A stretch of DNA of 64,000 nt from Roseibacillus sp. (GTDB lineage Bacteria > Verrucomicrobiota > Verrucomicrobiia > Verrucomicrobiales > Akkermansiaceae). The translations under genes and the position numbers were made by a program. Below the pieces are notes generated by a model. The model did not search any database and was not told where the DNA came from. It saw nothing but the letters and a program-made list of their open reading frames with translations. Positions 1 to 64,000 of this stretch are shown here, one piece after another (the stretch's first letter is position 1; each line of letters starts with the position of its first letter). The DNA lies in assembly GCA_002686085.1 (NCBI GenBank), contig NZAC01000012.1:9438-73437 (forward strand), given 5' to 3'.

Positions 1-1373
1 CCATACTGCTGCTGGAGAAACCGGGGAACCGCCGAATAGTCCTCGATGATTTCACGGTACATATCGACGATATAAAGTGCTCCATCCGGACCGACCCGCA
101 GATTCATTGGTCGGAACCATTGGTCGGTAGAAGCAAGGAATTCGGACTCCTGCTCATCAGATGCCCGCCGGGCCCGGTAGCCGGCGCCATCGCGCGTGAG
201 GACCGAGCGATGCACGATGTTGAGCGAAGGCTCACAGTAAAACAGATTTCCATGATATTGCTCAGGGAAGAGCCGGCCCCCGTAGAACGTTGTACTGCAC
301 CCCCCGGAAAAGTAATTGCTGTTGGTTTCGCGCTGTCCGTAGAACTTCACCCAGGCCGGATCGCTGCCCCGCTTGACACGCCACGGGTGCGGATCGCTGA
401 TCCGATAACCGTTACCGTAGTCCGCAGCCTCCTGGGTTGAGCCCGGGGTCGCCACGTGCGGATTGCGGGCAAGATAATGGCGTGGTAGCGGGAGCGCATA
501 CCGGGCCGGGTTCCCCCCGGAGGATGGAAAGCGATCACCGATAGCGTTCATCGTAAGGCCAAACGTGCTAACGCTCCCGTTCACATGCTCGATCGCTGAA
601 CCATCCGCCTTGATCCGGAAGTCGGAACCTCCGAGTTCGAACTGTCCCTTGAGTTTCGGCCCCGTGATCGTTCCGCCTCCCGAACCACTGCCCACATAGA
701 TCCAGTCGTCGAGTCCCCAGATCGGGTTGTTGATACCCCTCTCAATGGTGTTAACCTTGAATCCCGTGTAAAGAGTCTCACGCACCTCCGGCTTCCCATC
801 GCCATCCCGGTCCGCGAAGAACATGATGTGGGGAGCACAGGCGACAATGACCCCTCCGCGCGCAGCGACAATCCCATAACATGGCGGGAGGTCATCGGCC
901 CAGACCTCCGCCTTATCCATGATCCCGTCCCCATCCGTATCAGTCAGCAACTTGACCACTCCAAACTGCTGTCTGGCGGCCTCCTCTGCGATCTCCCCCC
1001 CCTTGAACTCCCACCGGATGCGCCGCACCGTCTTATCAAGTTTTCCGGTCTTGTTAAGCTCCTGCGTGTCAATGTGCCCTTCGATGTTATATCCATGGAG
1101 CTCACACACGAAAACCCGGCCATATTCATCAAAGGCGATCCCAGACGGCTCCTTGACTACGGGCTCACTCGCCACCAGATCAATCTGGAAACCTTCGGGC
1201 AACACAATCCTTTTAGCACTCTCCGCAGGAGAAAGAGGCTGCGGCGCATCTTCAGCTGGTTGGATCCGGGCATCCGATGAACCCGGGACCAGTAGACATG
1301 CCAATAGGAGGCAGCAAGGGAGCTGAAAATATCTTCTCAGTGAATTGATGGGTTTCTGCTCTTCCGGATCCAA
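1..1373 (-). CDS. PVC-type membrane-bound dehydrogenase, 3' end cut by window
   Basis: The minus strand is open from a TTG codon at 1373 to the window edge, so the C-terminal part lies outside. I chose TTG because an in-frame TAG lies five codons upstream and no ATG precedes the signal sequence; a GAGG sits a few bases before it. Residues about 20-35 are a hydrophobic export signal (PCCLLLACLLVPG). The mature part starts with LPEGFQIDLVASEP and continues with FADRDGDGKPEV, GLDDWIYVGSG and NLRVGPDGALYIVDMYRE. These are typical of the Pirellula/Verrucomicrobium N-terminal membrane-bound dehydrogenase family, a sorbosone-dehydrogenase-like propeller that usually ends in a cytochrome c domain. 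It is the last seen gene of a minus-strand cluster, 22 bp after the DUF1552 gene. Substrate unknown; it probably works in the periplasm or at the cell surface. Confidence 0.8.
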   Translation of the reverse strand, partial: MDPEEQKPINSLRRYFQLPCCLLLACLLVPGSSDARIQPAEDAPQPLSPAESAKRIVLPEGFQIDLVASEPVVKEPSGIAFDEYGRVFVCELHGYNIEGHIDTQELNKTGKLDKTVRRIRWEFKGGEIAEEAARQQFGVVKLLTDTDGDGIMDKAEVWADDLPPCYGIVAARGGVIVACAPHIMFFADRDGDGKPEVRETLYTGFKVNTIERGINNPIWGLDDWIYVGSGSGGGTITGPKLKGQFELGGSDFRIKADGSAIEHVNGSVSTFGLTMNAIGDRFPSSGGNPARYALPLPRHYLARNPHVATPGSTQEAADYGNGYRISDPHPWRVKRGSDPAWVKFYGQRETNSNYFSGGCSTTFYGGRLFPEQYHGNLFYCEPSLNIVHRSVLTRDGAGYRARRASDEQESEFLASTDQWFRPMNLRVGPDGALYIVDMYREIIEDYSAVPRFLQQQY

Positions 1374-1395
1374 GTCTGCCTCGGGCTACCTGACT

Positions 1396-2805
1396 TTACA
1401 CTTCCGCGATGGTCTCGACACTTCCGCCAAAGCTCTCGGTTTCCACCCCGAGTCTCTGCAGCATCGTCAGGTATAGGTTTGAGAGGGGTAACTCCGTATA
1501 ATTCATTTCCTTCTGCCAGCCGGAATCACTGCTGATGCCCGCCGTTGCCTGATTCTCTTCGTTGCCACGACCATATTTCAAATACTGCCCATGCTTGAAT
1601 CCCAGTTTGCGGCCGCCCATCAGGATCAGAGGATAGTTCCGGGACAAGTGAAATGCACTGGAAGCCGAACCGAAAAACACAGCCGTATGATCAAGCATGC
1701 TACCCTCTCCTCCTGGCTCAGGGGTCGCTTTAAGCCGGTCTGCAAACCTCCCAAGCTCTTCGTTGATAAAACGGCAGTAGACCCCGAAGTTCTTGTACCC
1801 GTCAGGGTTCTTGGTTTCATGGGAGAGACTGTGAGCGGCTCTGAAGCCCACCGCACGAGCTAGGTAATCACTGATTCCTACTCCGTTTTCTCTTCCTAGC
1901 TGGTAGGTAGCTACCCGGGTCGAGTCTGTCTTGAAGGCAAGGAAAATCAGCTCATACATTGTCCGGAGGAAGTTCCTCGGATCCTCGGGCGTGACGTCGA
2001 GCTTGAGTCCATCGGCACTCACCACCGGCAGAGCCACGTCGAGCCAGCGCCGAGCTTTTTCCACCCTTACCTCCGTCTCCCGGACGGATTGAAGATATTC
2101 AGCGAGAGTCTCCTGATCATGCTTGGAGAGTGAATGCTTCAGCGAACGCGCATCCTCCATGAGATCATCGAGAGCACTCTCGCTCAGGGCAAGCCGACGA
2201 GCAGCATCCGGACCGCTTTTCACAAAAAGCATATCAAATATACGCTTGGGTTTATGCTCCGCGGGAATGGGCCGACCCTCGGCGTTGAAGGAAAGAGTGT
2301 GTGCGCCCCTGGGGGACCCAGTGCCTCCATCTGTTGACAAGACGAGAGACGCATGCCGTGTGTGCTCCCCAGCGTGAGCTGCAAACACCTGATCGAGAGA
2401 GATACTGTTTTCATACTCATCATCCATCGCTCCTGTATTCGCTCCGGTGAGAAACTGATCCGCATTCCGGTGCCCATGAACCCGCCGGACAGCAGGATGT
2501 GACAGACCGGAGAAGATGGTCATCTCATCGCGCAGGTGCGCCAGAGTTTCCATGCACTTGGTGAGGCGGAAGTCCGTGCGTCCGCCATGCGGAAACCAGC
2601 TCCAGTCTTTGAACGACGGATCCTCTTCCAAGGGCATCGGCACACCATCAGGCAGGTAGAAACAGGCGAGTCGCTTCCGCCGAGCGGACTCTCGCCCTGC
2701 CCGGTCCGGGCTGGAAAATGTCTCCATCCATGGAAGAGCAAGGGCGACACCTGCACCACGTAGAAACTTCCGACGGTCGAGAGAAGATAAGGGAGTATTC
2801 GACAT
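1396..2805 (-). CDS. DUF1552 family secreted protein
   Basis: A 469-residue protein starting with a twin-arginine-like signal (DRRKFLRGAG followed by a hydrophobic stretch to about residue 30). The body matches my recollection of DUF1552, a family almost confined to Planctomycetes and Verrucomicrobia: a FYLPDGVPMP segment near the N-terminus, FSGLSHP, a GTGSPRG motif, and a SMLDHTAVFFGS segment with a GGRKLGFKHGQYL stretch near the C-terminus. In this group the gene regularly follows a DUF1592-type cytochrome gene, as here (17 bp gap). The reaction is not known; the pair is thought to act in periplasmic oxidation of organic compounds. Family identity is confident, function is not. Confidence 0.9.
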   Translation of the reverse strand: MSNTPLSSLDRRKFLRGAGVALALPWMETFSSPDRAGRESARRKRLACFYLPDGVPMPLEEDPSFKDWSWFPHGGRTDFRLTKCMETLAHLRDEMTIFSGLSHPAVRRVHGHRNADQFLTGANTGAMDDEYENSISLDQVFAAHAGEHTRHASLVLSTDGGTGSPRGAHTLSFNAEGRPIPAEHKPKRIFDMLFVKSGPDAARRLALSESALDDLMEDARSLKHSLSKHDQETLAEYLQSVRETEVRVEKARRWLDVALPVVSADGLKLDVTPEDPRNFLRTMYELIFLAFKTDSTRVATYQLGRENGVGISDYLARAVGFRAAHSLSHETKNPDGYKNFGVYCRFINEELGRFADRLKATPEPGGEGSMLDHTAVFFGSASSAFHLSRNYPLILMGGRKLGFKHGQYLKYGRGNEENQATAGISSDSGWQKEMNYTELPLSNLYLTMLQRLGVETESFGGSVETIAEV

Positions 2806-2822
2806 GGTCCTGCGAATGGACC

Positions 2823-5453
2823 CTAGTTTAACTGAAATAAATCACTTTTAACAATCAGAAGTATAAGATCTCGTAATCCGCCACCCTCCTCTCGTAACTC
2901 AGTGCTGATACGGTCCACTTCCGACCGGTCGCTGAAAGTGATCGGTCGGCCAAGAGCATAAGACGCCAACTTATGAGTCATCGCACGGGAAAACTGCTTC
3001 TGACGATTATTCAGGAGATAATCCTTCACTCCCTTGATCCCATGAAGTTCCTCCTTGTTAAACAGCATACTGGAAGCATCAACCGGAGCACCTCGAACCA
3101 TGTCACGCCACCGCCCGAGGGCATCAAAGTTTTCAAAGGCGATACCCCACGGATCAATCTTGGAGTGACACGACGCGCAGGCCGGATCATCTCGATGATC
3201 CTCCATGCGCTGCTTGAGGGTGAGCTTGAGAATATCAGGGTCCGCCAGATCGATCTCAGGGACGGCCGGAGGGGGCGGCGGAGGGGGATCATTAAGAAGA
3301 TTTTCCAGTATCCAGATACCACGCTTTAAGGGATTGGAGTCCTTCCCATTGGAATTCATTGCAAGCAACCCGGCCTGGGCAAGGAGCCCACCACGCCTGT
3401 CATCGGGTGAGAGAGCGACCTTCCGTAACTGGTGACCCAGCACCTCCGGCAACCCGTAATGCCTCGCAAGCCGATCATTCAAAAGAGCATAGTCTGAGTC
3501 CAAAAACTCAAATATCGATCGGTTCTGCCCCAAGACTTCACTGAAGAAAGCGACAGGCTCTCGTTTCATCGATTCTACCAGCAGGGGATCTACTCTCCCG
3601 TGGACCTTGGTATCAAACTTGAGAAAATCCAACTCTTCCATCCCCAGCCACTGCCGCGTGTAGTGCTGGGCAAATCGCTGAACCTTGGGGTCCGTCAGCA
3701 TCCGACGGGTTTGCTGCTCCAGAACCGCACCCTTCGACAGTGATCCTGTTGCAGCTGCGGTCAGTAGTTCCTCATCCGGAAGGCTACTCCAGAGAAAAAA
3801 CGAGAGCCTGCTGGCTAATTCAAGATCCGTGATCCTTCGCCCATCCTCACCCTCCCCAGCAATCCGGCCAAGGTAGAGATATTTAGGGGAGGACAGAACC
3901 GAAGCCATCACCTCCACCATCGCCTCCTGGAAATCGATGCATCCGGGCCTCAACCGGTCGTAGAGAAGCAGCTTCTGGCTGACTTCCGCCTCCGTCACTG
4001 GCCGACGCCACGCACGCTCCATGAAACCGGTGAGCACTTCTCGCGCGTAAACCTCCTCCTCAATATCTTCATCCCTTGGAGGAAAAATACGAGTATGTGA
4101 CTCCGGAGGCCACTGCTCCAGCGCCGGGGCGATGATCTCAAGGTAATCGACCGTCAGGGAAGCTGGGACACTGGAGGTATTAAGAAGAGAAAGAAATTCT
4201 CCTGGATTGGGTAATTGCCCAAGTCTGTGGCTGTCGCGAAATGCATTGCGAGGCACCTCTCCCAGCGGAACATCCCAATGGTAGAAACGGGCGTCTCCCG
4301 GGGGAGCATCGATCACGACATCTTTCCCTACGTTTACAGACAGGCGCGAGTCATTGCTCGGTTGGTTTCCGAAATATAACCGCAGGGTCGGATGATGGCG
4401 ATCGTCCGTATTTTCTTCTAACAAACGTGCCGCTCGGATCCTCACACGCATGTTCCCCTCATCCGGCAGGCCATTTCCCACATCGACGACGAATTTCTGG
4501 TTCGGTGCAATGACAACAACATCCTGCATGGCGGGCGGGATCTCGGGACGCTTGGAAACTGGCTTCCATGCATATTTTGCTCCATGGTAGCTCCATCTTG
4601 GTTTCACTCCCTGGCCGGTAATCAGATTCCTGAAGTAGGTTCCTCCGGGCCTCCCCCGGTATTTCTTTTCCTCGGCCTGCAGGGCCTCCTGCAAAGAGAT
4701 ATCCTTTTCCCGGATCCTTTTCAGGGTTCGGGCCACCGACGCAGCATACTCCGGATCAAAGCGCTCTGTGAAGGCCCGCATGGGGATTCCGTAATAGACC
4801 GGATCCGGTCTCTTCCCCCTTATCGTCGCCGAATGTAGTGCCCGCCGAGCCTGCTTCCGGTATTGCACCAGTTGCATGGCAGTCATCTGCAGCATTTCTG
4901 AACTATTTTTGAAGCCGTCCTCAGAGGAGGTCTCCGGGGGCAGGTCGCGGGAGAAGTCAAAAGGAAGACCCAGCAGATCCTGCATCGAATAGTTATACTC
5001 ATAGCGCGTCATTCTCCGAAATGACGTATGCGCTTCCCGGCTCCTCCTCACCTGGGATGCCAACTGGATCTCCCCGGACAACCAATCCACAATTCGAGCC
5101 TTCTCCTCGTCCTTGAGGGGATGGTCTGCGTCCTCAGGGGGCATTTCACCATTGCTAATCACCTCAAAAACCTCCAACCACCAGCTAACATCCCCACCCG
5201 TCAATAAATCCGAATCGAGAGTATCTATTCTGAAGCTTCCTTTCTGCTTTTTCGGACCATGACATCCCGCGCAGGCGGCTTTCAAAACCGGTGCTATTTC
5301 CTGCCGGTATCTTTCAAGATCAGCCTGCGGCACCTCGGCTGAGAGCAGCATCCTGAGGGGAAGTAGCACGAGAATGGAAATGGTCACCCTCAGTAGCTTC
5401 TTCACCAAAATTTGGCTCAAATGAGAGCGGAGAACTACGACTTTGAACGGCAT
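2823..5453 (-). CDS. DUF1592/DUF1588/DUF1587/DUF1595/DUF1585 cytochrome c-like protein
   Basis: A large exported haem protein, 876 residues from the ATG at 5453. A hydrophobic stretch (LLRVTISILVLLPL) fits a signal peptide. It is followed by the planctomycete-type cytochrome c motif CAGCH (AACAGCHGPKKQKGSF) and a second CASCH motif near the C-terminus (DPACASCHSKIDPWG). Between them are the usual DUF1587 (RMTRYEYNYSMQDLLGL), DUF1595, DUF1592 (LASRLSFFLWSSLPDEELL) and DUF1588 (RRGGLLAQAGLLAMNSN) signatures. The start is uncertain: the frame extends to a GTG at 5558 with a fair AGGA, and a GTG at 5405 would give the most ordinary signal peptide. It heads the cluster with the DUF1552 and dehydrogenase genes; the three probably form an electron-transferring oxidation system. 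Confidence 0.9.
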   Translation of the reverse strand: MPFKVVVLRSHLSQILVKKLLRVTISILVLLPLRMLLSAEVPQADLERYRQEIAPVLKAACAGCHGPKKQKGSFRIDTLDSDLLTGGDVSWWLEVFEVISNGEMPPEDADHPLKDEEKARIVDWLSGEIQLASQVRRSREAHTSFRRMTRYEYNYSMQDLLGLPFDFSRDLPPETSSEDGFKNSSEMLQMTAMQLVQYRKQARRALHSATIRGKRPDPVYYGIPMRAFTERFDPEYAASVARTLKRIREKDISLQEALQAEEKKYRGRPGGTYFRNLITGQGVKPRWSYHGAKYAWKPVSKRPEIPPAMQDVVVIAPNQKFVVDVGNGLPDEGNMRVRIRAARLLEENTDDRHHPTLRLYFGNQPSNDSRLSVNVGKDVVIDAPPGDARFYHWDVPLGEVPRNAFRDSHRLGQLPNPGEFLSLLNTSSVPASLTVDYLEIIAPALEQWPPESHTRIFPPRDEDIEEEVYAREVLTGFMERAWRRPVTEAEVSQKLLLYDRLRPGCIDFQEAMVEVMASVLSSPKYLYLGRIAGEGEDGRRITDLELASRLSFFLWSSLPDEELLTAAATGSLSKGAVLEQQTRRMLTDPKVQRFAQHYTRQWLGMEELDFLKFDTKVHGRVDPLLVESMKREPVAFFSEVLGQNRSIFEFLDSDYALLNDRLARHYGLPEVLGHQLRKVALSPDDRRGGLLAQAGLLAMNSNGKDSNPLKRGIWILENLLNDPPPPPPPAVPEIDLADPDILKLTLKQRMEDHRDDPACASCHSKIDPWGIAFENFDALGRWRDMVRGAPVDASSMLFNKEELHGIKGVKDYLLNNRQKQFSRAMTHKLASYALGRPITFSDRSEVDRISTELREEGGGLRDLILLIVKSDLFQLN

Positions 5454-5789
5454 TGCCTGGCAGGACTCTACACGTCCCTTCCCGATTCTGCCAAAGGCAA
5501 TTTCAAAATCCGGACATACGAGTCGGGTGGAAGAACGTTTCCCCACGCATATTTTCACCTCAGTTTCCTATCGCACCGGCAGGGTCACCCGCTGACCGGG
5601 GAACAGCCTCGGTTTCCTCGCATGGCTTGATCGGTGGCAGGCCTTTTCTCACGACTCCATTCAGGACATCTGCCACCAAGGATCTCTCTCCCACACAAAA
5701 ATGGAACCGAGGCGCGCATGATCATTGAACAGGAGAATCCGCTATCATGTCGGGTCAAACCAACTGTCTCGAGAAGGCCCTGACAATCA

Positions 5790-5806
5790 GACCGCTCTGA
5801 GCGGTC
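5790..5806 (-). terminator. Hairpin just past lexA stop
   Basis: A perfect 7-bp inverted repeat (GACCGCT / AGCGGTC, 3-nt loop) lies 8 bp beyond the lexA stop codon. On the minus strand it is followed by TCTGATTGTC rather than a clear T run, so it is only a possible terminator. The rest of 5559-5813 contains nothing I can assign. Confidence 0.35.
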
Positions 5807-5813
5807 CACAGGT

Positions 5814-6428
5814 TCAGGCCGCCTTCCGCAGGAGGGCCACCATAACGCCTTGAATCACCAGCTCGCTCACAGGGATGAGATCTGGATACATTTCATTTTC
5901 GGCCTGCAGGTGAGGCATTCCGGAATTGACGATATATCGCTTCAGGGTTGTCTCCCCATCGATAAGAGCCGCAACGACATCTCCATCACGTGGTTCACGC
6001 ATTTCCAGTACAACGGTATCCCCATCACAAATATGGGCATCAATCATCGAGTCTCCCCGGACGTTCAAGGCGAATACTTTCTTTGATTTGGAAAGACCGA
6101 TACTTGTCACATCGATCGACACACAACCATCGCGCTCAGGCACAACATCTTGAGCCATGCCAGCGGCGATTTCTCCGTAGACTGGAATGTCCATAATCTC
6201 CTCACGTTCCAGTTCTTCTGGCAGCACCACCGCTCGAGCTTTTCCCGGAAGCCGATTGATGGCCCCCTTCCGCTCGAGAGCACGCAGGTGACTCATTGCC
6301 GCGGTCTGACTCGCGAATCCAAAATGGGACTGAATCTCACGAGTGGAGGGCATGACGCCAGTCTGGCGATGCGAGTCGCGGAGAAAATCGAGTAGTTCTT
6401 GCTGCCTAACCGTGAGTTTTTGGGACAT
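5814..6428 (-). CDS. lexA: LexA SOS repressor
   Basis: A 204-residue protein of normal LexA length. Residues 1-65 form the winged helix-turn-helix (TREIQSHFGFASQTAAMSHL). The self-cleavage site is Ala89-Gly90 (EIAAGMAQ). The serine-lysine dyad is Ser127 (GDSMID) and Lys163 (ETTLKRY), so autoproteolysis should be intact. The protein represses DNA-damage genes until RecA filaments stimulate cleavage. The region directly upstream of the start carries a match to the verrucomicrobial LexA box, so autoregulation is expected. It stands alone on the minus strand, divergent from the carboxypeptidase gene. Confidence 0.96.
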   Translation of the reverse strand: MSQKLTVRQQELLDFLRDSHRQTGVMPSTREIQSHFGFASQTAAMSHLRALERKGAINRLPGKARAVVLPEELEREEIMDIPVYGEIAAGMAQDVVPERDGCVSIDVTSIGLSKSKKVFALNVRGDSMIDAHICDGDTVVLEMREPRDGDVVAALIDGETTLKRYIVNSGMPHLQAENEMYPDLIPVSELVIQGVMVALLRKAA

Positions 6429-6440
6429 TTGAACAGTTAA

Positions 6441-6463
6441 TGTTTGTTTGAACAGTATTGTTC
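6441..6463 (-). promoter_or_regulatory. LexA box and overlapping palindrome upstream of lexA
   Basis: On the lexA strand 6454-6441 reads TGTTC-AAAC-AAACA, nine of ten matches to TGTTC-N4-GAACA, the motif reported for Verrucomicrobia LexA. It overlaps a perfect palindrome GAACA-GTAT-TGTTC at 6450-6463. The pair lies 13-35 bp before the ATG, where it would cover a weak -10-like AATACT (6459-6454). The motif match is seen directly; binding is inferred. Confidence 0.7.
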
Positions 6464-6564
6464 CTAGAAGAGCTGTAATGCAAGTATTTATTTGGTCTTT
6501 CCGTAAGGGGAAACCGGAAAATTGGCTCTTGAGAATGATTCACTGGATGAGAATATCATGATTA

Positions 6565-7476
6565 ATGAATATTGCACCCGGCCCGTCTCTGGCCTGCTTG
6601 GCACTCTCATTCATGTCCTTTGCCTGTGCACCACCGAACCTGACAACCCCAGCGGGAGCGACCCGCATCCCTATTCCTCACTCGGTAGTTTCGCCACAAG
6701 GTGGCCCTCCATCTGTCGTCGCCAAGCGAGTCATCGTCATCGACGCCAGTAACGGGAGGGTCCTGATGGCGAAAAATGCCGATAAGAGATGTGCGGTTGC
6801 CAGCACCCAGAAGTTAATGACAGCCTTGCTGGTATCTGAAGCCGGATCACTGCATGACCCCGTTGTTATCCACTCAAGTGATACTCTAGTTGAGCCTACC
6901 AAACTCTATCTAAAAACTGGTCACAGGTATACTCGTGGACAGTTACTCAAGGCTATCCTCGTACGTAGTGCAAACGATGCTTCGGTAGCCCTTGCTCGGG
7001 ACGTCGCTGGGAGCGTCCCAAGATTCGCGCAACAAATGACTCTTCGAGCACGTTCTCTTGGCATGGCCAATAGTGTGTTCCTTAATCCACACGGACTGAC
7101 ACAGAAAGGTCAGTATTCTACCGCAAGAGACATCGCTAAACTTGCACGCTACGCATATCGGCAACCTTCGATTCGTGGTCTACTGACAACCCGGAGTTAT
7201 GACTTTATTCATAACGACGGTAAGATCAGTAAACTCACAAACACTAACAGACTTCTGAAAAGCCTCCCCTACGCTACCGGGATGAAAACAGGAACAACGC
7301 GAGCTTCGGGCAAGTGCCTGGTGGCAAGCGGAACACTGCATGGTCGAACCGTGATAGCCGTTGTTCTCGGAAGTAGTCCTGCATCGGTCTGGAAGGACTC
7401 CGAGTCTCTTCTAAGATGGGCACTGGAATCTCCTCAGACGATCCGGCCGGTAGTGGCTTCAAGGACCGGAACCTGA
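6565..7476 (+). CDS. D-alanyl-D-alanine carboxypeptidase (PBP5-type, S11)
   Basis: A 303-residue penicillin-binding protein of the low-molecular-weight S11 family, which removes the terminal D-Ala from peptidoglycan stem peptides in the periplasm. The three active-site motifs are intact: S80-T-Q-K83, S135-A-N137 and K241-T-G. The N-terminus is a hydrophobic signal; Cys21 after SFA could be a weak lipobox, though position -3 is Ser. Compared with E. coli DacA the C-terminal beta domain and amphipathic anchor are missing, giving the shorter form. Ten bases separate it from bioF, suggesting one transcript with the following genes. lexA is divergent. Confidence 0.92.
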   Translation: MNIAPGPSLACLALSFMSFACAPPNLTTPAGATRIPIPHSVVSPQGGPPSVVAKRVIVIDASNGRVLMAKNADKRCAVASTQKLMTALLVSEAGSLHDPVVIHSSDTLVEPTKLYLKTGHRYTRGQLLKAILVRSANDASVALARDVAGSVPRFAQQMTLRARSLGMANSVFLNPHGLTQKGQYSTARDIAKLARYAYRQPSIRGLLTTRSYDFIHNDGKISKLTNTNRLLKSLPYATGMKTGTTRASGKCLVASGTLHGRTVIAVVLGSSPASVWKDSESLLRWALESPQTIRPVVASRTGT

Positions 7477-7486
7477 CCCGCTTGTC

Positions 7487-8635
7487 ATGCGAACCCCGGA
7501 GGACGAACTCGCCACCCTGTCTGAGGAAGGACTTCTCAGAAGCCTGCGGCGTATGGAATCAGGACAGCTCATCGACGCCAACTCCGATGGCCGCAAGGTG
7601 ATTAATTTCTCCTCCAATGATTATCTCGGGCTTTCTCGCGATGAAGCGCTCGTAAATGCCGCATGTGAAGCAACCAGGCGCCATGGAGCCGGATCAGGAG
7701 CGTCCCGCCTCATTTCAGGCACCCTTCCTCCTCATCACGCCCTTGAAGAGAAAATCGCGGAATGGAAGGGCACTCAGGCGGCCTTGAGCTTTGCCAACGG
7801 ATACGCCACTGCAATTGGGGTTCTTGGTGCATTTCTCACAAAAGGAGATGTGGTCATTCTTGATAAGCTCTGTCATGCCAGCTTGATCGATGGCGCCCGC
7901 CAGTCCGGGGCAACTCTCCGGGTCTACCCCCATAACGACCTCAACAAACTCGAAGACCTTCTGGGGCATTACCGGGAACGGCTCCCCGGAAGCTCGCGTC
8001 TCATAATCGTGACCGAGTCCATATTCAGCATGGATGGCGACCGGGCCCCACTTCCCGAAATTATTAACCTCGCAGAGCAGCACCATGCCCTTCTTCTCCT
8101 TGATGAGGCACATGCCGTCGGGATTCTCGGCTCCGGCGGTCAGGGACTAGCTGAAGAATTAGGCATTCAGGACCGCGTCACTTTTCAAATGGGAACTCTC
8201 GGCAAGGCAATTGGTTCGGGAGGAGGATATGTTGCCGCAAGTCGCTCTTGGATTGACCTTCTCCTTAACAAAGCGCGGCCCTTTATCTATTCCACTGCTC
8301 CCCCTCCCGCTCAGGCCGCTGCCTCACTTTGCGGGATTGAGGTAATCACCTCATCACGAGGAGAAGCACTGAGGAATCGTCTCTGGTCAAATATATCGAG
8401 ACTCGCTGAGCTCCTTGGGAAGAAACCTATCAGTGCAATCATGCCTGTAATTCTGGGCACTAACCAAGCCGCTCTCAATGCCTCCTTAGCTCTTCTGGAA
8501 ACTGGTTATCTCGTTCCGGCAATACGGTTCCCAACTGTACCCCGGGGGTCAGCCCGACTGCGAATTACACTTTCTGCTGAGCATACGGCAGAGTCGATCG
8601 AAGGGCTCCACACGAACTTACTCAAGAGTTCCTGA
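7487..8635 (+). CDS. bioF: 8-amino-7-oxononanoate synthase (alpha-oxoamine synthase)
   Basis: A 382-residue PLP enzyme of the alpha-oxoamine synthase family. BioF condenses pimeloyl-ACP or -CoA with alanine in biotin synthesis. Visible features are FSSNDYLGL at the N-terminus, GSGASRLISGT, the cofactor-binding DEAHAVGILG segment at 206-215, and the Schiff-base lysine K240 in GTLGKAIGSGGG. Length and the YLGLS motif favour BioF over 2-amino-3-ketobutyrate ligase or ALA synthase, but no other biotin gene is adjacent, so a related acyltransferase role cannot be excluded. It lies between the carboxypeptidase and the DUF1080 gene, all plus strand. Confidence 0.85.
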   Translation: MRTPEDELATLSEEGLLRSLRRMESGQLIDANSDGRKVINFSSNDYLGLSRDEALVNAACEATRRHGAGSGASRLISGTLPPHHALEEKIAEWKGTQAALSFANGYATAIGVLGAFLTKGDVVILDKLCHASLIDGARQSGATLRVYPHNDLNKLEDLLGHYRERLPGSSRLIIVTESIFSMDGDRAPLPEIINLAEQHHALLLLDEAHAVGILGSGGQGLAEELGIQDRVTFQMGTLGKAIGSGGGYVAASRSWIDLLLNKARPFIYSTAPPPAQAAASLCGIEVITSSRGEALRNRLWSNISRLAELLGKKPISAIMPVILGTNQAALNASLALLETGYLVPAIRFPTVPRGSARLRITLSAEHTAESIEGLHTNLLKSS

Positions 8636-8673
8636 CTCCTTTCTTCTCGTCAGGGCGGTTCCCATGCCCAAGC

Positions 8674-9405
8674 ATGAGCACAATGAAGTTCCTCTTCATC
8701 TTTCTGGCCATGTTTCAGTGCTTGGCATCAGGAGTGCCCGAAGATCCTGCACCGTTAATTGAACTACCCTTTGGAGCTGACCCTGCCGCCCTCCGGCGAG
8801 ATGGATACACCTCACTCTTTGACGGCAAGACCTTGGCGGGTTGGCGAAAGGCTGGAGGAACCGGCAAATACAAGGTCGAAGACGGCGCTATTGTTGGCTA
8901 TGGGAAAAATATTCGAGGTAACACCTTCCTTTGCACAAAAGAGATCTATCGCGACTTTATTTTGACGTTCCAATTCCAATTCGTCGACCGCTCCGGCAAT
9001 TCGGGATGTCAGTTCCGCTCGCAGCAACGAAACCAGACGGGGCGAGTCTATGGATACCAATGTGAACACGACAATGACGAGAAGCGATCCTACACCGCTG
9101 GAGTTTATGACGAAGCTCGTCGCGGGTGGCTCTTTCCCGGGAAGTTCACAACCGGGAACAGCGGACAAACTGCCGCAAGATTTTCCTTGAGGGGGAGAGA
9201 ACTCTTCCGCTGGAAGGAATGGAATACGATTGTTATCAAGTGTGAGGGCAGGCGCATCCAGACATGGCTCAACGGAGTATCGAGGGCTGACTTCGAGGAT
9301 AATGATGAAACTCATTTCACTCCCGAGGGCTTTATTGCTCTCCAGGTCCACGGTGGAAAGTCGACCCATGTTAAATGGCGTCAAATCTACCTCAGGAAGT
9401 TGTAG
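8674..9405 (+). CDS. DUF1080 secreted protein (3-keto-disaccharide hydrolase-like)
   Basis: A 243-residue exported protein: signal peptide in the first 20 residues (FLFIFLAMFQCLASG), then one DUF1080 domain with a concanavalin-like beta sandwich. Family hallmarks are GYTSLFDGKTLAGW, YRDFILTFQF, GNSGCQFRSQ and GYQCEHDND, ending with GFIALQVHGG. DUF1080 proteins are highly expanded in Verrucomicrobia and Planctomycetes; some hydrolyse 3-keto-glycosides, but many are uncharacterised. ATG 8674 and ATG 8683 (MKFL) are both plausible starts. No sugar-processing partner is adjacent. Confidence 0.9.
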   Translation: MSTMKFLFIFLAMFQCLASGVPEDPAPLIELPFGADPAALRRDGYTSLFDGKTLAGWRKAGGTGKYKVEDGAIVGYGKNIRGNTFLCTKEIYRDFILTFQFQFVDRSGNSGCQFRSQQRNQTGRVYGYQCEHDNDEKRSYTAGVYDEARRGWLFPGKFTTGNSGQTAARFSLRGRELFRWKEWNTIVIKCEGRRIQTWLNGVSRADFEDNDETHFTPEGFIALQVHGGKSTHVKWRQIYLRKL

Positions 9406-9494
9406 ATCTGAACGATAGTTGGCTGCGGAGATCCGGGGCCTCTCATGGTCTATTTAATGCCTTTTCACTCCTTCACCTGATTCTTCACTGGTCC

Positions 9495-10310
9495 ATGAAA
9501 ACTCTTCTCTACTTCCTGTTGTCCCTCTCAATGCCTCTCTTCGCCGAACCCTTTATCGTCGCACACCGCGGGGCCTCAGGAGAGGCCCCAGAAAACACCT
9601 TGAAGGCATTCCTTCTAGCGTGGGAGCAGGGAGCTGACGCTATCGAGGGCGATTTTCACCTCACTCGCGATGAACGAATTGTATGTTTTCACGATCGAAC
9701 CACCAAGAAGCTCACGGGCAAAGACCTGACCATCAACAAAAGCACATTGGCAGAACTCCAGACCCTCGATGCTGGATCATGGAAGGGAAAGGACTTCGCT
9801 GGAACAAGAATCCCGACCATTGAACAGGTCCTCGATTGTGTCCCCCCGGGAAAGCAGATTTTCATCGAGGTCAAATGCGGTCCTGAGATCATTCCCGCCC
9901 TCATCAAAGCAGTTAAACAAAGCGGCCTGACCAATGATCAAGTCGTCGTCATTTCATTCCAGAAGAACGTCGTCAAGGCCCTAAAGAAACAAGTGCCAGA
10001 TTGGACAGTCAACTGGCTCTACAGCTTCGATGCAAGGGCTTCCCACGACCCCGACAAAAAGCTGCCTCACTTACTCGCAACTCTCGCAGAGATTAAAGCA
10101 AACGGGCTAGGATCAAGCTCCCACCCGGGACTAAGCAAGGGTCACTTGGACAGCCTGAACCGAAAAGGCTTTCAGCACCACGTATGGACAGTCAACGACC
10201 CCGCCACAGCTCAGAGATTCATAACAATGGGCTGTCGTTCAATAACCACGGACTATCCGGGGGCACTGCGAAAAGGCTTGAAGAGACCGCTAGACACCCC
10301 TCTTCCATAA
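9495..10310 (+). CDS. Glycerophosphodiester phosphodiesterase, exported
   Basis: A 271-residue GDPD-family enzyme that hydrolyses deacylated phospholipids such as glycerophosphocholine to glycerol 3-phosphate and an alcohol. ATG 9495 was chosen because it starts a clean signal peptide (MKTLLYFLLSLSMPLFA); the frame is open 40 codons further upstream but without export-signal character. The catalytic HRGASGEAPENT motif follows immediately, then the metal-binding acidic segment (EGDFHLTRDE), FHDRTT and the EVK motif. The C-terminal VWTVND and GCRSITTDYP segments are typical of the family. Located in the periplasm or outside. Confidence 0.93.
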   Translation: MKTLLYFLLSLSMPLFAEPFIVAHRGASGEAPENTLKAFLLAWEQGADAIEGDFHLTRDERIVCFHDRTTKKLTGKDLTINKSTLAELQTLDAGSWKGKDFAGTRIPTIEQVLDCVPPGKQIFIEVKCGPEIIPALIKAVKQSGLTNDQVVVISFQKNVVKALKKQVPDWTVNWLYSFDARASHDPDKKLPHLLATLAEIKANGLGSSSHPGLSKGHLDSLNRKGFQHHVWTVNDPATAQRFITMGCRSITTDYPGALRKGLKRPLDTPLP

Positions 10311-10438
10311 GAAAGAGATGCTGTTCTCCCGTCAAATATCTTGCCTCAGGTAGGGAATTCGAGAACCTCCGGCCCACAAGGGATGAATAAAGCGCTCCAT
10401 ACCGAGCAACATTCCTGTGCCTCTTACCCCTCACCAAC

Positions 10439-11290
10439 ATGGCTGGATTCTTCAAGAACCTCTACAACAAGGTCGCGAATCGCTCAGACGTAGATTGGGA
10501 AGAGCTGGAAGCCGATCTGATCGCAGCTGATCTCGGCGTCAGAACCTCTCTGGAGATTGTGGAAAGCCTCCGCGCACTTGGGCGTAAAATTTCGGCTGAA
10601 GATGTCGTGGAGGCGACCCGCCAGCATATTTCGGAAGTCTTCCCCGAGGACCGAGCAAATCTCGATCTCCCCGAGGATGGTCAGCCGCTGGTCATTCTCA
10701 TCGTAGGAGTCAATGGAACCGGCAAGACGACTTCCGCAGCGAAGCTCGCCAGACTTTTGGCCCAGCAGGGAACCTCAGTAGCATTGGCTGCCGCAGATAC
10801 CTTTAGAGCTGCTGCTGTTGAGCAATTGGAACGGTGGTCAGAAAGACTCCATATTCCACTCGTTAAAGGGGCCAAGAACGCAGATCCAGCATCGGTCTGC
10901 TACACGGCTCACCAACAGGCTATAAGCAATGGCACTCAGGTACTGATCTGCGACACTGCAGGCCGCCTCCACACCAGTCACAACCTGATGGAAGAGCTGG
11001 GAAAAATTAGTCGTATCCTTGGCAAGCAGGATGAAGGTGCCCCTCACCATACCTTGCTTGTTGTTGATGCGACTACCGGGGGTAACGCCCTGAATCAGGC
11101 TCGAGAATTTAACAAGGCCGTTCCTCTCTCTGGGGTTATCGTCACCAAACTGGACGGCTCCGGAAAGGGAGGCGTAACAGTCGCCATTCAGAAAGAACTC
11201 GATATCGCGCCTCGATTCATAGGCACTGGTGAAGAGCCTGAGCAATTCGAAGTCTTCAGCCGCAAAAAATTCGTCGATCAAATTCTCTAG
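10439..11290 (+). CDS. ftsY: Signal recognition particle receptor FtsY
   Basis: A 283-residue SRP GTPase consisting of the compact NG domain without the acidic A domain of E. coli FtsY. It docks SRP-bound ribosomes at the inner membrane for co-translational insertion. The N domain occupies residues 1-80. The G domain has the P-loop GVNGTGKTT (90-98), DTFRAAAVEQL, DTAGRLH, TKLDGSGKGG and FIGTGE. It begins MAGFFKNLYNK, a likely short amphipathic membrane-binding helix. No SD core is obvious in the 128-bp gap after the phosphodiesterase gene. It converges with the GH13 gene. Confidence 0.96.
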   Translation: MAGFFKNLYNKVANRSDVDWEELEADLIAADLGVRTSLEIVESLRALGRKISAEDVVEATRQHISEVFPEDRANLDLPEDGQPLVILIVGVNGTGKTTSAAKLARLLAQQGTSVALAAADTFRAAAVEQLERWSERLHIPLVKGAKNADPASVCYTAHQQAISNGTQVLICDTAGRLHTSHNLMEELGKISRILGKQDEGAPHHTLLVVDATTGGNALNQAREFNKAVPLSGVIVTKLDGSGKGGVTVAIQKELDIAPRFIGTGEEPEQFEVFSRKKFVDQIL

Positions 11291-11339
11291 CATCAGATCC
11301 CAAGCGGTCATGCACAGGCTCGGCGTGGCCCCTTCGACA

Positions 11340-14300
11340 TCACCGCATCTGCTCCGGTAAGGCCACTTCGAGGCGGTAATACCTTTCTGTTGTGGCACTC
11401 AACTCACGATCTATTATCTCGTATTGAGACGGTAGCACCTCCGCCCCAGTATCGATCACCGCACCGAGGGGAGTCCATCTTTCAAGATCAGCACTCCACG
11501 AAATGCGGTATAGTCGATCAGGGATACCTGAAAACGTCAATTGCACGCCCCCATTACCTCCTGATCTAATCCTGAACTCAGGGACTGAATTCAGATCGGG
11601 CCAATTGGGATCAAGCCCGATGACATATTCCATCAGATTAGAAACCCCATCTCCATCTGGGTCTCCATCTGGCCCATCCTGCCCTCCCCCTGTGCCATCT
11701 CCTCCATCGAAAACACTCAGCCCTTTGGCAATTTCCCACCAGTCCGGGAGCCCGTCAGCATCCATATCCTGAGTAACCGGCACGGAGGGTCCAAGTGCGA
11801 CGGTGACAACCCGTAACGCAGTCGCGACGACCGCATCCAGTGGATTCTCCCTCAGATTAGCCCGAATCCGGTAAACGCCAGGTTCCACCCCTTGCCACCT
11901 GTAGTCCCAATACTGCTGCCCACCCACGGACCTGACTCCACTGAATTCCAGAACACCATCGCCTTGCTCGATGGTAACTTCGAGGTGACGGGCCCTGTTA
12001 TCAGTCTCAACTCGTATAGGGATCTCGCGTTGACCCGGCCTTGGCGCGATCAGGTCCGGGATGAATTCTACCCAGGGCTGACCACCTCCATCAAAGGCCG
12101 GAGGCTGAACCACATTAACATAGGGATCCAAAACCTCTGATGCCCGCACAAGACGCACCGCTGACAATTCAACCCCTGACCTCCTGTGCGTCACCCTAAC
12201 GTGGTGCAGAAACCCGGGATCCCCATTCCATAACCCCGGCATGTCAAAAGACAGGGCATGGAATTCCGCCGTCTCATTGCGGATGATACGAAAGGAGCCT
12301 CTGCTCTGCACTACACCCCCGGTTTCAGACCCACTCGACGTGCTTGCTATTGAGACAGTAAACTCCTGGACAAGCTGTGCATCCGAAACACCCTCCGCCA
12401 GATCCTTGGGGAAATAGGTTTTGAGGGCATACTCGTCTCCCACCACCTCTCCATCGACAGCTGGATAGGCCACAAAAAAGGCCCCATCCAACCCATCGGC
12501 AACTACATTTCGTGAGAGAGTTGTATACCAGCCTTCCGTGTCGTCTAAATCGCTGGTCAGAGCAGTCCACCCGGAAACATCCGCGGATGTCTGCTCTCTC
12601 AATCTGACTCGGATTGTCGAGGGGATATTCCCCGAAGGAATGTTCGCATAGCTAAAGCGGAACTCCCGTGGAAAGTCACTCACCACCCCCGGGTCGGCAC
12701 CTACTTCCGGGATCTTCACCCACCTACCCGGTCCATTACCATTCATTGAACCTGTGATGCCATCATCGTTGGCGCCGACTCCATCATCGATAAAGTACCA
12801 GGCCTCCGTGACGCTCTTGTCTGCTCGAACAACCACCTCGTAACTCTGCCCATCGAGGGTCGTCCCTTCTGCCGGGAAAACGATTTCTCCCTGTGGCCTC
12901 GATGCATCATAGTAAAAGGTCTGCTGAAAGGTATTGAACAGAGACGCCCTACCCGTGCGCTCGAGGAAAGCACGGGCGCGCATGATGTGAAATCCCTCCT
13001 CGAGCCCAGTTTCCATCTCAAAGGACCGCTGATCTGGCGTCTTGGCGTAATCGTTATGCGGAAAGAATCTGACCCGCTCCCCATTAAATCCATCGATCTG
13101 AAAAACCGTCATTCCTTTCAGCTTCGCATCAACCTCCGCCTCTCCACTCGGAAAAAGTGGATTCACGGACTCTCTCCGAACACCAACTTTATAATGAATT
13201 GTGCCCGCGCGATTTCGCTCAATCACTCCCCTCCACCAGCTTCCTCCCTCTGCGTCACCCACCCACGCCATAGGAACCGTTGAAGTTGAGTCAGAAGCCC
13301 CAGCACCTCCCGCCCCACGGGGCCGGGACCGGTCAATCGTGTAGTAAAGAGATCCCCTGTAGCCCCCCAGACCCGCATTGGTTTTCGCGTATATCTCAAT
13401 TCCAGAAGCTCCTTCCTGATACTGGCGCCCGACACCAATAGCTCCAGGGAGTATCGCCTCGGGGTCATGGTAGACAAATTGAACGGTATCTGGAGGGGTT
13501 TCATTGAGACCTACTCCATCGGTTCTCAGAAAACTACCCGACCCAACCCTTACCATCCAGCTCTCCGCTTCCAGCGCAGCGAGCGCACACCGCTCAGTAT
13601 TTTTTGCGGCAAATTTCTCGGGACCCATCCGACCCACAAACTCAGGCTGCTCGTATCCAAGAAAGATATCGCTACTCAATGCAGGAGGGTGATCCCGAAA
13701 AGCTGGATCCGTATTCCCGGGCGGACGCCACCCATTAAGATCCATGCCTCCATCAAGCTTGCAGAGAATGTTAGCAGCCGACCGATCTGCTCGGAATACG
13801 AATCTCAGGTCGCTCACATCGGTTACTCTAGGAAGGCGGACCTCATACTGAAAATCACTTCCTCCAATTCCTCTGAGATCAGATGGCCGTGGATGAAAAC
13901 CCGGGTTCGCAAAAGGACCACTGAAACCCGCATCGCCATTGGGACCATCTCGCCTCGCCACTAGGATCTCACCAGCCCGCTCTTCACCCTGAAAAATCTC
14001 GATCGAACGACCACCACTTTCGCTCCATGACGTACATTCCTCGGGGGTCCGATAAGAGAACACCATATAACTACCCGGATCGACCACCACTTCTCTCAGC
14101 TGGGAAGCATACTTATAGAAACCTACCTGACTTCCATATCCACGCGCATACTGAAAAAGGTAGGCATCACCTGAGAATGGGGTCGAGGGAAAGGTGGTTG
14201 TCAAATTACGACCTGTAGCTTCCGCGTAGTTATCGTTCACCATCACGAGCGCGACCACCCCATCCTCATCGCTCATCCGTGGATTCTCTCTCTTGTCGAT

Positions 14301-15761
14301 ACGTTCATAGGCGAGGAAGTCACTATCCGACCACCGGGGCCGCTGGCTACCGCGGGCAAAGTGCTGGTGAACATAGGCGAGGTTGGGGAGACGCGTATCT
14401 CCAAACTGACCTAGAAAGGCGGTATTGGAATGTCGAGGGAAAGCGCCCCCACTCCCTTCGAGCGTTCCTGCATGGTAATTCCCATCGGTATACACCAGAG
14501 GAAGACCATCTCTGGTAAAATAGAGCGCATGCTGTAATTCACGCCTCGCGGCATAGTCATTATCATGGCTCTGGGCATGCATCACTGAGACATTGGGACT
14601 AAACCCCCCTGCCCCCGGTTGATCATACCCGGCCAGACTCGCCGATGGATTACCCAGAGTCCGATTCAAATTATTCCGGAGATCATTATCGATGAGCCGC
14701 ATACCGGCATCGATGTAAGGCACATAGGATGGAGGCTGGCCTAGATGCTCTCCAAAGAACATCGCATCGTCCCTGGGAGTATCGACACTGAAAACTGTAT
14801 CTCGGTGATTCTCATCAAGGTAACCCCGGGTCAGATTAAACTGCCTTTGTGCCTGCCCGAGAAAACCATAGTCAGAGACGTCTCGGTCTGCTCCAAACGT
14901 CGAACCAAAAAAATCTGCAGGAGTGTGCTTAACTGCGTCCAGTCGGGCTCCGTCTGCCTTGGTCCGGTCGAGTTGCCAGCGGAGAGAACGATGAAGCATG
15001 TCTTCCACGATTTCCCCGTAAAACGATTCGTTGAGTCGCAGAAAGGCTCGAGTAATCCCGTTTTCAGGTCCAAACCCCACGTAGGTTCCCTCATTGGCTG
15101 CATGGGTCTGTCCACCTGCCCCCGGAATATAGCAATAATATTCCGGGTTATCCGGGTGCCGAAGGTAGACCGGCTTATTCGAGGTATCTCCTTCAGACCG
15201 TCCATGGTTTCGATTCGCCACTCCCGGCTCTGTGGCAATGTCAATAAGACCCGAAAGCCCAAGATTCTGTACCTGCCACTCACTTCCCCAGTCTCGCGTA
15301 TTATCCCACCTCCTATAGAAACCTTCAGCAGTGGTTCGTAGGTGAAAATCCCCCGGACGAAATCCCGGGTAGAAGTCCTCCGCGACAGACTCGTTAAACC
15401 CGGGGACATCAAACCCGTTATGATTCATGATGGAATCAAAATAGACCCTTATGCCAAAGCGATGAGCGACTTTGATCAGATTGAGGAGCTCACGCTCAGT
15501 CCCATACCGAGTTCTCACCGATCCCCTCTGATTCTTGGAACCGAGGTCAAAGCGATCAAACAGGTCATATCCGACTGAAAAAGCTCCACCCGCCTTGGTT
15601 GGAGGAGGAATCCAAAGCGACTCATATCCAGCCTCAGCTATTTCCGGAATCTTATCGGTAAGTTCCCGCCAACTGGTGTTGAAGTACTGGAGCATCGCTT
15701 CCCCTCCGGCCTGAGATGCAGTCAGGCACAGGAAAAGAGCGAGGCGCCAGAGAGGGTTCAT
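11340..15761 (-). CDS. Very large secreted GH13 alpha-amylase-family protein
   Basis: A 1473-residue exported glycoside hydrolase. After a signal peptide (LALFLCLTASQAGG) comes a GH13 (beta/alpha)8 catalytic domain at about residues 25-480. All four conserved regions are visible: DSIMNHNG (I), DGARLDAVKH with the nucleophile Asp (II), FFGEHLG with the acid Glu (III) and QSHDND (IV). About 1000 further residues are beta-rich modules without assignable enzyme motifs, including a starch-binding-like YTIDRSRPRG region. The C-terminus has calcium-binding type 3 repeats (DMDADGLPDWWE, DPDGDGVSNLMEYV) followed by an RLYRISWSADLERW module common at the end of verrucomicrobial surface proteins. A role in extracellular alpha-glucan use is inferred; the exact substrate is not known. 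Confidence 0.9.
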   Translation of the reverse strand: MNPLWRLALFLCLTASQAGGEAMLQYFNTSWRELTDKIPEIAEAGYESLWIPPPTKAGGAFSVGYDLFDRFDLGSKNQRGSVRTRYGTERELLNLIKVAHRFGIRVYFDSIMNHNGFDVPGFNESVAEDFYPGFRPGDFHLRTTAEGFYRRWDNTRDWGSEWQVQNLGLSGLIDIATEPGVANRNHGRSEGDTSNKPVYLRHPDNPEYYCYIPGAGGQTHAANEGTYVGFGPENGITRAFLRLNESFYGEIVEDMLHRSLRWQLDRTKADGARLDAVKHTPADFFGSTFGADRDVSDYGFLGQAQRQFNLTRGYLDENHRDTVFSVDTPRDDAMFFGEHLGQPPSYVPYIDAGMRLIDNDLRNNLNRTLGNPSASLAGYDQPGAGGFSPNVSVMHAQSHDNDYAARRELQHALYFTRDGLPLVYTDGNYHAGTLEGSGGAFPRHSNTAFLGQFGDTRLPNLAYVHQHFARGSQRPRWSDSDFLAYERIDKRENPRMSDEDGVVALVMVNDNYAEATGRNLTTTFPSTPFSGDAYLFQYARGYGSQVGFYKYASQLREVVVDPGSYMVFSYRTPEECTSWSESGGRSIEIFQGEERAGEILVARRDGPNGDAGFSGPFANPGFHPRPSDLRGIGGSDFQYEVRLPRVTDVSDLRFVFRADRSAANILCKLDGGMDLNGWRPPGNTDPAFRDHPPALSSDIFLGYEQPEFVGRMGPEKFAAKNTERCALAALEAESWMVRVGSGSFLRTDGVGLNETPPDTVQFVYHDPEAILPGAIGVGRQYQEGASGIEIYAKTNAGLGGYRGSLYYTIDRSRPRGAGGAGASDSTSTVPMAWVGDAEGGSWWRGVIERNRAGTIHYKVGVRRESVNPLFPSGEAEVDAKLKGMTVFQIDGFNGERVRFFPHNDYAKTPDQRSFEMETGLEEGFHIMRARAFLERTGRASLFNTFQQTFYYDASRPQGEIVFPAEGTTLDGQSYEVVVRADKSVTEAWYFIDDGVGANDDGITGSMNGNGPGRWVKIPEVGADPGVVSDFPREFRFSYANIPSGNIPSTIRVRLREQTSADVSGWTALTSDLDDTEGWYTTLSRNVVADGLDGAFFVAYPAVDGEVVGDEYALKTYFPKDLAEGVSDAQLVQEFTVSIASTSSGSETGGVVQSRGSFRIIRNETAEFHALSFDMPGLWNGDPGFLHHVRVTHRRSGVELSAVRLVRASEVLDPYVNVVQPPAFDGGGQPWVEFIPDLIAPRPGQREIPIRVETDNRARHLEVTIEQGDGVLEFSGVRSVGGQQYWDYRWQGVEPGVYRIRANLRENPLDAVVATALRVVTVALGPSVPVTQDMDADGLPDWWEIAKGLSVFDGGDGTGGGQDGPDGDPDGDGVSNLMEYVIGLDPNWPDLNSVPEFRIRSGGNGGVQLTFSGIPDRLYRISWSADLERWTPLGAVIDTGAEVLPSQYEIIDRELSATTERYYRLEVALPEQMR

Positions 15762-15894
15762 GCGAGTAGATCAGTCGGAATGAACGGTTCTATCGCATGC
15801 AGACTACCAGAAGCAAACTCACGGCAAAGGAAAACCAAGCTATCCTGACTCGCTTTGGACTTCTCAAAATGGGCTCTCTTTCTAATCTGCCCAT

Positions 15895-17298
15895 GTGCCG
15901 GATGAGGATCCTGAGATTTTGGAAGACTTGACACGGGCGGTTGCCGCGCGTGACGGCAGCGCTTTCCTTTCAGCCGCGGAAAAGATTCACCACGCGGATC
16001 TGGCAGCCGCCTACGAGGACCTCTCCAGCAAAAGCCAGGCTTGGTTCGTCCGAACCCTTCCCTCAGAGGCCTTTTCGGAAGTTATCGCCGAAATTCCAGA
16101 CCCTCTGGTGGAAGAAGCGCTCGATTACCTGAAGCCAAGCCAGCAACGACAGGTTCTGGAGGAACTGCCGGATGACGATCGCGTCGATGTCCTGCAGGAC
16201 GTTGAGGATGCCGGGAAACGGGAAAAATTGATCGGCCTTCTTGGCGAATCTGAAGAACGAGAGCTCACGAGAACTCTGCTTGAATATCCTGAGGATACGG
16301 CCGGGGGGCGAATGACAACCCAGATAGGTAACGTCTCGGTCACCATGACCGTGAAAGAAGCCCTCGATCACCTTCGCCCTGACCTCGAAGATACAGAGAC
16401 CCTGAGCAGAATCTTCGTCCATGACGCAAACAACCAGCTCGCAGGAAAGCTCCGACTACGTGATCTAACATTCAATGCATGGCAGACCCCGGTGGGATCA
16501 ATCATGCAACCTATCGAACACACTGTCCTCGCAGATACCGATCAGGAAGAAGCTTCCATCGCTGTATTGAAATATGACCTGTTTGCCTTACCAGTCGTGG
16601 ATCAGGAAAACCGTCTGCTAGGAGTTATCACCTCTGATGACGCCATGGAGATCCTGAGTGAGGAGTCAACTGAGGATATCGAAAAACAGGCAGGATTGAC
16701 CGGAGAACAGTCCGAGGAAGGCTACCTCAATACTCGGATCACCACTCACTTCAGCCGGCGTGTGATCTGGCTCGTCGGTCTGGCGCTCCTATCTATCGCA
16801 GCCGGCGCGGTAATGTTCCGCTTTGAAGAAACCCTCAAGGGGATTCCCCTCCTCATGCTTTTCCTCCCAATGATCATTGCGGCAGGAGGAAACTCCGGAG
16901 GTCAGGCTTCTATGGTGGCAATCCGAGCCATGGCCCTGAACGAATTAAGTGGACGAGATACTCTTAAGGTAGCATGGAAGGAACTCCGGCTCGGCGCGAT
17001 GCTGGGACTCATCCTAGGGGCTGCAATTGCGGTTATCGCTATTTTCGTTCTCCCATTTTTCCACCCAGAGGTAGCTCCGGACATCACTTTCCGGGCGTTC
17101 GGATCGGCGGTCGCAGTGGCTCTCGCAGTTCAGGTTACAGCTTCAACCCTGATTGGCGCCCTTCTTCCTCTTGGAGCCTGCGCTATTCGCCTTGACCCCG
17201 CGGTCATAGCCGCACCGGCCGTCACTACGGTGGTAGACGTCTCTGGAATGCTTATTTACCTGCTGGTAGCTAGCACGATGCTTGGCTTGGGTGGATAA
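15895..17298 (+). CDS. mgtE: Magnesium transporter MgtE
   Basis: A 467-residue MgtE channel for Mg2+ uptake. The start is a GTG at 15895; the overlapping ATG at 15893 is out of frame. The order is a cytosolic N domain (helical repeats ending LPDDDRVDVLQDVED), two CBS domains (about residues 140-265) that sense magnesium, and five membrane helices from about residue 290. The pore-lining segment LPMIIAAGGNSGGQASMVAIRA is characteristic. It is divergent from the GH13 gene across 133 bp, in which I do not see an M-box. Regulation is probably by magnesium binding to the protein itself. Confidence 0.95.
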   Translation: MPDEDPEILEDLTRAVAARDGSAFLSAAEKIHHADLAAAYEDLSSKSQAWFVRTLPSEAFSEVIAEIPDPLVEEALDYLKPSQQRQVLEELPDDDRVDVLQDVEDAGKREKLIGLLGESEERELTRTLLEYPEDTAGGRMTTQIGNVSVTMTVKEALDHLRPDLEDTETLSRIFVHDANNQLAGKLRLRDLTFNAWQTPVGSIMQPIEHTVLADTDQEEASIAVLKYDLFALPVVDQENRLLGVITSDDAMEILSEESTEDIEKQAGLTGEQSEEGYLNTRITTHFSRRVIWLVGLALLSIAAGAVMFRFEETLKGIPLLMLFLPMIIAAGGNSGGQASMVAIRAMALNELSGRDTLKVAWKELRLGAMLGLILGAAIAVIAIFVLPFFHPEVAPDITFRAFGSAVAVALAVQVTASTLIGALLPLGACAIRLDPAVIAAPAVTTVVDVSGMLIYLLVASTMLGLGG

Positions 17299-17397
17299 AG
17301 ATTCTGGCCCTCTCCCCGAAGCAACGCCCCAGCAGCTCCACAACAAGTTCATATTCCGCTTTCAATCCGGGGCAACCTCCGCAAGATCGCGACCACT

Positions 17398-18417
17398 ATG
17401 AAGAAACACCTCGCGCTCGCTGTTGTTTTTCTCTCTGCCCCTCTTGTCCATGCCGGAAACCCCGCTACGGAAATGGGCCGGGCAGCTCGAAACTTTCTCA
17501 AAGGCTTGACGCCTGAACAGAAAGCGAAAGCGACCTTTGAATTCTCCGATGAAGAACGCGAAAACTGGCACTTCATCCCATTGGACCGCAAGGGCCTGAA
17601 GCTCAGCGAACTCACTCCGGCCCAAACGCACTCTGCTTACGCTCTCCTCGCAAGCGGGCTGAGTCAGAAGGGGGTTTTGAACGCCACGAGCATCATGGGC
17701 CTGGAGGCCGTTCTCGCGGAAATGGAAAATGACCCAGTGAGACGTGACACTCAGAAATATTACATCGCGATCTTTGGCGATCCCTCGACCAAGCCAAAGA
17801 AAGGGGTCTGGGGTTGGCGCTTTGAGGGTCACCACCTCTCCCTAAACTATACGATTGTAAACGGAAACGTCGTGGCCACCCCAGCATTCTTTGGAACAAA
17901 TCCTGCCATCGTAAAGAAAGGACCACTGAAGGGAACGCGACCCTTGGGCCGCCTGGAGGATCAGGCTCGAGCGCTTATGCAATCCCTGAAAGCAGCAGGC
18001 AAGGGTGCTGTCATCTCTGATAAGCCACCACGCGATATCCTCTCCAGTCAGGACCGCATTGCCAGCAAGCCAGAATCTAAGGGTGTGGCTGGTGGAGACA
18101 TGAATGCAGAGCAGAAGAATATGCTGCTTGGAGTTCTTCGGGAATTTTCCAGCAACACCCGGGTTGAGGTAGCGAGACCAGCCATGGCAGAAATCGCTGG
18201 GGTAGTGGATAAATTGCGCTTTGCCTGGGCCGGTGGCCTGAACAAGGGTGATCCTCATTACTTTCGCATTACGGATGAGGGAGCCTTCATGGTTGAATAT
18301 GCCAACACTCAGAATGGAGCAAATCATGCTCATGCCGTTTGGCGCCTTTTTGAAGGGGACTTCGGCCGGGACATCCTCGGCGAACACCTCCAGAAAGAAC
18401 ACCCCGAGAAGAACTGA
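17398..18417 (+). CDS. DUF3500 family secreted protein
   Basis: A 339-residue exported protein with a signal peptide (LALAVVFLSAPLVHA). The mature part shows DUF3500 features: FEFSDEERENWHFIPL, RKGLKLSEL, a YYIAIFGDPS segment followed by WGWRFEGHHLSLNYT, and an ending LRFAWAGG...HYFRI...FMVEYANTQNGANHAHAVWR. The histidine-rich HHLSLNYT and NGANHAHAVWR segments may bind metal, but the function of the family is not known. It follows mgtE by about 100 bp and is convergent with the next gene. Confidence 0.9.
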   Translation: MKKHLALAVVFLSAPLVHAGNPATEMGRAARNFLKGLTPEQKAKATFEFSDEERENWHFIPLDRKGLKLSELTPAQTHSAYALLASGLSQKGVLNATSIMGLEAVLAEMENDPVRRDTQKYYIAIFGDPSTKPKKGVWGWRFEGHHLSLNYTIVNGNVVATPAFFGTNPAIVKKGPLKGTRPLGRLEDQARALMQSLKAAGKGAVISDKPPRDILSSQDRIASKPESKGVAGGDMNAEQKNMLLGVLREFSSNTRVEVARPAMAEIAGVVDKLRFAWAGGLNKGDPHYFRITDEGAFMVEYANTQNGANHAHAVWRLFEGDFGRDILGEHLQKEHPEKN

Positions 18418-18425
18418 TCAGCCAC

Positions 18426-19091
18426 CTATCTGCGCTCCAACCACGAAGCTGCTGAAAACTGGCGAACGAGCGCAGAGAAGCTCTCTCCGGCCGGTTCGAC
18501 CTCCAGAGACCGCACACTCCGAGCCAGCTCACCGGCAAGCCTGCTGAGGATTGCCCCTCCGTCAGCAGAGCTTCCCAACAGAATACTTCCTTGGTGGAGC
18601 AACCCCTTCCGCGTCCGTCGCTGACCGGCTCCGGCAACCTTCTCACCAGATTCGTCGATCAGATCCCACTCCACCGGCTTTTCAAAACACGACGAGGAAT
18701 CCACATCGGAATCCTGCCCCACAAGCTCTACCTCATGCCCGCTCTTCTTCAGGGCAATCACTAGTGCGGAATGGATCACGCGATAACTCTCTGTTCCCTT
18801 GGCCTTCGCTAGATTATACGACTTGGGAACCACCAGAGTATAAGTGATGTCGTTCTGGTGATCGACAAGCCCACCTCCGGTTGCTCTCCGGACAAGAGAC
18901 ACGTCCGGCAAGACCTGACGGGCCTTTTCCACCTCGCCAAAATAACCCAAACTTCCCCAATTTCCTTTCCAGTGATACGTTCGCAGGACGGGAATCTCCC
19001 GCCCCAACAACCAACTGTCAACGGCCATATTCTCAGGACCGTTGCGAGCCACTGGGTCACACCAGAGTTCAAGGTTTTCAAGCTCCAGCAT
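18426..19091 (-). CDS. Lipoate-protein ligase A-like protein
   Basis: A 221-residue BPL/LplA-type catalytic domain. The frame runs upstream into the preceding gene, but ATG 19091, 7 bp after the CbiX stop, gives the natural start (MLELENLELWCDP). Family motifs are the substrate loop LVRRATGGGLVDH, ITYTLVVPKSYN, and the lysine-bearing KVAGAGQRRTRKGLLHQGSILL. LplA family members attach lipoate or octanoate to E2 or GcvH proteins, or transfer octanoyl groups. The protein is shorter than E. coli LplA and lacks its C-terminal accessory domain, so either ligase or octanoyltransferase activity is possible. Tightly coupled to the cbiX gene. Confidence 0.85.
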   Translation of the reverse strand: MLELENLELWCDPVARNGPENMAVDSWLLGREIPVLRTYHWKGNWGSLGYFGEVEKARQVLPDVSLVRRATGGGLVDHQNDITYTLVVPKSYNLAKAKGTESYRVIHSALVIALKKSGHEVELVGQDSDVDSSSCFEKPVEWDLIDESGEKVAGAGQRRTRKGLLHQGSILLGSSADGGAILSRLAGELARSVRSLEVEPAGESFSALVRQFSAASWLERR

Positions 19092-19098
19092 ATCTTTC

Positions 19099-19971
19099 TC
19101 ACCCGGCCTCAGGGGCAGGCACCTCGCCAGCGATCGGCTCTCCTGACAACCCTTCCCCGAAGCGTTCGACAAGTAAATCCACAACCTCCGGATGCGTCGC
19201 AAAAAGACTGCTAGCAAAAGTTCGCAGACTCTCAGACTTCTTCTCTGCTTCCTGCCTGATCTCGGCAATGTCTCCCCCGGGCCCCGCATGTCGTCCCGGG
19301 GAGATGAAGAGCATGGACAACACCACGTCATTAGTAAATTTCTCCTGACCAAGTAAATTTTCTAGGAGAGGCTCGTTAAAAGCATATTCATCACCGTCCC
19401 GACGTTCCATCGAGGATGCCACCACCACCGAGGCATGATCTTTCAAGACCTCAGCGAGCTGCTCCGCTACATGGTTTCGCACCTTGTTTACCGCGATCCG
19501 CGGAGTTCCATGATCGACGAGGGTCACAGCGGGACGCACGAGACCCTCCTCCTCGATCTTGCTCATTACCAAATCACCCAGAATATGAGCGACACGGGTA
19601 TCTTCGGGCTCGTCGAGCTTAACCATTGAGGGCGCAACCCGCACCTCGAGCTCAGGCCATGCTTCACCCATCTCTCTGACACGCTGGGGCAGATATTCAT
19701 AGATCGCCGCGGTGTGCCCGAAGAAGAACGGAACCACTAGGAAAGAATTTTGCCCAGTCTCTCTCTGTTTCCTGAGAAACGGCTCGAAAATCTGGGCAGG
19801 AGTTCCTCCCAAATCTGCTGGATCCACTTTAGTCGAGTGGAGGAGAGAGACGGGATGAACCTCCCTGTCCAACCTCGATCCGAGGGCCTCTGCAATCCGC
19901 CGAAGACTCAGAGTTGATTCGGCACGATGCGAGCCATTGTCTACAAGAAGTGTACATGGATTCGGATTCAC
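19099..19971 (-). CDS. cbiX: CbiX/SirB-type sirohydrochlorin chelatase-like protein
   Basis: A 290-residue protein of the class II chelatase superfamily, which inserts cobalt or iron into sirohydrochlorin or related tetrapyrroles. It looks like two CbiX-type half domains. The first has DNGSHRAES and the metal-ligand motif VPFFFGHTAAI; the second has LVDHGTPRIAVNKVR and ISPGRHAGPGGDI. No siroheme or cobalamin synthesis gene is adjacent, although a B12-dependent methionine synthase is encoded further along the window. It is probably cotranscribed with the lipoate-ligase-like gene. Which metal is used cannot be read from the sequence. Confidence 0.8.
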   Translation of the reverse strand: MNPNPCTLLVDNGSHRAESTLSLRRIAEALGSRLDREVHPVSLLHSTKVDPADLGGTPAQIFEPFLRKQRETGQNSFLVVPFFFGHTAAIYEYLPQRVREMGEAWPELEVRVAPSMVKLDEPEDTRVAHILGDLVMSKIEEEGLVRPAVTLVDHGTPRIAVNKVRNHVAEQLAEVLKDHASVVVASSMERRDGDEYAFNEPLLENLLGQEKFTNDVVLSMLFISPGRHAGPGGDIAEIRQEAEKKSESLRTFASSLFATHPEVVDLLVERFGEGLSGEPIAGEVPAPEAG

Positions 19972-20082
19972 TGAGGCTAGCGTAGCCCATCATCCCCATA
20001 TGTCCAAATGTGATAGCACTGGAATTGAAAACACCATATCCCTGTAGTTTCCTCTCAGAGCAAGCGGTTGAACCCACTACCC

Positions 20083-20508
20083 TCACTCTCCTGCACCTTC
20101 TACCTCCAGAAGGTCTTCCCGAGGGTAGGTGCCTGCCGACATTTCAACGTCTTCAGGAACAATTCCCATCGCTGTAAATTCCTTCACGAGATTCTTCCCT
20201 GCCTCGAGGTCGAGGCCCACAGCCAGCTCCACCTCAACGATCTCGGGAGGATCACCTTGGCTGGTGACCCCTGCTAGATAGCCAGCCTTCCGCTCACGAA
20301 GGATTGAGTCTATCTGATCACCTTTTTCGCGGAAATCATTCAGCAAGTTTGCTCCGGGGTAGGAAAGCCAGATGAATTCTACGAACGTTGATTCATAACT
20401 TGGACTCTCCGTCCGGCTACGAAGCCACATCGTTATTCCTGCTGCAAGCCCAAGGATAACGAGCCCAAAAACCAACATCCTCACACGTAAAAATCGTCTC
20501 ATTAACAT
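20083..20508 (-). CDS. Small single-span membrane protein, unknown
   Basis: A 141-residue protein I do not recognise. Residues about 10-30 (VRMLVFGLVILGLAAGITMWL) form one membrane helix preceded by arginines, so the N-terminus is probably cytoplasmic and the rest outside. The remainder is acidic and mixed alpha/beta, with a repeated pattern of Glu and Val around EIVEVELAVGLDLEAG. It lies 74 bp downstream of the anti-sigma/YfbK chimera on the same strand and may belong to that sigma operon. It may be a small accessory or target protein of that system; this is inference from position only. Confidence 0.6.
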   Translation of the reverse strand: MLMRRFLRVRMLVFGLVILGLAAGITMWLRSRTESPSYESTFVEFIWLSYPGANLLNDFREKGDQIDSILRERKAGYLAGVTSQGDPPEIVEVELAVGLDLEAGKNLVKEFTAMGIVPEDVEMSAGTYPREDLLEVEGAGE

Positions 20509-20582
20509 CCTTTAGCTTCAGGCTAGAAAAATACTACCTGATTTCAATCCAGGACCGATGACCTTCCCTTAAAAGCCTGTCA

Positions 20583-22028
20583 TCAACCTGCATCTATCTC
20601 AAACAGTGGCAATGAATCGAGAATCAGCTGCAGCGCCTCCCGCCTTTTCAGTTCTGTCGCATCCACACCCTCGAGTGCCTCCCTCGCCATTCGACCAACA
20701 TCGAGGTGAGTCAGAGGCCCTCCGAACGGAGACTGTCTCAGCACCATGCCCCATGAAGAGAGCGCCACCGCGGTCTTCAGGTTACTGCTGGCCAGCGCCC
20801 ACTCTCTCGGGAGGCGGGTTACAGGGACAACCAATTCCTCAGCTGCAAGCCCGGCACGAAGGCTCACCCGCGCCATAATCTTCTGATTGCCTCCTCGTTC
20901 CTTATCTTGAGGACGAATCTGATACAGGACATAGTTGGACCTTCCAGAGGAGAGCCCATCGGTGGAGGGGCCATTATTGACCAAAGCCTCTGGATCTTCT
21001 CTGCCAGCATATCCTATCAATCGGTAACTCTTCACGAGATCAGGATTCAGGGTCAAAATAACATCTGCTTCACTCGCCACAACTCCGTCCGAATCATTTT
21101 CTAATAGCACACCCATGAGCGCCAATTGATCATCCCATGGACAGACAGCAAATTCCACGGACAGCTTAACCCCCTCAGTGTTCGCCCCACCGTGATCACT
21201 GTAGGAAAGGTGATTAATTAGCTCTTCGATTCGCACGCTGCCCCGGGGTGGCAATTTCATCTCGCCCCGAATAAACCTCTCCACCACATGGTAACTTGCT
21301 GTTCCAGATACGATTGGCACAATCGATTGCGGCTTCGCCTCTGCAGAGATGAATGGATTATCTGCCATTGGCGCGATGTGGCTGAGCAGTGAAAGTTGAG
21401 CCTTCTCAGCGGCAGCCTCGACTTGCTCGTCAAACCCATCAGGATTCTCATCCCACAGTGCCTTGAGCGCGAGGTATTCCTCCTCGATGAATTCCCGTGG
21501 CACTTCCGGAAGAGTAACGGAAAACTCGCCGGTTGGTGCATCCGGAGCAACACCCACTCCTGCGGCCGTCGACCTGGTGGCTCGAGGAGCATTCCCCAGA
21601 AGGATCTGTCTTCGCACAGCCTCCCTGTAGCCTAGTCCCACTGAATCAGAGGCCATGGCAGCCCCCCTCTCCTCCACAGGGATCTGCTGCATCACCCAAA
21701 GGGCGCATCCAACCAGTCCTGCTGCTACCGCAGCAATGGCAGCCGGACGTAGCCAATCACGGCGTCGGGGCTGCATCGAAACCACCGTCTCTGGCGCTGG
21801 AACGCGCCCTGCCTTCCTGATCGCCTCTCGCCTCGACTCCCCAAGTTCAAAGACTTGAGAACGAAAGCCCTCGCGTATCAGGGAGGTCAGCTCTTCGGTC
21901 TCCAAAAGTGCTGCTTGCACCTCAGCGTCTTTCGCCACAATCCGTCGAAGCGAATTCATCTCATGCTCTGGGAGCTCTCCCAGAGCGAAATCCGTCCAAC
22001 GGGAATCGTCTTGGTTAATATTTTTCAT
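20583..22028 (-). CDS. Anti-sigma-like membrane protein fused to YfbK halves lacking the VWA domain
   Basis: A 481-residue protein with three parts. Residues 1-70 resemble the cytosolic part of an anti-sigma factor (TDFALGELPEHEMNSLRRIV), with no zinc-finger cysteines. Residues 94-114 are one membrane helix. Residues about 223-305 match the N-terminal von Willebrand-associated domain of YfbK (DNPFISAEAKPQSIVPIVSG, ERFIRGEMKLPPRGSVRIEELINHL). Residues about 318-478 match its C-terminal DUF3520 (ILTLNPDLVKSYRLIGYAG). In YfbK relatives a VWA domain of roughly 180 residues lies between those halves; here only about 12 residues do. Its start overlaps the sigma-factor stop (TAATG), which supports an anti-sigma role. 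The external part may be a sensor, but its ligand is unknown. Confidence 0.8.
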   Translation of the reverse strand: MKNINQDDSRWTDFALGELPEHEMNSLRRIVAKDAEVQAALLETEELTSLIREGFRSQVFELGESRREAIRKAGRVPAPETVVSMQPRRRDWLRPAAIAAVAAGLVGCALWVMQQIPVEERGAAMASDSVGLGYREAVRRQILLGNAPRATRSTAAGVGVAPDAPTGEFSVTLPEVPREFIEEEYLALKALWDENPDGFDEQVEAAAEKAQLSLLSHIAPMADNPFISAEAKPQSIVPIVSGTASYHVVERFIRGEMKLPPRGSVRIEELINHLSYSDHGGANTEGVKLSVEFAVCPWDDQLALMGVLLENDSDGVVASEADVILTLNPDLVKSYRLIGYAGREDPEALVNNGPSTDGLSSGRSNYVLYQIRPQDKERGGNQKIMARVSLRAGLAAEELVVPVTRLPREWALASSNLKTAVALSSWGMVLRQSPFGGPLTHLDVGRMAREALEGVDATELKRREALQLILDSLPLFEIDAG

Positions 22029-22585
22029 TACTTTGAAAGGTAGTCCTCCAGAAGGTCTTCCGGCAAAAGCGAACGCAGGCGCTTCAATCCAGTGTGAAGC
22101 AGGAATCCAACATTACCCACAGCAAGCCCTGTAGCTTCGCTGATTTCCTTGTAGGAAAGCTCCTGCTGAAATTTTAGCCTGATAACTTCTCGCTGGTTAT
22201 CGGGGAGCTGTTCCAAAGTATTCATAACAAGCGAAACACGCTCATCCCAATCAGCCGTGTGATCTGGCGAGATTGAATTCTCCTTCTCGCTGAACAGCTC
22301 CTTATCTTTTACCAGAACCAGCCTCTTCTCCTTTCGAAGGATATCGAGGGCGCGGTTTCGGCAAACCGTGTAAAGCCATGCTTTAAGACCACGCCCCACC
22401 TTATCCCGGTCCTGTTGGTACAATCGTATAAACGTATCCTGAACTACGTCCCGAGCCCGCTCTACATCATGCACTATGCCCATCGCATATCCAATGAGCG
22501 GCCCCTCATATCGAGCGAGCGCCTCCTCGACAAACTGCTCACGGGTCTCACCCATTGCATCTTTTTGGTCCATCCTGACACACAA
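22028..22585 (-). CDS. ECF-type RNA polymerase sigma factor
   Basis: A 185-residue sigma-70 family factor with only regions 2 and 4. Region 2 spans about residues 25-95 (GYAMGIVHDVERARDVVQDTF, LKAWLYTVCRNRALDILR). Region 4 spans about residues 125-175 (LPDNQREVIRLKFQQELSYKEISEATGLAVGNVGFLLHTGLKRLR) and carries the helix-turn-helix. It directs transcription of a small regulon when released from its anti-sigma factor. The stop overlaps the start of the downstream anti-sigma-like gene by one base, indicating translational coupling. Starts at residue 1, 5 (MDQKD) and 11 (MGETR) are all possible. Confidence 0.92.
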   Translation of the reverse strand: MCVRMDQKDAMGETREQFVEEALARYEGPLIGYAMGIVHDVERARDVVQDTFIRLYQQDRDKVGRGLKAWLYTVCRNRALDILRKEKRLVLVKDKELFSEKENSISPDHTADWDERVSLVMNTLEQLPDNQREVIRLKFQQELSYKEISEATGLAVGNVGFLLHTGLKRLRSLLPEDLLEDYLSK

Positions 22586-22674
22586 CGTATTATGAACGAA
22601 CAGAACCGGGAAACCTTAGAAGGTTTTTGCAGAAAATGGGATCATGATAGAGCTCAGGCATCAGCAAGGCCCAA

Positions 22675-23319
22675 TTAACTGTCCTCACTCTCTTCTCCCT
22701 GGGTCACAAAATAGGAGAGATTCTCGAGTTCCAAGGCCAAATCAACATTGTTGACAGTCACCGGTTCGGGCACCTCCAGAAGGGTAGGCGAAAAATTAAG
22801 AATCCCCTGCACCCCGGCCTCAACCAGCTCATTGGCGACCTCCTGCGCAACCCCCCCGGGGACGCAGAGAATTGCGAGTTTGACTCCATTATCAGAAACA
22901 AAACTAACAACCTCGTCGTGCCGATGCACCGGAACTCCAACTCCTCTCGCAATAACCACTTCCGGCTCGGCGTCGAACGCTGCTACCACCTCAAACCCTT
23001 CCTTCTCAAAACCTCGATACCTCAACAACGCAACACCCAGGTTTCCAGCTCCAACCATGACCACCGGCTGTAAATGTTCCCGGCCGAGAACGTCACGGAT
23101 GGCATCGCGAAGTTCTTCCACAGAGTAGCCCAACCCCCTGGTGCCAAACTGCCCGAAATACGTCAGATCCTTGCGGAGCTGAGCCGGCTTAACGCCGGCC
23201 GCACCAGCCAAGGCAGAGGAGCTTACCGTCTCCATGCCATTTTCGTGCAGCTTACTCAGACAGCGCTGGTAGATTGAAAGGCGATAAATTGCCTTCTTTG
23301 GTATCTCAATCTTTTCCAC
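22675..23319 (-). CDS. rex: Redox-sensing transcriptional repressor Rex
   Basis: A 214-residue Rex protein. The N-terminal winged helix (residues 1-80) contains LRKDLTYFGQFGTRGLGY, nearly identical to the family consensus. The Rossmann domain has GAGNLG at 90-95. Rex binds DNA when NAD+ is high and is released by NADH, controlling fermentative and respiratory genes. It stands upstream of the sigma factor with 89 bp between them and is divergent from the kinase/phosphatase gene. I did not find a convincing Rex operator in the gaps of this window. Confidence 0.95.
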   Translation of the reverse strand: MEKIEIPKKAIYRLSIYQRCLSKLHENGMETVSSSALAGAAGVKPAQLRKDLTYFGQFGTRGLGYSVEELRDAIRDVLGREHLQPVVMVGAGNLGVALLRYRGFEKEGFEVVAAFDAEPEVVIARGVGVPVHRHDEVVSFVSDNGVKLAILCVPGGVAQEVANELVEAGVQGILNFSPTLLEVPEPVTVNNVDLALELENLSYFVTQGEESEDS

Positions 23320-23494
23320 TCACGATCAGATTCCATACTTGCCCTTTGGAGGTCAAGGAAAGGATCACTGCAAGTTGAAGTCGAACCGTGTATCGGCACC
23401 CGGAATCAGGCAGTCCTCTGGCACCATAGGAAAAAATGCTCTTCCTCCATTTTCACCTTCCGCTGGTTAAACCTCCCGTCTTCACTTTGCTACT

Positions 23495-24709
23495 GTGAAG
23501 GATTTAAAGGACGGCATTCGCTCCCATGTTCGCATTGACTTCAAGGGCAACGTCCACAAGACGTTCCGAGGACACCTAAAGGCCCAGCGGTGCGAGAATG
23601 AAGTCCGAATTCTCCGCGCCCTCGAAAAGAGATCCTGCCCCTACGTGCCCCGACTCCTCGAGCACCACCCCGAAAAACACTATATCGTTACCACCAACTG
23701 TGGCCAACCAGCACCTGATATTTCGCGATCTAAATCGGATATACTCTTTGCCGATCTCGAGAGGGAATACGGAGTTCGTCATGATGACCCCGAGCCCCGG
23801 AATGTCACCTACTGCCCCCAATTAGGACGCTTCTGCCTGATCGACTTCGAACTGGCCACTCTGCTTCCTGAGCCAGCCGAAACCCAACACAGTCCCCGCG
23901 AGCTATGGAGGGTTAACTGGTCCTCGCGATCCGAAGGCGGAACGATGCGCGAATCCAATGACGACGCCTTCCTTGCTCTCGAAGTTGGACCCCAGCGGGC
24001 CACTAAATATGACGCTCATGGAGAAGCTCTCCTGCAACCCTCTCACCTCGTTCTTGCCGTCTCCGACGGCATGGGCGGAGGATCAGCTGGTGAACTTGCA
24101 TCGAGGCTGGTTCTGTCATGGGTCAAACGGAATTCAGCTGAACTGTATGAAACCCTCCAGGAAGCAGCTGGAGACCGCAGGACCAAGGTCCTGAATCGCC
24201 TGATGCGCGAAGCTCATAAGGGACTGAATGATCTTGCCGCCACGGAACCCTCTCTCAGAGGGATGGGCGCCACTCTTACTCTCGTCTGGCTCACTCCCGG
24301 AGAACTTGCTTTCGCGCACATAGGGGACTCGCGACTCTACCTTCAGCGCTCAGGGAAAACAACTCAGCTGACGCGGGATCATTCTCATGTCTGGGCGGAG
24401 TGGAAGCGAGGAGGCATCACTGAATATGCCTACCGGGCTCATCCAAGAAGAAGCGCCCTGTCAGATGCCCTAGGCGGCGGACATCACAACATCCTGCCTC
24501 AGATCGAGTCCCATTCTCTCCTCAACGGGGATCGCCTGCTGCTCTGCACCGACGGAATTACGGACGGACTATGGGAAAAAGGCCTCGCAGCAGAACTTTC
24601 CTCTCCGGGAGAGGCTAAAGACTGCAGTTTTCAAGTCCTGCGCCGGGCACGGGGAAACAGTAGTGGAGATGACGCGACCCTCATTGTTGCGGATATTACC
24701 GAACTTTGA
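23495..24709 (+). CDS. Kinase-like domain fused to PP2C serine/threonine phosphatase
   Basis: A 404-residue cytosolic protein starting with GTG at 23495. Residues about 10-125 resemble a minimal protein-kinase fold of the RIO/Bud32 type: Lys22 (VHKTF), Glu35 (ENEVRIL), a catalytic-loop match HDDPEPRN (96-103) and DFE in place of DFG (117-119). No glycine-rich loop is obvious. Residues about 140-402 are a complete PP2C domain with every metal-binding motif: ESNDDAF, SDGMGGGSAGE, AHIGDSRLYL, CTDGITD and DDATLIVAD. The two activities could act on the same target, or the kinase-like part could be regulatory. It is divergent from rex and upstream of glutamine synthetase; no partner gene is evident. 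Confidence 0.85.
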   Translation: MKDLKDGIRSHVRIDFKGNVHKTFRGHLKAQRCENEVRILRALEKRSCPYVPRLLEHHPEKHYIVTTNCGQPAPDISRSKSDILFADLEREYGVRHDDPEPRNVTYCPQLGRFCLIDFELATLLPEPAETQHSPRELWRVNWSSRSEGGTMRESNDDAFLALEVGPQRATKYDAHGEALLQPSHLVLAVSDGMGGGSAGELASRLVLSWVKRNSAELYETLQEAAGDRRTKVLNRLMREAHKGLNDLAATEPSLRGMGATLTLVWLTPGELAFAHIGDSRLYLQRSGKTTQLTRDHSHVWAEWKRGGITEYAYRAHPRRSALSDALGGGHHNILPQIESHSLLNGDRLLLCTDGITDGLWEKGLAAELSSPGEAKDCSFQVLRRARGNSSGDDATLIVADITEL

Positions 24710-24847
24710 GCTTTTCCGCTGGGGAATTTCACTCAGCTTGGCACAGCCCCTGCTTCGCCGGGGTGTATTCGGAGCCAGTTTACGTAGATTTTCTCAGGAG
24801 AATCTCTAAATCAAAGGCTTCGAGCGCATAACCACTAGAACACGACA

Positions 24848-25864
24848 ATGGCAAAATACAAATTGGATTACATCTGGCTGGATGGCTACTCGCCCGTCCC
24901 CAATCTCCGGACAAAATGCTGTATCAAGGAATTCGATTCCTTCCCGGAAGTCGCTGACCTCCCCGAATGGGGCTTTGATGGCAGCTCTACCCAGCAGGCT
25001 GACGGAAGTGACTCTGACTGCATTCTGAAACCAGTGGCTGTTTACCCTGACAGCACGAACTCAAATCAGGCTTTGGTGATGTGCGAGGTCATGCTCCCGA
25101 ATGGAGACCCCCACCCAACAAACACCCGAGCTACAATCCTTGACGACGACGGAGCTTGGTTCGGATTTGAGCAGGAATATTTCCTCACACAGAACGGTGT
25201 TCCCCTCGGTTTTCCATCGGAAGGATATCCTGAGCCCCAGGGCGAATACTACTGCGGAGTTGGCTTCAAGAACGTGTCCGCTCTCGGCCGGCAGATCACT
25301 GAAGAGCACCTCTGGCAGTGCCTGCATGCAGGTATCAATCATGAAGGCATCAACGCCGAGGTAGCTAAGGGACAATGGGAGTTTCAGGTCTTTGGCAAGG
25401 GATCAAAAAAGGCTGCTGATGACGTGTGGGTCGCACGATTCCTTCTCCTACGGCTTTGCGAAGAGTATGGGGTTGATGTTGATTGGCACTGCAAGCCTCT
25501 TGCTGGAGACTGGAATGGCTCGGGTATGCACTCAAACTTCTCCACAACCTACCTGCGTGAAACGGGCGGAAAGGAATACTTCGAAGCCCTTATGGCCGCC
25601 TTTGAGGCCCACTGCGAAGAACACATCGCAGTCTATGGTCCCGACAACCATTTGCGTCTCACTGGCCTCCATGAAACGCAATCCATCGACAAATTCTCCT
25701 ACGGAGTAGCGGATCGGGGGGCTTCTGTTCGAGTTCCACATGCATTCGTGAAAGATGATTACAAGGGTTACCTTGAGGATCGCAGGCCGAACTCACAGGG
25801 CGACCCATACGCCATTGCGAGCAGGATCCTCCAGACCATAGCTACGGTTCCTACGGGATCATAA
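24848..25864 (+). CDS. Glutamine synthetase, type II (eukaryote-like)
   Basis: A 338-residue glutamine synthetase, far shorter than the 450-470 residues of the usual bacterial GlnA and matching the type II (GlnII/eukaryotic) class. It forms glutamine from glutamate, ammonia and ATP. Visible motifs are LPEWGFDGSSTQQA in the beta-grasp domain, GFEQEYFL with the catalytic glutamates, NHEGINAEVAKGQWEFQ, GSGMHSNFST, NHLRLTGLHET and RGASVRVP. The adenylylation-site region of type I is absent, so control is probably transcriptional. It is monocistronic, with a strong terminator 27 bp after the stop codon. Confidence 0.95.
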   Translation: MAKYKLDYIWLDGYSPVPNLRTKCCIKEFDSFPEVADLPEWGFDGSSTQQADGSDSDCILKPVAVYPDSTNSNQALVMCEVMLPNGDPHPTNTRATILDDDGAWFGFEQEYFLTQNGVPLGFPSEGYPEPQGEYYCGVGFKNVSALGRQITEEHLWQCLHAGINHEGINAEVAKGQWEFQVFGKGSKKAADDVWVARFLLLRLCEEYGVDVDWHCKPLAGDWNGSGMHSNFSTTYLRETGGKEYFEALMAAFEAHCEEHIAVYGPDNHLRLTGLHETQSIDKFSYGVADRGASVRVPHAFVKDDYKGYLEDRRPNSQGDPYAIASRILQTIATVPTGS

Positions 25865-25890
25865 CACCGGCTACCCTCGGATATTCTCAC

Positions 25891-25922
25891 ACGGCCAACC
25901 TCTCTCGAGGTTGGCCGTTTTC
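25891..25922 (+). terminator. Rho-independent terminator of glutamine synthetase gene
   Basis: A perfect 12-bp stem (ACGGCCAACCTC / GAGGTTGGCCGT) with a TCTC loop, followed by TTTTCC. It lies directly after the glutamine synthetase gene and is the best terminator on the plus strand of this window. Confidence 0.92.
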
Positions 25923-26118
25923 CGTCTCTGGGGGCATACTTGGCAGAACCCGGGGCCTACAAACGGCTTGCCCACTCCGGCATCCGTAGCTCCTGCGCAA
26001 TTTCGCTGTAAGGGTCAGAAACCCACCAGGATCCCGATCTTTTGATTTCAGGCAGAACAGCACGCGCAGGGAGAGCTTCACGGAAGACAGATTTTCCACT
26101 ACTATCCCAACCTCTCCT

Positions 26119-27375
26119 GTGAAAAGACGACGGCTCATCGCTCTCTATGGCCTCCCCATGATCGTATTCATTGGAGCGATCACCCCGTTTACTCTTGGTA
26201 ATTTTGATCTGGAAATCAGTAACCGCCTCTACAATGAGAAAGCACATCTTTGGACTTTCTCCGAAGAATTCCCCTGGAACCACATCTACCGCTTCGCCGC
26301 ACTCCCGGCCATCGTCACCGGCACCCTTGCGCTTTCAGCTCTCGCTCTCGGTTTCATGCGAGCGAACTTCGCTCCTTTTCGAAAACTCGCACTCTTCCTT
26401 ATTCTAACCCTGATCCTCGGCCCCAGCCTGCTCACTGGCTCGCTCCTGGGACAAATTTGGGAAAGGCCTCAGCCCTACGAAACAATCGAACTGGGGGGTA
26501 CGCAGCAGTTTGGACGAATAATAGTATCAAGCTCATCTACCGAAGGACGTTTTCATGGCGGTGGACTTGCCTCTACCGGCTTTTATTTTTTCGGAGCAGG
26601 ACTCTTGCTACTTGTGAATCGCAGGAGAAAGTGGGGTGCCGGTATTATCCTGGCCGCTGGTATTTACGGGATCGCTATCGGAATTGCATCCATGGTTCAG
26701 GGCGCATGTTTCGCCGGAGATATCCTTTTATCTGCAGCTGCATCCTGGCTCTTCTCTGCAATGACATTGCATGCTCTTGGACTTCATCGTGGAATCCTCT
26801 CATCTCCCCGTGAGAAAGTGGCGCTTCCTCTTCCCCGGTGGGCTTCTCTGGGTATTCTCCTAAGCCTACTCTCGGTTACAGGCGTTATATGCCTCGCCTT
26901 TCCCGCCTCGGAGCTGACCACCACTCCGTTGCTCAAGGATGCCGTGGTCACAGGGCGCCTCCCCGACACCGTCCACCTCGACCTCGACCTCCGTGGCGAT
27001 CTCGAAATTACTGGCGGGGAAGCCCTTCTTCTTGAGACTGAATTCAAAGGCATCGGTTTCCCGGGCTCACGGCTGCGAACAAGCTCACGATCCATTGAGG
27101 ATGGGACTCATATTGTCCAACGCAGAAATGGGCATCTATCGAGGCTGAATGTTCGCAATCGGCTCTCTCTTCCTCCGAACCGTGTCTACCGAATCACCCT
27201 CGGAAAACAGGTCCTTTCGGTCGTGGCCCTTCCTCCCCAATCGGACCGGGCCTCTGGCTTCTTCGCTCACGTATGGCTGACCTCGGGGTTCAAAACCAAG
27301 CTTCTGAACATCAAGGGAAAGGCGCTCACCGAGGACTTCTTCGGCAGACGAACACGCTCCTTCCGCATCGAGTAA
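26119..27375 (+). CDS. PAP2-like membrane protein with lost catalytic histidines
   Basis: A 418-residue protein beginning at a GTG (26119), with about six membrane helices in residues 1-220 and then a C-terminal extension. The helix pattern and three conserved places resemble lipid A 1-phosphatase-type PAP2 enzymes: GQIWERPQP (111-119) for the K...RP motif, FHGGGLAS (145-152) where FPSGHAS is expected, and VQGACFAGD (193-201) where QGAHFLSD is expected. The histidines of the second and third motifs are therefore absent. Residues 230-418 contain another helix (SLGILLSLLSVTGVICLAF) and a beta-rich tail. It is probably a pseudoenzyme or a diverged membrane protein; the assignment rests on pattern resemblance. 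Confidence 0.6.
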   Translation: MKRRRLIALYGLPMIVFIGAITPFTLGNFDLEISNRLYNEKAHLWTFSEEFPWNHIYRFAALPAIVTGTLALSALALGFMRANFAPFRKLALFLILTLILGPSLLTGSLLGQIWERPQPYETIELGGTQQFGRIIVSSSSTEGRFHGGGLASTGFYFFGAGLLLLVNRRRKWGAGIILAAGIYGIAIGIASMVQGACFAGDILLSAAASWLFSAMTLHALGLHRGILSSPREKVALPLPRWASLGILLSLLSVTGVICLAFPASELTTTPLLKDAVVTGRLPDTVHLDLDLRGDLEITGGEALLLETEFKGIGFPGSRLRTSSRSIEDGTHIVQRRNGHLSRLNVRNRLSLPPNRVYRITLGKQVLSVVALPPQSDRASGFFAHVWLTSGFKTKLLNIKGKALTEDFFGRRTRSFRIE

Positions 27376-27469
27376 TCCGGCAAATATCGTATCTTTACTC
27401 GCTTTTGATCTGTTGGCTTCAGCATTTTCTGGGCTATTCCTTCCCCGCACAGAATCGCCCACCTTTTTA

Positions 27470-28750
27470 ATGCACCAGTTCAAATACCATAAGGGAACTC
27501 TCCATTGCGAGGAAGTCAACCTTCAGACTCTCGCCCAGGATTATGGAACCCCCCTTTACGTCTACTCCTCTCAGACGCTCCGGAACAATTACAAGAGACT
27601 TCACAAGGCCCTTGGGGATCTTGACCATCACATAGCTTTTGCCGTCAAAGCCAACTCGAACCTCTCCGTTCTCAGGCTGCTTGCTGACTTGGGAAGCGGA
27701 TTTGATATCGTGTCGGGGGGAGAATTGTTTCGCGTAATCAAGGCCGGCGGAGATCCGAAGCGCTGCTCTTTTGCGGGCGTCGGAAAAACAACCGAGGAAA
27801 TACGCTATGCTCTGGAGCAGGGCATCTACTGCTTTAACATAGAGTCCCTCGCTGAACTCGAGTTCATCAACAACGTCGCAGGATCGATATCAGAGCTCGC
27901 GCCTGTTGCAGTGCGAATCAACCCAAACGTGGATGCTCAAACCCACAAATACATTTCAACAGGAAAGGCAGAAAATAAATTCGGAATTGATTACGAGGAG
28001 ACCATGCAGGTTTACGAGAGGGCCTCCGCCCTTCCTCATATTCAGATCAAGGGAATCCAGATGCACATTGGCTCGCAGCTCACCACCGTATCTCCTTTCG
28101 TTGAAGCGGTAAAACGAGTCATTCCTCTGGTGAAAGAATTGCAGCAAACATACGGCATCGAATTCTTCTCAATCGGCGGAGGAATTGGCATCGTCTATGA
28201 GGAGGCACTGGCCTCCGGACCATCGAACTGGTGGAGCGAACAGGAAAACCCTCCCCTTTCGCCTGATGTTTATGCGCGGGAACTTCTTCCCCTACTCCGC
28301 GGCCTGAAACTGAAAATAGTCCTTGAGCCGGGGCGCTACATGTCTGGGAACGCAGGGGTTTTACTTACCTCCTGCCTCTATGAGAAAAAGGGTAGAGAAA
28401 AGACCTTCAAGATTGTCGATGCAGGAATGAATGACCTTATCCGGCCGGCGCTCTACGAGGGCCACCATGAAATTGTTCCTCTCCTTGAGCACCAGTCAGA
28501 AAACACCGTAATTGGAGATGTGGTAGGCCCGATTTGTGAAAGCGGAGACTTCTTCTGCCAGAATCGGGCGATTGCTGATTTTCAGCAAGGTGACCTCATC
28601 GCCCTCATGAGCGCAGGAGCCTATAGCTTCACCATGGCCTCGAACTACAACTCCCGTCCCCTCCCAGCTGAAATACTGGTAGACGGGACGGAGACTACGG
28701 TGGCACGAAAAAGACAGCAGTGGTCAGATCTGGTTGCCGGGGAGCTCTAA
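27470..28750 (+). CDS. lysA: Diaminopimelate decarboxylase
   Basis: A 426-residue fold-III PLP decarboxylase that converts meso-diaminopimelate to lysine. ATG 27470 starts the homologous part (MHQFKYHKG); a longer frame reaches 27413 but adds only unrelated residues. The Schiff-base lysine is K60 (AFAVKANSN). Further motifs are SIGGGIG (phosphate binding), EPGRYMSGNAG, VDAGMNDLIRPALYEGHH and the subunit-interface CESGDFF cysteine. The last favours LysA over the related carboxynorspermidine decarboxylase. It is followed by a convergent gene after 38 bp. Confidence 0.94.
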   Translation: MHQFKYHKGTLHCEEVNLQTLAQDYGTPLYVYSSQTLRNNYKRLHKALGDLDHHIAFAVKANSNLSVLRLLADLGSGFDIVSGGELFRVIKAGGDPKRCSFAGVGKTTEEIRYALEQGIYCFNIESLAELEFINNVAGSISELAPVAVRINPNVDAQTHKYISTGKAENKFGIDYEETMQVYERASALPHIQIKGIQMHIGSQLTTVSPFVEAVKRVIPLVKELQQTYGIEFFSIGGGIGIVYEEALASGPSNWWSEQENPPLSPDVYARELLPLLRGLKLKIVLEPGRYMSGNAGVLLTSCLYEKKGREKTFKIVDAGMNDLIRPALYEGHHEIVPLLEHQSENTVIGDVVGPICESGDFFCQNRAIADFQQGDLIALMSAGAYSFTMASNYNSRPLPAEILVDGTETTVARKRQQWSDLVAGEL

Positions 28751-28788
28751 CCTTGAAACATTGAGGAAGGCCTCCGTGTATAGGAGCT

Positions 28789-29892
28789 CTACCCGATTTC
28801 CAGAACAGGATCGCCCAGCACCTCCATGATGGGATCGACCCCAAGCCCCGGCTCCGTGGATGACCTCATCCGCCCCTCCTTGCGTTGTGGAGCCCCGTGA
28901 GCAATGGGCTTGGTAACATAACTGTTGAAGTCCGTTGCGGAGAAGAGAAACTCCTTGGGAGTGCTATGCGCGAGATGGGATATCGCAGCAGTGACAATAT
29001 CCCCGCCCCATGTATCCTCGAGGGTCATTGCCACACCAAGTGACATACAGAGGTCCCGGGCCTGTCGAGCCTTGGTCAACCCTCCAAACTTGCTGATCTT
29101 AATATTGACCACATCCATTGCGAGATCGTGTGAAGCTCGGAGGATCTCGGGAATCCCATCAATAACTTCATCGAGAATGAACGGGTGAGTCACATTCCGC
29201 CGAACGGACAGGCAGTCTTCATACCTCAAACATGGCTGTTCAATATACACATCAACATCACTAACCGCACGGACAACCCTCATGGCTTCGTGTTTCAGCC
29301 AACCTGTGTTGGCATCGGCGACCAGCTTATCCCCCGGGCCCAACCGCGCTGCCACCTGATGAATCCTCTCAATGTCGAGATCGGGATCTCCTCCTACCTT
29401 CAATTGAAATCTTCGATAACCCTCACTTTTATAGGACGCCACATTATCCGCCATCGCCTCGGGGCTCTCCTGCGAGATCGCACGATAGAGCACAAAATCG
29501 TCACCGCAGGTGCCACCCAGCAGCGCGCTCACGGGGAGACCCGAAGCTTTCCCAAGGATATCCCAACAAGCCATATCGATAGCGGATTTCACGTAGGGAT
29601 GACCCTTCATTGCCGAATCCATTGTGTTATTTAGCCGGTCCAGATGAAGCGGATTCTCTCCAAGAAGATTCGGACCAAGCTCCAGGATTCCCGCGCGAAC
29701 ACCGCCAGCGTAGGACGGAAGGTAGACCGGCCCAAGAGGGCATACCTCTCCCGCACCATGGATGCCAGCATCCGTCTCAATCCTGACCACCGTGCTATCG
29801 AATACCCCGACCGACTTTCCTCCGGACCATTTATAATTCCCCTCGTGCAGGGGGAGATCGACTTGCCAGGCGGTTATCTTGGAAATCTTCAT
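28789..29892 (-). CDS. Enolase superfamily enzyme (mandelate racemase/muconate lactonizing type)
   Basis: A 367-residue two-domain protein. The N-terminal capping domain ends near residue 120 and is followed by a (beta/alpha)8 barrel. Metal ligands are apparent in [14 protein letters not shown] and FILDEVI. Candidate catalytic lysines are FQLKVGGD on strand 2 and KISKFGG on strand 6, the arrangement of the muconate lactonizing subgroup. The segment [16 protein letters not shown] resembles cis-3-hydroxy-L-proline dehydratases and hydroxyproline-betaine epimerases. It is therefore probably an amino-acid or proline-derivative dehydratase or epimerase. No uptake or catabolic genes are adjacent to fix the substrate. 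Confidence 0.85.
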
Positions 29893-30180
29893 TGCTTCAC
29901 GGGTTTCTACTCAGCGAATTAGATATCGGCAAGCGACTAGAACCTACTCGCAGCCCCCTTCCCTCCCCGTCTCCCTTCCACACTGATGAAATTGCAGGGT
30001 ATTCCGCCACGATGAAACTGTTTCCATCATTTACCTAAAGGCTAAAAAAGCTAAGCCTCCACTCGGGAGTGAGCTCAGAAGTCATTCTTTTCGGATTTTC
30101 CGCAACTGGGTTCACAAGACTCACTACCACACCTCTACTCCAACCAGCACGCCCTCGTCTCCATTCCCTCTCTCCTCCAG

Positions 30181-31035
30181 TATCATTTTCTGGTTTTCAT
30201 CCTCGCTCTCACCGCCGTCCTGGGAAATGTAATTTCTCTCGAGGCTCCCTCTCTGGTATTCTGGCGAGTCACCATTGCAGGTCTTGCCATGCTCGCCTGG
30301 CTCACCATGACCCGCCCCTCGATGCTTCGCCTTTCCCCGCGACGAGCATTAGCAGTATTCAATGTTGGGCTTCTACAAGGCGCACACTGGGTCTGCTTCT
30401 TCCTGTCGGTTAGTCTCTCGAGCGTCTCGGTTGCACTTGCCGCTTTTGCCACAATTTCGTTGTTCACGTCCATCACTGAGCCCTTGATCGAACGCAGAGC
30501 ATTCCGCCTCGGAGAGCTTCTCTGTGGTGGAATCGTCATCTCTGGCATTCTTCTTATAACGGGTGGGATTGACCCGCATCATAAGTCCGGACTTCTGGTA
30601 GGCCTCGCAGGGGCACTCCTCCACGCAATCTTTCCGGTTCTCAATCGCGATCTGGCTGCCAAGGGCACTCCCCCAAAAAGCATGCTGCTCTACGGAATGG
30701 GAGGCGCCTGCTTCATGTCCGCGATCATACTTCCTTTCCTATCTCCCTATCACCTTCAAGTACCCTCCAGCAGCGACTGGATTCCTCTTCTTACTCTCTC
30801 TATCCTTTGCACTACCATCGCGCACACTTGGAACATTCGCCTTCTCCGCAGGCTAACCGCATACACCGCTAACCTGACAATGAATTTTGAACCCGTCTGG
30901 GGAATCCTTCTTGGCGCTGTTATCTTTCAAGAATACACAGAACTGGAGACATCTTTCTACCTCGGCGCAATCCTCATCATCCTCGCCAACTTTATAGACC
31001 CTTGGCTGAAAAAGGCTCGCGCCTGTAAGCTATAG
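30181..31035 (+). CDS. EamA/DMT family transporter, start unclear
   Basis: A drug/metabolite transporter with ten predicted helices in two EamA halves. The first in-frame ATG is at 30289, but that would remove helix 1: the codons from 30181 read YHFLVFILALTAVLGNVISL and then SLVFWRVTIAGLAMLAWL, clearly part of the family fold. Between the in-frame TGA at 30070 and 30289 there is no ATG, GTG or TTG, only CTG and ATT codons. Either a rare start codon is used or a frameshift or sequence error lies upstream. C-terminal motifs (NLTMNFEPVWGILLGAVIFQE) are normal. Substrate unknown; stand-alone gene. The 288 bp before it show nothing else assignable. Confidence 0.8.
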   Translation, partial: YHFLVFILALTAVLGNVISLEAPSLVFWRVTIAGLAMLAWLTMTRPSMLRLSPRRALAVFNVGLLQGAHWVCFFLSVSLSSVSVALAAFATISLFTSITEPLIERRAFRLGELLCGGIVISGILLITGGIDPHHKSGLLVGLAGALLHAIFPVLNRDLAAKGTPPKSMLLYGMGGACFMSAIILPFLSPYHLQVPSSSDWIPLLTLSILCTTIAHTWNIRLLRRLTAYTANLTMNFEPVWGILLGAVIFQEYTELETSFYLGAILIILANFIDPWLKKARACKL

Positions 31036-31064
31036 CGCTGCTATTACACAGAGCCTCTGGGTTC

Positions 31065-32759
31065 TTACATTCGAAAAAGCCCTCCCCTCTTTCCGGCGAG
31101 GGATACGGCTCCTACGATCGAGATTCCCAGAAAGACCATGGCCCATACTCCGAGCGCCGAGGCTAACTCATAGCCATTGCCCAGAGTGTTAAGAAGAGCG
31201 TATATCGCTTTAGTGATCGGGAAATGTTCGGCCTGTTGCGCAAGAATCAGACTGTCACTCACCTCAAGCATCGCAAACGCAAAAGCAAGAATGCCCCCTG
31301 CCAGCAGATTTGCAGAAAGCAGCGGCAAAGCGATACGCCTCATCATTCGAAGCGGCGGCGCTCCAAGACTCAAAGCAGCCTCCTCCAAGGTCACATTACT
31401 TTGCTGTAATCCTGCAACAGCAGCCCTGACGACATAAGGCAGCCGACGCACCGCATAGGCAATGATCAGTAAGGCGGCTGGATTCCCGTTCACCCCCACA
31501 AGAAACGAGAAGGCACGCCCCTCCTGTGCGAGAGCGAGATACCCAAAGGCCAGAACGAGCCCAGGAACAGCTAGAGGAAGCATCACAAGTGCATCCAGGA
31601 GAGCCCTTCCTCGAATCGTGCTTCTCACGATAACCCACGCGATGGCAAGCCCAAGCACTAGATCAACAACCATCGCTCCGGACGCATACAGCAGGCTGTT
31701 CTGAATAGAGGGCACTACGAGGGGATGCCCCAAGGCCTCTTCATAGTGAGCACCGGTAAGCTGCTCCGGAAATACCGACCCATACCAATCTGTCGCGGAG
31801 GAAAGAAAAATTACGCCCATGTGAGGAAGCGACGCCAGAAGGAAGACCCCGACAAAACCAATTGTAATAGCCCAACCCTTCCAACCCCTCAGCACTCTTT
31901 CCACACTTCGCCCCTTAGGCCGGGGAGCTGTCCCAAGCCTTGAGCGCCCGAGAAGAGCCTTGGAGAGTAGAAATACTGCGGAAGAAATGATCAGCATGAC
32001 CGCGACCAAGGCATACGGAAACGGATTACTCTCGAGATCCTTCAGCCCATCGAAGATTTGAACCGGTGCGACCCTTGAGTAATCAAACACCAATGGCACT
32101 CCCAACTCAGTGAAGGACCAGATAAAAACAATAGCTCCTCCAGCAAAGATACCAGGCATAGTGAGAGGCATCGTAATTCGCCTGAGCCGCCTCCACGGCG
32201 AGCACCCCAGATTCTGAGCCGCCTCCTCCATTGCCGGATCAAGATGCGCAAGTGATGCCGCAATGTTCATGTAGAGAATCGGGTAAAGATGGAGGGCATT
32301 CATGACCACAATTCCCCAGAAGCGCCCCTCTCCCAACCAGTCCATCGGGGCAGCAGGATCCATCAATCCCAACTTTTCGAGAAAGGCGTTAAGGGAGCCC
32401 TTCACTCCCAGCATCTGCTTCACTCCAACCGCTCCCACAAAAGGAGGGAGGACGAGCGGCACAAGAATCAAGGCGGACAGCGGGCCTTTCAAGGGAAACC
32501 GATAGCGATGCGTCAGCAGAGCAAGAGGAAAGGCGATCAAGAGCGCGGCCAGCGTACTCGTCACTCCAAGCAAGAGCGCATTCCAAAGCCCTTCAAGATA
32601 AACCGGGTTCACAAAAACCTGCGAAATGTAATCCAGAGTCAACCCGCCATTACGATCAACGAACGCTTCGCCGATCACCATAATTACCGGGAAAAGAAAA
32701 AATACGGCAAAGAACAGGGTAACTACCGCTGTCAGAACCATAGCCCTTCGACTACTCAT
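31065..32759 (-). CDS. ABC transporter permease, fused two-domain (ferric type)
   Basis: A 564-residue inner-membrane protein with about twelve helices in two homologous halves, as in FbpB/SfuB-type permeases. Each half has an EAA loop that contacts the ATPase: EEAAQNLGCSPWRRLRRI (first half) and EEAALSLGAPPLRMMRRI (second half). Fused permeases of this kind import iron(III), and in some lineages thiamine or phosphonates. Its ATG overlaps the stop of the binding-protein gene (ATGA), so the two are translationally coupled. It is the last gene of a three-gene importer operon. Confidence 0.93.
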   Translation of the reverse strand: MSSRRAMVLTAVVTLFFAVFFLFPVIMVIGEAFVDRNGGLTLDYISQVFVNPVYLEGLWNALLLGVTSTLAALLIAFPLALLTHRYRFPLKGPLSALILVPLVLPPFVGAVGVKQMLGVKGSLNAFLEKLGLMDPAAPMDWLGEGRFWGIVVMNALHLYPILYMNIAASLAHLDPAMEEAAQNLGCSPWRRLRRITMPLTMPGIFAGGAIVFIWSFTELGVPLVFDYSRVAPVQIFDGLKDLESNPFPYALVAVMLIISSAVFLLSKALLGRSRLGTAPRPKGRSVERVLRGWKGWAITIGFVGVFLLASLPHMGVIFLSSATDWYGSVFPEQLTGAHYEEALGHPLVVPSIQNSLLYASGAMVVDLVLGLAIAWVIVRSTIRGRALLDALVMLPLAVPGLVLAFGYLALAQEGRAFSFLVGVNGNPAALLIIAYAVRRLPYVVRAAVAGLQQSNVTLEEAALSLGAPPLRMMRRIALPLLSANLLAGGILAFAFAMLEVSDSLILAQQAEHFPITKAIYALLNTLGNGYELASALGVWAMVFLGISIVGAVSLAGKRGGLFRM

Positions 32760-34237
32760 AGCCCCTCTTCCGCAAGACGCCGCGCCTCCTCGTAATTTTC
32801 TCGGAAAAATCCTCCAAGCTGATTCATGAGTCTTACCGATTCGATCTTACTCGTTTTTAACGACGTTTTGATCGACCCGCCCGCCACGTCATAAGCAACC
32901 GCGCTCACATCATGAAAGCGGGCTGTGGCCTGTGGAGGAAAGCCAGCTTTGATCAAGGCTGCCCACGCGGCCTTCATTTCATCATGAGGATCAATGCACA
33001 TGGCCCGGATGATTGCTCTGAGTGGAGAAAACAAATGCCCGGTTAACTTACGATCGTAGGAAAACTTTTTTGCGGCCTCGAATGGCATCGCCTCGCCATC
33101 GATCATTGCTTCGAGAGTCTCCCCTCGGTAAAGATCCGGGCGAATCGGGAGGCGACGAAGGGCACGATATTTCGGACCGGGAATAGTTCCCGGCGAGGCC
33201 GCCCAGAGCATCTGCCCCTCTCGCGAGAGGACAAACTCCACAAAAGCCTGAGCGAGCTCAGGATGAGGAGCGCCCTTGAGAACAGCAACCGGATCCACAC
33301 TGATCGAGCTTCCCCCGGCAGGCATGATGTATCGCAGCCGGGAAGACCCATCTGGCTGCTTCAGCGTCTCGCTTGTTGTCCGGCCGTAGAAGTCGATGCA
33401 CATTCCGGCAACCGCATTACCCTGAGCCACATCCCGGGGGATCTTGGCAGAGCTATCAGTGAAATAACGGGCATTAGCCCCGATCTTCTGGATCAGGTTC
33501 ATACTCGCTTTCCAACCCCGGGCAACCACCCGCTCCCAGTCTTCCTCAGAGGACGAAACAGAAAGCTCTTCCTGAATTTTCTGCTGAACCAGCATCTCGA
33601 AAGATTTTGTTACCGAGGAGCTCTTGGTTGTGTCGGCAAGGGCAACACCATGAATATAGCCCGGGTCGCCAAGATCATCCCAGCTGACGGGCTCCGGAAG
33701 CCCCCGCTCGAGCAGAAGATCCGTGTTGTAGCAGATCCCAAAGCTCGAGAGCACGGACCCAACCCATGCATGTTCAGGGTCGTAAAATGTTTCCCCACTC
33801 AAGGTTGCTGGAATACCTCCCTCTTTAAACAACTCACTTCGAGTTTCAAAAATTCGGAGTTTTTCAAAGCGGTTCTGCTTGGCCTGAATCGCGAAATCAT
33901 AGGCACCACCTCCGAAAAAGACATCAATCCCACACCCCACCTTTCCCCTCTCTGCCGCGGCCTCAAACCCGTTACCGATCACTCTTACGCATTCGGATGT
34001 GCCCCCGGGAACGAGGAAGTTTACGTAGACGCTATCGCCAGACCTCTCTTCCCAGTAGGCTGAAAAAGCCTCACCGAATTCTCGCCGCAACGTCTCTGTA
34101 TGCGGCGTGATAATATCCAGCCGGAGATCCGCCTGATCCGCACCATCAGCACCTGTATCGCGTAGCGCCAGTGGCGCTGCCACTGCGCCAGTAAGTAAGC
34201 CCAGTATTAAGAGATTCTTCTTCCAGTTACTCATCAC
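32756..34237 (-). CDS. Periplasmic solute-binding protein of ferric-type ABC importer
   Basis: A 493-residue extracellular binding protein, longer than the roughly 340 residues common for FbpA. The N-terminus has an uncleaved-anchor or signal-like helix (LLILGLLTGAVAAPLAL). Typical segments are LDIITPHTETLRREFGEAFS, GIDVFFGGGAYDF, SSFGICYNTDLL, VALADTTKSSS, GMCIDFYGRTT and SISVDPVAVLKGAPHPELAQAFVEF. There is no clear lipobox. The extra length is C-terminal (about residues 370-493), is helix-rich and charged, and has no motif I can name. The substrate is likely Fe3+ or another small charged solute, inferred from the permease and ATPase type. Confidence 0.9.
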   Translation of the reverse strand: MMSNWKKNLLILGLLTGAVAAPLALRDTGADGADQADLRLDIITPHTETLRREFGEAFSAYWEERSGDSVYVNFLVPGGTSECVRVIGNGFEAAAERGKVGCGIDVFFGGGAYDFAIQAKQNRFEKLRIFETRSELFKEGGIPATLSGETFYDPEHAWVGSVLSSFGICYNTDLLLERGLPEPVSWDDLGDPGYIHGVALADTTKSSSVTKSFEMLVQQKIQEELSVSSSEEDWERVVARGWKASMNLIQKIGANARYFTDSSAKIPRDVAQGNAVAGMCIDFYGRTTSETLKQPDGSSRLRYIMPAGGSSISVDPVAVLKGAPHPELAQAFVEFVLSREGQMLWAASPGTIPGPKYRALRRLPIRPDLYRGETLEAMIDGEAMPFEAAKKFSYDRKLTGHLFSPLRAIIRAMCIDPHDEMKAAWAALIKAGFPPQATARFHDVSAVAYDVAGGSIKTSLKTSKIESVRLMNQLGGFFRENYEEARRLAEEGL

Positions 34238-34261
34238 GTCTTAGCGCCTGAATTTGGAATT

Positions 34262-35326
34262 CTAATCGCGAAGCACCACCACATCCTCAACCTGCATTTT
34301 CAGTCCGACCTTAACTCCCTCTTCTAGGACAGCTCGTGGGTTCATTTCTGAAACCTGCATTTCTATCCCCTCTCCGATTCCAACCCGATATTGAATACTC
34401 TCTCCTAGATACATCTTCTCTATTACTCGTCCCTCCAGCTGCGCTCCCTCCTGTGAAATCCGAATAGCCTCCGGCCTGATGGATACCTGAACCTGATCCT
34501 CCGAGGCAGGCATCCATTGATCATCTGTCATTCTCCCAACCAATTCTCCTACCTTGGTCACTACTGCAACTGCACCTCGGCCTGCCACATTACTTACTTT
34601 TCCTCTGAGCAGATTGGTCTCCCCAATAAAAGAGGCTACATACGAGGTCTTCGGATTCCTGTATATCTGTTCTGGAGTACCAACCTGCACAATCCTTCCT
34701 CCATCCATCACAGCAAGACGATCTGCCATGGAGAGGGCCTCTGCCTGATCGTGCGTTACGTAGACCCCTGTCAAACCATTCTCTTTCACGATCCGCCGGA
34801 TTTCAGAGCGCATCTCCAGTCTCAATTGTGCATCTAGATTCGAAAGAGGCTCATCAAGAAGAAGGCACTTGGGTTTTACCACAAGAGCCCGGGCCAACGA
34901 GACCCGCTGTTGCTGACCACCAGACATCTGGTCAATTCCACGCCCCTCAAACCCCGGCATGCGTACCATTTCGAGGACCTCCTTTACGCGCTGCGCAATT
35001 TCATTCTTGGGCACTTTGCGCTCTTCCAGGCCGAATCCGATATTCTGGCCAACTGTCATGTGAGGCCAGAGCGCGTAACTCTGAAAGACCATCGCCGCCT
35101 CCCGCTTGTGAGTAGGTAAAGCGGTAACGTCCTCGCCATCGAAAGAAATCTTACCGGAGGTAGGATCCTCAAGTCCGGCAATACAGCGCAAAAGAGTTGT
35201 CTTTCCGCACCCGCTCCCCCCCAGCAGAAAAAACAACTCCCCAGCCTCCACGCCTAGGCTCACCCCATTCAGCGCCCGAACTTCTCCGAAATCCTTTACA
35301 ACTGAATCTGCGCGAATGGCGTCCAT
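34262..35326 (-). CDS. ABC transporter ATP-binding protein (FbpC/PotA type)
   Basis: A 354-residue ATPase of the CUT1/ferric/polyamine class and first gene of the importer operon. Motifs are intact: Walker A GGSGCGKTT, Q-loop FQSYALWPH, signature MSGGQQQRVSLARAL, Walker B CLLLDEPLSNLD and the switch histidine VTHDQAEA. The last 110 residues form a TOBE domain (SIRPEAIRIS, VIEKMYLGESIQYRV) that may sense substrate or regulators. It sits 24 bp before the binding-protein gene. I see no clear Fur box in the 130 bp between it and the LamG gene terminator. Confidence 0.94.
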   Translation of the reverse strand: MDAIRADSVVKDFGEVRALNGVSLGVEAGELFFLLGGSGCGKTTLLRCIAGLEDPTSGKISFDGEDVTALPTHKREAAMVFQSYALWPHMTVGQNIGFGLEERKVPKNEIAQRVKEVLEMVRMPGFEGRGIDQMSGGQQQRVSLARALVVKPKCLLLDEPLSNLDAQLRLEMRSEIRRIVKENGLTGVYVTHDQAEALSMADRLAVMDGGRIVQVGTPEQIYRNPKTSYVASFIGETNLLRGKVSNVAGRGAVAVVTKVGELVGRMTDDQWMPASEDQVQVSIRPEAIRISQEGAQLEGRVIEKMYLGESIQYRVGIGEGIEMQVSEMNPRAVLEEGVKVGLKMQVEDVVVLRD

Positions 35327-35398
35327 AAAAACTCAATAGACGTAGTAGTCCGTTGTCCACGCCCCTTGGCAAGATCAATCCATCGACCATTCCAGCCT

Positions 35399-35435
35399 AA
35401 AAGAAAAAAGCGGTGAACCCCAAAGGGTTCACCGC
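35399..35435 (-). terminator. Rho-independent terminator after LamG gene
   Basis: A perfect 11-bp stem (GCGGTGAACCC / GGGTTCACCGC) with a CAAA loop. Read on the minus strand it is followed by TTTTTTCTTT. It lies about 20 bp beyond the stop of the large LamG/TSP3 gene and insulates it from the ABC operon downstream. Confidence 0.92.
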
Positions 35436-35456
35436 CTATGAAAGCTCTCCTTTTAC

Positions 35457-38321
35457 CTACGGAGACGATGCCTCAATAACCACGTTGTCAATGGTTAGGC
35501 CACTGAAAGCATCAGCCGTGCCGTCACTGACAAAGTTGAATTCCACGCGAGCGGTCTCACCAATCACTGCTTCGGGCACAGCGATAGAAAGACTCTCATA
35601 TGCGGTATCAAAGAGGCTCATATCAATCGCGACCTCCATTCCCAGCCGAACATCGTCACCAACTCGCCTGAAAACGACCATGGCACTATCTCCAAACCCG
35701 TCCGCATCGCGGTAAGCATCAAAGGTTAACTCCGCTCCCTGCAGACCGCCAAAGTCAATCGGAGGAGAGAAAAGAGATATGTCGGAGTCCTGACCGTAGT
35801 CACCCAGATTGGTAGACCACGCGTTCCCGGATTCATCCGCCCCAGCAAGAGGGCCGCTTGTCCCCGAGGGAGATCCAAGCTCCCACTGAGTATTGCCTGC
35901 CTGATCATTTACCACGGTGGTCCACTCTCCGGCCCCAGACTCAAAATCATCCGAGAAAAGAGCCGGCGCCGGACCGGCAATTAGCTTAAATAGCCGGAGA
36001 TCTCCTGCCGGCCTCGCAATACTGTGCGTGTTGAGTGGCGGCGTCCCGGATAAGCTTTCGAGACCTGCGACCGGCGCCCAAGATGCTGGGTCGGGATTGC
36101 CCGCCGGATCATCACTTGCCACCACTGTATACACCTCGGAAGCTGAACTGTTCCACTCGAAATCAATGGTTCCTCCCCCATCGGGACTCGAAACTGTGAA
36201 CTGATACTGATCCACGGGACTTGTAAATATACCGTCAAAGAAGAGGGGCCGCTCTTGCTCAAAAGCCTCTTGGATCTCCTCGTCCGTCCAGACGGAGTCA
36301 TAAATCTCGACCCTGGCGATCGTCCCTGAAAAGGGGATGGGCGTATTATTTACGCTCCCCGCGTCGCTCTCAGACCCGAGACAAACCAAGGTCGGATTTC
36401 CGTCATTATACGATGCATGAACATTAAGAAGATTCGGATGCTCCTCGCTGTTATTGAATTCCCCATCGATAAAAACCCGATCTTCCAAACCATCGTAGAC
36501 CCACGATAGCTGAGCCCAACGACCCTGTGTCGCCAAAATATCACTTCCATCTCCATTCGGTCCCCATCCCACATCGGGCTCATTTGGATTATCCACGGGT
36601 CCACCGCCCCAATGACCAATTGCGCCAAAGGTGGGGTGAGTGCCCTGATGCATACCGGCATTTGAGCCTAACGGGCCGCCCCGGTGGCCCCAAGAAACCA
36701 CTGCCTCTTCATTACCAAATGCAGGATTAAAGACCCATGCCCGAACGGTGTAGGTCTGATTTCCAACCAGACCGAGCGTTGGAGCATCCACCGCGGCAGT
36801 CATCTTGTCTCCATTGAAGGCCAATCCCTGAACCTGAACGTCCGGATTGTCGTTCGCCGGATGACTGGCAACTTCAACCTGCCCAATCAGAGTGGTGAAT
36901 GGGCCAGCTTGCCCACGATTAACCACCGAATCAACAACCGTACCATCGACAAGGTCGAGACCAGTCATATCCACCTTCACTATCTGGTTAGAGGGGAATT
37001 CTGGCTTACTGTTGGCATCAAGGGGGTTCGTTTGGAGCCTGACCTCCTCACCATCAGTAGATCCATCGCCGTCTGTATCAGCGTTGAACGGGTCCGTGCC
37101 GGCCTGCAATTCCTCCAGGTCACCAAGGGAATCTCCATCCGTATCAGCAACTAAGGGATCTGTTCCTGCATCTGTCATTCCGTTGACAACAACTCCTGTT
37201 CCCGTTTCAACACTATCAAGCAATCCATCTCCGTCCGTGTCTTCATTCAAGGGGTCCGTTGGAGCGGACTGCCCATCCACCAGGCGGTTTAACTCCTCCC
37301 CATCACTTAAGCCATCACCGTCACTATCCGGATTGCATGGATCGGTCCCAAATCCCAATTCTGCGCTGTTAGAGAGGCTGTCTCCGTCAGGATCCGCATC
37401 GGCATCCGCAACATTCTTATCGAGGCAGTCATAGAGATCTTCTATAGAATCGAATATTCCGTCGCCATCCAAGTCGCTCACGTCTAGCACCCCATCAAAA
37501 AACAGGGAACGCTCTGCATTGAAGGCCGTGCGAATCTCTTCCGCCGACCGAGCTATATTTTCCACCAATACCTTTGCGATCGTTCCGCTGAAGGCAATGG
37601 GTGTACTATTCACGTTTGCCGCGTCACTTTCGGAACCGAGCGCAAAGGGTGTCGAACTACCATCCTGAAAACTCAAATGAGGGTTCAGAGGAATATGAAC
37701 CTCAGAGTTACTCAGTTCACCATCAATGAAAACGCGCTCCTCCGTTCCATCCCACACATAGGAAAGATGTGCCCACTGCCCAATGGTTGCATTAATGTCC
37801 GTTGCTGCCCCACTGGGGCCCCAGCCTACATCTGGCTGGTTGGGATCGCCAATTGCGCCGCCTCCCCAATGACCCACCGCGCCAAAAGTGGGGTGGGTAC
37901 CCTGATGCATTCCAGAATTCGATCCATTTGGACCTCCACGATGCCCCCACGAGACTATCGCCTCCTCATTTCCAAAGTCAGGATTATACACCCATGCCAT
38001 CGCCGTGTAAGGCTGATTTCCGGTCAGATCAGTGGACGATAGCGGATTGGCAGAGGTCATCTTATCACCATTAAAGGCAAGACCCTGCACGAGAGCTCCC
38101 GCATTATCATTGGCTGGGTGACTGGCCACTTCAACCTGACCAATGAGTGTTGTAAAATCCCCAGCAGCTCCAGAGTTTGCCAGACTACTCACAACCGCCC
38201 CATCTAGAAAACCGAGAGCGGTCGCATTCACGTCTATCATGACATTTTCGTTCTGGGCTCTCGCACCGGAGGCGATGGCTAACCCGAGAAGCAAGGGGAA
38301 AAGGCAAGTTTGAATCTTCAT
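35457..38321 (-). CDS. Secreted protein with duplicated LamG domains and calcium-binding TSP3 repeats
   Basis: A 954-residue surface protein. Signal peptide: LFPLLLGLAIASGARAQ. Two long LamG/concanavalin-like domains (about residues 26-280 and 445-700) are strikingly alike, sharing for example TLIGQVEVASHPANDN, LAFNGDKMT, VSWGHRGGP and GMHQGTHPTFGA. They are separated by six or more type 3 calcium-binding repeats (DTDGDGLLDSVE, DSDGDGLSDGEE). A further beta module (about 720-790) and a C-terminal MAM-like jellyroll (FSDDFESGAGEWT to the end) complete it. No sorting signal is apparent at the C-terminus. It probably binds carbohydrate or acts in adhesion; no catalytic motif is visible. A strong terminator follows. 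Confidence 0.85.
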   Translation of the reverse strand: MKIQTCLFPLLLGLAIASGARAQNENVMIDVNATALGFLDGAVVSSLANSGAAGDFTTLIGQVEVASHPANDNAGALVQGLAFNGDKMTSANPLSSTDLTGNQPYTAMAWVYNPDFGNEEAIVSWGHRGGPNGSNSGMHQGTHPTFGAVGHWGGGAIGDPNQPDVGWGPSGAATDINATIGQWAHLSYVWDGTEERVFIDGELSNSEVHIPLNPHLSFQDGSSTPFALGSESDAANVNSTPIAFSGTIAKVLVENIARSAEEIRTAFNAERSLFFDGVLDVSDLDGDGIFDSIEDLYDCLDKNVADADADPDGDSLSNSAELGFGTDPCNPDSDGDGLSDGEELNRLVDGQSAPTDPLNEDTDGDGLLDSVETGTGVVVNGMTDAGTDPLVADTDGDSLGDLEELQAGTDPFNADTDGDGSTDGEEVRLQTNPLDANSKPEFPSNQIVKVDMTGLDLVDGTVVDSVVNRGQAGPFTTLIGQVEVASHPANDNPDVQVQGLAFNGDKMTAAVDAPTLGLVGNQTYTVRAWVFNPAFGNEEAVVSWGHRGGPLGSNAGMHQGTHPTFGAIGHWGGGPVDNPNEPDVGWGPNGDGSDILATQGRWAQLSWVYDGLEDRVFIDGEFNNSEEHPNLLNVHASYNDGNPTLVCLGSESDAGSVNNTPIPFSGTIARVEIYDSVWTDEEIQEAFEQERPLFFDGIFTSPVDQYQFTVSSPDGGGTIDFEWNSSASEVYTVVASDDPAGNPDPASWAPVAGLESLSGTPPLNTHSIARPAGDLRLFKLIAGPAPALFSDDFESGAGEWTTVVNDQAGNTQWELGSPSGTSGPLAGADESGNAWSTNLGDYGQDSDISLFSPPIDFGGLQGAELTFDAYRDADGFGDSAMVVFRRVGDDVRLGMEVAIDMSLFDTAYESLSIAVPEAVIGETARVEFNFVSDGTADAFSGLTIDNVVIEASSP
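36225..38250 (-). repeat. Internal duplication: two copies of a ~750-bp LamG module
   Basis: Copy 1 lies at about 37485-38250 and copy 2 at about 36225-36985, in the same gene and separated by TSP3 codons. The encoded modules share long identical stretches, while the DNA has diverged at many third positions. This points to an old duplication held by selection, not a recent one. Boundaries are approximate. Confidence 0.8.
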
Positions 38322-38562
38322 TGGAATTCTTAGTGGGTATTTTATTCCTCAGGAACGTTCCTGCCATCAACCAGCCGGATAGCGGGAAATTTCCATTAGC
38401 GACCATGGTTACAATACGCTGCCTCAGGTCAATGGGATTCTGCTCGATTACCTCAGGAAAATAAATCCTACTCGGTTGTATAAACCCCTAAATACTAATA
38501 GTTTGACATCGAGCATTATGCAGGTCTCATGTCGAACCCCCACATAGAAACCCTCTTTACCC

Positions 38563-41500
38563 ATGTCCCGCTGGAACACTCTGGCTCTCTCCATTTTTCT
38601 CTCCATCCTCCTGCCAAAATTGGGGGCAGCTCCCAGCTCTTCGCCCCTCACCGCTCCTTCCTCTGGAGGAGAGTCAGGCCCGAGGTTTACCACCTTGCCT
38701 CCGGAACAGACCGGGATCCTGTCTGTAAACCCGATTGACATATCCCATCCTCTGAAACGCTTGTATACCTCTGCCCTAGGCGGAGGCGGTATCGCTGCTG
38801 GGGACTTTGACGGCGACGACCAGTGCGACCTCTATTTTGTCTCTGGCGCCCGCACCAACACTCTTTACCGCAACAGAGGTAGCGGGAGGTTTGAAGATAT
38901 CTCCCGGGCTGCAGGAGTGGACGGGGGAAGCGCATGGGGGTCCGGAGTGGCCGCAGTCGATATTGATGGCGATAAAGATTTAGACCTCTACATCTGTAAT
39001 TATGGCTCTCCCAACCAGCTCTTCGTGAATGACGGGAAGGGGAAATTTGTGGAATCGGCTTCGCGCTTTGGACTCGCTCTCAGTGGGGCATTCGCGATGG
39101 CAGCATTTGCGGACTACGACCTTGATGGCGACCTCGATGTCTATCTCCTTGGACACAGATTCTACCGTGCTGGGGGCCGCCCTAACCGTCCCGTTACAAT
39201 ATTAAAGGACGGCCGCAATCAGATGCTTCCTGAATTCGAAAACTACTACGGGGTCTCCGAGCGCAGGGGGAACATGAAAATCAACAATGTTGGGGCCCCC
39301 GACAAACTTCTTCGCAACGACGGCGGTCGTTTTGTGGAAGTCACCCAGCCTGCTGGCATCTCTACGAATCGCTATCACGGCAATTCCGTCACCTGGTGGG
39401 ATTTCAACCATGATGGACTCCCTGACATCTACGTCGGCAATGACTTTGAAGATCCTGATCTTCTCTACCGCAATAATGGCAATGGCACTTTCTCGGATGT
39501 CACCCAACACCAACTGCCTCATACAAGCTGGTTCACGATGGGAGCTGACTGCGGAGACCTGAATAATGATGGCTTAATAGATTTTCTCTCCTCTGACATG
39601 GCGGGAACTACACATTACAAGTCAAAGACCACGATGGGAATGATGGGCGCATCAACCTGGTTCATGCAGAATACTGTCCCGGCGCAATACATGCGCAACT
39701 GTCTCTACGTGAATACTGGGACAGGACGATTTCATGAGACTGCCTTCCTCTCAGGACTTGCCTACTCGGATTGGACTTGGGCTGTGAAAATGGGGGATCT
39801 CGATTGCGATGGACTCCTCGATGTCTTCATGTCGAACGGGATGACTCGGAATTTTAACAACTCTGACAATCCTCTCGATGTCCGAAAACTGCACGGCCAG
39901 ACCGAGTGGGATCTTTATGAGGGCACTCCTACCCGTCCAGAACAGAACCTCTCTTTCCGCAATCTCGGCGCGCTCAAATTTGTCGATAACAGCAAGAGCT
40001 GGGGCCTTGCAAAGACTGGCATGAGCTATGGCGCGGTATGGTTTGATCTGGAAGGTGATGGAGACCTTGATCTTGCTGTTGCGAATCTCAATGAGCCTCC
40101 CTCTATTCACCGCAACGACACTGCCGACGCCAATCGAGTCATCGTGAGACTGGAAGGCTCCGGCGCAAACACATCTGGTATTGGATCTACCCTGAAGATC
40201 ACAACCAAGGAAGGCCTTCAGATTCGCCAGTTCAATCCGATGCGAGGCTTTAGCTCATGTGACGAGAACTCTATTCAGTTCGGACTCGGAACGTCCGATA
40301 TTATTCAAAGTTTGACCGTAACATGGCCCGGAGGCCTCGAGGCAACCTATCGAGACCTCGCTGCGAATCGAAAATACACCCTCTATCAGCGTGATGCCGT
40401 CCCTCCAAAGATCAAACCCCGGGCTCCGGCGCCTCTTTTCCGCTCAAGCAGCGCATTAGCCGCGGCCCGGCATTGGGAAATGCCGTTTAACGATTTCCGA
40501 CTTCAACCACTCCTCCCCAACCGCCAATCCCAATGGGGGCCATCTCTGGCATGCGGAGACATCGACGGGGACGGAGACGAAGACTTTTTCCTCGGTGGAT
40601 GCGCAGGGTATCTTGGCACCCTGATCATAAATCAGGGCGCTGGAAAATACACGACACAACCGTTCACGGCCGCGAGCGCCCATAAGACCAGCGAGGACCT
40701 TGGAGCCTTGTTTTTTGACTGTGACGGTGACAACGACCTTGATCTGGTGGTTGCCAGCGGCAGCGTCGAGCACCCGCCAGCCAACCCTGCGTATGCGGAC
40801 CGGATTTATCTGAATGACGGTAAGGGCTACTTTGTCCCAGCGAAATCTGGATCGCTCCCGACCAATCTTGATAGTAGCAGTGTCATTGCCACTGCAGACT
40901 TTGATCGAGACGGCGATCTTGACCTCTTTATTGGAGGACGCGGCGTTCCGGGCGCCTATCCCACTGCCACGGGCAGCAGGCTACTTCGCAATTCAAATGG
41001 AAAGTTCACCGACGTATCCAAGCTGTCTCCAGCTCTGACGGAGAAGCGTATTGTCACTGGTGCGATATGGTCCGACGCCGACGGGGACGGATGGGTTGAT
41101 TTGCTTATCAGCACCGAGTGGGGACCCATCCAGTTTCTCCGGAACGACAAGGGTAAACTTGTTGACGCGACAGAGGAGTCCGGACTCAGCCCCTTTCTTG
41201 GATGGTGGACGGGCATTAATGGCGCAGATATTGATCATGATGGAGATATCGATTTTCTAGTCACTAATTTTGGATTAAACACGAAATACAAGGCTAGCTC
41301 CAAGATGCCTGAGGTGCTTTTCTACGGCGACTTTGAAAACTCGGGTCGCAAACGAATCGTTGAAGCAGGTTTTGAGGGTGGCGTTTGCTACCCGCACCGT
41401 GGGTTCAGCTGCTCCCGGAACGCCATGCCTTTTGTTGGCAGCAAGCTTAAGACTTTTCATAATTTTGCTAGTGCTGCTCTCCCCGAAATTTATCCCCGTA

Positions 41501-42183
41501 GCAGCCTTGGGAAGTCTCTGCGAATGGAGGCTAACACTCTTGAATCCGGCATATTCCGGAACGACGGCACGGGCAACTTTACCTTTGAGGCTCTCCCCCG
41601 CCTTGCTCAGGCATCTCCTTCCTTTGGTTCCTCATTTCTCGACGCAACCGGAGACGGACACCCTGATATCTTCCTCGCACAAAACTTTTTCGGCCCTCAG
41701 ATCGAAACGCGACCGATGGTCGGCGGCCTTGGACTGATCCTCGAGGGTGATGGAGCTGGAAACTTTAAAGCCGTGTCTCCAGCGGCCAGCGGCATCGTTA
41801 TTCCTGAGGACGCAAAGAGCGTTATCTCCTCGGATCTGAACGGAGATGGGCGACTCGACCTGATGGTGGGAATCAATGATGGGCCCGTGCGATCTTTCAT
41901 CCGAACCGGAGGCCCCCTCCCCTATCAGGTTGTCCTCGAGGGCCCTGCTGGTAATCGTAGCGGTATCGGGGCTCGGATTTCCATCCAGCTTTCTGATCAA
42001 AGTATTCGGACCGGAGAAATTCGAGCTGGCGCAGGCTACCTGTCACAGACCCCAGCCCTCTTCAACTTCACCACGCCTGAGGGCATCAGCCCCACCACTT
42101 CAAAGGTTCAATGGCCAGATGGTACTGTGACGCAATCGCCTTTCCCAGCGGGAAAGAGAGAGCTTCGCATCAGGAAACCTTAG
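38563..42183 (+). CDS. Secreted FG-GAP/VCBS repeat protein with two UnbV domains (CRTAC1 type)
   Basis: A 1206-residue exported protein. Signal peptide: LALSIFLSILLPKLGAA. It has two tandem halves, each an FG-GAP/VCBS beta-propeller followed by an ASPIC/UnbV domain. Calcium-binding FG-GAP blades are numerous (DFDGDDQCDLYFVSG, DIDGDKDLDLYICN, DYDLDGDLDVYLLG, DIDGDGDEDFFLGG, DFDRDGDLDLFIGG). The UnbV domains lie at about 530-610 (TSGIGSTLKITT, TVTWPGG) and at the C-terminus (RSGIGARISIQL, KVQWPDGT). Such proteins resemble cartilage acidic protein 1 and are expanded in this phylum; their role is unknown, probably adhesion or binding at the surface. It is convergent, 8 bp apart, with the selenoprotein candidate of the same superfamily. 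Confidence 0.88.
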   Translation: MSRWNTLALSIFLSILLPKLGAAPSSSPLTAPSSGGESGPRFTTLPPEQTGILSVNPIDISHPLKRLYTSALGGGGIAAGDFDGDDQCDLYFVSGARTNTLYRNRGSGRFEDISRAAGVDGGSAWGSGVAAVDIDGDKDLDLYICNYGSPNQLFVNDGKGKFVESASRFGLALSGAFAMAAFADYDLDGDLDVYLLGHRFYRAGGRPNRPVTILKDGRNQMLPEFENYYGVSERRGNMKINNVGAPDKLLRNDGGRFVEVTQPAGISTNRYHGNSVTWWDFNHDGLPDIYVGNDFEDPDLLYRNNGNGTFSDVTQHQLPHTSWFTMGADCGDLNNDGLIDFLSSDMAGTTHYKSKTTMGMMGASTWFMQNTVPAQYMRNCLYVNTGTGRFHETAFLSGLAYSDWTWAVKMGDLDCDGLLDVFMSNGMTRNFNNSDNPLDVRKLHGQTEWDLYEGTPTRPEQNLSFRNLGALKFVDNSKSWGLAKTGMSYGAVWFDLEGDGDLDLAVANLNEPPSIHRNDTADANRVIVRLEGSGANTSGIGSTLKITTKEGLQIRQFNPMRGFSSCDENSIQFGLGTSDIIQSLTVTWPGGLEATYRDLAANRKYTLYQRDAVPPKIKPRAPAPLFRSSSALAAARHWEMPFNDFRLQPLLPNRQSQWGPSLACGDIDGDGDEDFFLGGCAGYLGTLIINQGAGKYTTQPFTAASAHKTSEDLGALFFDCDGDNDLDLVVASGSVEHPPANPAYADRIYLNDGKGYFVPAKSGSLPTNLDSSSVIATADFDRDGDLDLFIGGRGVPGAYPTATGSRLLRNSNGKFTDVSKLSPALTEKRIVTGAIWSDADGDGWVDLLISTEWGPIQFLRNDKGKLVDATEESGLSPFLGWWTGINGADIDHDGDIDFLVTNFGLNTKYKASSKMPEVLFYGDFENSGRKRIVEAGFEGGVCYPHRGFSCSRNAMPFVGSKLKTFHNFASAALPEIYPRSSLGKSLRMEANTLESGIFRNDGTGNFTFEALPRLAQASPSFGSSFLDATGDGHPDIFLAQNFFGPQIETRPMVGGLGLILEGDGAGNFKAVSPAASGIVIPEDAKSVISSDLNGDGRLDLMVGINDGPVRSFIRTGGPLPYQVVLEGPAGNRSGIGARISIQLSDQSIRTGEIRAGAGYLSQTPALFNFTTPEGISPTTSKVQWPDGTVTQSPFPAGKRELRIRKP

Positions 42184-42191
42184 CGACCGCT

Positions 42192-45100
42192 TTACTTCTT
42201 CGTTCGCATACTCCGGACACGAGAGAGATTTCGACGAGCCATTGTCGATCCTGGCTGTATATTGAGAGCCTGAATAAGGCGTTGCTCAGCGACCGCCAGG
42301 TTACCCGCATCGATATGAAAGATGCCCAGGTTGATGAGTCCAGGAACGAATTGGGGATTCACCCTTATACATTTCTCGAAAGCCTGTCCCGCCTCTTCAA
42401 GGAGACCGACACGCTTACAAGCCAACCCCAAATTGTTGAGTGCGTCCGCATTTTGAGAATCGAGGGAAACCGCCTTTCGCAGAGGCTCTAACGCGCTCGT
42501 GGCCTGGTTGAGAGAAAGATAAATCAAACCAAGATGGTTAAAGCCTTCAGCAAAATCAGGGTTCACCTCAGTCTCCTTTTCGAAATACTGTTTTGCTGCA
42601 GGTAAATCACCGCGTTTTGCATGCAATAACCCAAGAGCATCATTCACCTTTGGAAGAGCAGGATCTAGCTCCAAAGCCCTTAGTAAACTGGTCTGCGCCG
42701 CCGGGCTTTGCCCAAGTGCATCGAGCGAAAGACCAAGATTCATATGCCCGGCCGCAAAATCTTCTCGAACCGACAGGGCCCTCTGATAAGCCGCAACAGC
42801 CTTGGCATGCTGGCCCGCTGTAGCATGGACCAACCCGAGATTATTCGCGGCCTCCGCGAAATCTGGAGTCACCGAAAGGGTATCCCGAAATTGAACCTCA
42901 GCAGCCGTAAGCCATCGCCCCTGCCACATGTCCTGCGCGAATTGGAAGCGCTGAGAAACTTCGAGCTGGTCCGCTGCCACCCCGACGGTGGAATCAATGC
43001 TCTCAAGAGACACCCCCCCTAGACCTGCAGATCCTACAAGGCGCTCCCACCGAGTTAGCGATGAGTGCCCTAAATCTGCCAGAATCTTGTCCACTCCCGG
43101 AGCTCCCTTATAGAGCACTGCAAGACGCCCCTCCTTGTCGATAAGCAGACTCAACGGAATCACCAAATCGAGCTCCATCGGAGTCAATCGAACATGCAAT
43201 CGCTCGAGAATCGTGAGAATCTTTTCGTTGGCCAGCCCAGTCGCAAACGGAAGACCCATTCTCTCAGCCCGTTTTTTTGCATCAGAGGGATCTCCCTCAT
43301 CCTGCCCGACGCCATCGAGTGCAAGCGCAACGACGTCTACTCCGGCCGCCTCCAAATCCTCAAACCTGTCTTTAAAGTCTTCCAACTCTGACAGGCACGG
43401 AGCGCACCAGCTCGCCCACAGATTCAAAAGCGTAAACCGACCAACCTTAGGTATCTTCGCAGCTCTCCCCTTCATGTCCTGATACTCCAGCTTGGGAACT
43501 TTCAACAAGGTAACCATCGGAACTCTCACAGTATCTGAGGAAAGACCAGGACTTGTTACACCAGGTTTGAGAGCAAGATCAGAGGACGGGCGCTCCCAAC
43601 GCAAAGGCATACTCCCTTCAGTCAGGTGGTAATGTCCATCTGCAGCCAAATTCTCGATCTTACTCACTGCCCCACCCGGCCACCGAACAGTTACCGCAAC
43701 ATCTCCGCTAAACTCCCCCAATCCAAAAACCAACCCCTTACTCGATTGCGCAAGATAACCATCGCCGGCGCGCACTGTCTTGACGATCGCCTGTTCCCTT
43801 CCAGGAACCACTATCTCGACTCGAGCGCCAATCGCGTCGCGGTTGCCCTTTTTTCCCTCCAAGCGAAGACCAAGAAACCGTCCAGCACGTGGAGCATCAT
43901 TTCTAAGAAAGCGCAATTGGGGAGCAGTCCGATTCGAGATCCAGAAATCAAGATCTCCGTCATGATCCCAGTCAACAAGGCACAAAGACCTGCCATCCTC
44001 TGGATAGTCCATACCGGAAATTGCGGATACGTTGGCAAACCGTTGTATCCTTCCCTTATCGTTAGCCCCAAGGTGAAGATACATGCAATGGCGCTCGCGA
44101 CCGCTCCACGAACGGCCCCTCTTCATCATCCTTGAGAGATCAATATGCGCCGAGGAAGGTTCTCTGGAGGTAGCTTGATGAGAACGCGACACGACCTGCC
44201 GCCAGAAAAAACTTCATAAGTCTCCCGTATCGGGAGTAGTGATATATCCATTGGCTACCAGAAGATCTTCCCACCCATCGTTATTGATGTCTGCGAACAT
44301 GGAACTCCATGCCCAGCGACCCATTGTCACTCCCAACTCCTCACTTGCATCCCGGAACTTTCCTTCTTCCTGCACAAGGAGAGTATTGCCGCGAGCGAAT
44401 CGAAGGAGAGCTCCTCTCGTCTCTGCCGAGGACCCCGGACTGAACCCTTCCTGGGGCGCAATCCGATTGCCTGCTGCCGAGAACATATTGGCCACATAAA
44501 GATCCATCACCCCGTCCCTATCGGCATCACCCCACGAAACAGACATTCCGGAGGCTCGATCCTCCCCCTGAACCTCGGGCGCAACATCGACAAACCTACC
44601 ATTATCATTTCGGTATAAATTGTTACGGCCAAAATCATTCGCCACGTAGAGATCCTGATCTCCGTCGTTGTCATAATCCTCCCATCCCGCAGCGAGACTG
44701 AATCTCCGATTGTTCACATCCAAGCCGACTTCTTCTGTCACATCCTGGAAGTCCCAGGATCCAGACTGGATTTCATTCCGATACAGATAATTACGGCCGG
44801 CATTGTTGGCGTCGTGGTAAACGAACTGCCCTCCCGATCCTATAACCGTAGCTCCAGCCTCAAGGTCAAGGTCTCCCCTGCTGTAATGACAGACATAAAG
44901 ATCCAGATCTCCATCACCGTCGTAATCTGCCGCCGAAACACCCATCGCCCCTATGCCGAGCTCCATGATTCCCGCTACCGAGAAGCGCCCTTTACCGTCA
45001 TTGCGCGAGACAACCATTCGGGCGTAGGAAGCAATAACCAAATCCTGATCACCGTCATTATCGAGATCTACAAAGAGCGCACTACGACAGGATTCAACCC

Positions 45101-46082
45101 AACCTGTCCCGGACTCCTCCGTGAAGTCCCTTAGACTGCCATTGGGCTGCTGGACAAAAAGACGATTGGGAAGACCACCCGGCTGGCAGAGATAGAGATC
45201 CTCCAAACCATCGCCATTAACGTCACCGAGGGCAGTTCCAGGAGTACCTAGTAAGGTCATTTGCCGGGTGTCCTGTATTCTCTGGAGCCAATAGGGGTAT
45301 CCCAACTGCAACTGGCGGCGGTAAGACTCATTACCCTTGAGAATTGACTCCGTGCAATCGGCGAAGAGCCTGCGTTCCCCCTCGCTCTGCTCGAATCGCT
45401 GAAGCAAGACCCCGGAGAGCATCAGCTCCTTACCGGACCCACTTCTCTTCCATGTCGTCAACCAGTCGCCATGCTGCTCTACCACCCCACTTTGATCTAT
45501 TCTCGCACACTCAATCAGAACTCTGGCGTGCACCAGTTCCTGTTCCACCTTCAACTCAACAACCTTAAAGCTGCAGCGGCGGGACTTGGCCTCTCCACCG
45601 AGGGCATTTGGAATCATCTGCAATGCTTCAGTGAACCCAGCCCGCTTCGAGTAGGACACCTCTTCCGGGACTTCTCTCCGCCGGACAACAACGCCTCCGC
45701 CACTCCAGGTATCCTCTGATATTACTGGAACTAGAACGGAGCCCTCAACATCCTGTCCTACAACTTTACTGAGCAGGTCCTGATCAAAAACATCACTGGT
45801 GACCTGACCGGATATCACCGCCAGCTTTTTCTTGAGAAGATCGTGCAATGCCTCGGACTCCCAGCCGTCTTGAACGGGATCATCGAGCTCCTTCCAATCG
45901 TTCAGCCCAGCAATAGACGATACACTCTCAAGATTCCTTGAGCTGGAGAGAGTCGCTCCCTTCCCGGGATCAGAATCGTCTTTTATCGCAACATTCCCCG
46001 ACCAGGGGCGCCAGACTAAAAGGCACGTGATAAGAAGAATCGCGATCCCCGTAATTAGCAGGAAATTCCGATTCAGCTTCAT
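42192..46082 (-). CDS. Candidate selenoprotein: FG-GAP propeller - UnbV - thioredoxin - TPR
   Basis: One continuous frame of 1297 codons, stop included, interrupted only by TGA at 44216-44214 (codon 623). Before it: a membrane anchor (LLITGIAILLITCLLVW), a linker, then FG-GAP blades (DVNGDGLEDLYLC, DLDNDGDQDLVIA, DYDGDGDLDLYVC, DYDNDGDQDLYVA, DINNDGWEDLLVANG). After it the frame continues SFFWRQVVSRS with another blade (DWDHDGDLDFWIS) and an UnbV domain (RDAIGARVEIV, VTVRWPGG). A thioredoxin-like domain follows with WCAPC at 892-896, then about seven TPRs to the end. The TGA thus cuts a propeller in two, which argues against two separate genes. A SECIS-like hairpin follows the TGA at standard distance. 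If not selenocysteine, the alternatives are a nonsense mutation, a sequencing error, or a second start at GTG 44192. Confidence 0.75.
44186..44202 (-). promoter_or_regulatory. SECIS-like hairpin downstream of in-frame UGA
   Basis: On the RNA, GCGGCA-GGUCG-UGUCGC forms a 6-bp stem (one G-U pair) closed by the pentaloop GGUCG. The loop starts after 17 nt counted from the UGA; in E. coli fdhF 18 nt precede a GGUC loop, and both share GCAGGUC or GCAGGUCG around the loop. The first loop bases are GG, as bacterial SECIS elements need. There is no bulged U like that of fdhF. A lower partial pairing (AGGU with ACCU, 44196-44193 with 44170-44167) would compete rather than add. Confidence 0.7.
44214..44216 (-). 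other. In-frame UGA, proposed selenocysteine codon 623
   Basis: The TGA lies in TTA-TGA-AGT-TTT-TTC-TGG, i.e. GDL-U-SFFW. Open frame continues unbroken on both sides. Other genes here (lexA, bioF, the DUF3500 gene) use TGA as a true stop, so general reassignment is excluded. Confidence 0.72.
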
Positions 46083-46211
46083 TGGAAAAATTAGGGCCCT
46101 ACCAACAAATTAGAGAGCCCAGAAGGAACTTGAGACACCCTTCCGCCTTGCCACTTGGTGCCCGTAAATCTCCACTCTGTAACCTCCATTGACGTGGGCC
46201 AGAGAGGTCCC

Positions 46212-47057
46212 CTATCGGAGTGGACCGGATGGACTTCCATCCGGGCGAGACGCCACCGTTTCCCCGTTGCTACTCCAATAACTCGCACCGAGAATTTTCC
46301 CACCTTCATATCGGACCGCACTCTGACGCTGTCCATTTTCGTAGTAGGTTTCCCAGTCACCATCCTGATTTCCATCAACGTAGTTTCCTTCCATCATCGT
46401 TTGCCCGTTGGGCCATGATTGGGTGAAGTTCCCATGAAGGACTCCGTTTGCATAATTTCTCTCACCGACAAGCTCCCCATTCTCATGCCACCCCTTCCAC
46501 GTTCCTTCGTAGTTATTATCCCTGTAGACCCCCTGCATGGACCGCTGTCCGTTCCGATGCCAGACCAATGCCCTTCCGTTTTTCTTTCCATTCTCCATCC
46601 TTTCCAAGGCGCTCAACTTGCCATCTGAGCTCACTTGTTTGACCCATCCCTCAAACGCATCCTCCTGACCTTTCTCGTAGTAGAGTCCATCCTCACCCAA
46701 TTCGAGAGCCTCCCCAACCTCTAAAGCCACTTTCAACGCCTCCTCTACCTCTTCCTGGCTGAATGAAGAATCCTGTGGCTCGGGCTCTGGGGTTGGCTCA
46801 GGCTCTGGGGTTGGCTCGGGCTCAGGAGTTGGCTCGGGCTCAGGAGTTGGCTCGGGCTCTGGAGTTGGCTCGGGCTCAGGAGTTGGCTCGGGCTCAGGAG
46901 TTGGCTCGGGCTCAGGAGTTGGCTCGGGCTCTGGTGCGACGACAGGCCTTGCCTCGGACTTCGCAGGAATCTTGGGATTCGTGGCCTCTTGCTCTTTTTC
47001 TCCGCAGCCAAAAAAGAAGAGAGTTGCCAAAATAAGTAGACTCGAAAAGGGTTTCAT
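46212..47057 (-). CDS. Lipoprotein with Pro-Glu repeat stalk and MORN-variant (YwqK-like) repeats
   Basis: A 281-residue lipoprotein. ATG 47057 was chosen because it directly precedes the signal and lipobox ([16 protein letters not shown], Cys about residue 18); the frame extends 19 codons further upstream. A PEPEPT stalk of about 50 residues is followed by a helical acidic segment ([19 protein letters not shown]) and several MORN-variant repeats as in the YwqK family ([53 protein letters not shown]). The stalk probably lifts the repeat domain off the membrane. Function unknown. It lies just upstream of the selenoprotein candidate on the same strand (129-bp gap). Confidence 0.85.
46777..46934 (-). 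repeat. 18-bp tandem repeat coding PEPEPT
   Basis: About eight copies of an 18-bp unit (plus strand GGCTCGGGCTCAGGAGTT) with a partial ninth. Copies differ at a few fixed positions (TCT/TCA, GGGG/GGAG). The unit length is a multiple of three, so copy-number changes would keep the reading frame and alter only stalk length. Confidence 0.93.
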
Positions 47058-47409
47058 ATCTTCCAGAGGATAGAGCACCCGACTGAAAAGCGCCAACCCA
47101 TAATTAGGCACCAAAATGCTCTAACCTAGAAATACCTGACATTCACCCTGCCCCTCTCTTTAGGAAGGCTCCGAAATGCCACCCCAAGAGCTCAAGTCAC
47201 CACGTTCACCCCAAAATATTGATCTCCCTGCGAACAAAGATCAGCCTAACACCCAAGAACCGCAAAGGGGACTTGCATCTGCCCGTTTTCATATTCTTCC
47301 TTGAGGCTATCCTTGAAAGTTACACTCGCGCGCAGATGACCTTTCAAAACGGTCATCAGCCACAGCGTGCTAATTCTGCGGAGAGCACAACGTCTCTTGC
47401 CCTATCAAT
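47058..47409. other. Intergenic region between lipoprotein and P450 genes
   Basis: 352 bp between divergent genes. I see no convincing coding frame and no RNA gene. The only structure noted is the inverted repeat near the P450 gene at 47335-47357, with a TTGAAA (47313-47318) upstream that could serve as a -35 element. Confidence 0.6.
47335..47357. promoter_or_regulatory. Inverted repeat upstream of P450 gene
   Basis: GATGACC-N9-GGTCATC, a perfect 7-bp inverted repeat with spacer TTTCAAAAC, centred about 65 bp before the P450 start. The size fits an operator for a dimeric regulator. No regulator gene is adjacent and no terminator-like T run follows it. Confidence 0.45.
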
Positions 47410-48909
47410 ATGACAGCCCAGACATGGCCCGGAAGAGTTCTTCAGCAGTTAAAGGGAGTAAATCCTTTTGAAGGAGATTGCGCTCCAAGCCGAGTCTCCC
47501 TGTTTGGCCCTGGGCGCCCCGCTATGCCTGTACCCCTTCCGTGGAACTACAAGGAGCCTATCAAGATTTTTGAAGCCTTCTATTCAGAAGCTGACAAAGA
47601 AGTCGGCTGGGGAAAACACAATCGTTATCTCTACGCGGGTGGATTACCGCCTGTCCTAGTGACACGTGACCCCGGAATCATAAAGGCGATCCAAGCCAAT
47701 ACGGGCGACAAGCCGGGACAATTCGACCGGGACACAAGCCCAACCGCTGGAATTGCCCGCGCAACAGGTGAGGACTCCCTACTGTATTCAAACGGGTCGA
47801 TCTGGCGCCGCCAGAAAAGCATGGTCGCAAAGCCCTTCAGCCGATCCAACCTCTTTCAGCCCCAGAAGTTCCAAGGGTTTGAACAAACGTTCCGCAAAAC
47901 AGCGATGCAACGGTTGGAAGCGCTGCGCGCTGCCCAGAAATCCAGCGGAAAAGAGTCTACCCGTGTCGAGCTCGATCCAGAGATTAAGGTCGTCATGCTT
48001 GAAATGCTGGTGAACAATTTTTTTGGCGGCAAGGCATCCTATGATGAGTTGAGGGACCGCTTCATCCCCGCCTTGGTCTATCTGATCGACCATATGATTC
48101 GGGACACGGTAGCGCCCAAGGCTCAGGCAATCGCCAGGCAAATGTCTGGAGGCAACAAGATCCTGAAAATTTACAAAGCCGATTTCGAGAAGCTGACCGA
48201 CATCGCGCTCTCCGGGCGAGCCGAGGGCCTTGGCTTGTGGAACGAATTTCACTCCGAAGCCCCCGACGAAGCTCTGCGCAGTAATATTCGTGTCTTCCTT
48301 GCCGGCGCAATGGAGGCAACAACTTCGTTCGCGAGTTGGGCCATCTCGCATCTGTCGCATCACCCCGCATGGCAGACCAAGATCTACGAAGAGGTCAAAG
48401 ACATGGACGTCTACGATCCCGATGACTTCACTAAGGCTCCAAACCTGAATCACGTTCTCGAAGAAACACTCCGTCTAACGCCAGCTCTCTATTTTTTTCC
48501 ACGTAGAGCAACGGCAGACACCTGGGTCGAGACCTCAGACAAACGAACGATGATGATACCCAATGGCACCCACATCAGACTCGATGTATGGCATTCAAAT
48601 CGTTGTGAGGAGTTCTGGGGTGAGGACGTAACAGGATATCCTGCAGATATCTTTGCGCCTGAAAGGTGGACCTCTCTCAAGGAGAGGGGCCTCTCGGCAA
48701 AAAGCATGCTTCATTTTGGATTTGGACACGGCCCACGCTTTTGCCCTGGAAGGTCCCTTGGCCTCCTTGAGGTTGGCCTCGTAGTGGGTGCTCTAGTCAA
48801 AATCTTCAAGTTTAAGGCCGTTCATAGTAAGACCGGTCCCAGCGCTGGAGTTTCCACCAAGCCCGCAGATGGTGTAATGGTGGACCTGAGGCTCAGAAAC
48901 AGCGAATAA
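47410..48909 (+). CDS. Cytochrome P450
   Basis: A 499-residue soluble P450 monooxygenase with no membrane anchor. The haem-binding loop is FGFGHGPRFCPGRSL with ligand Cys445. The I-helix oxygen-activation motif is AGAMEATTS, and the K-helix E-x-x-R is EETLRLTP. FAPERW precedes the haem loop, as usual. The substrate cannot be read from sequence, and no ferredoxin or reductase gene is adjacent, so electrons must come from elsewhere. P450 genes are uncommon in Verrucomicrobiota as far as I know, so transfer is possible, but base composition does not visibly differ. Confidence 0.94.
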   Translation: MTAQTWPGRVLQQLKGVNPFEGDCAPSRVSLFGPGRPAMPVPLPWNYKEPIKIFEAFYSEADKEVGWGKHNRYLYAGGLPPVLVTRDPGIIKAIQANTGDKPGQFDRDTSPTAGIARATGEDSLLYSNGSIWRRQKSMVAKPFSRSNLFQPQKFQGFEQTFRKTAMQRLEALRAAQKSSGKESTRVELDPEIKVVMLEMLVNNFFGGKASYDELRDRFIPALVYLIDHMIRDTVAPKAQAIARQMSGGNKILKIYKADFEKLTDIALSGRAEGLGLWNEFHSEAPDEALRSNIRVFLAGAMEATTSFASWAISHLSHHPAWQTKIYEEVKDMDVYDPDDFTKAPNLNHVLEETLRLTPALYFFPRRATADTWVETSDKRTMMIPNGTHIRLDVWHSNRCEEFWGEDVTGYPADIFAPERWTSLKERGLSAKSMLHFGFGHGPRFCPGRSLGLLEVGLVVGALVKIFKFKAVHSKTGPSAGVSTKPADGVMVDLRLRNSE

Positions 48910-48973
48910 TGCGCCTCCTGAATCGAAGGCCTTACTCCGCTCCACCAGCCACATGGACTCGTTTAAAAAAACG

Positions 48974-49057
48974 TGCTCGAGGGGGGACTCGAACCCCCAC
49001 GGGTATTACCCCACTAGATCCTTAATCTAGCGCGTCTACCAATTCCGCCACCCGAGC
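48974..49057 (-). tRNA. tRNA-Leu (anticodon AAG)
   Basis: An 84-nt class II tRNA. Acceptor GCTCGGG pairs with CTCGAGC (one G-U), discriminator A, D arm with GGTAGAC, a long variable arm (TGGGGTAATACCCG), and T arm GGGGG-TTCGAGT-CCCCC. The anticodon stem CTAGA/TCTAG encloses TTAAGGA, giving anticodon AAG after U33. CCA is not encoded. A run of seven T follows at once (CGTTTTTTTAAAC) and probably ends transcription. Leucine identity is clear; A at position 34 is unusual in bacteria. Confidence 0.93.
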
Positions 49058-49211
49058 ATGAAGAATATCTTCCTGATGGGCGGGAGGCTTAGGGGCGCAA
49101 CGCCGGAAAATCAAGAGAATCCTTACCTTAAAGCACCAGTTTCCCTGTCTAACCTCATTGATTCTGGACGTCCCATTTTCCACATGGGAACCTTCACCTC
49201 AGAGAAATCCC

Positions 49212-50630
49212 ATGAATCGAACCACCCTAGCCGCCGCACTCATGCTCTTCGCTGCGACCGGCTCCGGCACCAGCCAGGACCTGAAATTAACCTACCACGG
49301 AGACCCAAAACCCCTTCCTCCTGGCGCGGTCGTCGAGGAATGGCCTCGGTTCCTTGGCGTCCGGGACAACGCGACCTCTCGGGAAACCAAGCTTCTCGAC
49401 CGATGGCCCGAAGGGGGACCCAGCAAGGTCTGGGAACTGGAAACAGGTGAAGGCTACTCCAGCCCCCTGTTCGCCGAGGGCAGAATGATCTATTTCCACC
49501 GACTTAATCATAGCACCCTTACAGGGTCAGGTCAGGAGGCCATTGACTGCCTCGACCCGGATACAGGGAAGCGACACTGGAGGGTCAAATATCCTGCCAC
49601 CTACTCCGATCGTTATGGCTTTAGTCCCGGGCCCCGATCAAGCCCAGTGATTCACAAGGGCCGCATCTACGTCACAGGTGTCACTGGCCAGTTCCACTGC
49701 CTCGATCTCGAGACCGGAGCGATCCTGTGGAAGCGCGACCTCGGAAAGGAGTATAATATCCCAACCAACTTCTTTGGCTACGGACCCAGCCCCAGTCCTG
49801 TCTGGAAGGACCGGATTATTCTTAACGTTGGCGGTCGAGGTGCTGAAAACGGTGAGGGAGTGTGCGTCGCGGCCTTCTCTATCGCGGATGGGTCCACTCT
49901 CTGGGAGGTAAAAGACCAGTGGGGCGCAAGCTACGCCTCTCCCACTATCACAACACTGCAGGGAGTAGAGTGTGCCGTAGTCGCTGCAGCAGGGGAAAGC
50001 CGGCCCCCTCATGGGGGACTACTCGTCATCGATGTAAAGTCGGGGAAGGTCTACGACCGTTTCCCATGGAGAGCAGACAAATACGAGTCTGTTCTAGCCT
50101 CGAGCCCACTTGTTCTCAGTGACCAGAGAATTTATCTCGGAGATTGTTACGGCGTCGGTGGCGTGGTCCTGGAATACGACAAGAAGCTCAAATCCAAGAT
50201 CGTCTGGAAAGAGCGCTGGTTCGGGATGCACTGGATGATGCCCCTACAGATTGATGGACACCTCTACGGATTCGCTGGACGCAATATCCCCGACACCCAG
50301 TTCAAATGCGCCAATGCCAATACCGGCGAGATTCTCTGGGAAGAGGATATGCAGTGGCGGGAAGGCGGGCGAATCAACGGGCTTTTCCGGGGAAGCCTTC
50401 TCCGTGCGGATGAGCGGGTTTTCTGCCTCGGGGAGGACGGCGTCCTCGCAGAACTCAAGGTCAGCCCAAAGGGCGCCGAAACAGTTCAGAGAGCCCGTCT
50501 CTTTGCCGCTCGTTCCAGCTGGACCCTTCCTACCCTGCACAAAGGGCTTCTGTACGTCTCCCAGAACGAACACGACTTGCTTACGCAGGTCCCTCCTCGC
50601 ATCATTTGCTACGACTTCCGGGGCAAGTAA
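49212..50630 (+). CDS. Secreted PQQ-binding-like beta-propeller protein
   Basis: A 472-residue exported protein. ATG 49212 gives a signal peptide (LAAALMLFAATGSGTS); the open frame extends to 49158 without adding one. The mature part is a beta-propeller with BamB/PQQ-type blades: VVEEWPRFLGVRDNATS at the start, LDPDTGKRHWRVKYP, YVTGVTGQFHCLDLETGAILWKRDL, FSIADGSTLWEVKD and CANANTGEILWEEDM. The opening WPRFLGVRDN form is very common in Planctomycetes and Verrucomicrobia. No dehydrogenase catalytic residues are evident; a binding or scaffold role is likely. It is followed 17 bp later by the alcohol dehydrogenase gene. Confidence 0.88.
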   Translation: MNRTTLAAALMLFAATGSGTSQDLKLTYHGDPKPLPPGAVVEEWPRFLGVRDNATSRETKLLDRWPEGGPSKVWELETGEGYSSPLFAEGRMIYFHRLNHSTLTGSGQEAIDCLDPDTGKRHWRVKYPATYSDRYGFSPGPRSSPVIHKGRIYVTGVTGQFHCLDLETGAILWKRDLGKEYNIPTNFFGYGPSPSPVWKDRIILNVGGRGAENGEGVCVAAFSIADGSTLWEVKDQWGASYASPTITTLQGVECAVVAAAGESRPPHGGLLVIDVKSGKVYDRFPWRADKYESVLASSPLVLSDQRIYLGDCYGVGGVVLEYDKKLKSKIVWKERWFGMHWMMPLQIDGHLYGFAGRNIPDTQFKCANANTGEILWEEDMQWREGGRINGLFRGSLLRADERVFCLGEDGVLAELKVSPKGAETVQRARLFAARSSWTLPTLHKGLLYVSQNEHDLLTQVPPRIICYDFRGK

Positions 50631-50647
50631 TTAGTGTCCACCGCTTC

Positions 50648-51682
50648 ATGAAAGCCCTCGAACTAATCTCCCCGTCCACCTTTGAACTTGTTGAAAAGGC
50701 TACACCCTTACCGGGTCCTGATGATCTTCTCATAGCCGTTAAGGCCTGTGGGATCTGCGGAAGTGACATCCACGGCATGGACGGTAGCAGCGGACGGAGA
50801 ATCCCTCCACTGGTAATGGGCCATGAGGCAGCCGGAATGATCGAAGGCTGTGGATCCAACGTTATCGGATGGACTGCGGGAGACCGGGTCACCTTTGACA
50901 GCACCATTTACTGCGGCAATTGCGATTACTGCCGAGCCGGGCGGGTCAATCTCTGCATGGACCGGGAAGTTCTTGGAGTCTCTACGCCAGACTTTCGCAG
51001 GCAGGGAGCGTTCGCAGATTATGTTGTCGTTCCCTCCCGAATCTGCCACCGGATTCCCGAAGGCCTCCCTTTTGAGGAAGCGGCCTTCGCAGAACCAGTT
51101 TCCGTCGCTCTCCACGCCGTTAACCGAGTTCATATCGCGGAAGGAGAAAGCGCGGTCGTCGTCGGCGCGGGGCTCATTGGCCTTCTCGTCATCCAGTCTC
51201 TTAGACGAGCTGGCTGCAGGAATATTATCGCGATTGACCTCGCGGAGGAACGACTGAAACTGGCCCTGCAGCTTGGAGCAAGCTCGGCATTTCGACCCGA
51301 CCACGATGACCTCCAGAGCACCATTTGCTCCCTGACCGGAGGCGAGGGGCCCGAGGCAGTACTGGAAGTTGTTGGTATTAGCTCCACTGTAGAACTGGCC
51401 GTCAATATGGCCCGCAAAGGCGGGCGGGTATGCCTTGTCGGCAATCTTGCTCCAAGCGTTCAGTTTCCCCTGCAGGCGGCTGTGACGCGCGAATTGGACA
51501 TCCTTGGTTCCTGCGCCATTAACGGCGAGTATCCAGATGCCATCGCAGCCATCGCAGCCGGCGAAATCGATGTCCGCGCTCTCACTTCCAGTGTTGTGCC
51601 CCTCGCCGAGGGAGCATCGTGGTTTTCCCGCCTCGAATCGGGAAAAGAATCGCTCATGAAAGTGATCCTGCAACCGGGGTAA
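50648..51682 (+). CDS. Zinc-dependent alcohol/polyol dehydrogenase (MDR family)
   Basis: A 344-residue medium-chain dehydrogenase of the sorbitol/threonine dehydrogenase branch. Catalytic zinc ligands are Cys in CGICGSDIH, the histidine and glutamate in GHEAAG, and Glu in FAEPVSVALH. The structural zinc site YCGNCDYCRAGRVNLC has all four cysteines. The NAD-binding motif is VVGAGLIGLL. It oxidises a sugar alcohol or similar alcohol to a ketone in the cytoplasm. ATG 50648 was chosen because it starts the catalytic domain (MKALELISP). Position next to an SDR gene suggests a short polyol or hexonate pathway. Confidence 0.92.
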   Translation: MKALELISPSTFELVEKATPLPGPDDLLIAVKACGICGSDIHGMDGSSGRRIPPLVMGHEAAGMIEGCGSNVIGWTAGDRVTFDSTIYCGNCDYCRAGRVNLCMDREVLGVSTPDFRRQGAFADYVVVPSRICHRIPEGLPFEEAAFAEPVSVALHAVNRVHIAEGESAVVVGAGLIGLLVIQSLRRAGCRNIIAIDLAEERLKLALQLGASSAFRPDHDDLQSTICSLTGGEGPEAVLEVVGISSTVELAVNMARKGGRVCLVGNLAPSVQFPLQAAVTRELDILGSCAINGEYPDAIAAIAAGEIDVRALTSSVVPLAEGASWFSRLESGKESLMKVILQPG

Positions 51683-51717
51683 CCTGATCCTCTCTACCCA
51701 ATCCTCTTTACATCTAT

Positions 51718-52506
51718 ATGCCTGCCTCTCTTTTTGATCTTTCTGGGAAAACTGCCTTCGTGAGCGGAGCCAGCCGTGGCCTCGGCAAGGGCTTTGCCCT
51801 CGCCCTCGCACGGGCGGGAGCCGACCTCGTGATTTCGAGTCGAAGCGGGGAAGGTCCACTACTCGAGACCAAGAGCGAAATTGAGAAACTGGGGCGCAAA
51901 GCGTGGACAGTCTCTCTCGATGTCCGCAACGAGGAGAGCATCAAACAATCTACCGCCCTCGCGTGGGAGCAGGCCGGAAAAATCGATATTCTTGTCAATA
52001 ATGCAGGATGCAACGTACGCAAGCCCGCCTTGGAGGTGACCTGGGATGACTGGAACCTGGTTCTTGAGACCAATCTTCGGGGGTTATTCTTTCTCGCGCA
52101 GACTCATGCCGCCCTGATGATTCCCCGACAATATGGGCGCATTATCAATATGGGTTCAGTCACATGCGTAGCCGGCTACGCAGGACTCGCTCCCTACGGA
52201 GCAAGCCGAGGAGGAGTCAAGCAACTGACCATGAGTCTGGCCCACGACTGGGGATCCCATGGACTCACCGTCAACTGCCTTGCTCCCGGATGGTTTCGAA
52301 CCGAGCAAAATAAGGTCATGTACGAGGATGAGGGTTGGGTTGATTACCTGCGTGAGCGCATTCCTCTCGACCGGCCAGGCTCACCCGGGGATCTCGACGG
52401 CACGGTAGTGTGGCTGGCTTCTGATGCCAGTGCCTATGTGACCGGTCAGACGATTCTTGTCGATGGAGGTATCTCGGTTGGCCCGGTCCGAGCCATCCCT
52501 TCGTAG
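51718..52506 (+). CDS. Short-chain dehydrogenase/reductase with Arg at the catalytic Lys position
   Basis: A 262-residue classical SDR resembling gluconate 5-dehydrogenase and 3-oxoacyl-ACP reductase. The cofactor motif is SGASRGLGKG, with SSRSG after strand 2 suggesting NADP. NNAGCNV, catalytic Ser147 (NMGSVTC) and Tyr160 are present. The tetrad lysine expected four residues after the tyrosine is Arg164 (YGASRGG). The C-terminus (VTGQTILVDGGISVG) is normal. It follows the alcohol dehydrogenase by 35 bp and probably acts on a product of that enzyme. Activity with Arg in place of Lys is uncertain. Confidence 0.9.
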   Translation: MPASLFDLSGKTAFVSGASRGLGKGFALALARAGADLVISSRSGEGPLLETKSEIEKLGRKAWTVSLDVRNEESIKQSTALAWEQAGKIDILVNNAGCNVRKPALEVTWDDWNLVLETNLRGLFFLAQTHAALMIPRQYGRIINMGSVTCVAGYAGLAPYGASRGGVKQLTMSLAHDWGSHGLTVNCLAPGWFRTEQNKVMYEDEGWVDYLRERIPLDRPGSPGDLDGTVVWLASDASAYVTGQTILVDGGISVGPVRAIPS

Positions 52507-52571
52507 TCGTCTCCACAACGCTATCTACGAACCTGTCTCATAGGTGTTTACAGAGGTTTCTTCTTGGTTTT

Positions 52572-52603
52572 ACATATCAACATATCGAGATTCGTTGATT
52601 TGT
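52572..52603. promoter_or_regulatory. Inverted repeat upstream of split metH
   Basis: ACATATCAAC-N12-GTTGATTTGT: the arms match at 9 of 10 positions. It lies about 40-70 bp before the first methionine synthase gene, a position suited to an operator. I cannot match it to a named regulator with confidence, and the 137-bp leader is too short for a cobalamin riboswitch. Confidence 0.5.
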
Positions 52604-52643
52604 ATCTTGCAAATCCGACTCTTAGTTCTAGGTTCAGGAGGCG

Positions 52644-53750
52644 ATGAGATCGGACCCTACCGCGAAACTTCACGACCTCTTTCGCTCCCGAGTCGCACTT
52701 CTTGACGGTGCGATGGGGACCACTATCCGGGAATACAGTCTCTCTGAGTCTGCAGCCCGGGGTGACCGGTTTGCTGATGCACCTCAGGATTTGCTGAACA
52801 ACGGAGACATCCTTTCCCTCACCCAACCAGACACCATCGCAGACATCCACCGGAGGTTTCTCGATGCAGGATCAGACATCATCGAGACCAATACATTCTC
52901 GGCTACGACCCTGTCCCAAGCCGAATTTTTTATTGAGGACCCCCGCGAACAAGGAGGCCGCAAGGATCCCGCATTCTTTCAAAAGGTTCTCGAGGACGAC
53001 TTCCTTCGTGGACTCGTCGAAGACCTGAATATCGAGAGCACTCGCATTGCCAGAGAGCAGGCTGATCGTATCGAAGAAGAAACTGGAACTCCCCGTTTTG
53101 TTGCGGGTGCGATTGGCCCATTAACGCTGTCTCTGAGCAACGCCCCGGATCATGACGATCCCTCATTTCGTCCAGTCACTTTTGATCAGGTGCAGGCTAG
53201 CTATCTTCATCAGGCTCGAGCTCTGGTTGAAGGCGGATGCGACCTTCTCCTCGTGGAGACAATCTTTGACTCACTGAATGCGAAAGCAGCCTTGGTTGCG
53301 ATCCAGCAGCTCTTCGAGGAGCGGGGTTCATCTCTACCTGTCATTGTCTCCGCAGCGATTGGAAGTGGTGGAGCGACCCTGATTTCGGCTCAGCGGATCG
53401 AAGCATTCTGGATAGCGGTCCGTCACATCAAACCCCTCGCAGTCGGACTGAATTGCTGTGAAGGACCGGATGTCCTTCGGCCCTTCGTGGCGGAGCTGGC
53501 AGAGTCTGTTGATTGCTTTACCTCCTGCTACCCTAACGCCGGGTTACCCAATCCCCTGGCCCCAACCGGGTTTGACCTCGAGCCTCACCATATGGCTGAA
53601 TACATGGGGGAATTCGCGAAGTCTGGACTACTCAATATAGCAGGTGGCTGCTGTGGTAATACCCCCAGCCACATTGCTGCAATCGCAGAGGCGGTGAAAC
53701 CTCATCAACCACGTATACCCAGGGCGCGGGCAATGACTCTTTCTGGATGA
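52644..53750 (+). CDS. metH: Methionine synthase, homocysteine-methyltransferase module (split MetH)
   Basis: A 368-residue protein corresponding to the first module of cobalamin-dependent methionine synthase. The start shows [12 protein letters not shown], as at the MetH N-terminus. Zinc ligands are Cys in GLNCCEG and the paired Cys in [22 protein letters not shown] and the [12 protein letters not shown] segments are typical. It binds zinc-activated homocysteine and takes the methyl group from methylcobalamin on the partner protein. It ends in the linker that normally leads to the folate module, and its stop overlaps the next start (ATGA). AGGAGG lies very close (2 nt) to the ATG. Confidence 0.93.
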
Positions 53751-56446
53751 TGACTCCTGAATCCCTACCTCTATGTCTTAGCGGTACTGACGCCTACGTG
53801 CACGGGCCAGGGTCAACATTTCTTATTATCGGTGAGCGGACGAATGTGGCGGGGTCGCCCCGCTTCCGAAAATTAATCAAGGAAGACCGCCTCGAAGAGG
53901 CCGTCGAGGTTGCACGCCAGCAGGTCAGCAATGGGGCCAACGTAATTGATATCTGCTTCGACGAAGGACTCATTGATGGAGTCGCCATGATGACCCGGTT
54001 CCTTCACCTTCTCCAAGGCGAGCCAGATGTCGCAAGAGTTCCCTTCATGATCGATTCTTCGAAGTGGGAAATTCTCGAGGCAGGTGTCAAATGCCTGCAG
54101 GGTAAAGGCATTCTCAATTCCATTTCTTTAAAGGAGGGAGAAGAGCGATTCATAGAACAAGCCAGAATTATCCGCCGCTTCGGAGCAGCAGTCGTAGTGA
54201 TGGCATTTGACGAGCAAGGACAAGCCGCAACCTACAAGGACAAGACGAGAATATGCGAGCGAGCCTATCGCATCCTCGTCGATCGGGTGGATTTCCCACC
54301 AGAAGACATTATTTTTGATCCTAATATCCTGACAGTCGCTACAGGTATCGAAGAGCACAACAACTATGCTGTCGATTTCATTGAAGCCACGCGATGGATT
54401 AAGGAGAACCTTCCTCACGCCCGGGTCTCAGGAGGTGTATCCAATATCTCTTTCTCCTTCCGCGGCAATAACATCGTCAGGGAGGCGATGCACTCGGCAT
54501 TTCTTTTTCATGCCACGCAGGCAGGAATGGACATGGGAATTGTCAACGCTGGGATGCTCGAGGTCTACGACGAAATTTCTCCTAGGCTGCTTAAGGGTGT
54601 CGAGGATGTCATTCTTAACCGACATCCTGACGCTACTGACCAGCTCCTCTCAATTGCTGAAGATTTCATAGGAAAAGAAGGAAAAAAACAGAAGGTCGAT
54701 CTTCGATGGAGAGAATCCTCGGTAGAAAAGCGTCTCGAGTATGCCCTGTTGAAGGGCATTACCGAATTCATCGACTCGGACACTGAGGAGGCCCGAAAGC
54801 AATATGGCCGTCCATTGAAGGTCATTGAAGGCCCGCTCATGGATGGCATGTCTATCGTGGGAGACCTTTTCGGAGAGGGTAAAATGTTTCTCCCTCAGGT
54901 AGTAAAGTCGGCCCGTGTCATGAAAAAGGCTGTTGCGTGGCTCACTCCCTTCATGGAAGAGGAAAAAGCTGCCAATCCCGACCAGCGCTCTGCCGGCAGA
55001 ATCGTCATGGCTACTGTAAAGGGCGATGTTCATGATATCGGCAAGAACATCGTTGGCGTGGTCCTCTCCTGTAATGGCTTCGAAGTGAAAGATCTGGGCG
55101 TGATGGTTTCCTGCGAGAAGATTCTTGAAGCAGCTCGGGAACACAACGCAGACATCATTGGGCTGTCAGGGCTGATTACTCCCTCCCTCGATGAAATGAT
55201 TCACGTGGCCTCTGAGATGGAGCGAGCACAAATGGACACTCCGCTCCTTATCGGAGGCGCCACCACCTCAGCCGCCCACACCGCAATTAAGATTGCTCCC
55301 GCCTATTCAGGGCCAGTCGTCCATGTTCTTGACGCCTCTCGATCAGTACCGGTTACCACTGCTCTGCTGAGTCCCGACAATCGCGACGAATTCAGAAAGA
55401 AAAACCAGAAAAAACAGGAGGAGCACCGCCTCTCCTTCAGCGGAGGCAAACGCAAACCATCCATATCCCTGTCTGAGGCACGGGCAAACCGTTTTAAATG
55501 CGACTGGGAAACCTATTCTCCCCCAGTTCCCGAATTTATGGGCACCAGGGTCGTCGAGCACCAGTCCATCAGGGAATTGACCAACTACATCGACTGGTCT
55601 CCTTTCTTTCATGCTTGGGGCCTACGAGGTGTCTGGAAAAATGAAGAGCAGATACTGAAGACTCGAAACGCAGAACAAGCCGATGAAGCGGCAAAGCTTT
55701 ACATCGAGGCTAACGAAATGCTGGAAACCATTATCTCGCAAAACCTGCTTGAGGCACAGGGAGTGTTCGGTTTTTTCCCAGCGAACTCGGATGGTGATGA
55801 CTTGGTCGTCTGGACTGATGAAAATCGGTCTCACGAAAGAATCCGGTTTCACACCTTACGCCAACAAATCAAAAAGGACAGTGACAAGCCCCACTATGCC
55901 CTCGCTGATTTTCTCAGCAATGACCCTTCCACGAGTGATTACCTCGGGGGATTCGTGGTGGGAATTCACGGCGCTGACGAGTGGGCAAAGAATCTGGAAG
56001 AGCAGCATGATCCCTACCAGGCAATCATGGCCAAAGCCCTTGCTGACCGTTGCGCTGAAGCCTTTGCCGAACTACTTCATCACCGTGCCCGGGTGGCGTG
56101 GTCCATTGAGAGCCCTCATCAGTTTTCCAGAGAAGAACTGATTCATGAGAATTACAGAGGAATTCGCCCCGCTCCAGGATACCCCGCACAGCCGGATCAT
56201 ACCGAGAAGCCCCTCCTGTTTGATTTACTTGAGGCTAGTCAGTCCACCGGGGTTAGCCTGACAGAATCACACGCCATGCACCCAGGGGCATCAGTATGCG
56301 GACTCTACTTCTCTCACCCAGAAAGCCGATACTTTGCCATCAACTCGCTACAGGAGGATCAGGTAGAAGATTACGCCAAGCGAAAGGGCATGAGCAGGGC
56401 GGAGTGTGAAAAATGGCTGGGGCCGTGGCTGGGATACGAAGGTTAG
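53747..56446 (+). CDS. metH: Methionine synthase, folate-cobalamin-reactivation modules (split MetH)
   Basis: An 899-residue protein with the remaining MetH modules. The pterin-binding barrel (about 20-290) begins [15 protein letters not shown] and has [11 protein letters not shown]. The cobalamin-binding region (about 310-560) has the Cys/His cap and the ligand motif DVHDIG in [14 protein letters not shown], plus [11 protein letters not shown] and GGATTS. The AdoMet-binding reactivation domain (about 580-890) ends with [13 protein letters not shown] and [16 protein letters not shown]. Together with the preceding gene it makes a complete MetH in two chains. The ATG overlaps the preceding stop by 4 bp, so equal synthesis is likely. 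B12 is required; cbiX lies elsewhere in this window. Confidence 0.94.
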
Positions 56447-56464
56447 ATCTGCAGGAGACTGAGT

Positions 56465-58276
56465 CTATCCATTCTTTTCACTACGCTTCCTCTCATGAGG
56501 GCAAAGAATCCGCTTACGGAGCCGAATAAGGTTAGGAGTGGCCTCCACGAATTCGTCTGGCTCAATATACTCGATTGCCCTCTCCAAGCTCATCTTGATA
56601 GGAGGCCTCAATCCTTCATCGATACTCTTCGTTGCAGAACGATGGTTGGTAAGATTCTTAGCTTTGGTGGGATTCACCGGCAGATCCCCGGAACGTGAGT
56701 TTTCGCCAACGATCTGACCCTCATATACCTCATCGGACGGCCCCACAAAAAGCCTCCCTCTCTCCTCGAGTCCCTCTAAGGAATATGCCATGGCTGTGCC
56801 CGTCGACATGGACACCAGGCACCCCTGTTCCCGGGCCCTAATTTTACCCACAACCGGCCGGTATTCCTTGAAAAGGTGAGACATGACACCATGACCACTC
56901 GTCAGATTCATGAGTTCAAACTCAAAACCTATCAACCCACGAGTCGGAATAATGACTTCCAGATAGCTCATGCTTCCACGAGGCTCCATCACTTCAACCA
57001 CTCCCTTTCGGTTCGCCAGAGTCTGAATCACTCCTCCGGTCATATCTCCGGGAAGCTCAAGATAGAGAGTCTCAAAGGGCTCCACCTCAACGCCATTCTC
57101 TTGGTGAGTAATTACCGTGGGCCGAGAGACCAAAACCTCGTAATCCTCGCGGCGCATGGTTTCCACCAAAACAGCAATCTGCATCGCCCCACGAGCTGCG
57201 ACATTAAAAACCCCAGCTTGGTCTGACTCATTTACCTCGATGGATACATTAGTCTTAATCTCTCTCTGCAGCCGATCCCATAGAGCTCGAGAGGTCACGT
57301 TCCTGCCATCTCGCCCTGCAAAAGGGCCATCGTTGACCGCAAACTGCATCTGAACGGTGGGCGGATCGATGGCTACAAAGGGTAAGGGCTCCGCTCCCTC
57401 ATTCGCCGCAAGAGTCTCTCCGATATCTACATCCTCAAATCCTGCCAGACCAATGATGTTCCCAGCCTCACCTACCGCTGCATCCTGGGTGCCAAGTTTA
57501 GCATATTCGAAAACCTTGGTAACCTTACTCCGCACGCGGCTCCCATCCTCTCGCAACAGCCAAAGAACATCTCCCTTGGCAACTTTTCCAGATTCCACTC
57601 GTCCCAGCGAGATACGTCCAACGTAATCATCCCAGTCGATATTACTGACCAGCATGCGGAAGGGAGCTCCCGAGTCCACCTTCGGAGGAGGCACCCTTTT
57701 CAGGATCACCTCAATCAATGGCTCAACACTACTCCGATCATCACTCTTGAGATCCGTAACAAAATAACCCTCTTTTGCGCTCCCATAAAGAACTGGGGCT
57801 TCGAACTGGTCTTCGGTGGCTCCAAGCTCGATCAGCAATTCAAGCACACGATCCTGCACTCCCAAGGGATCAGCCGCTTCACGATCAATCTTGTTAATCA
57901 CAAGGATAGGGAGAATTCCCTCCGCCAACGCTTTTCGGAGAACAAACCGGGTTTGAGCCTGCGGTCCCTCAAACGCATCAACGACCAGTAACACTCCGTC
58001 CACCATTCGCATGACTCGCTCAACCTCACCTCCAAAATCAGCATGCCCCGGCGTATCTACAATATTGATGGTCTTATCCCCCCACTTGACTGCAGTATTC
58101 TTTGATTTGATCGTGATCCCTTTCTCCCGCTCCAGATCCATGGAATCCATAGCTCGCTCCTCAAGCTTCTGATGGGCTTCGACAACTCCCCCCGCCTTGA
58201 GCAATTCATCAACAAGCGTTGTCTTCCCGTGATCTACGTGGGCGATGATCGCGATATTTCGAATATGCTCAGTCAT
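56465..58276 (-). CDS. typA: Ribosome-associated GTPase TypA/BipA
   Basis: A 603-residue translational GTPase of normal BipA length. G-domain motifs are AHVDHGKTT, the EREKGITI switch region, [22 protein letters not shown] and GSAKEG. EF-G-like domains II, III and V follow, and the C-terminal domain carries [12 protein letters not shown]. It assists ribosome assembly and stress or cold adaptation. It is convergent with metH (18 bp) and divergent from the carboxynorspermidine synthase-like gene. Confidence 0.96.
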
Positions 58277-58435
58277 GGATTCAATTCGAGTAGGGAAAAG
58301 CCCGGGAAGCCCGGTTCAGGCTGCGTTTGGCAGGCCGGGAGACTCCGTAATATTTCCTTAAATGCAAGCGCTTGAGTCATCAAATCGGAGACACTTCTTG
58401 CTTGCTTCCTCCATCACCCCTCTGACTTTTACCCC

Positions 58436-59641
58436 ATGGCCCGTATTCTTCTCATTGGCGCGGGTGGTGTTGCGAACGTAATCGCGGTTAAGGTTGCACA
58501 GGAGCCGGATACCTTTTCCTCCCTGTGCATAGCCAGTCGTACTCACGAAAAATGTGAAAAAATAGCTGGAAGGATAAAAGCAGCCCTCCCAGTGGACACA
58601 GCACAAGTTGACGCCAGCGACAGCGCTTCAATCGCTAGCCTCATCAGGAGAGTAGCCGCTTCTATCGTCATCAACGCGGCTCTTCCGGAGCAGAATCTTC
58701 CGATTATGGAGGCATGTCTGGAGGCTGGGGCGCATTATATTGATACTTCGGCCCCGGAACCTGTTCCCGGCGCCTACGAGTTATTTTCCTACCGGTGGCA
58801 ACTCGCTTACCATGACCGCTTCAGAGCTGCAGGACTTACGGCGCTCCTCTCCATCGGGTTCGATCCTGGGGTAACCAATGTCTTCGCAGCTCATCTAGCG
58901 GGGATCTTTGACCAGATTCAAACTATCGACATCATCGACTGTAACGGAGGCTCGCACCATCACCCATTCGCAACGAACTTTAATCCGGTCACAAATTTGC
59001 AGGAAGTCAGTCAACCTTCTCTCTGGTGGGAAAATGACCAATGGCATGAAGAGCCCGCCTTCCAAACGACGAAAGTATTTACTCTCCCCGACCTCGGATC
59101 ACGCCAGCTCACCCGCCTCTATCACGAGGAGCTTGAAACACTCGTTGAACGGATTAGCGGTCTGGAACGAGCCCAATTCTGGATGGGGCTCTCTGAAGAC
59201 TACCTTCAACACGTTACGGCCCTCTCCGAAATCGGGTTGCTTTCAATGAGTCCTGTAGAGCATGACGGCATTCCAATAGTACCGCTCGAATTTCTCAGCA
59301 AGACCCTGCCTGACCCTTCTACTCTTGGCCCAGACTATACAGGAAAAACAAACATTGGCTGCCTCGCTCGTGGCCTCATGGAAGGAAGAGAAGTAACCCG
59401 TTACCTCTACAACCTTTGTGACCATGAAGAAGCGTTTGCAGAGACCGGGGCTCATGCGGTCAGCTACACTGCAGGGGTCCCCCCCGTCGTTGCTGCGGAG
59501 CTTCTCCTCTCTCCTCATACCGACTGGAACAAACCCGGCGTTTGGGTCCCCGAAGATTTACCGACAGCTCCACTCCTAACCCGGCTCGCCCACAGGGGCC
59601 TGCCATGGAAGCTGGTTGACGGAGATTCTCTCTGCTCCTGA
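58436..59641 (+). CDS. Carboxynorspermidine synthase / saccharopine dehydrogenase family
   Basis: A 401-residue NADPH-dependent reductase of the saccharopine dehydrogenase family. Features are the N-terminal Rossmann motif ILLIGAGGVANV, INAALPEQNLPIMEACLEAG, HYIDTSAPEP and the substrate-binding segment SIGFDPGVTNVFAAH, which are closest to carboxynorspermidine (carboxyspermidine) synthase. That enzyme joins aspartate semialdehyde to a diamine in an alternative polyamine pathway. The partner decarboxylase gene (nspC) is not adjacent. A saccharopine dehydrogenase role in lysine metabolism is a possible alternative, but lysA in this window indicates the diaminopimelate route. Confidence 0.87.
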   Translation: MARILLIGAGGVANVIAVKVAQEPDTFSSLCIASRTHEKCEKIAGRIKAALPVDTAQVDASDSASIASLIRRVAASIVINAALPEQNLPIMEACLEAGAHYIDTSAPEPVPGAYELFSYRWQLAYHDRFRAAGLTALLSIGFDPGVTNVFAAHLAGIFDQIQTIDIIDCNGGSHHHPFATNFNPVTNLQEVSQPSLWWENDQWHEEPAFQTTKVFTLPDLGSRQLTRLYHEELETLVERISGLERAQFWMGLSEDYLQHVTALSEIGLLSMSPVEHDGIPIVPLEFLSKTLPDPSTLGPDYTGKTNIGCLARGLMEGREVTRYLYNLCDHEEAFAETGAHAVSYTAGVPPVVAAELLLSPHTDWNKPGVWVPEDLPTAPLLTRLAHRGLPWKLVDGDSLCS

Positions 59642-59675
59642 AAAGGCTTTCCTCTCTACCCCAATCGCCTTACGC

Positions 59676-61346
59676 CTATTTTTTCTTCCGGAGAAAAGGT
59701 GGAATATCGAGATCTTCGCCCTCGATAAGATTTGGATCCTCACCCTCGAACTTTCCTTTGGGGCCACCATCGAGAGCCAATTCTCCCTGTGGCCGCTTCG
59801 CTTGGGCAGAGGCCTGAATCTCCTCCAGAGATTCTACCTTGATTGGAGCCGGCCCTCCCGTCGGACCAGTTTCCGCAAAAAATGCATCCTCGCCTTCTAA
59901 ATCAAGCGATTGCCCCGTCTCCTCCAGGCTGGGAACTGCCTCCACAAAGGCAGAAGCCAAGTCCTCATTGGAGATCGGAGCAGGCTCTTCATCTGGAACG
60001 ATCTTCAGGCTTTCTTGATCTTGTTCTTGTGACTGGGGAAGCTCCTTCACTTTTATCCTGATATTCGATTCTGCTCCCGGCTGGCTCTCCTCTTCCACCA
60101 CCTCGAATTGGGCCTCATCCTCTGACGCTTCGACGATTATTTCATCCTCCTCCTGCTCAACCTCCTGCTTAACAAGCGAGGAGTCCTGACCCGACTCGGC
60201 TGAAGAATCATTGTCCGCAGGGATCTCCTCATTGGAGACTGGATCTGTCGTCTCCGCCAGAGAGCCTTCGTCCTCAGGCAATGCTTCTTCAGAAGATTCA
60301 GATTCCCCAGTGTCGTTATCATTGAATGTCTCCGCCTTCTTGGTGGACACACTCTTGGAAAAATCTGCTCGGAGACGGTCTTCCGGGAGAGAGCTTACCA
60401 GTGTTACACTCAGGGATTCAGCCATCGCAGGATCGACAGAGGTTCCAAATAATATCTGTGCCGTCTCAGGCACGTGCTTGCTAAGCCCCCGCATGAGCAA
60501 CTCCAGTTCATAAAGCGTCATATCCTCACCCCCGCATACATGGACAAGCACCGTATCGGTATCGTTAAGAAGACTTCCTCGATCGAGAAGCGGACTAACC
60601 AGGGCGTTCTTAAGCGCCTGTTGTGCCCGATTCTCACCATGGGCAATACCCGATCCGAAGAGACAGCGTGACTTGGGCGAACTCAGAGCAGCCATCAGGT
60701 CATCAAGTCCGATGTTTACCAGACCTGGTCGCATTACAATCCGGGTTACTGCCCGAATACTTTCAGAAACCATTCGATCTGCGGCAGAGAAAGCTTCATG
60801 CACACCCTGCTTGGCAAGAACCAGCTCGCCCATCCTCGTATTATCAAAGGTGATCAGGGCGTTCGCCAGTGTCGACAGTTCAGCAAGAGCGTTCTCTGCC
60901 TGTTCGCGCCGTCGGGCACCCTCAAAGTTGAAAGGAGTAGTAGCAAACACAACTGTGAATGCGCCTTCATCTCGTGCTAGCTGGGCGATGAGAGGCGCCG
61001 CCCCAGATCCTGTTCCCCCGCCAAGGCCGACGCAGATGAAAATGATTTTACGATCTCGCAAGGCATCACGGATTTCCAGTTCCGCCTCCTCTGCTGCCTG
61101 ATTCCCAAGCGAAGGGTCGCCCCCTGAGCCAAGCCCCCTCGTTAGATTGCGACCGAGCTGGATCTTTTCCGGGGCCACCGAACTGGTGAGAGTACGCACA
61201 TCCGTGTTACAGGCAAGAAGCTCGGCCCCCTCCATCCCATCGAGAGCAATCCGATCCAACATATTAGCGCCGGCGCCCCCAACTCCAATAATTTTGACGG
61301 CTGAATTCGGGATGGTCTGCTGGCGAGTTCTCTCGTAGGGAATCAT
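59676..61346 (-). CDS. ftsZ: Cell division protein FtsZ with long acidic linker
   Basis: A 556-residue tubulin homologue that forms the division ring. ATG 61346 gives the usual N-terminus (MIPYERTRQQ); the frame extends further upstream into ftsA. GTP-binding motifs are GVGGAGANML and GGGTGSGAAP (109-118). The T7 synergy loop, normally N-x-D-F-A-D, reads NIGLDD (211-216), with Gly213 at the first catalytic Asp position. A disordered, strongly acidic linker of about 210 residues leads to a conserved C-terminal peptide, DIPPFLRKKK, that should bind FtsA. It is the last gene of ddl-ftsQ-ftsA-ftsZ, 31 bp after ftsA. Confidence 0.95.
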   Translation of the reverse strand: MIPYERTRQQTIPNSAVKIIGVGGAGANMLDRIALDGMEGAELLACNTDVRTLTSSVAPEKIQLGRNLTRGLGSGGDPSLGNQAAEEAELEIRDALRDRKIIFICVGLGGGTGSGAAPLIAQLARDEGAFTVVFATTPFNFEGARRREQAENALAELSTLANALITFDNTRMGELVLAKQGVHEAFSAADRMVSESIRAVTRIVMRPGLVNIGLDDLMAALSSPKSRCLFGSGIAHGENRAQQALKNALVSPLLDRGSLLNDTDTVLVHVCGGEDMTLYELELLMRGLSKHVPETAQILFGTSVDPAMAESLSVTLVSSLPEDRLRADFSKSVSTKKAETFNDNDTGESESSEEALPEDEGSLAETTDPVSNEEIPADNDSSAESGQDSSLVKQEVEQEEDEIIVEASEDEAQFEVVEEESQPGAESNIRIKVKELPQSQEQDQESLKIVPDEEPAPISNEDLASAFVEAVPSLEETGQSLDLEGEDAFFAETGPTGGPAPIKVESLEEIQASAQAKRPQGELALDGGPKGKFEGEDPNLIEGEDLDIPPFLRKKK

Positions 61347-61377
61347 GGCTGATCTGCTTCGTGCCCAGTAAGGGAAA

Positions 61378-62595
61378 TCAACCGCCAAATGGCCAGAGCG
61401 AACGAAAAAATCCACTCGCCCTAGAGAAGGCCGTGGAATTCGGTCGTTCCTCCTCCAAGATCTGGGCATAACGTATTAATCCGAGGGCGGTCGAATACTG
61501 AGGATCCTTTATATAAGCATGCACCCCACTCACGTCGGGGCTCTCGGGCTTGTAGACGGGAAGACCAAAAACATCCTGAGCCAGCTCGCCCAGCCCTGCC
61601 ATCTGACTGGAGCCTCCAGTCAGAAACACCCCTTTTCCTACTCTTACAAGTCCATCCTGCGGGAGGCGTTCTTTCACCAGTTCCAGAGTTTCCTGAAACC
61701 GCATCCGGATCACGTCATTGAGAATCTGTCTCTTCAGCTCTACATCTGGAAATCCTCCTTCGTCAGGAACGGTGACGATACCGTCTGATTTTTCAGGATC
61801 TCCTGAGGCGCATCCCTCAGTTTTCTTGACCTGCTCGGCCTTGGACAGTGGGAGGTGCGTCACGAGATGAATATCGTTAGTCACATGGTCCCCACCAACA
61901 GGAATGCATCCCGAGGCGAGAATTGCACCATCCACATAAAGAACGTAATCAGTCGTGCCTCCTCCAATATCGAGTACAAGCGCTCCCGCCTCCTTCCACT
62001 TCCTCTCAAGAACTACCTGCGCAGAGGCAATTGGAGCAAAAACAACATCATCTACATCCAGAGGAATCTCACGCGCGCATTTGATACTGTTCTGCACCCG
62101 AGTCCTGACTCCATGAACAATATGAAACTCAGCATCCAACTTCCTACCCATGAGCCCTGTAGGCATCGTGGCATGGGGCTGACCATCAACCGCATAGTGC
62201 CGGATTAGGCTATGCAGGTAAACATGCTCACTGGGAATCGCTATGTCGCTTGCGATCTCCTTCACCTCTTCGACATGTCGCGGCCGTATCTCCGGCTCTC
62301 CCTCGGGCAACCGATAGGTCCCCCTGTTGTTCAGACCCTCAATATGCGGACCAGTGACGGAAAGAAAAACACTACTGATATCCACATCGCTAAGGTCTTC
62401 CGCCTTGAGCAGGGCCGCTTTCACACAGGCTCGGATCTGGGGATAGTCAACGATTTCCCCCTTTCGCACACCAGCAGAGCTAGTCTCTCCCAGTCCTAGA
62501 ATTTTAACTGAGCCATCAGGTTTCACTTCAGCAACCACCATCACCGTCTTGGTGGTTCCAATCTCTAGGCCAACATGAATTCTGGGCTTACCCAT
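61378..62595 (-). CDS. ftsA: Cell division protein FtsA
   Basis: A 405-residue actin-like protein that ties FtsZ to the membrane. Nucleotide-binding motifs are GLEIGTTKTVM (phosphate 1), VLDIGGGTTDYVLY (phosphate 2) and FLTGGSSQMAGL (adenosine). The SHS2/1C domain lies at about residues 85-165. The C-terminus, FFRSLWPFGG, is an amphipathic membrane-targeting helix. It lies between ftsQ and ftsZ with short gaps, as in the division clusters of most bacteria. Confidence 0.95.
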   Translation of the reverse strand: MGKPRIHVGLEIGTTKTVMVVAEVKPDGSVKILGLGETSSAGVRKGEIVDYPQIRACVKAALLKAEDLSDVDISSVFLSVTGPHIEGLNNRGTYRLPEGEPEIRPRHVEEVKEIASDIAIPSEHVYLHSLIRHYAVDGQPHATMPTGLMGRKLDAEFHIVHGVRTRVQNSIKCAREIPLDVDDVVFAPIASAQVVLERKWKEAGALVLDIGGGTTDYVLYVDGAILASGCIPVGGDHVTNDIHLVTHLPLSKAEQVKKTEGCASGDPEKSDGIVTVPDEGGFPDVELKRQILNDVIRMRFQETLELVKERLPQDGLVRVGKGVFLTGGSSQMAGLGELAQDVFGLPVYKPESPDVSGVHAYIKDPQYSTALGLIRYAQILEEERPNSTAFSRASGFFRSLWPFGG

Positions 62596-62644
62596 TTCTA
62601 TTCGCGATACTTGCTGGTTTCATTAACTCGAAAGATCAGGCCAG

Positions 62645-63589
62645 TCAGGGCTGTAGAAGGGCCTCAATATCCCTTTGTAGACGACTTCGAGGCACCTTTG
62701 GTCCTCTCGCTAACTCAGGGATCACCGGTATATTACGCTTTGGGATAAGATTCACGGTAAAGATCGACTCACCTTTCCTCGTCGTTGCATCCATAAGAGC
62801 AACCAGATTCTGCAGCTGTTCTTCGTGATCCTCCATGCCGAAGGTCGCCATCACTCCAGTGTTAGTTGCCGCCTCTAACGAGTAGTCATTGCGTACTGCC
62901 ACTACAGGCAGGGACCATGGCGTCCCCTTCAACTCGTCCTGAGAAGCTCTAAGCAGGGAAAGTGCTTTCCGAGCCTGATAATGGCGAATCTCCTTTCCGA
63001 CTGTAATGTCCCCATCCTGAACTTGGCTGACGAGCACAACTGGCAGTTCCCGGGCCCTCTCCTGCCACCATGACTCACAGGGAAAACATACCCCGTTTTT
63101 ATCGAGCAGAATGCCCGCGACAGGATGCTTACCAATAATTCCCAGAGGACGACATTCCAGCCACGCAACGGGCTCACGTTCCTCGATACGCACCCTGAGA
63201 CTACCCGGCAAGCGTCGACTAAGGTAGACTTTTTCCACGCTGGGACGACGGAGAAGACGCTCCTCAGTTTCACGTAAATTAAGTGCAAAAACACTAGATC
63301 CAGGCGTGATTCCAGAAACCTCGATGAAATGCTCTGCGTCCAATTCGCCATTAGTATCCACAACCAGATGTCGTAACGCGAATTCTTCATTTTCGACAAA
63401 AAACTCACGCATGCCGACACGAATTCCCCAGATCGCACCCCCGACAAGCACCCCAATCAGAAACAACTTCCCCGCGGACCTGAGATGGCGCAGGCAGGAA
63501 AAGCCGAAAATCCGTGGTGAACGGACCTTCATGTACAAGCGTCGCTCAATTCCATGGCGATTCACTCGGGAGGTCTTATGGCGAGACAT
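62645..63589 (-). CDS. ftsQ: Cell division protein FtsQ/DivIB
   Basis: A 314-residue single-span protein. ATG 63589 overlaps nothing and directly follows the ddl stop; the frame extends 20 codons upstream inside ddl. A basic cytoplasmic tail of about 35 residues precedes one membrane helix (AGKLFLIGVLVGGAIWGI). It is followed by the POTRA domain (FALRHLVVDTNGELDAEHFIEVSGI) and the FtsQ domain (RPSVEKVYLSRRLPGSLRVRIEEREPVAWL). It recruits FtsB, FtsL and FtsW/FtsI to the division site. Between ddl and ftsA in the cluster. Confidence 0.93.
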   Translation of the reverse strand: MSRHKTSRVNRHGIERRLYMKVRSPRIFGFSCLRHLRSAGKLFLIGVLVGGAIWGIRVGMREFFVENEEFALRHLVVDTNGELDAEHFIEVSGITPGSSVFALNLRETEERLLRRPSVEKVYLSRRLPGSLRVRIEEREPVAWLECRPLGIIGKHPVAGILLDKNGVCFPCESWWQERARELPVVLVSQVQDGDITVGKEIRHYQARKALSLLRASQDELKGTPWSLPVVAVRNDYSLEAATNTGVMATFGMEDHEEQLQNLVALMDATTRKGESIFTVNLIPKRNIPVIPELARGPKVPRSRLQRDIEALLQP

Positions 63590-63590
63590 T

Positions 63591-64000
63591 TTAAGCGCGA
63601 AGAGATAACGAGAGCTCCCCGATCCGGCGGCAGAGAGCACCAAACTCATATCCTGGCTTAGCCTCCGCGGCTCCCTTCGGCAGCAAACTGCTGGCTGTCA
63701 TCCCCGGGATCGTATTGGCTTCCAAAATATAAGGATTACTTAGGGAATCTAGCAGGACATCGACCCTCGAGTAAACCTCAATCCCAAGCGCCTGATGAGC
63801 CTGCATTGCAACCTCCTGAACGATTTTAGTGGTTTTTGCGTCCAAATCAGCGGGGCAAAAGTAGTCCGTTGCCCCTTCGCTCCCCATCCACGGATATTTA
63901 TTACTCATGTCGTAGAACCCACTCCGAGGGACAATATGAACCACCGGAAAAGTCTCATTCCCGACAATTCCAACTGTCAGCTCCTTGCCCTCCACGAATT
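63591..64000 (-). CDS. ddl: D-alanine-D-alanine ligase, C-terminal part (5' end outside window)
   Basis: About 136 C-terminal residues of an ATP-grasp ligase, continuing beyond the right edge. Visible motifs are FVEGKELTVGIVGN, the YFCPADLDA segment, SRVDVLLD and the metal/ATP site ILEANTIPGMTASSLLPK, all typical of Ddl, which makes the D-Ala-D-Ala dipeptide of peptidoglycan. Its stop codon is immediately before the ftsQ ATG (1-bp gap), so the cluster is probably co-translated. No odd features in the visible part. Confidence 0.95.
   Translation of the reverse strand, partial: FVEGKELTVGIVGNETFPVVHIVPRSGFYDMSNKYPWMGSEGATDYFCPADLDAKTTKIVQEVAMQAHQALGIEVYSRVDVLLDSLSNPYILEANTIPGMTASSLLPKGAAEAKPGYEFGALCRRIGELSLSLRA

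Follow-up and report, generated by a model that had tools for sequence, protein, structure and literature searches.

Two long open reading frames of 622 and 666 residues lie in tandem on the minus strand of the window (the whole 64,000-nucleotide stretch of Roseibacillus sp. DNA analysed here), and the locus raises the question of whether they are separate genes or a single gene whose in-frame UGA is read as selenocysteine (Sec). Read from 46082 to 42192, the sequence forms one frame of 1296 codons that is open except for a single TGA at codon 623, where gene calling divides it into the two ORFs. The first possible start past the TGA is a GTG at position 44192, seven codons on, and the intervening codons read SFFWRQV. 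This reading bears out an earlier note on the locus, which had joined the two frames through the TGA and had pointed to the same seven codons as a protein-like continuation. The read-through protein is composed of a hydrophobic segment, an N-terminal domain without assignment, an FG-GAP propeller, a UnbV/ASPIC domain, a TlpA/AhpC-TSA-like domain and TPR repeats, in that order (Table 1). The FG-GAP and UnbV domains had already been named in the earlier note; Pfam agrees, adds the AhpC-TSA and TPR assignments, and finds the propeller followed by UnbV/ASPIC in all 34 aligned members. The convergent neighbour (window 38563-42183) encodes a double FG-GAP/UnbV protein of 1206 residues without a TGA, matches to which adjoin the Sec gene in related MAGs. 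The upstream gene (window 46212-47114) contains a long repeat followed by MORN-like repeats.

Table 1. Features of the selenoprotein gene, in window positions
Feature	Position	Strand	Basis
Whole gene read through the UGA: 1296-residue putative exported FG-GAP/UnbV/TlpA-like/TPR selenoprotein	42192..46082	-	Single frame with one TGA; full-length homologues with the same lone TGA; Pfam
In-frame UGA, codon 623, putative Sec	44214..44216	-	Same column in ~100 distinct homologues of two phyla; Cys there in distant homologues
SECIS hairpin, 6-bp stem, 5-nt loop GGUCG (44196-44192), 17 nt from UGA to loop	44186..44202	-	Covariation; consensus fold; pairing 98.8% vs 55%; synonymous-codon test
N-terminal hydrophobic segment FLLITGIAILLITCLLVW, probable signal anchor or export signal	46008..46064	-	Composition
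FG-GAP beta-propeller (CRTAC1 fold)	43896..45236	-	Pfam FG-GAP_3; AlphaFold; Foldseek
Predicted short inter-blade helix, residues 622-633, Sec at its N-terminus	44184..44219	-	Predicted model
Candidate resolving Cys666, motif ERxC	44085..44087	-	Cys in 75/105 Sec vs 1/25 sense proteins
UnbV/ASPIC domain	43629..43835	-	Pfam PF07593, E 1.9e-14
TlpA/AhpC-TSA-like thioredoxin-fold domain	43122..43499	-	Pfam PF00578, E 1e-8
CxxC (WASWCAPC) of the TlpA-like domain, proposed Sec reductant	43395..43406	-	CxxC in 85/90 Sec vs 2/19 sense proteins; where sense homologues retain the domain, its Cys are replaced
C-terminal TPR repeats	42213..42908	-	Pfam TPR families

About 100 distinct homologues, spread over Verrucomicrobiota and Planctomycetota, share the TGA at this column, in the context DL-U-S-x-x-W-R-Q-V, and the S-x-x-W-R-Q-V segment that follows it is among the best-conserved parts of the protein. 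Among 143 relatives, essentially each full-length homologue contains exactly one stop, and that stop is a TGA. Inner TAA or TAG codons were flagged in some Verrucomicrobiota homologues; where printed, these stops lie at the end of the match and off the Sec column. The Roseibacillus genome encodes six long copies including the window gene, and the other five (C9:34326, C29:13423, C19:63496, C2:80162 and C36:3325) share 41-47% identity with it. Each of these has a single TGA and the same SECIS, and standard annotation would show all five as split genes. What the earlier note put forward as a candidate selenoprotein is conserved at its TGA column, but its scope is about 100 homologues instead of one gene. 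A lone stop in one gene could come from faulty assembly or from gene decay through a nonsense mutation, but the same codon in the same column in some 100 distinct sequences from independent assemblies, among them all six long paralogues of this genome and with no other stop, refutes that explanation, to which we assign a negligible probability.

The family is unevenly distributed. Planctomycetota genomes contain several copies each; in Verrucomicrobiota at large, any match (E 1e-30) is found in 7 of 388 genomes and UGA members in two, this genome and one distant lineage. A plasmid search returned distant CRTAC1-like proteins only. Among the genes neighbouring the paralogues (alginate lyase, CotH, PhoD, DUF1552, a PQQ propeller and P450) we found no common theme, so gene context yields no substrate. 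A shorter FG-GAP/UnbV gene of another subfamily in the same genome (L056/L058, C1:194932-196545) has its own in-frame TGA in this column (HDL-U-AAF) and, beyond it, a perfectly paired 8-bp hairpin, UCCGGUGC-GGUC-GCAUCGGA; judged from its sequence, it would represent a second selenoprotein type on the same fold. A divergent UGA subfamily (L176, L177 and L179) reads DL-U-PPFWKSVV and has a different short hairpin (GUGUG-GUUG-CACAC type), which may be an alternative form of SECIS at this site. On one Planctomycetota contig (L209, G143:C105; 3013-5427 and 14048-16507), FG-GAP/UnbV genes that lack Sec (804-819 residues) alternate with Sec genes, and one of the former overlaps a Sec gene by 23 nt, an arrangement that suggests an operon pair.

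The residues found at the Sec column in sense-codon homologues are varied. The nearer ones, all from Planctomycetota in our sample, have E, A, Q, N, R, D, H or S at this position, and Cys is present in none of 23, a pattern that is unusual for a catalytic Sec and counts against one. The rule suggested by the Planctomycetota sample, that Cys never replaces Sec, was overturned by a wider Verrucomicrobiota search, in which three distant homologues (L212, L215 and L219) contain Cys at the column (KDYCSNFW, RDYCTSYW and RDYCTSFW, respectively); a classical Sec/Cys pair therefore exists, only at a distance. Other distant Verrucomicrobiota homologues have Asp, Gly or Met. The earlier note had looked to homologues with Cys or Sec at this column for support, and the comparison gives a divided answer: TGA recurs in both phyla and Cys in the distant proteins, but most sense homologues have Glu, Ala, Gln, Asn, Arg or Asp. 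At least six Sec/sense changes are needed on the tree, four of them forced by well-supported branches. Sense and Cys homologues alike form a single uninterrupted chain across the site.

The genome encodes the machinery required to decode UGA as Sec. In the 3.95 Mb assembly, a tRNA-Sec scores above the Rfam cut-off and is called by ARAGORN with anticodon tca, and SelA and SelB are both encoded. SelD (L017, C20:45383-46306) contains an in-frame TGA of its own (motif SSCAG-U-ASK), followed by a hairpin, GCGCA-GGUUC-UGCGC, whose loop reads the same as that of some propeller-family members. In a sample of 392 Planctomycetota genomes, selA is present in 66 of the 69 with listed UGA members compared with 246 of 392 overall (Fisher p 5e-12). 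Verrucomicrobiota relatives follow the same pattern, with selA in every genome that has a strong UGA match save one 70%-complete assembly. TGA also serves as an ordinary stop, ending 11 of the 32 long ORFs in the window, the 622-residue ORF included. The variety of residues in sense homologues would fit a UGA read as an ordinary amino acid such as Trp, through a code change or a near-cognate tRNA; yet UGA terminates about a third of the window's long ORFs, the UGA form tracks both selA and the SECIS hairpin, and Trp occurs at the column in none of the homologues compared, so that we regard this possibility as very remote.

The Sec codon is followed by a hairpin, GCGGCA-GGUCG-UGUCGC, that begins 11 nt past the UGA. 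Bacterial SECIS elements lie 16-37 nt from the UGA and consist of a stem of 4-16 bp and a loop of 3-9 nt that has G within its first two positions; their energy is no more than -7.5 kcal/mol (PMC13188914). The window hairpin fits this layout (6 bp, 5 nt, GGUCG, 17 nt); its energy as an isolated 18-mer is -7.3 kcal/mol, slightly weaker than the threshold, which 90 of 95 family hairpins pass. When 63 nt of the window sequence are folded singly, another structure wins (shuffle z-score 0.19), and a search of Rfam returned no matching family at the hairpin. Support for the hairpin comes from the family comparison; the single window sequence gave none. Across 95 UGA genes, 563 of 570 pairing cells (98.8%) are complementary, compared with 76 of 138 (55%) in 23 sense-codon homologues that have the same peptide motif. 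None of 500 and none of 2000 shuffles reached the observed pairing, and sliding the structure along the alignment lowers pairing to 12-70%. The observed genes form 5.9 of 6 pairs and 76 of 83 have the complete stem, whereas resampling synonymous codons, with the peptide kept, yields 3.6 pairs and no more than 6 complete stems. Three pairs covary (numbered from the base after the UGA): 15-25 occurs as A-U, G-U, C-G and G-C, 17-23 as A-U and G-C, and 16-24 as C-G and G-C. The RNAalifold consensus of 80 sequences is exactly the proposed hairpin. GU fills positions 2-3 in all family loops, which read GGUCG, CGUGG, GGUUC, CGUGA or one of a few other sequences, and G is at position 2 in 95 of 95.

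These observations bear directly on whether the UGA is a true stop, with a second protein made by re-initiation at GTG 44192. Standard gene calling does yield exactly two ORFs, but the S-x-x-W-R-Q-V residues, encoded after the UGA and ahead of any start, rank with the protein's most conserved, sense and Cys homologues form one continuous chain, and the hairpin is kept in UGA genes only; two separate proteins are thus highly improbable. The decoding machinery, the conserved UGA column, the link to selA, the covarying hairpin, the Cys at the column of distant homologues and the linkage to CxxC and ERxC cysteines described below together make it very likely, on comparative sequence evidence, that UGA 623 is decoded as Sec. 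The earlier note had proposed this reading from the window alone, and its main elements hold: the hairpin with 17 nt before the loop is real by family pairing, covariation and RNAalifold, although weak in the window sequence by itself, and is absent from sense homologues; selA, selB, selD and tRNA-Sec, for which it had suggested a search, are all present in the same genome. Of the findings it had set against Sec, neither a genome without the machinery nor close homologues all without TGA or Cys was encountered.

An AlphaFold model (34 sequences; pLDDT 87.9, pTM 0.90) places Sec at residue 574, the second residue of a helix (573-584, model numbering) that is inserted between propeller strands. 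This predicted placement at a helix N-terminus would suit a reactive selenol. The top Foldseek match is murine CRTAC1 (PDB 9etn; E 2.6e-25, TM 0.75 on the target), and a sequence profile also matches CRTAC1 (E 4e-27).

The TlpA-like domain provides the best clue to function. Its CxxC is present in 92 of 97 Sec proteins and 2 of 23 sense proteins, and the difference persists after thinning (85 of 90 and 2 of 19, p 1e-13). Of 4 well-supported independent contrasts on the tree, 3.5 show Sec and CxxC changing together and none shows them changing in opposite directions, four being too few for a significant sign test. Nine sense homologues (L155-L158, L160 and L162-L165) keep the TlpA-like domain after UnbV with CxxC changed to DxxS or similar, and other sense homologues end after UnbV. 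A second candidate partner, the Cys of an ERxC motif 43 residues past Sec, is more frequent with Sec: 75 of 105 Sec proteins have it, as does 1 of 25 sense proteins. By itself it is not a consistent partner, most independent contrasts being without difference. Neither partner is obligatory, since 5 of 90 Sec proteins have no CxxC and 30 of 105 no ERxC Cys.

The linkage of Sec to CxxC and to the ERxC Cys, together with the fold data, suggests that the selenol is redox-active and is reduced by a group on its own chain. SelB and Sec-tRNA would insert Sec at UGA 623, directed by the downstream hairpin, into a protein that is probably membrane-anchored or exported. Sec would lie at the start of a short helix projecting between CRTAC1-type FG-GAP blades, where its selenol probably carries out redox chemistry on an extracytoplasmic substrate. 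In most members it probably forms a selenenylsulfide with the downstream ERxC Cys, and it would be regenerated by the CxxC of the fused TlpA-like domain, with electrons presumably passing along the same chain.

Sec could also be inserted for another purpose, with the UGA serving mainly as a switch by which selenium decides whether a short propeller or the full-length protein is made, and Sec having no catalytic role. Many sense homologues contain neither Sec nor Cys, as such a switch would allow, and the truncated product would be a free propeller lacking the UnbV, TlpA-like and TPR parts. Against a switch stand the company that Sec keeps with CxxC and the ERxC Cys, the Cys at its column in distant homologues, and a predicted position at the helix N-terminus that suits a reactive selenol, and we consider it unlikely. 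A redox relay between Sec and the TlpA-like domain is the reading that we favour, with some reserve. Extended to the family, and with a similar degree of assurance, it suggests a class of exported, self-reducing selenoenzymes in marine Verrucomicrobiota and Planctomycetota, in which the propeller Sec would be the reactive group and the fused TlpA-like CxxC its donor; this class would have multiplied into several paralogues per genome and decayed repeatedly to non-redox paralogues that lost Sec and CxxC together.

The CRTAC1-type propeller proteins described here apparently constitute a large, undescribed family of Sec proteins. Of the 119 prokaryotic selenoprotein families inventoried in 2026 (PMC13188914), none is of the FG-GAP/UnbV/CRTAC1 kind, and NCBIfam has no relevant model above its cut-off, in line with the earlier note, which knew of no selenoprotein family of this architecture. 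In the literature collection searched, no paper linked selenoproteins to UnbV or selenocysteine to VCBS; papers on FG-GAP, ASPIC or CRTAC1 were few and, by title, unrelated. Members might nevertheless be among the Planctomycete selenoproteins in the supplement of PMC4807772, or among the unvalidated candidates of a groundwater MAG study cited in PMC13188914. Standard annotation would split each member into two genes at the UGA, and screens for Cys/Sec pairs could miss the family because its nearer non-Sec homologues mostly lack Cys. The authors of PMC12013277 state that their method may not identify selenoproteins without Cys homologues, which may be one reason why the family was overlooked. 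If the Sec reading is correct, the family adds a beta-propeller fold that we did not find among described selenoproteins, and with about six copies in single genomes it may be a main use of selenium in such bacteria. A redox-active bacterial relative of CRTAC1 with a built-in thioredoxin domain would also offer a testable route to the capabilities of this fold.

CRTAC1 is a vertebrate extracellular protein; to our knowledge it is not a selenoprotein, and we know of no established biochemical activity for it. Murine CRTAC1 and the bacterial protein have the FG-GAP propeller and the UnbV/ASPIC domain in common, to which the bacterial protein adds the TlpA-like domain and TPR repeats; the profile alignment leaves the Sec helix region without a counterpart in murine CRTAC1. 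With known bacterial SECIS-dependent selenoproteins (formate dehydrogenase, SelD and the 119 families of PMC13188914), the family shares the in-frame UGA, the hairpin layout and SelA, SelB, SelD and tRNA-Sec. Most characterized selenoproteins have a thioredoxin-like fold with a redox motif (PMC13188914), whereas here the Sec is part of a propeller and no Cys stands within a few residues of it. The C-terminal TlpA/AhpC-TSA-like domain with its WCxxC motif resembles the TlpA/ResA thiol-disulfide oxidoreductases. In UGC-containing TlpA selenoproteins, Sec is located within the thioredoxin motif; here, by contrast, that motif is all Cys, and Sec is positioned about 270 residues upstream, in the propeller.
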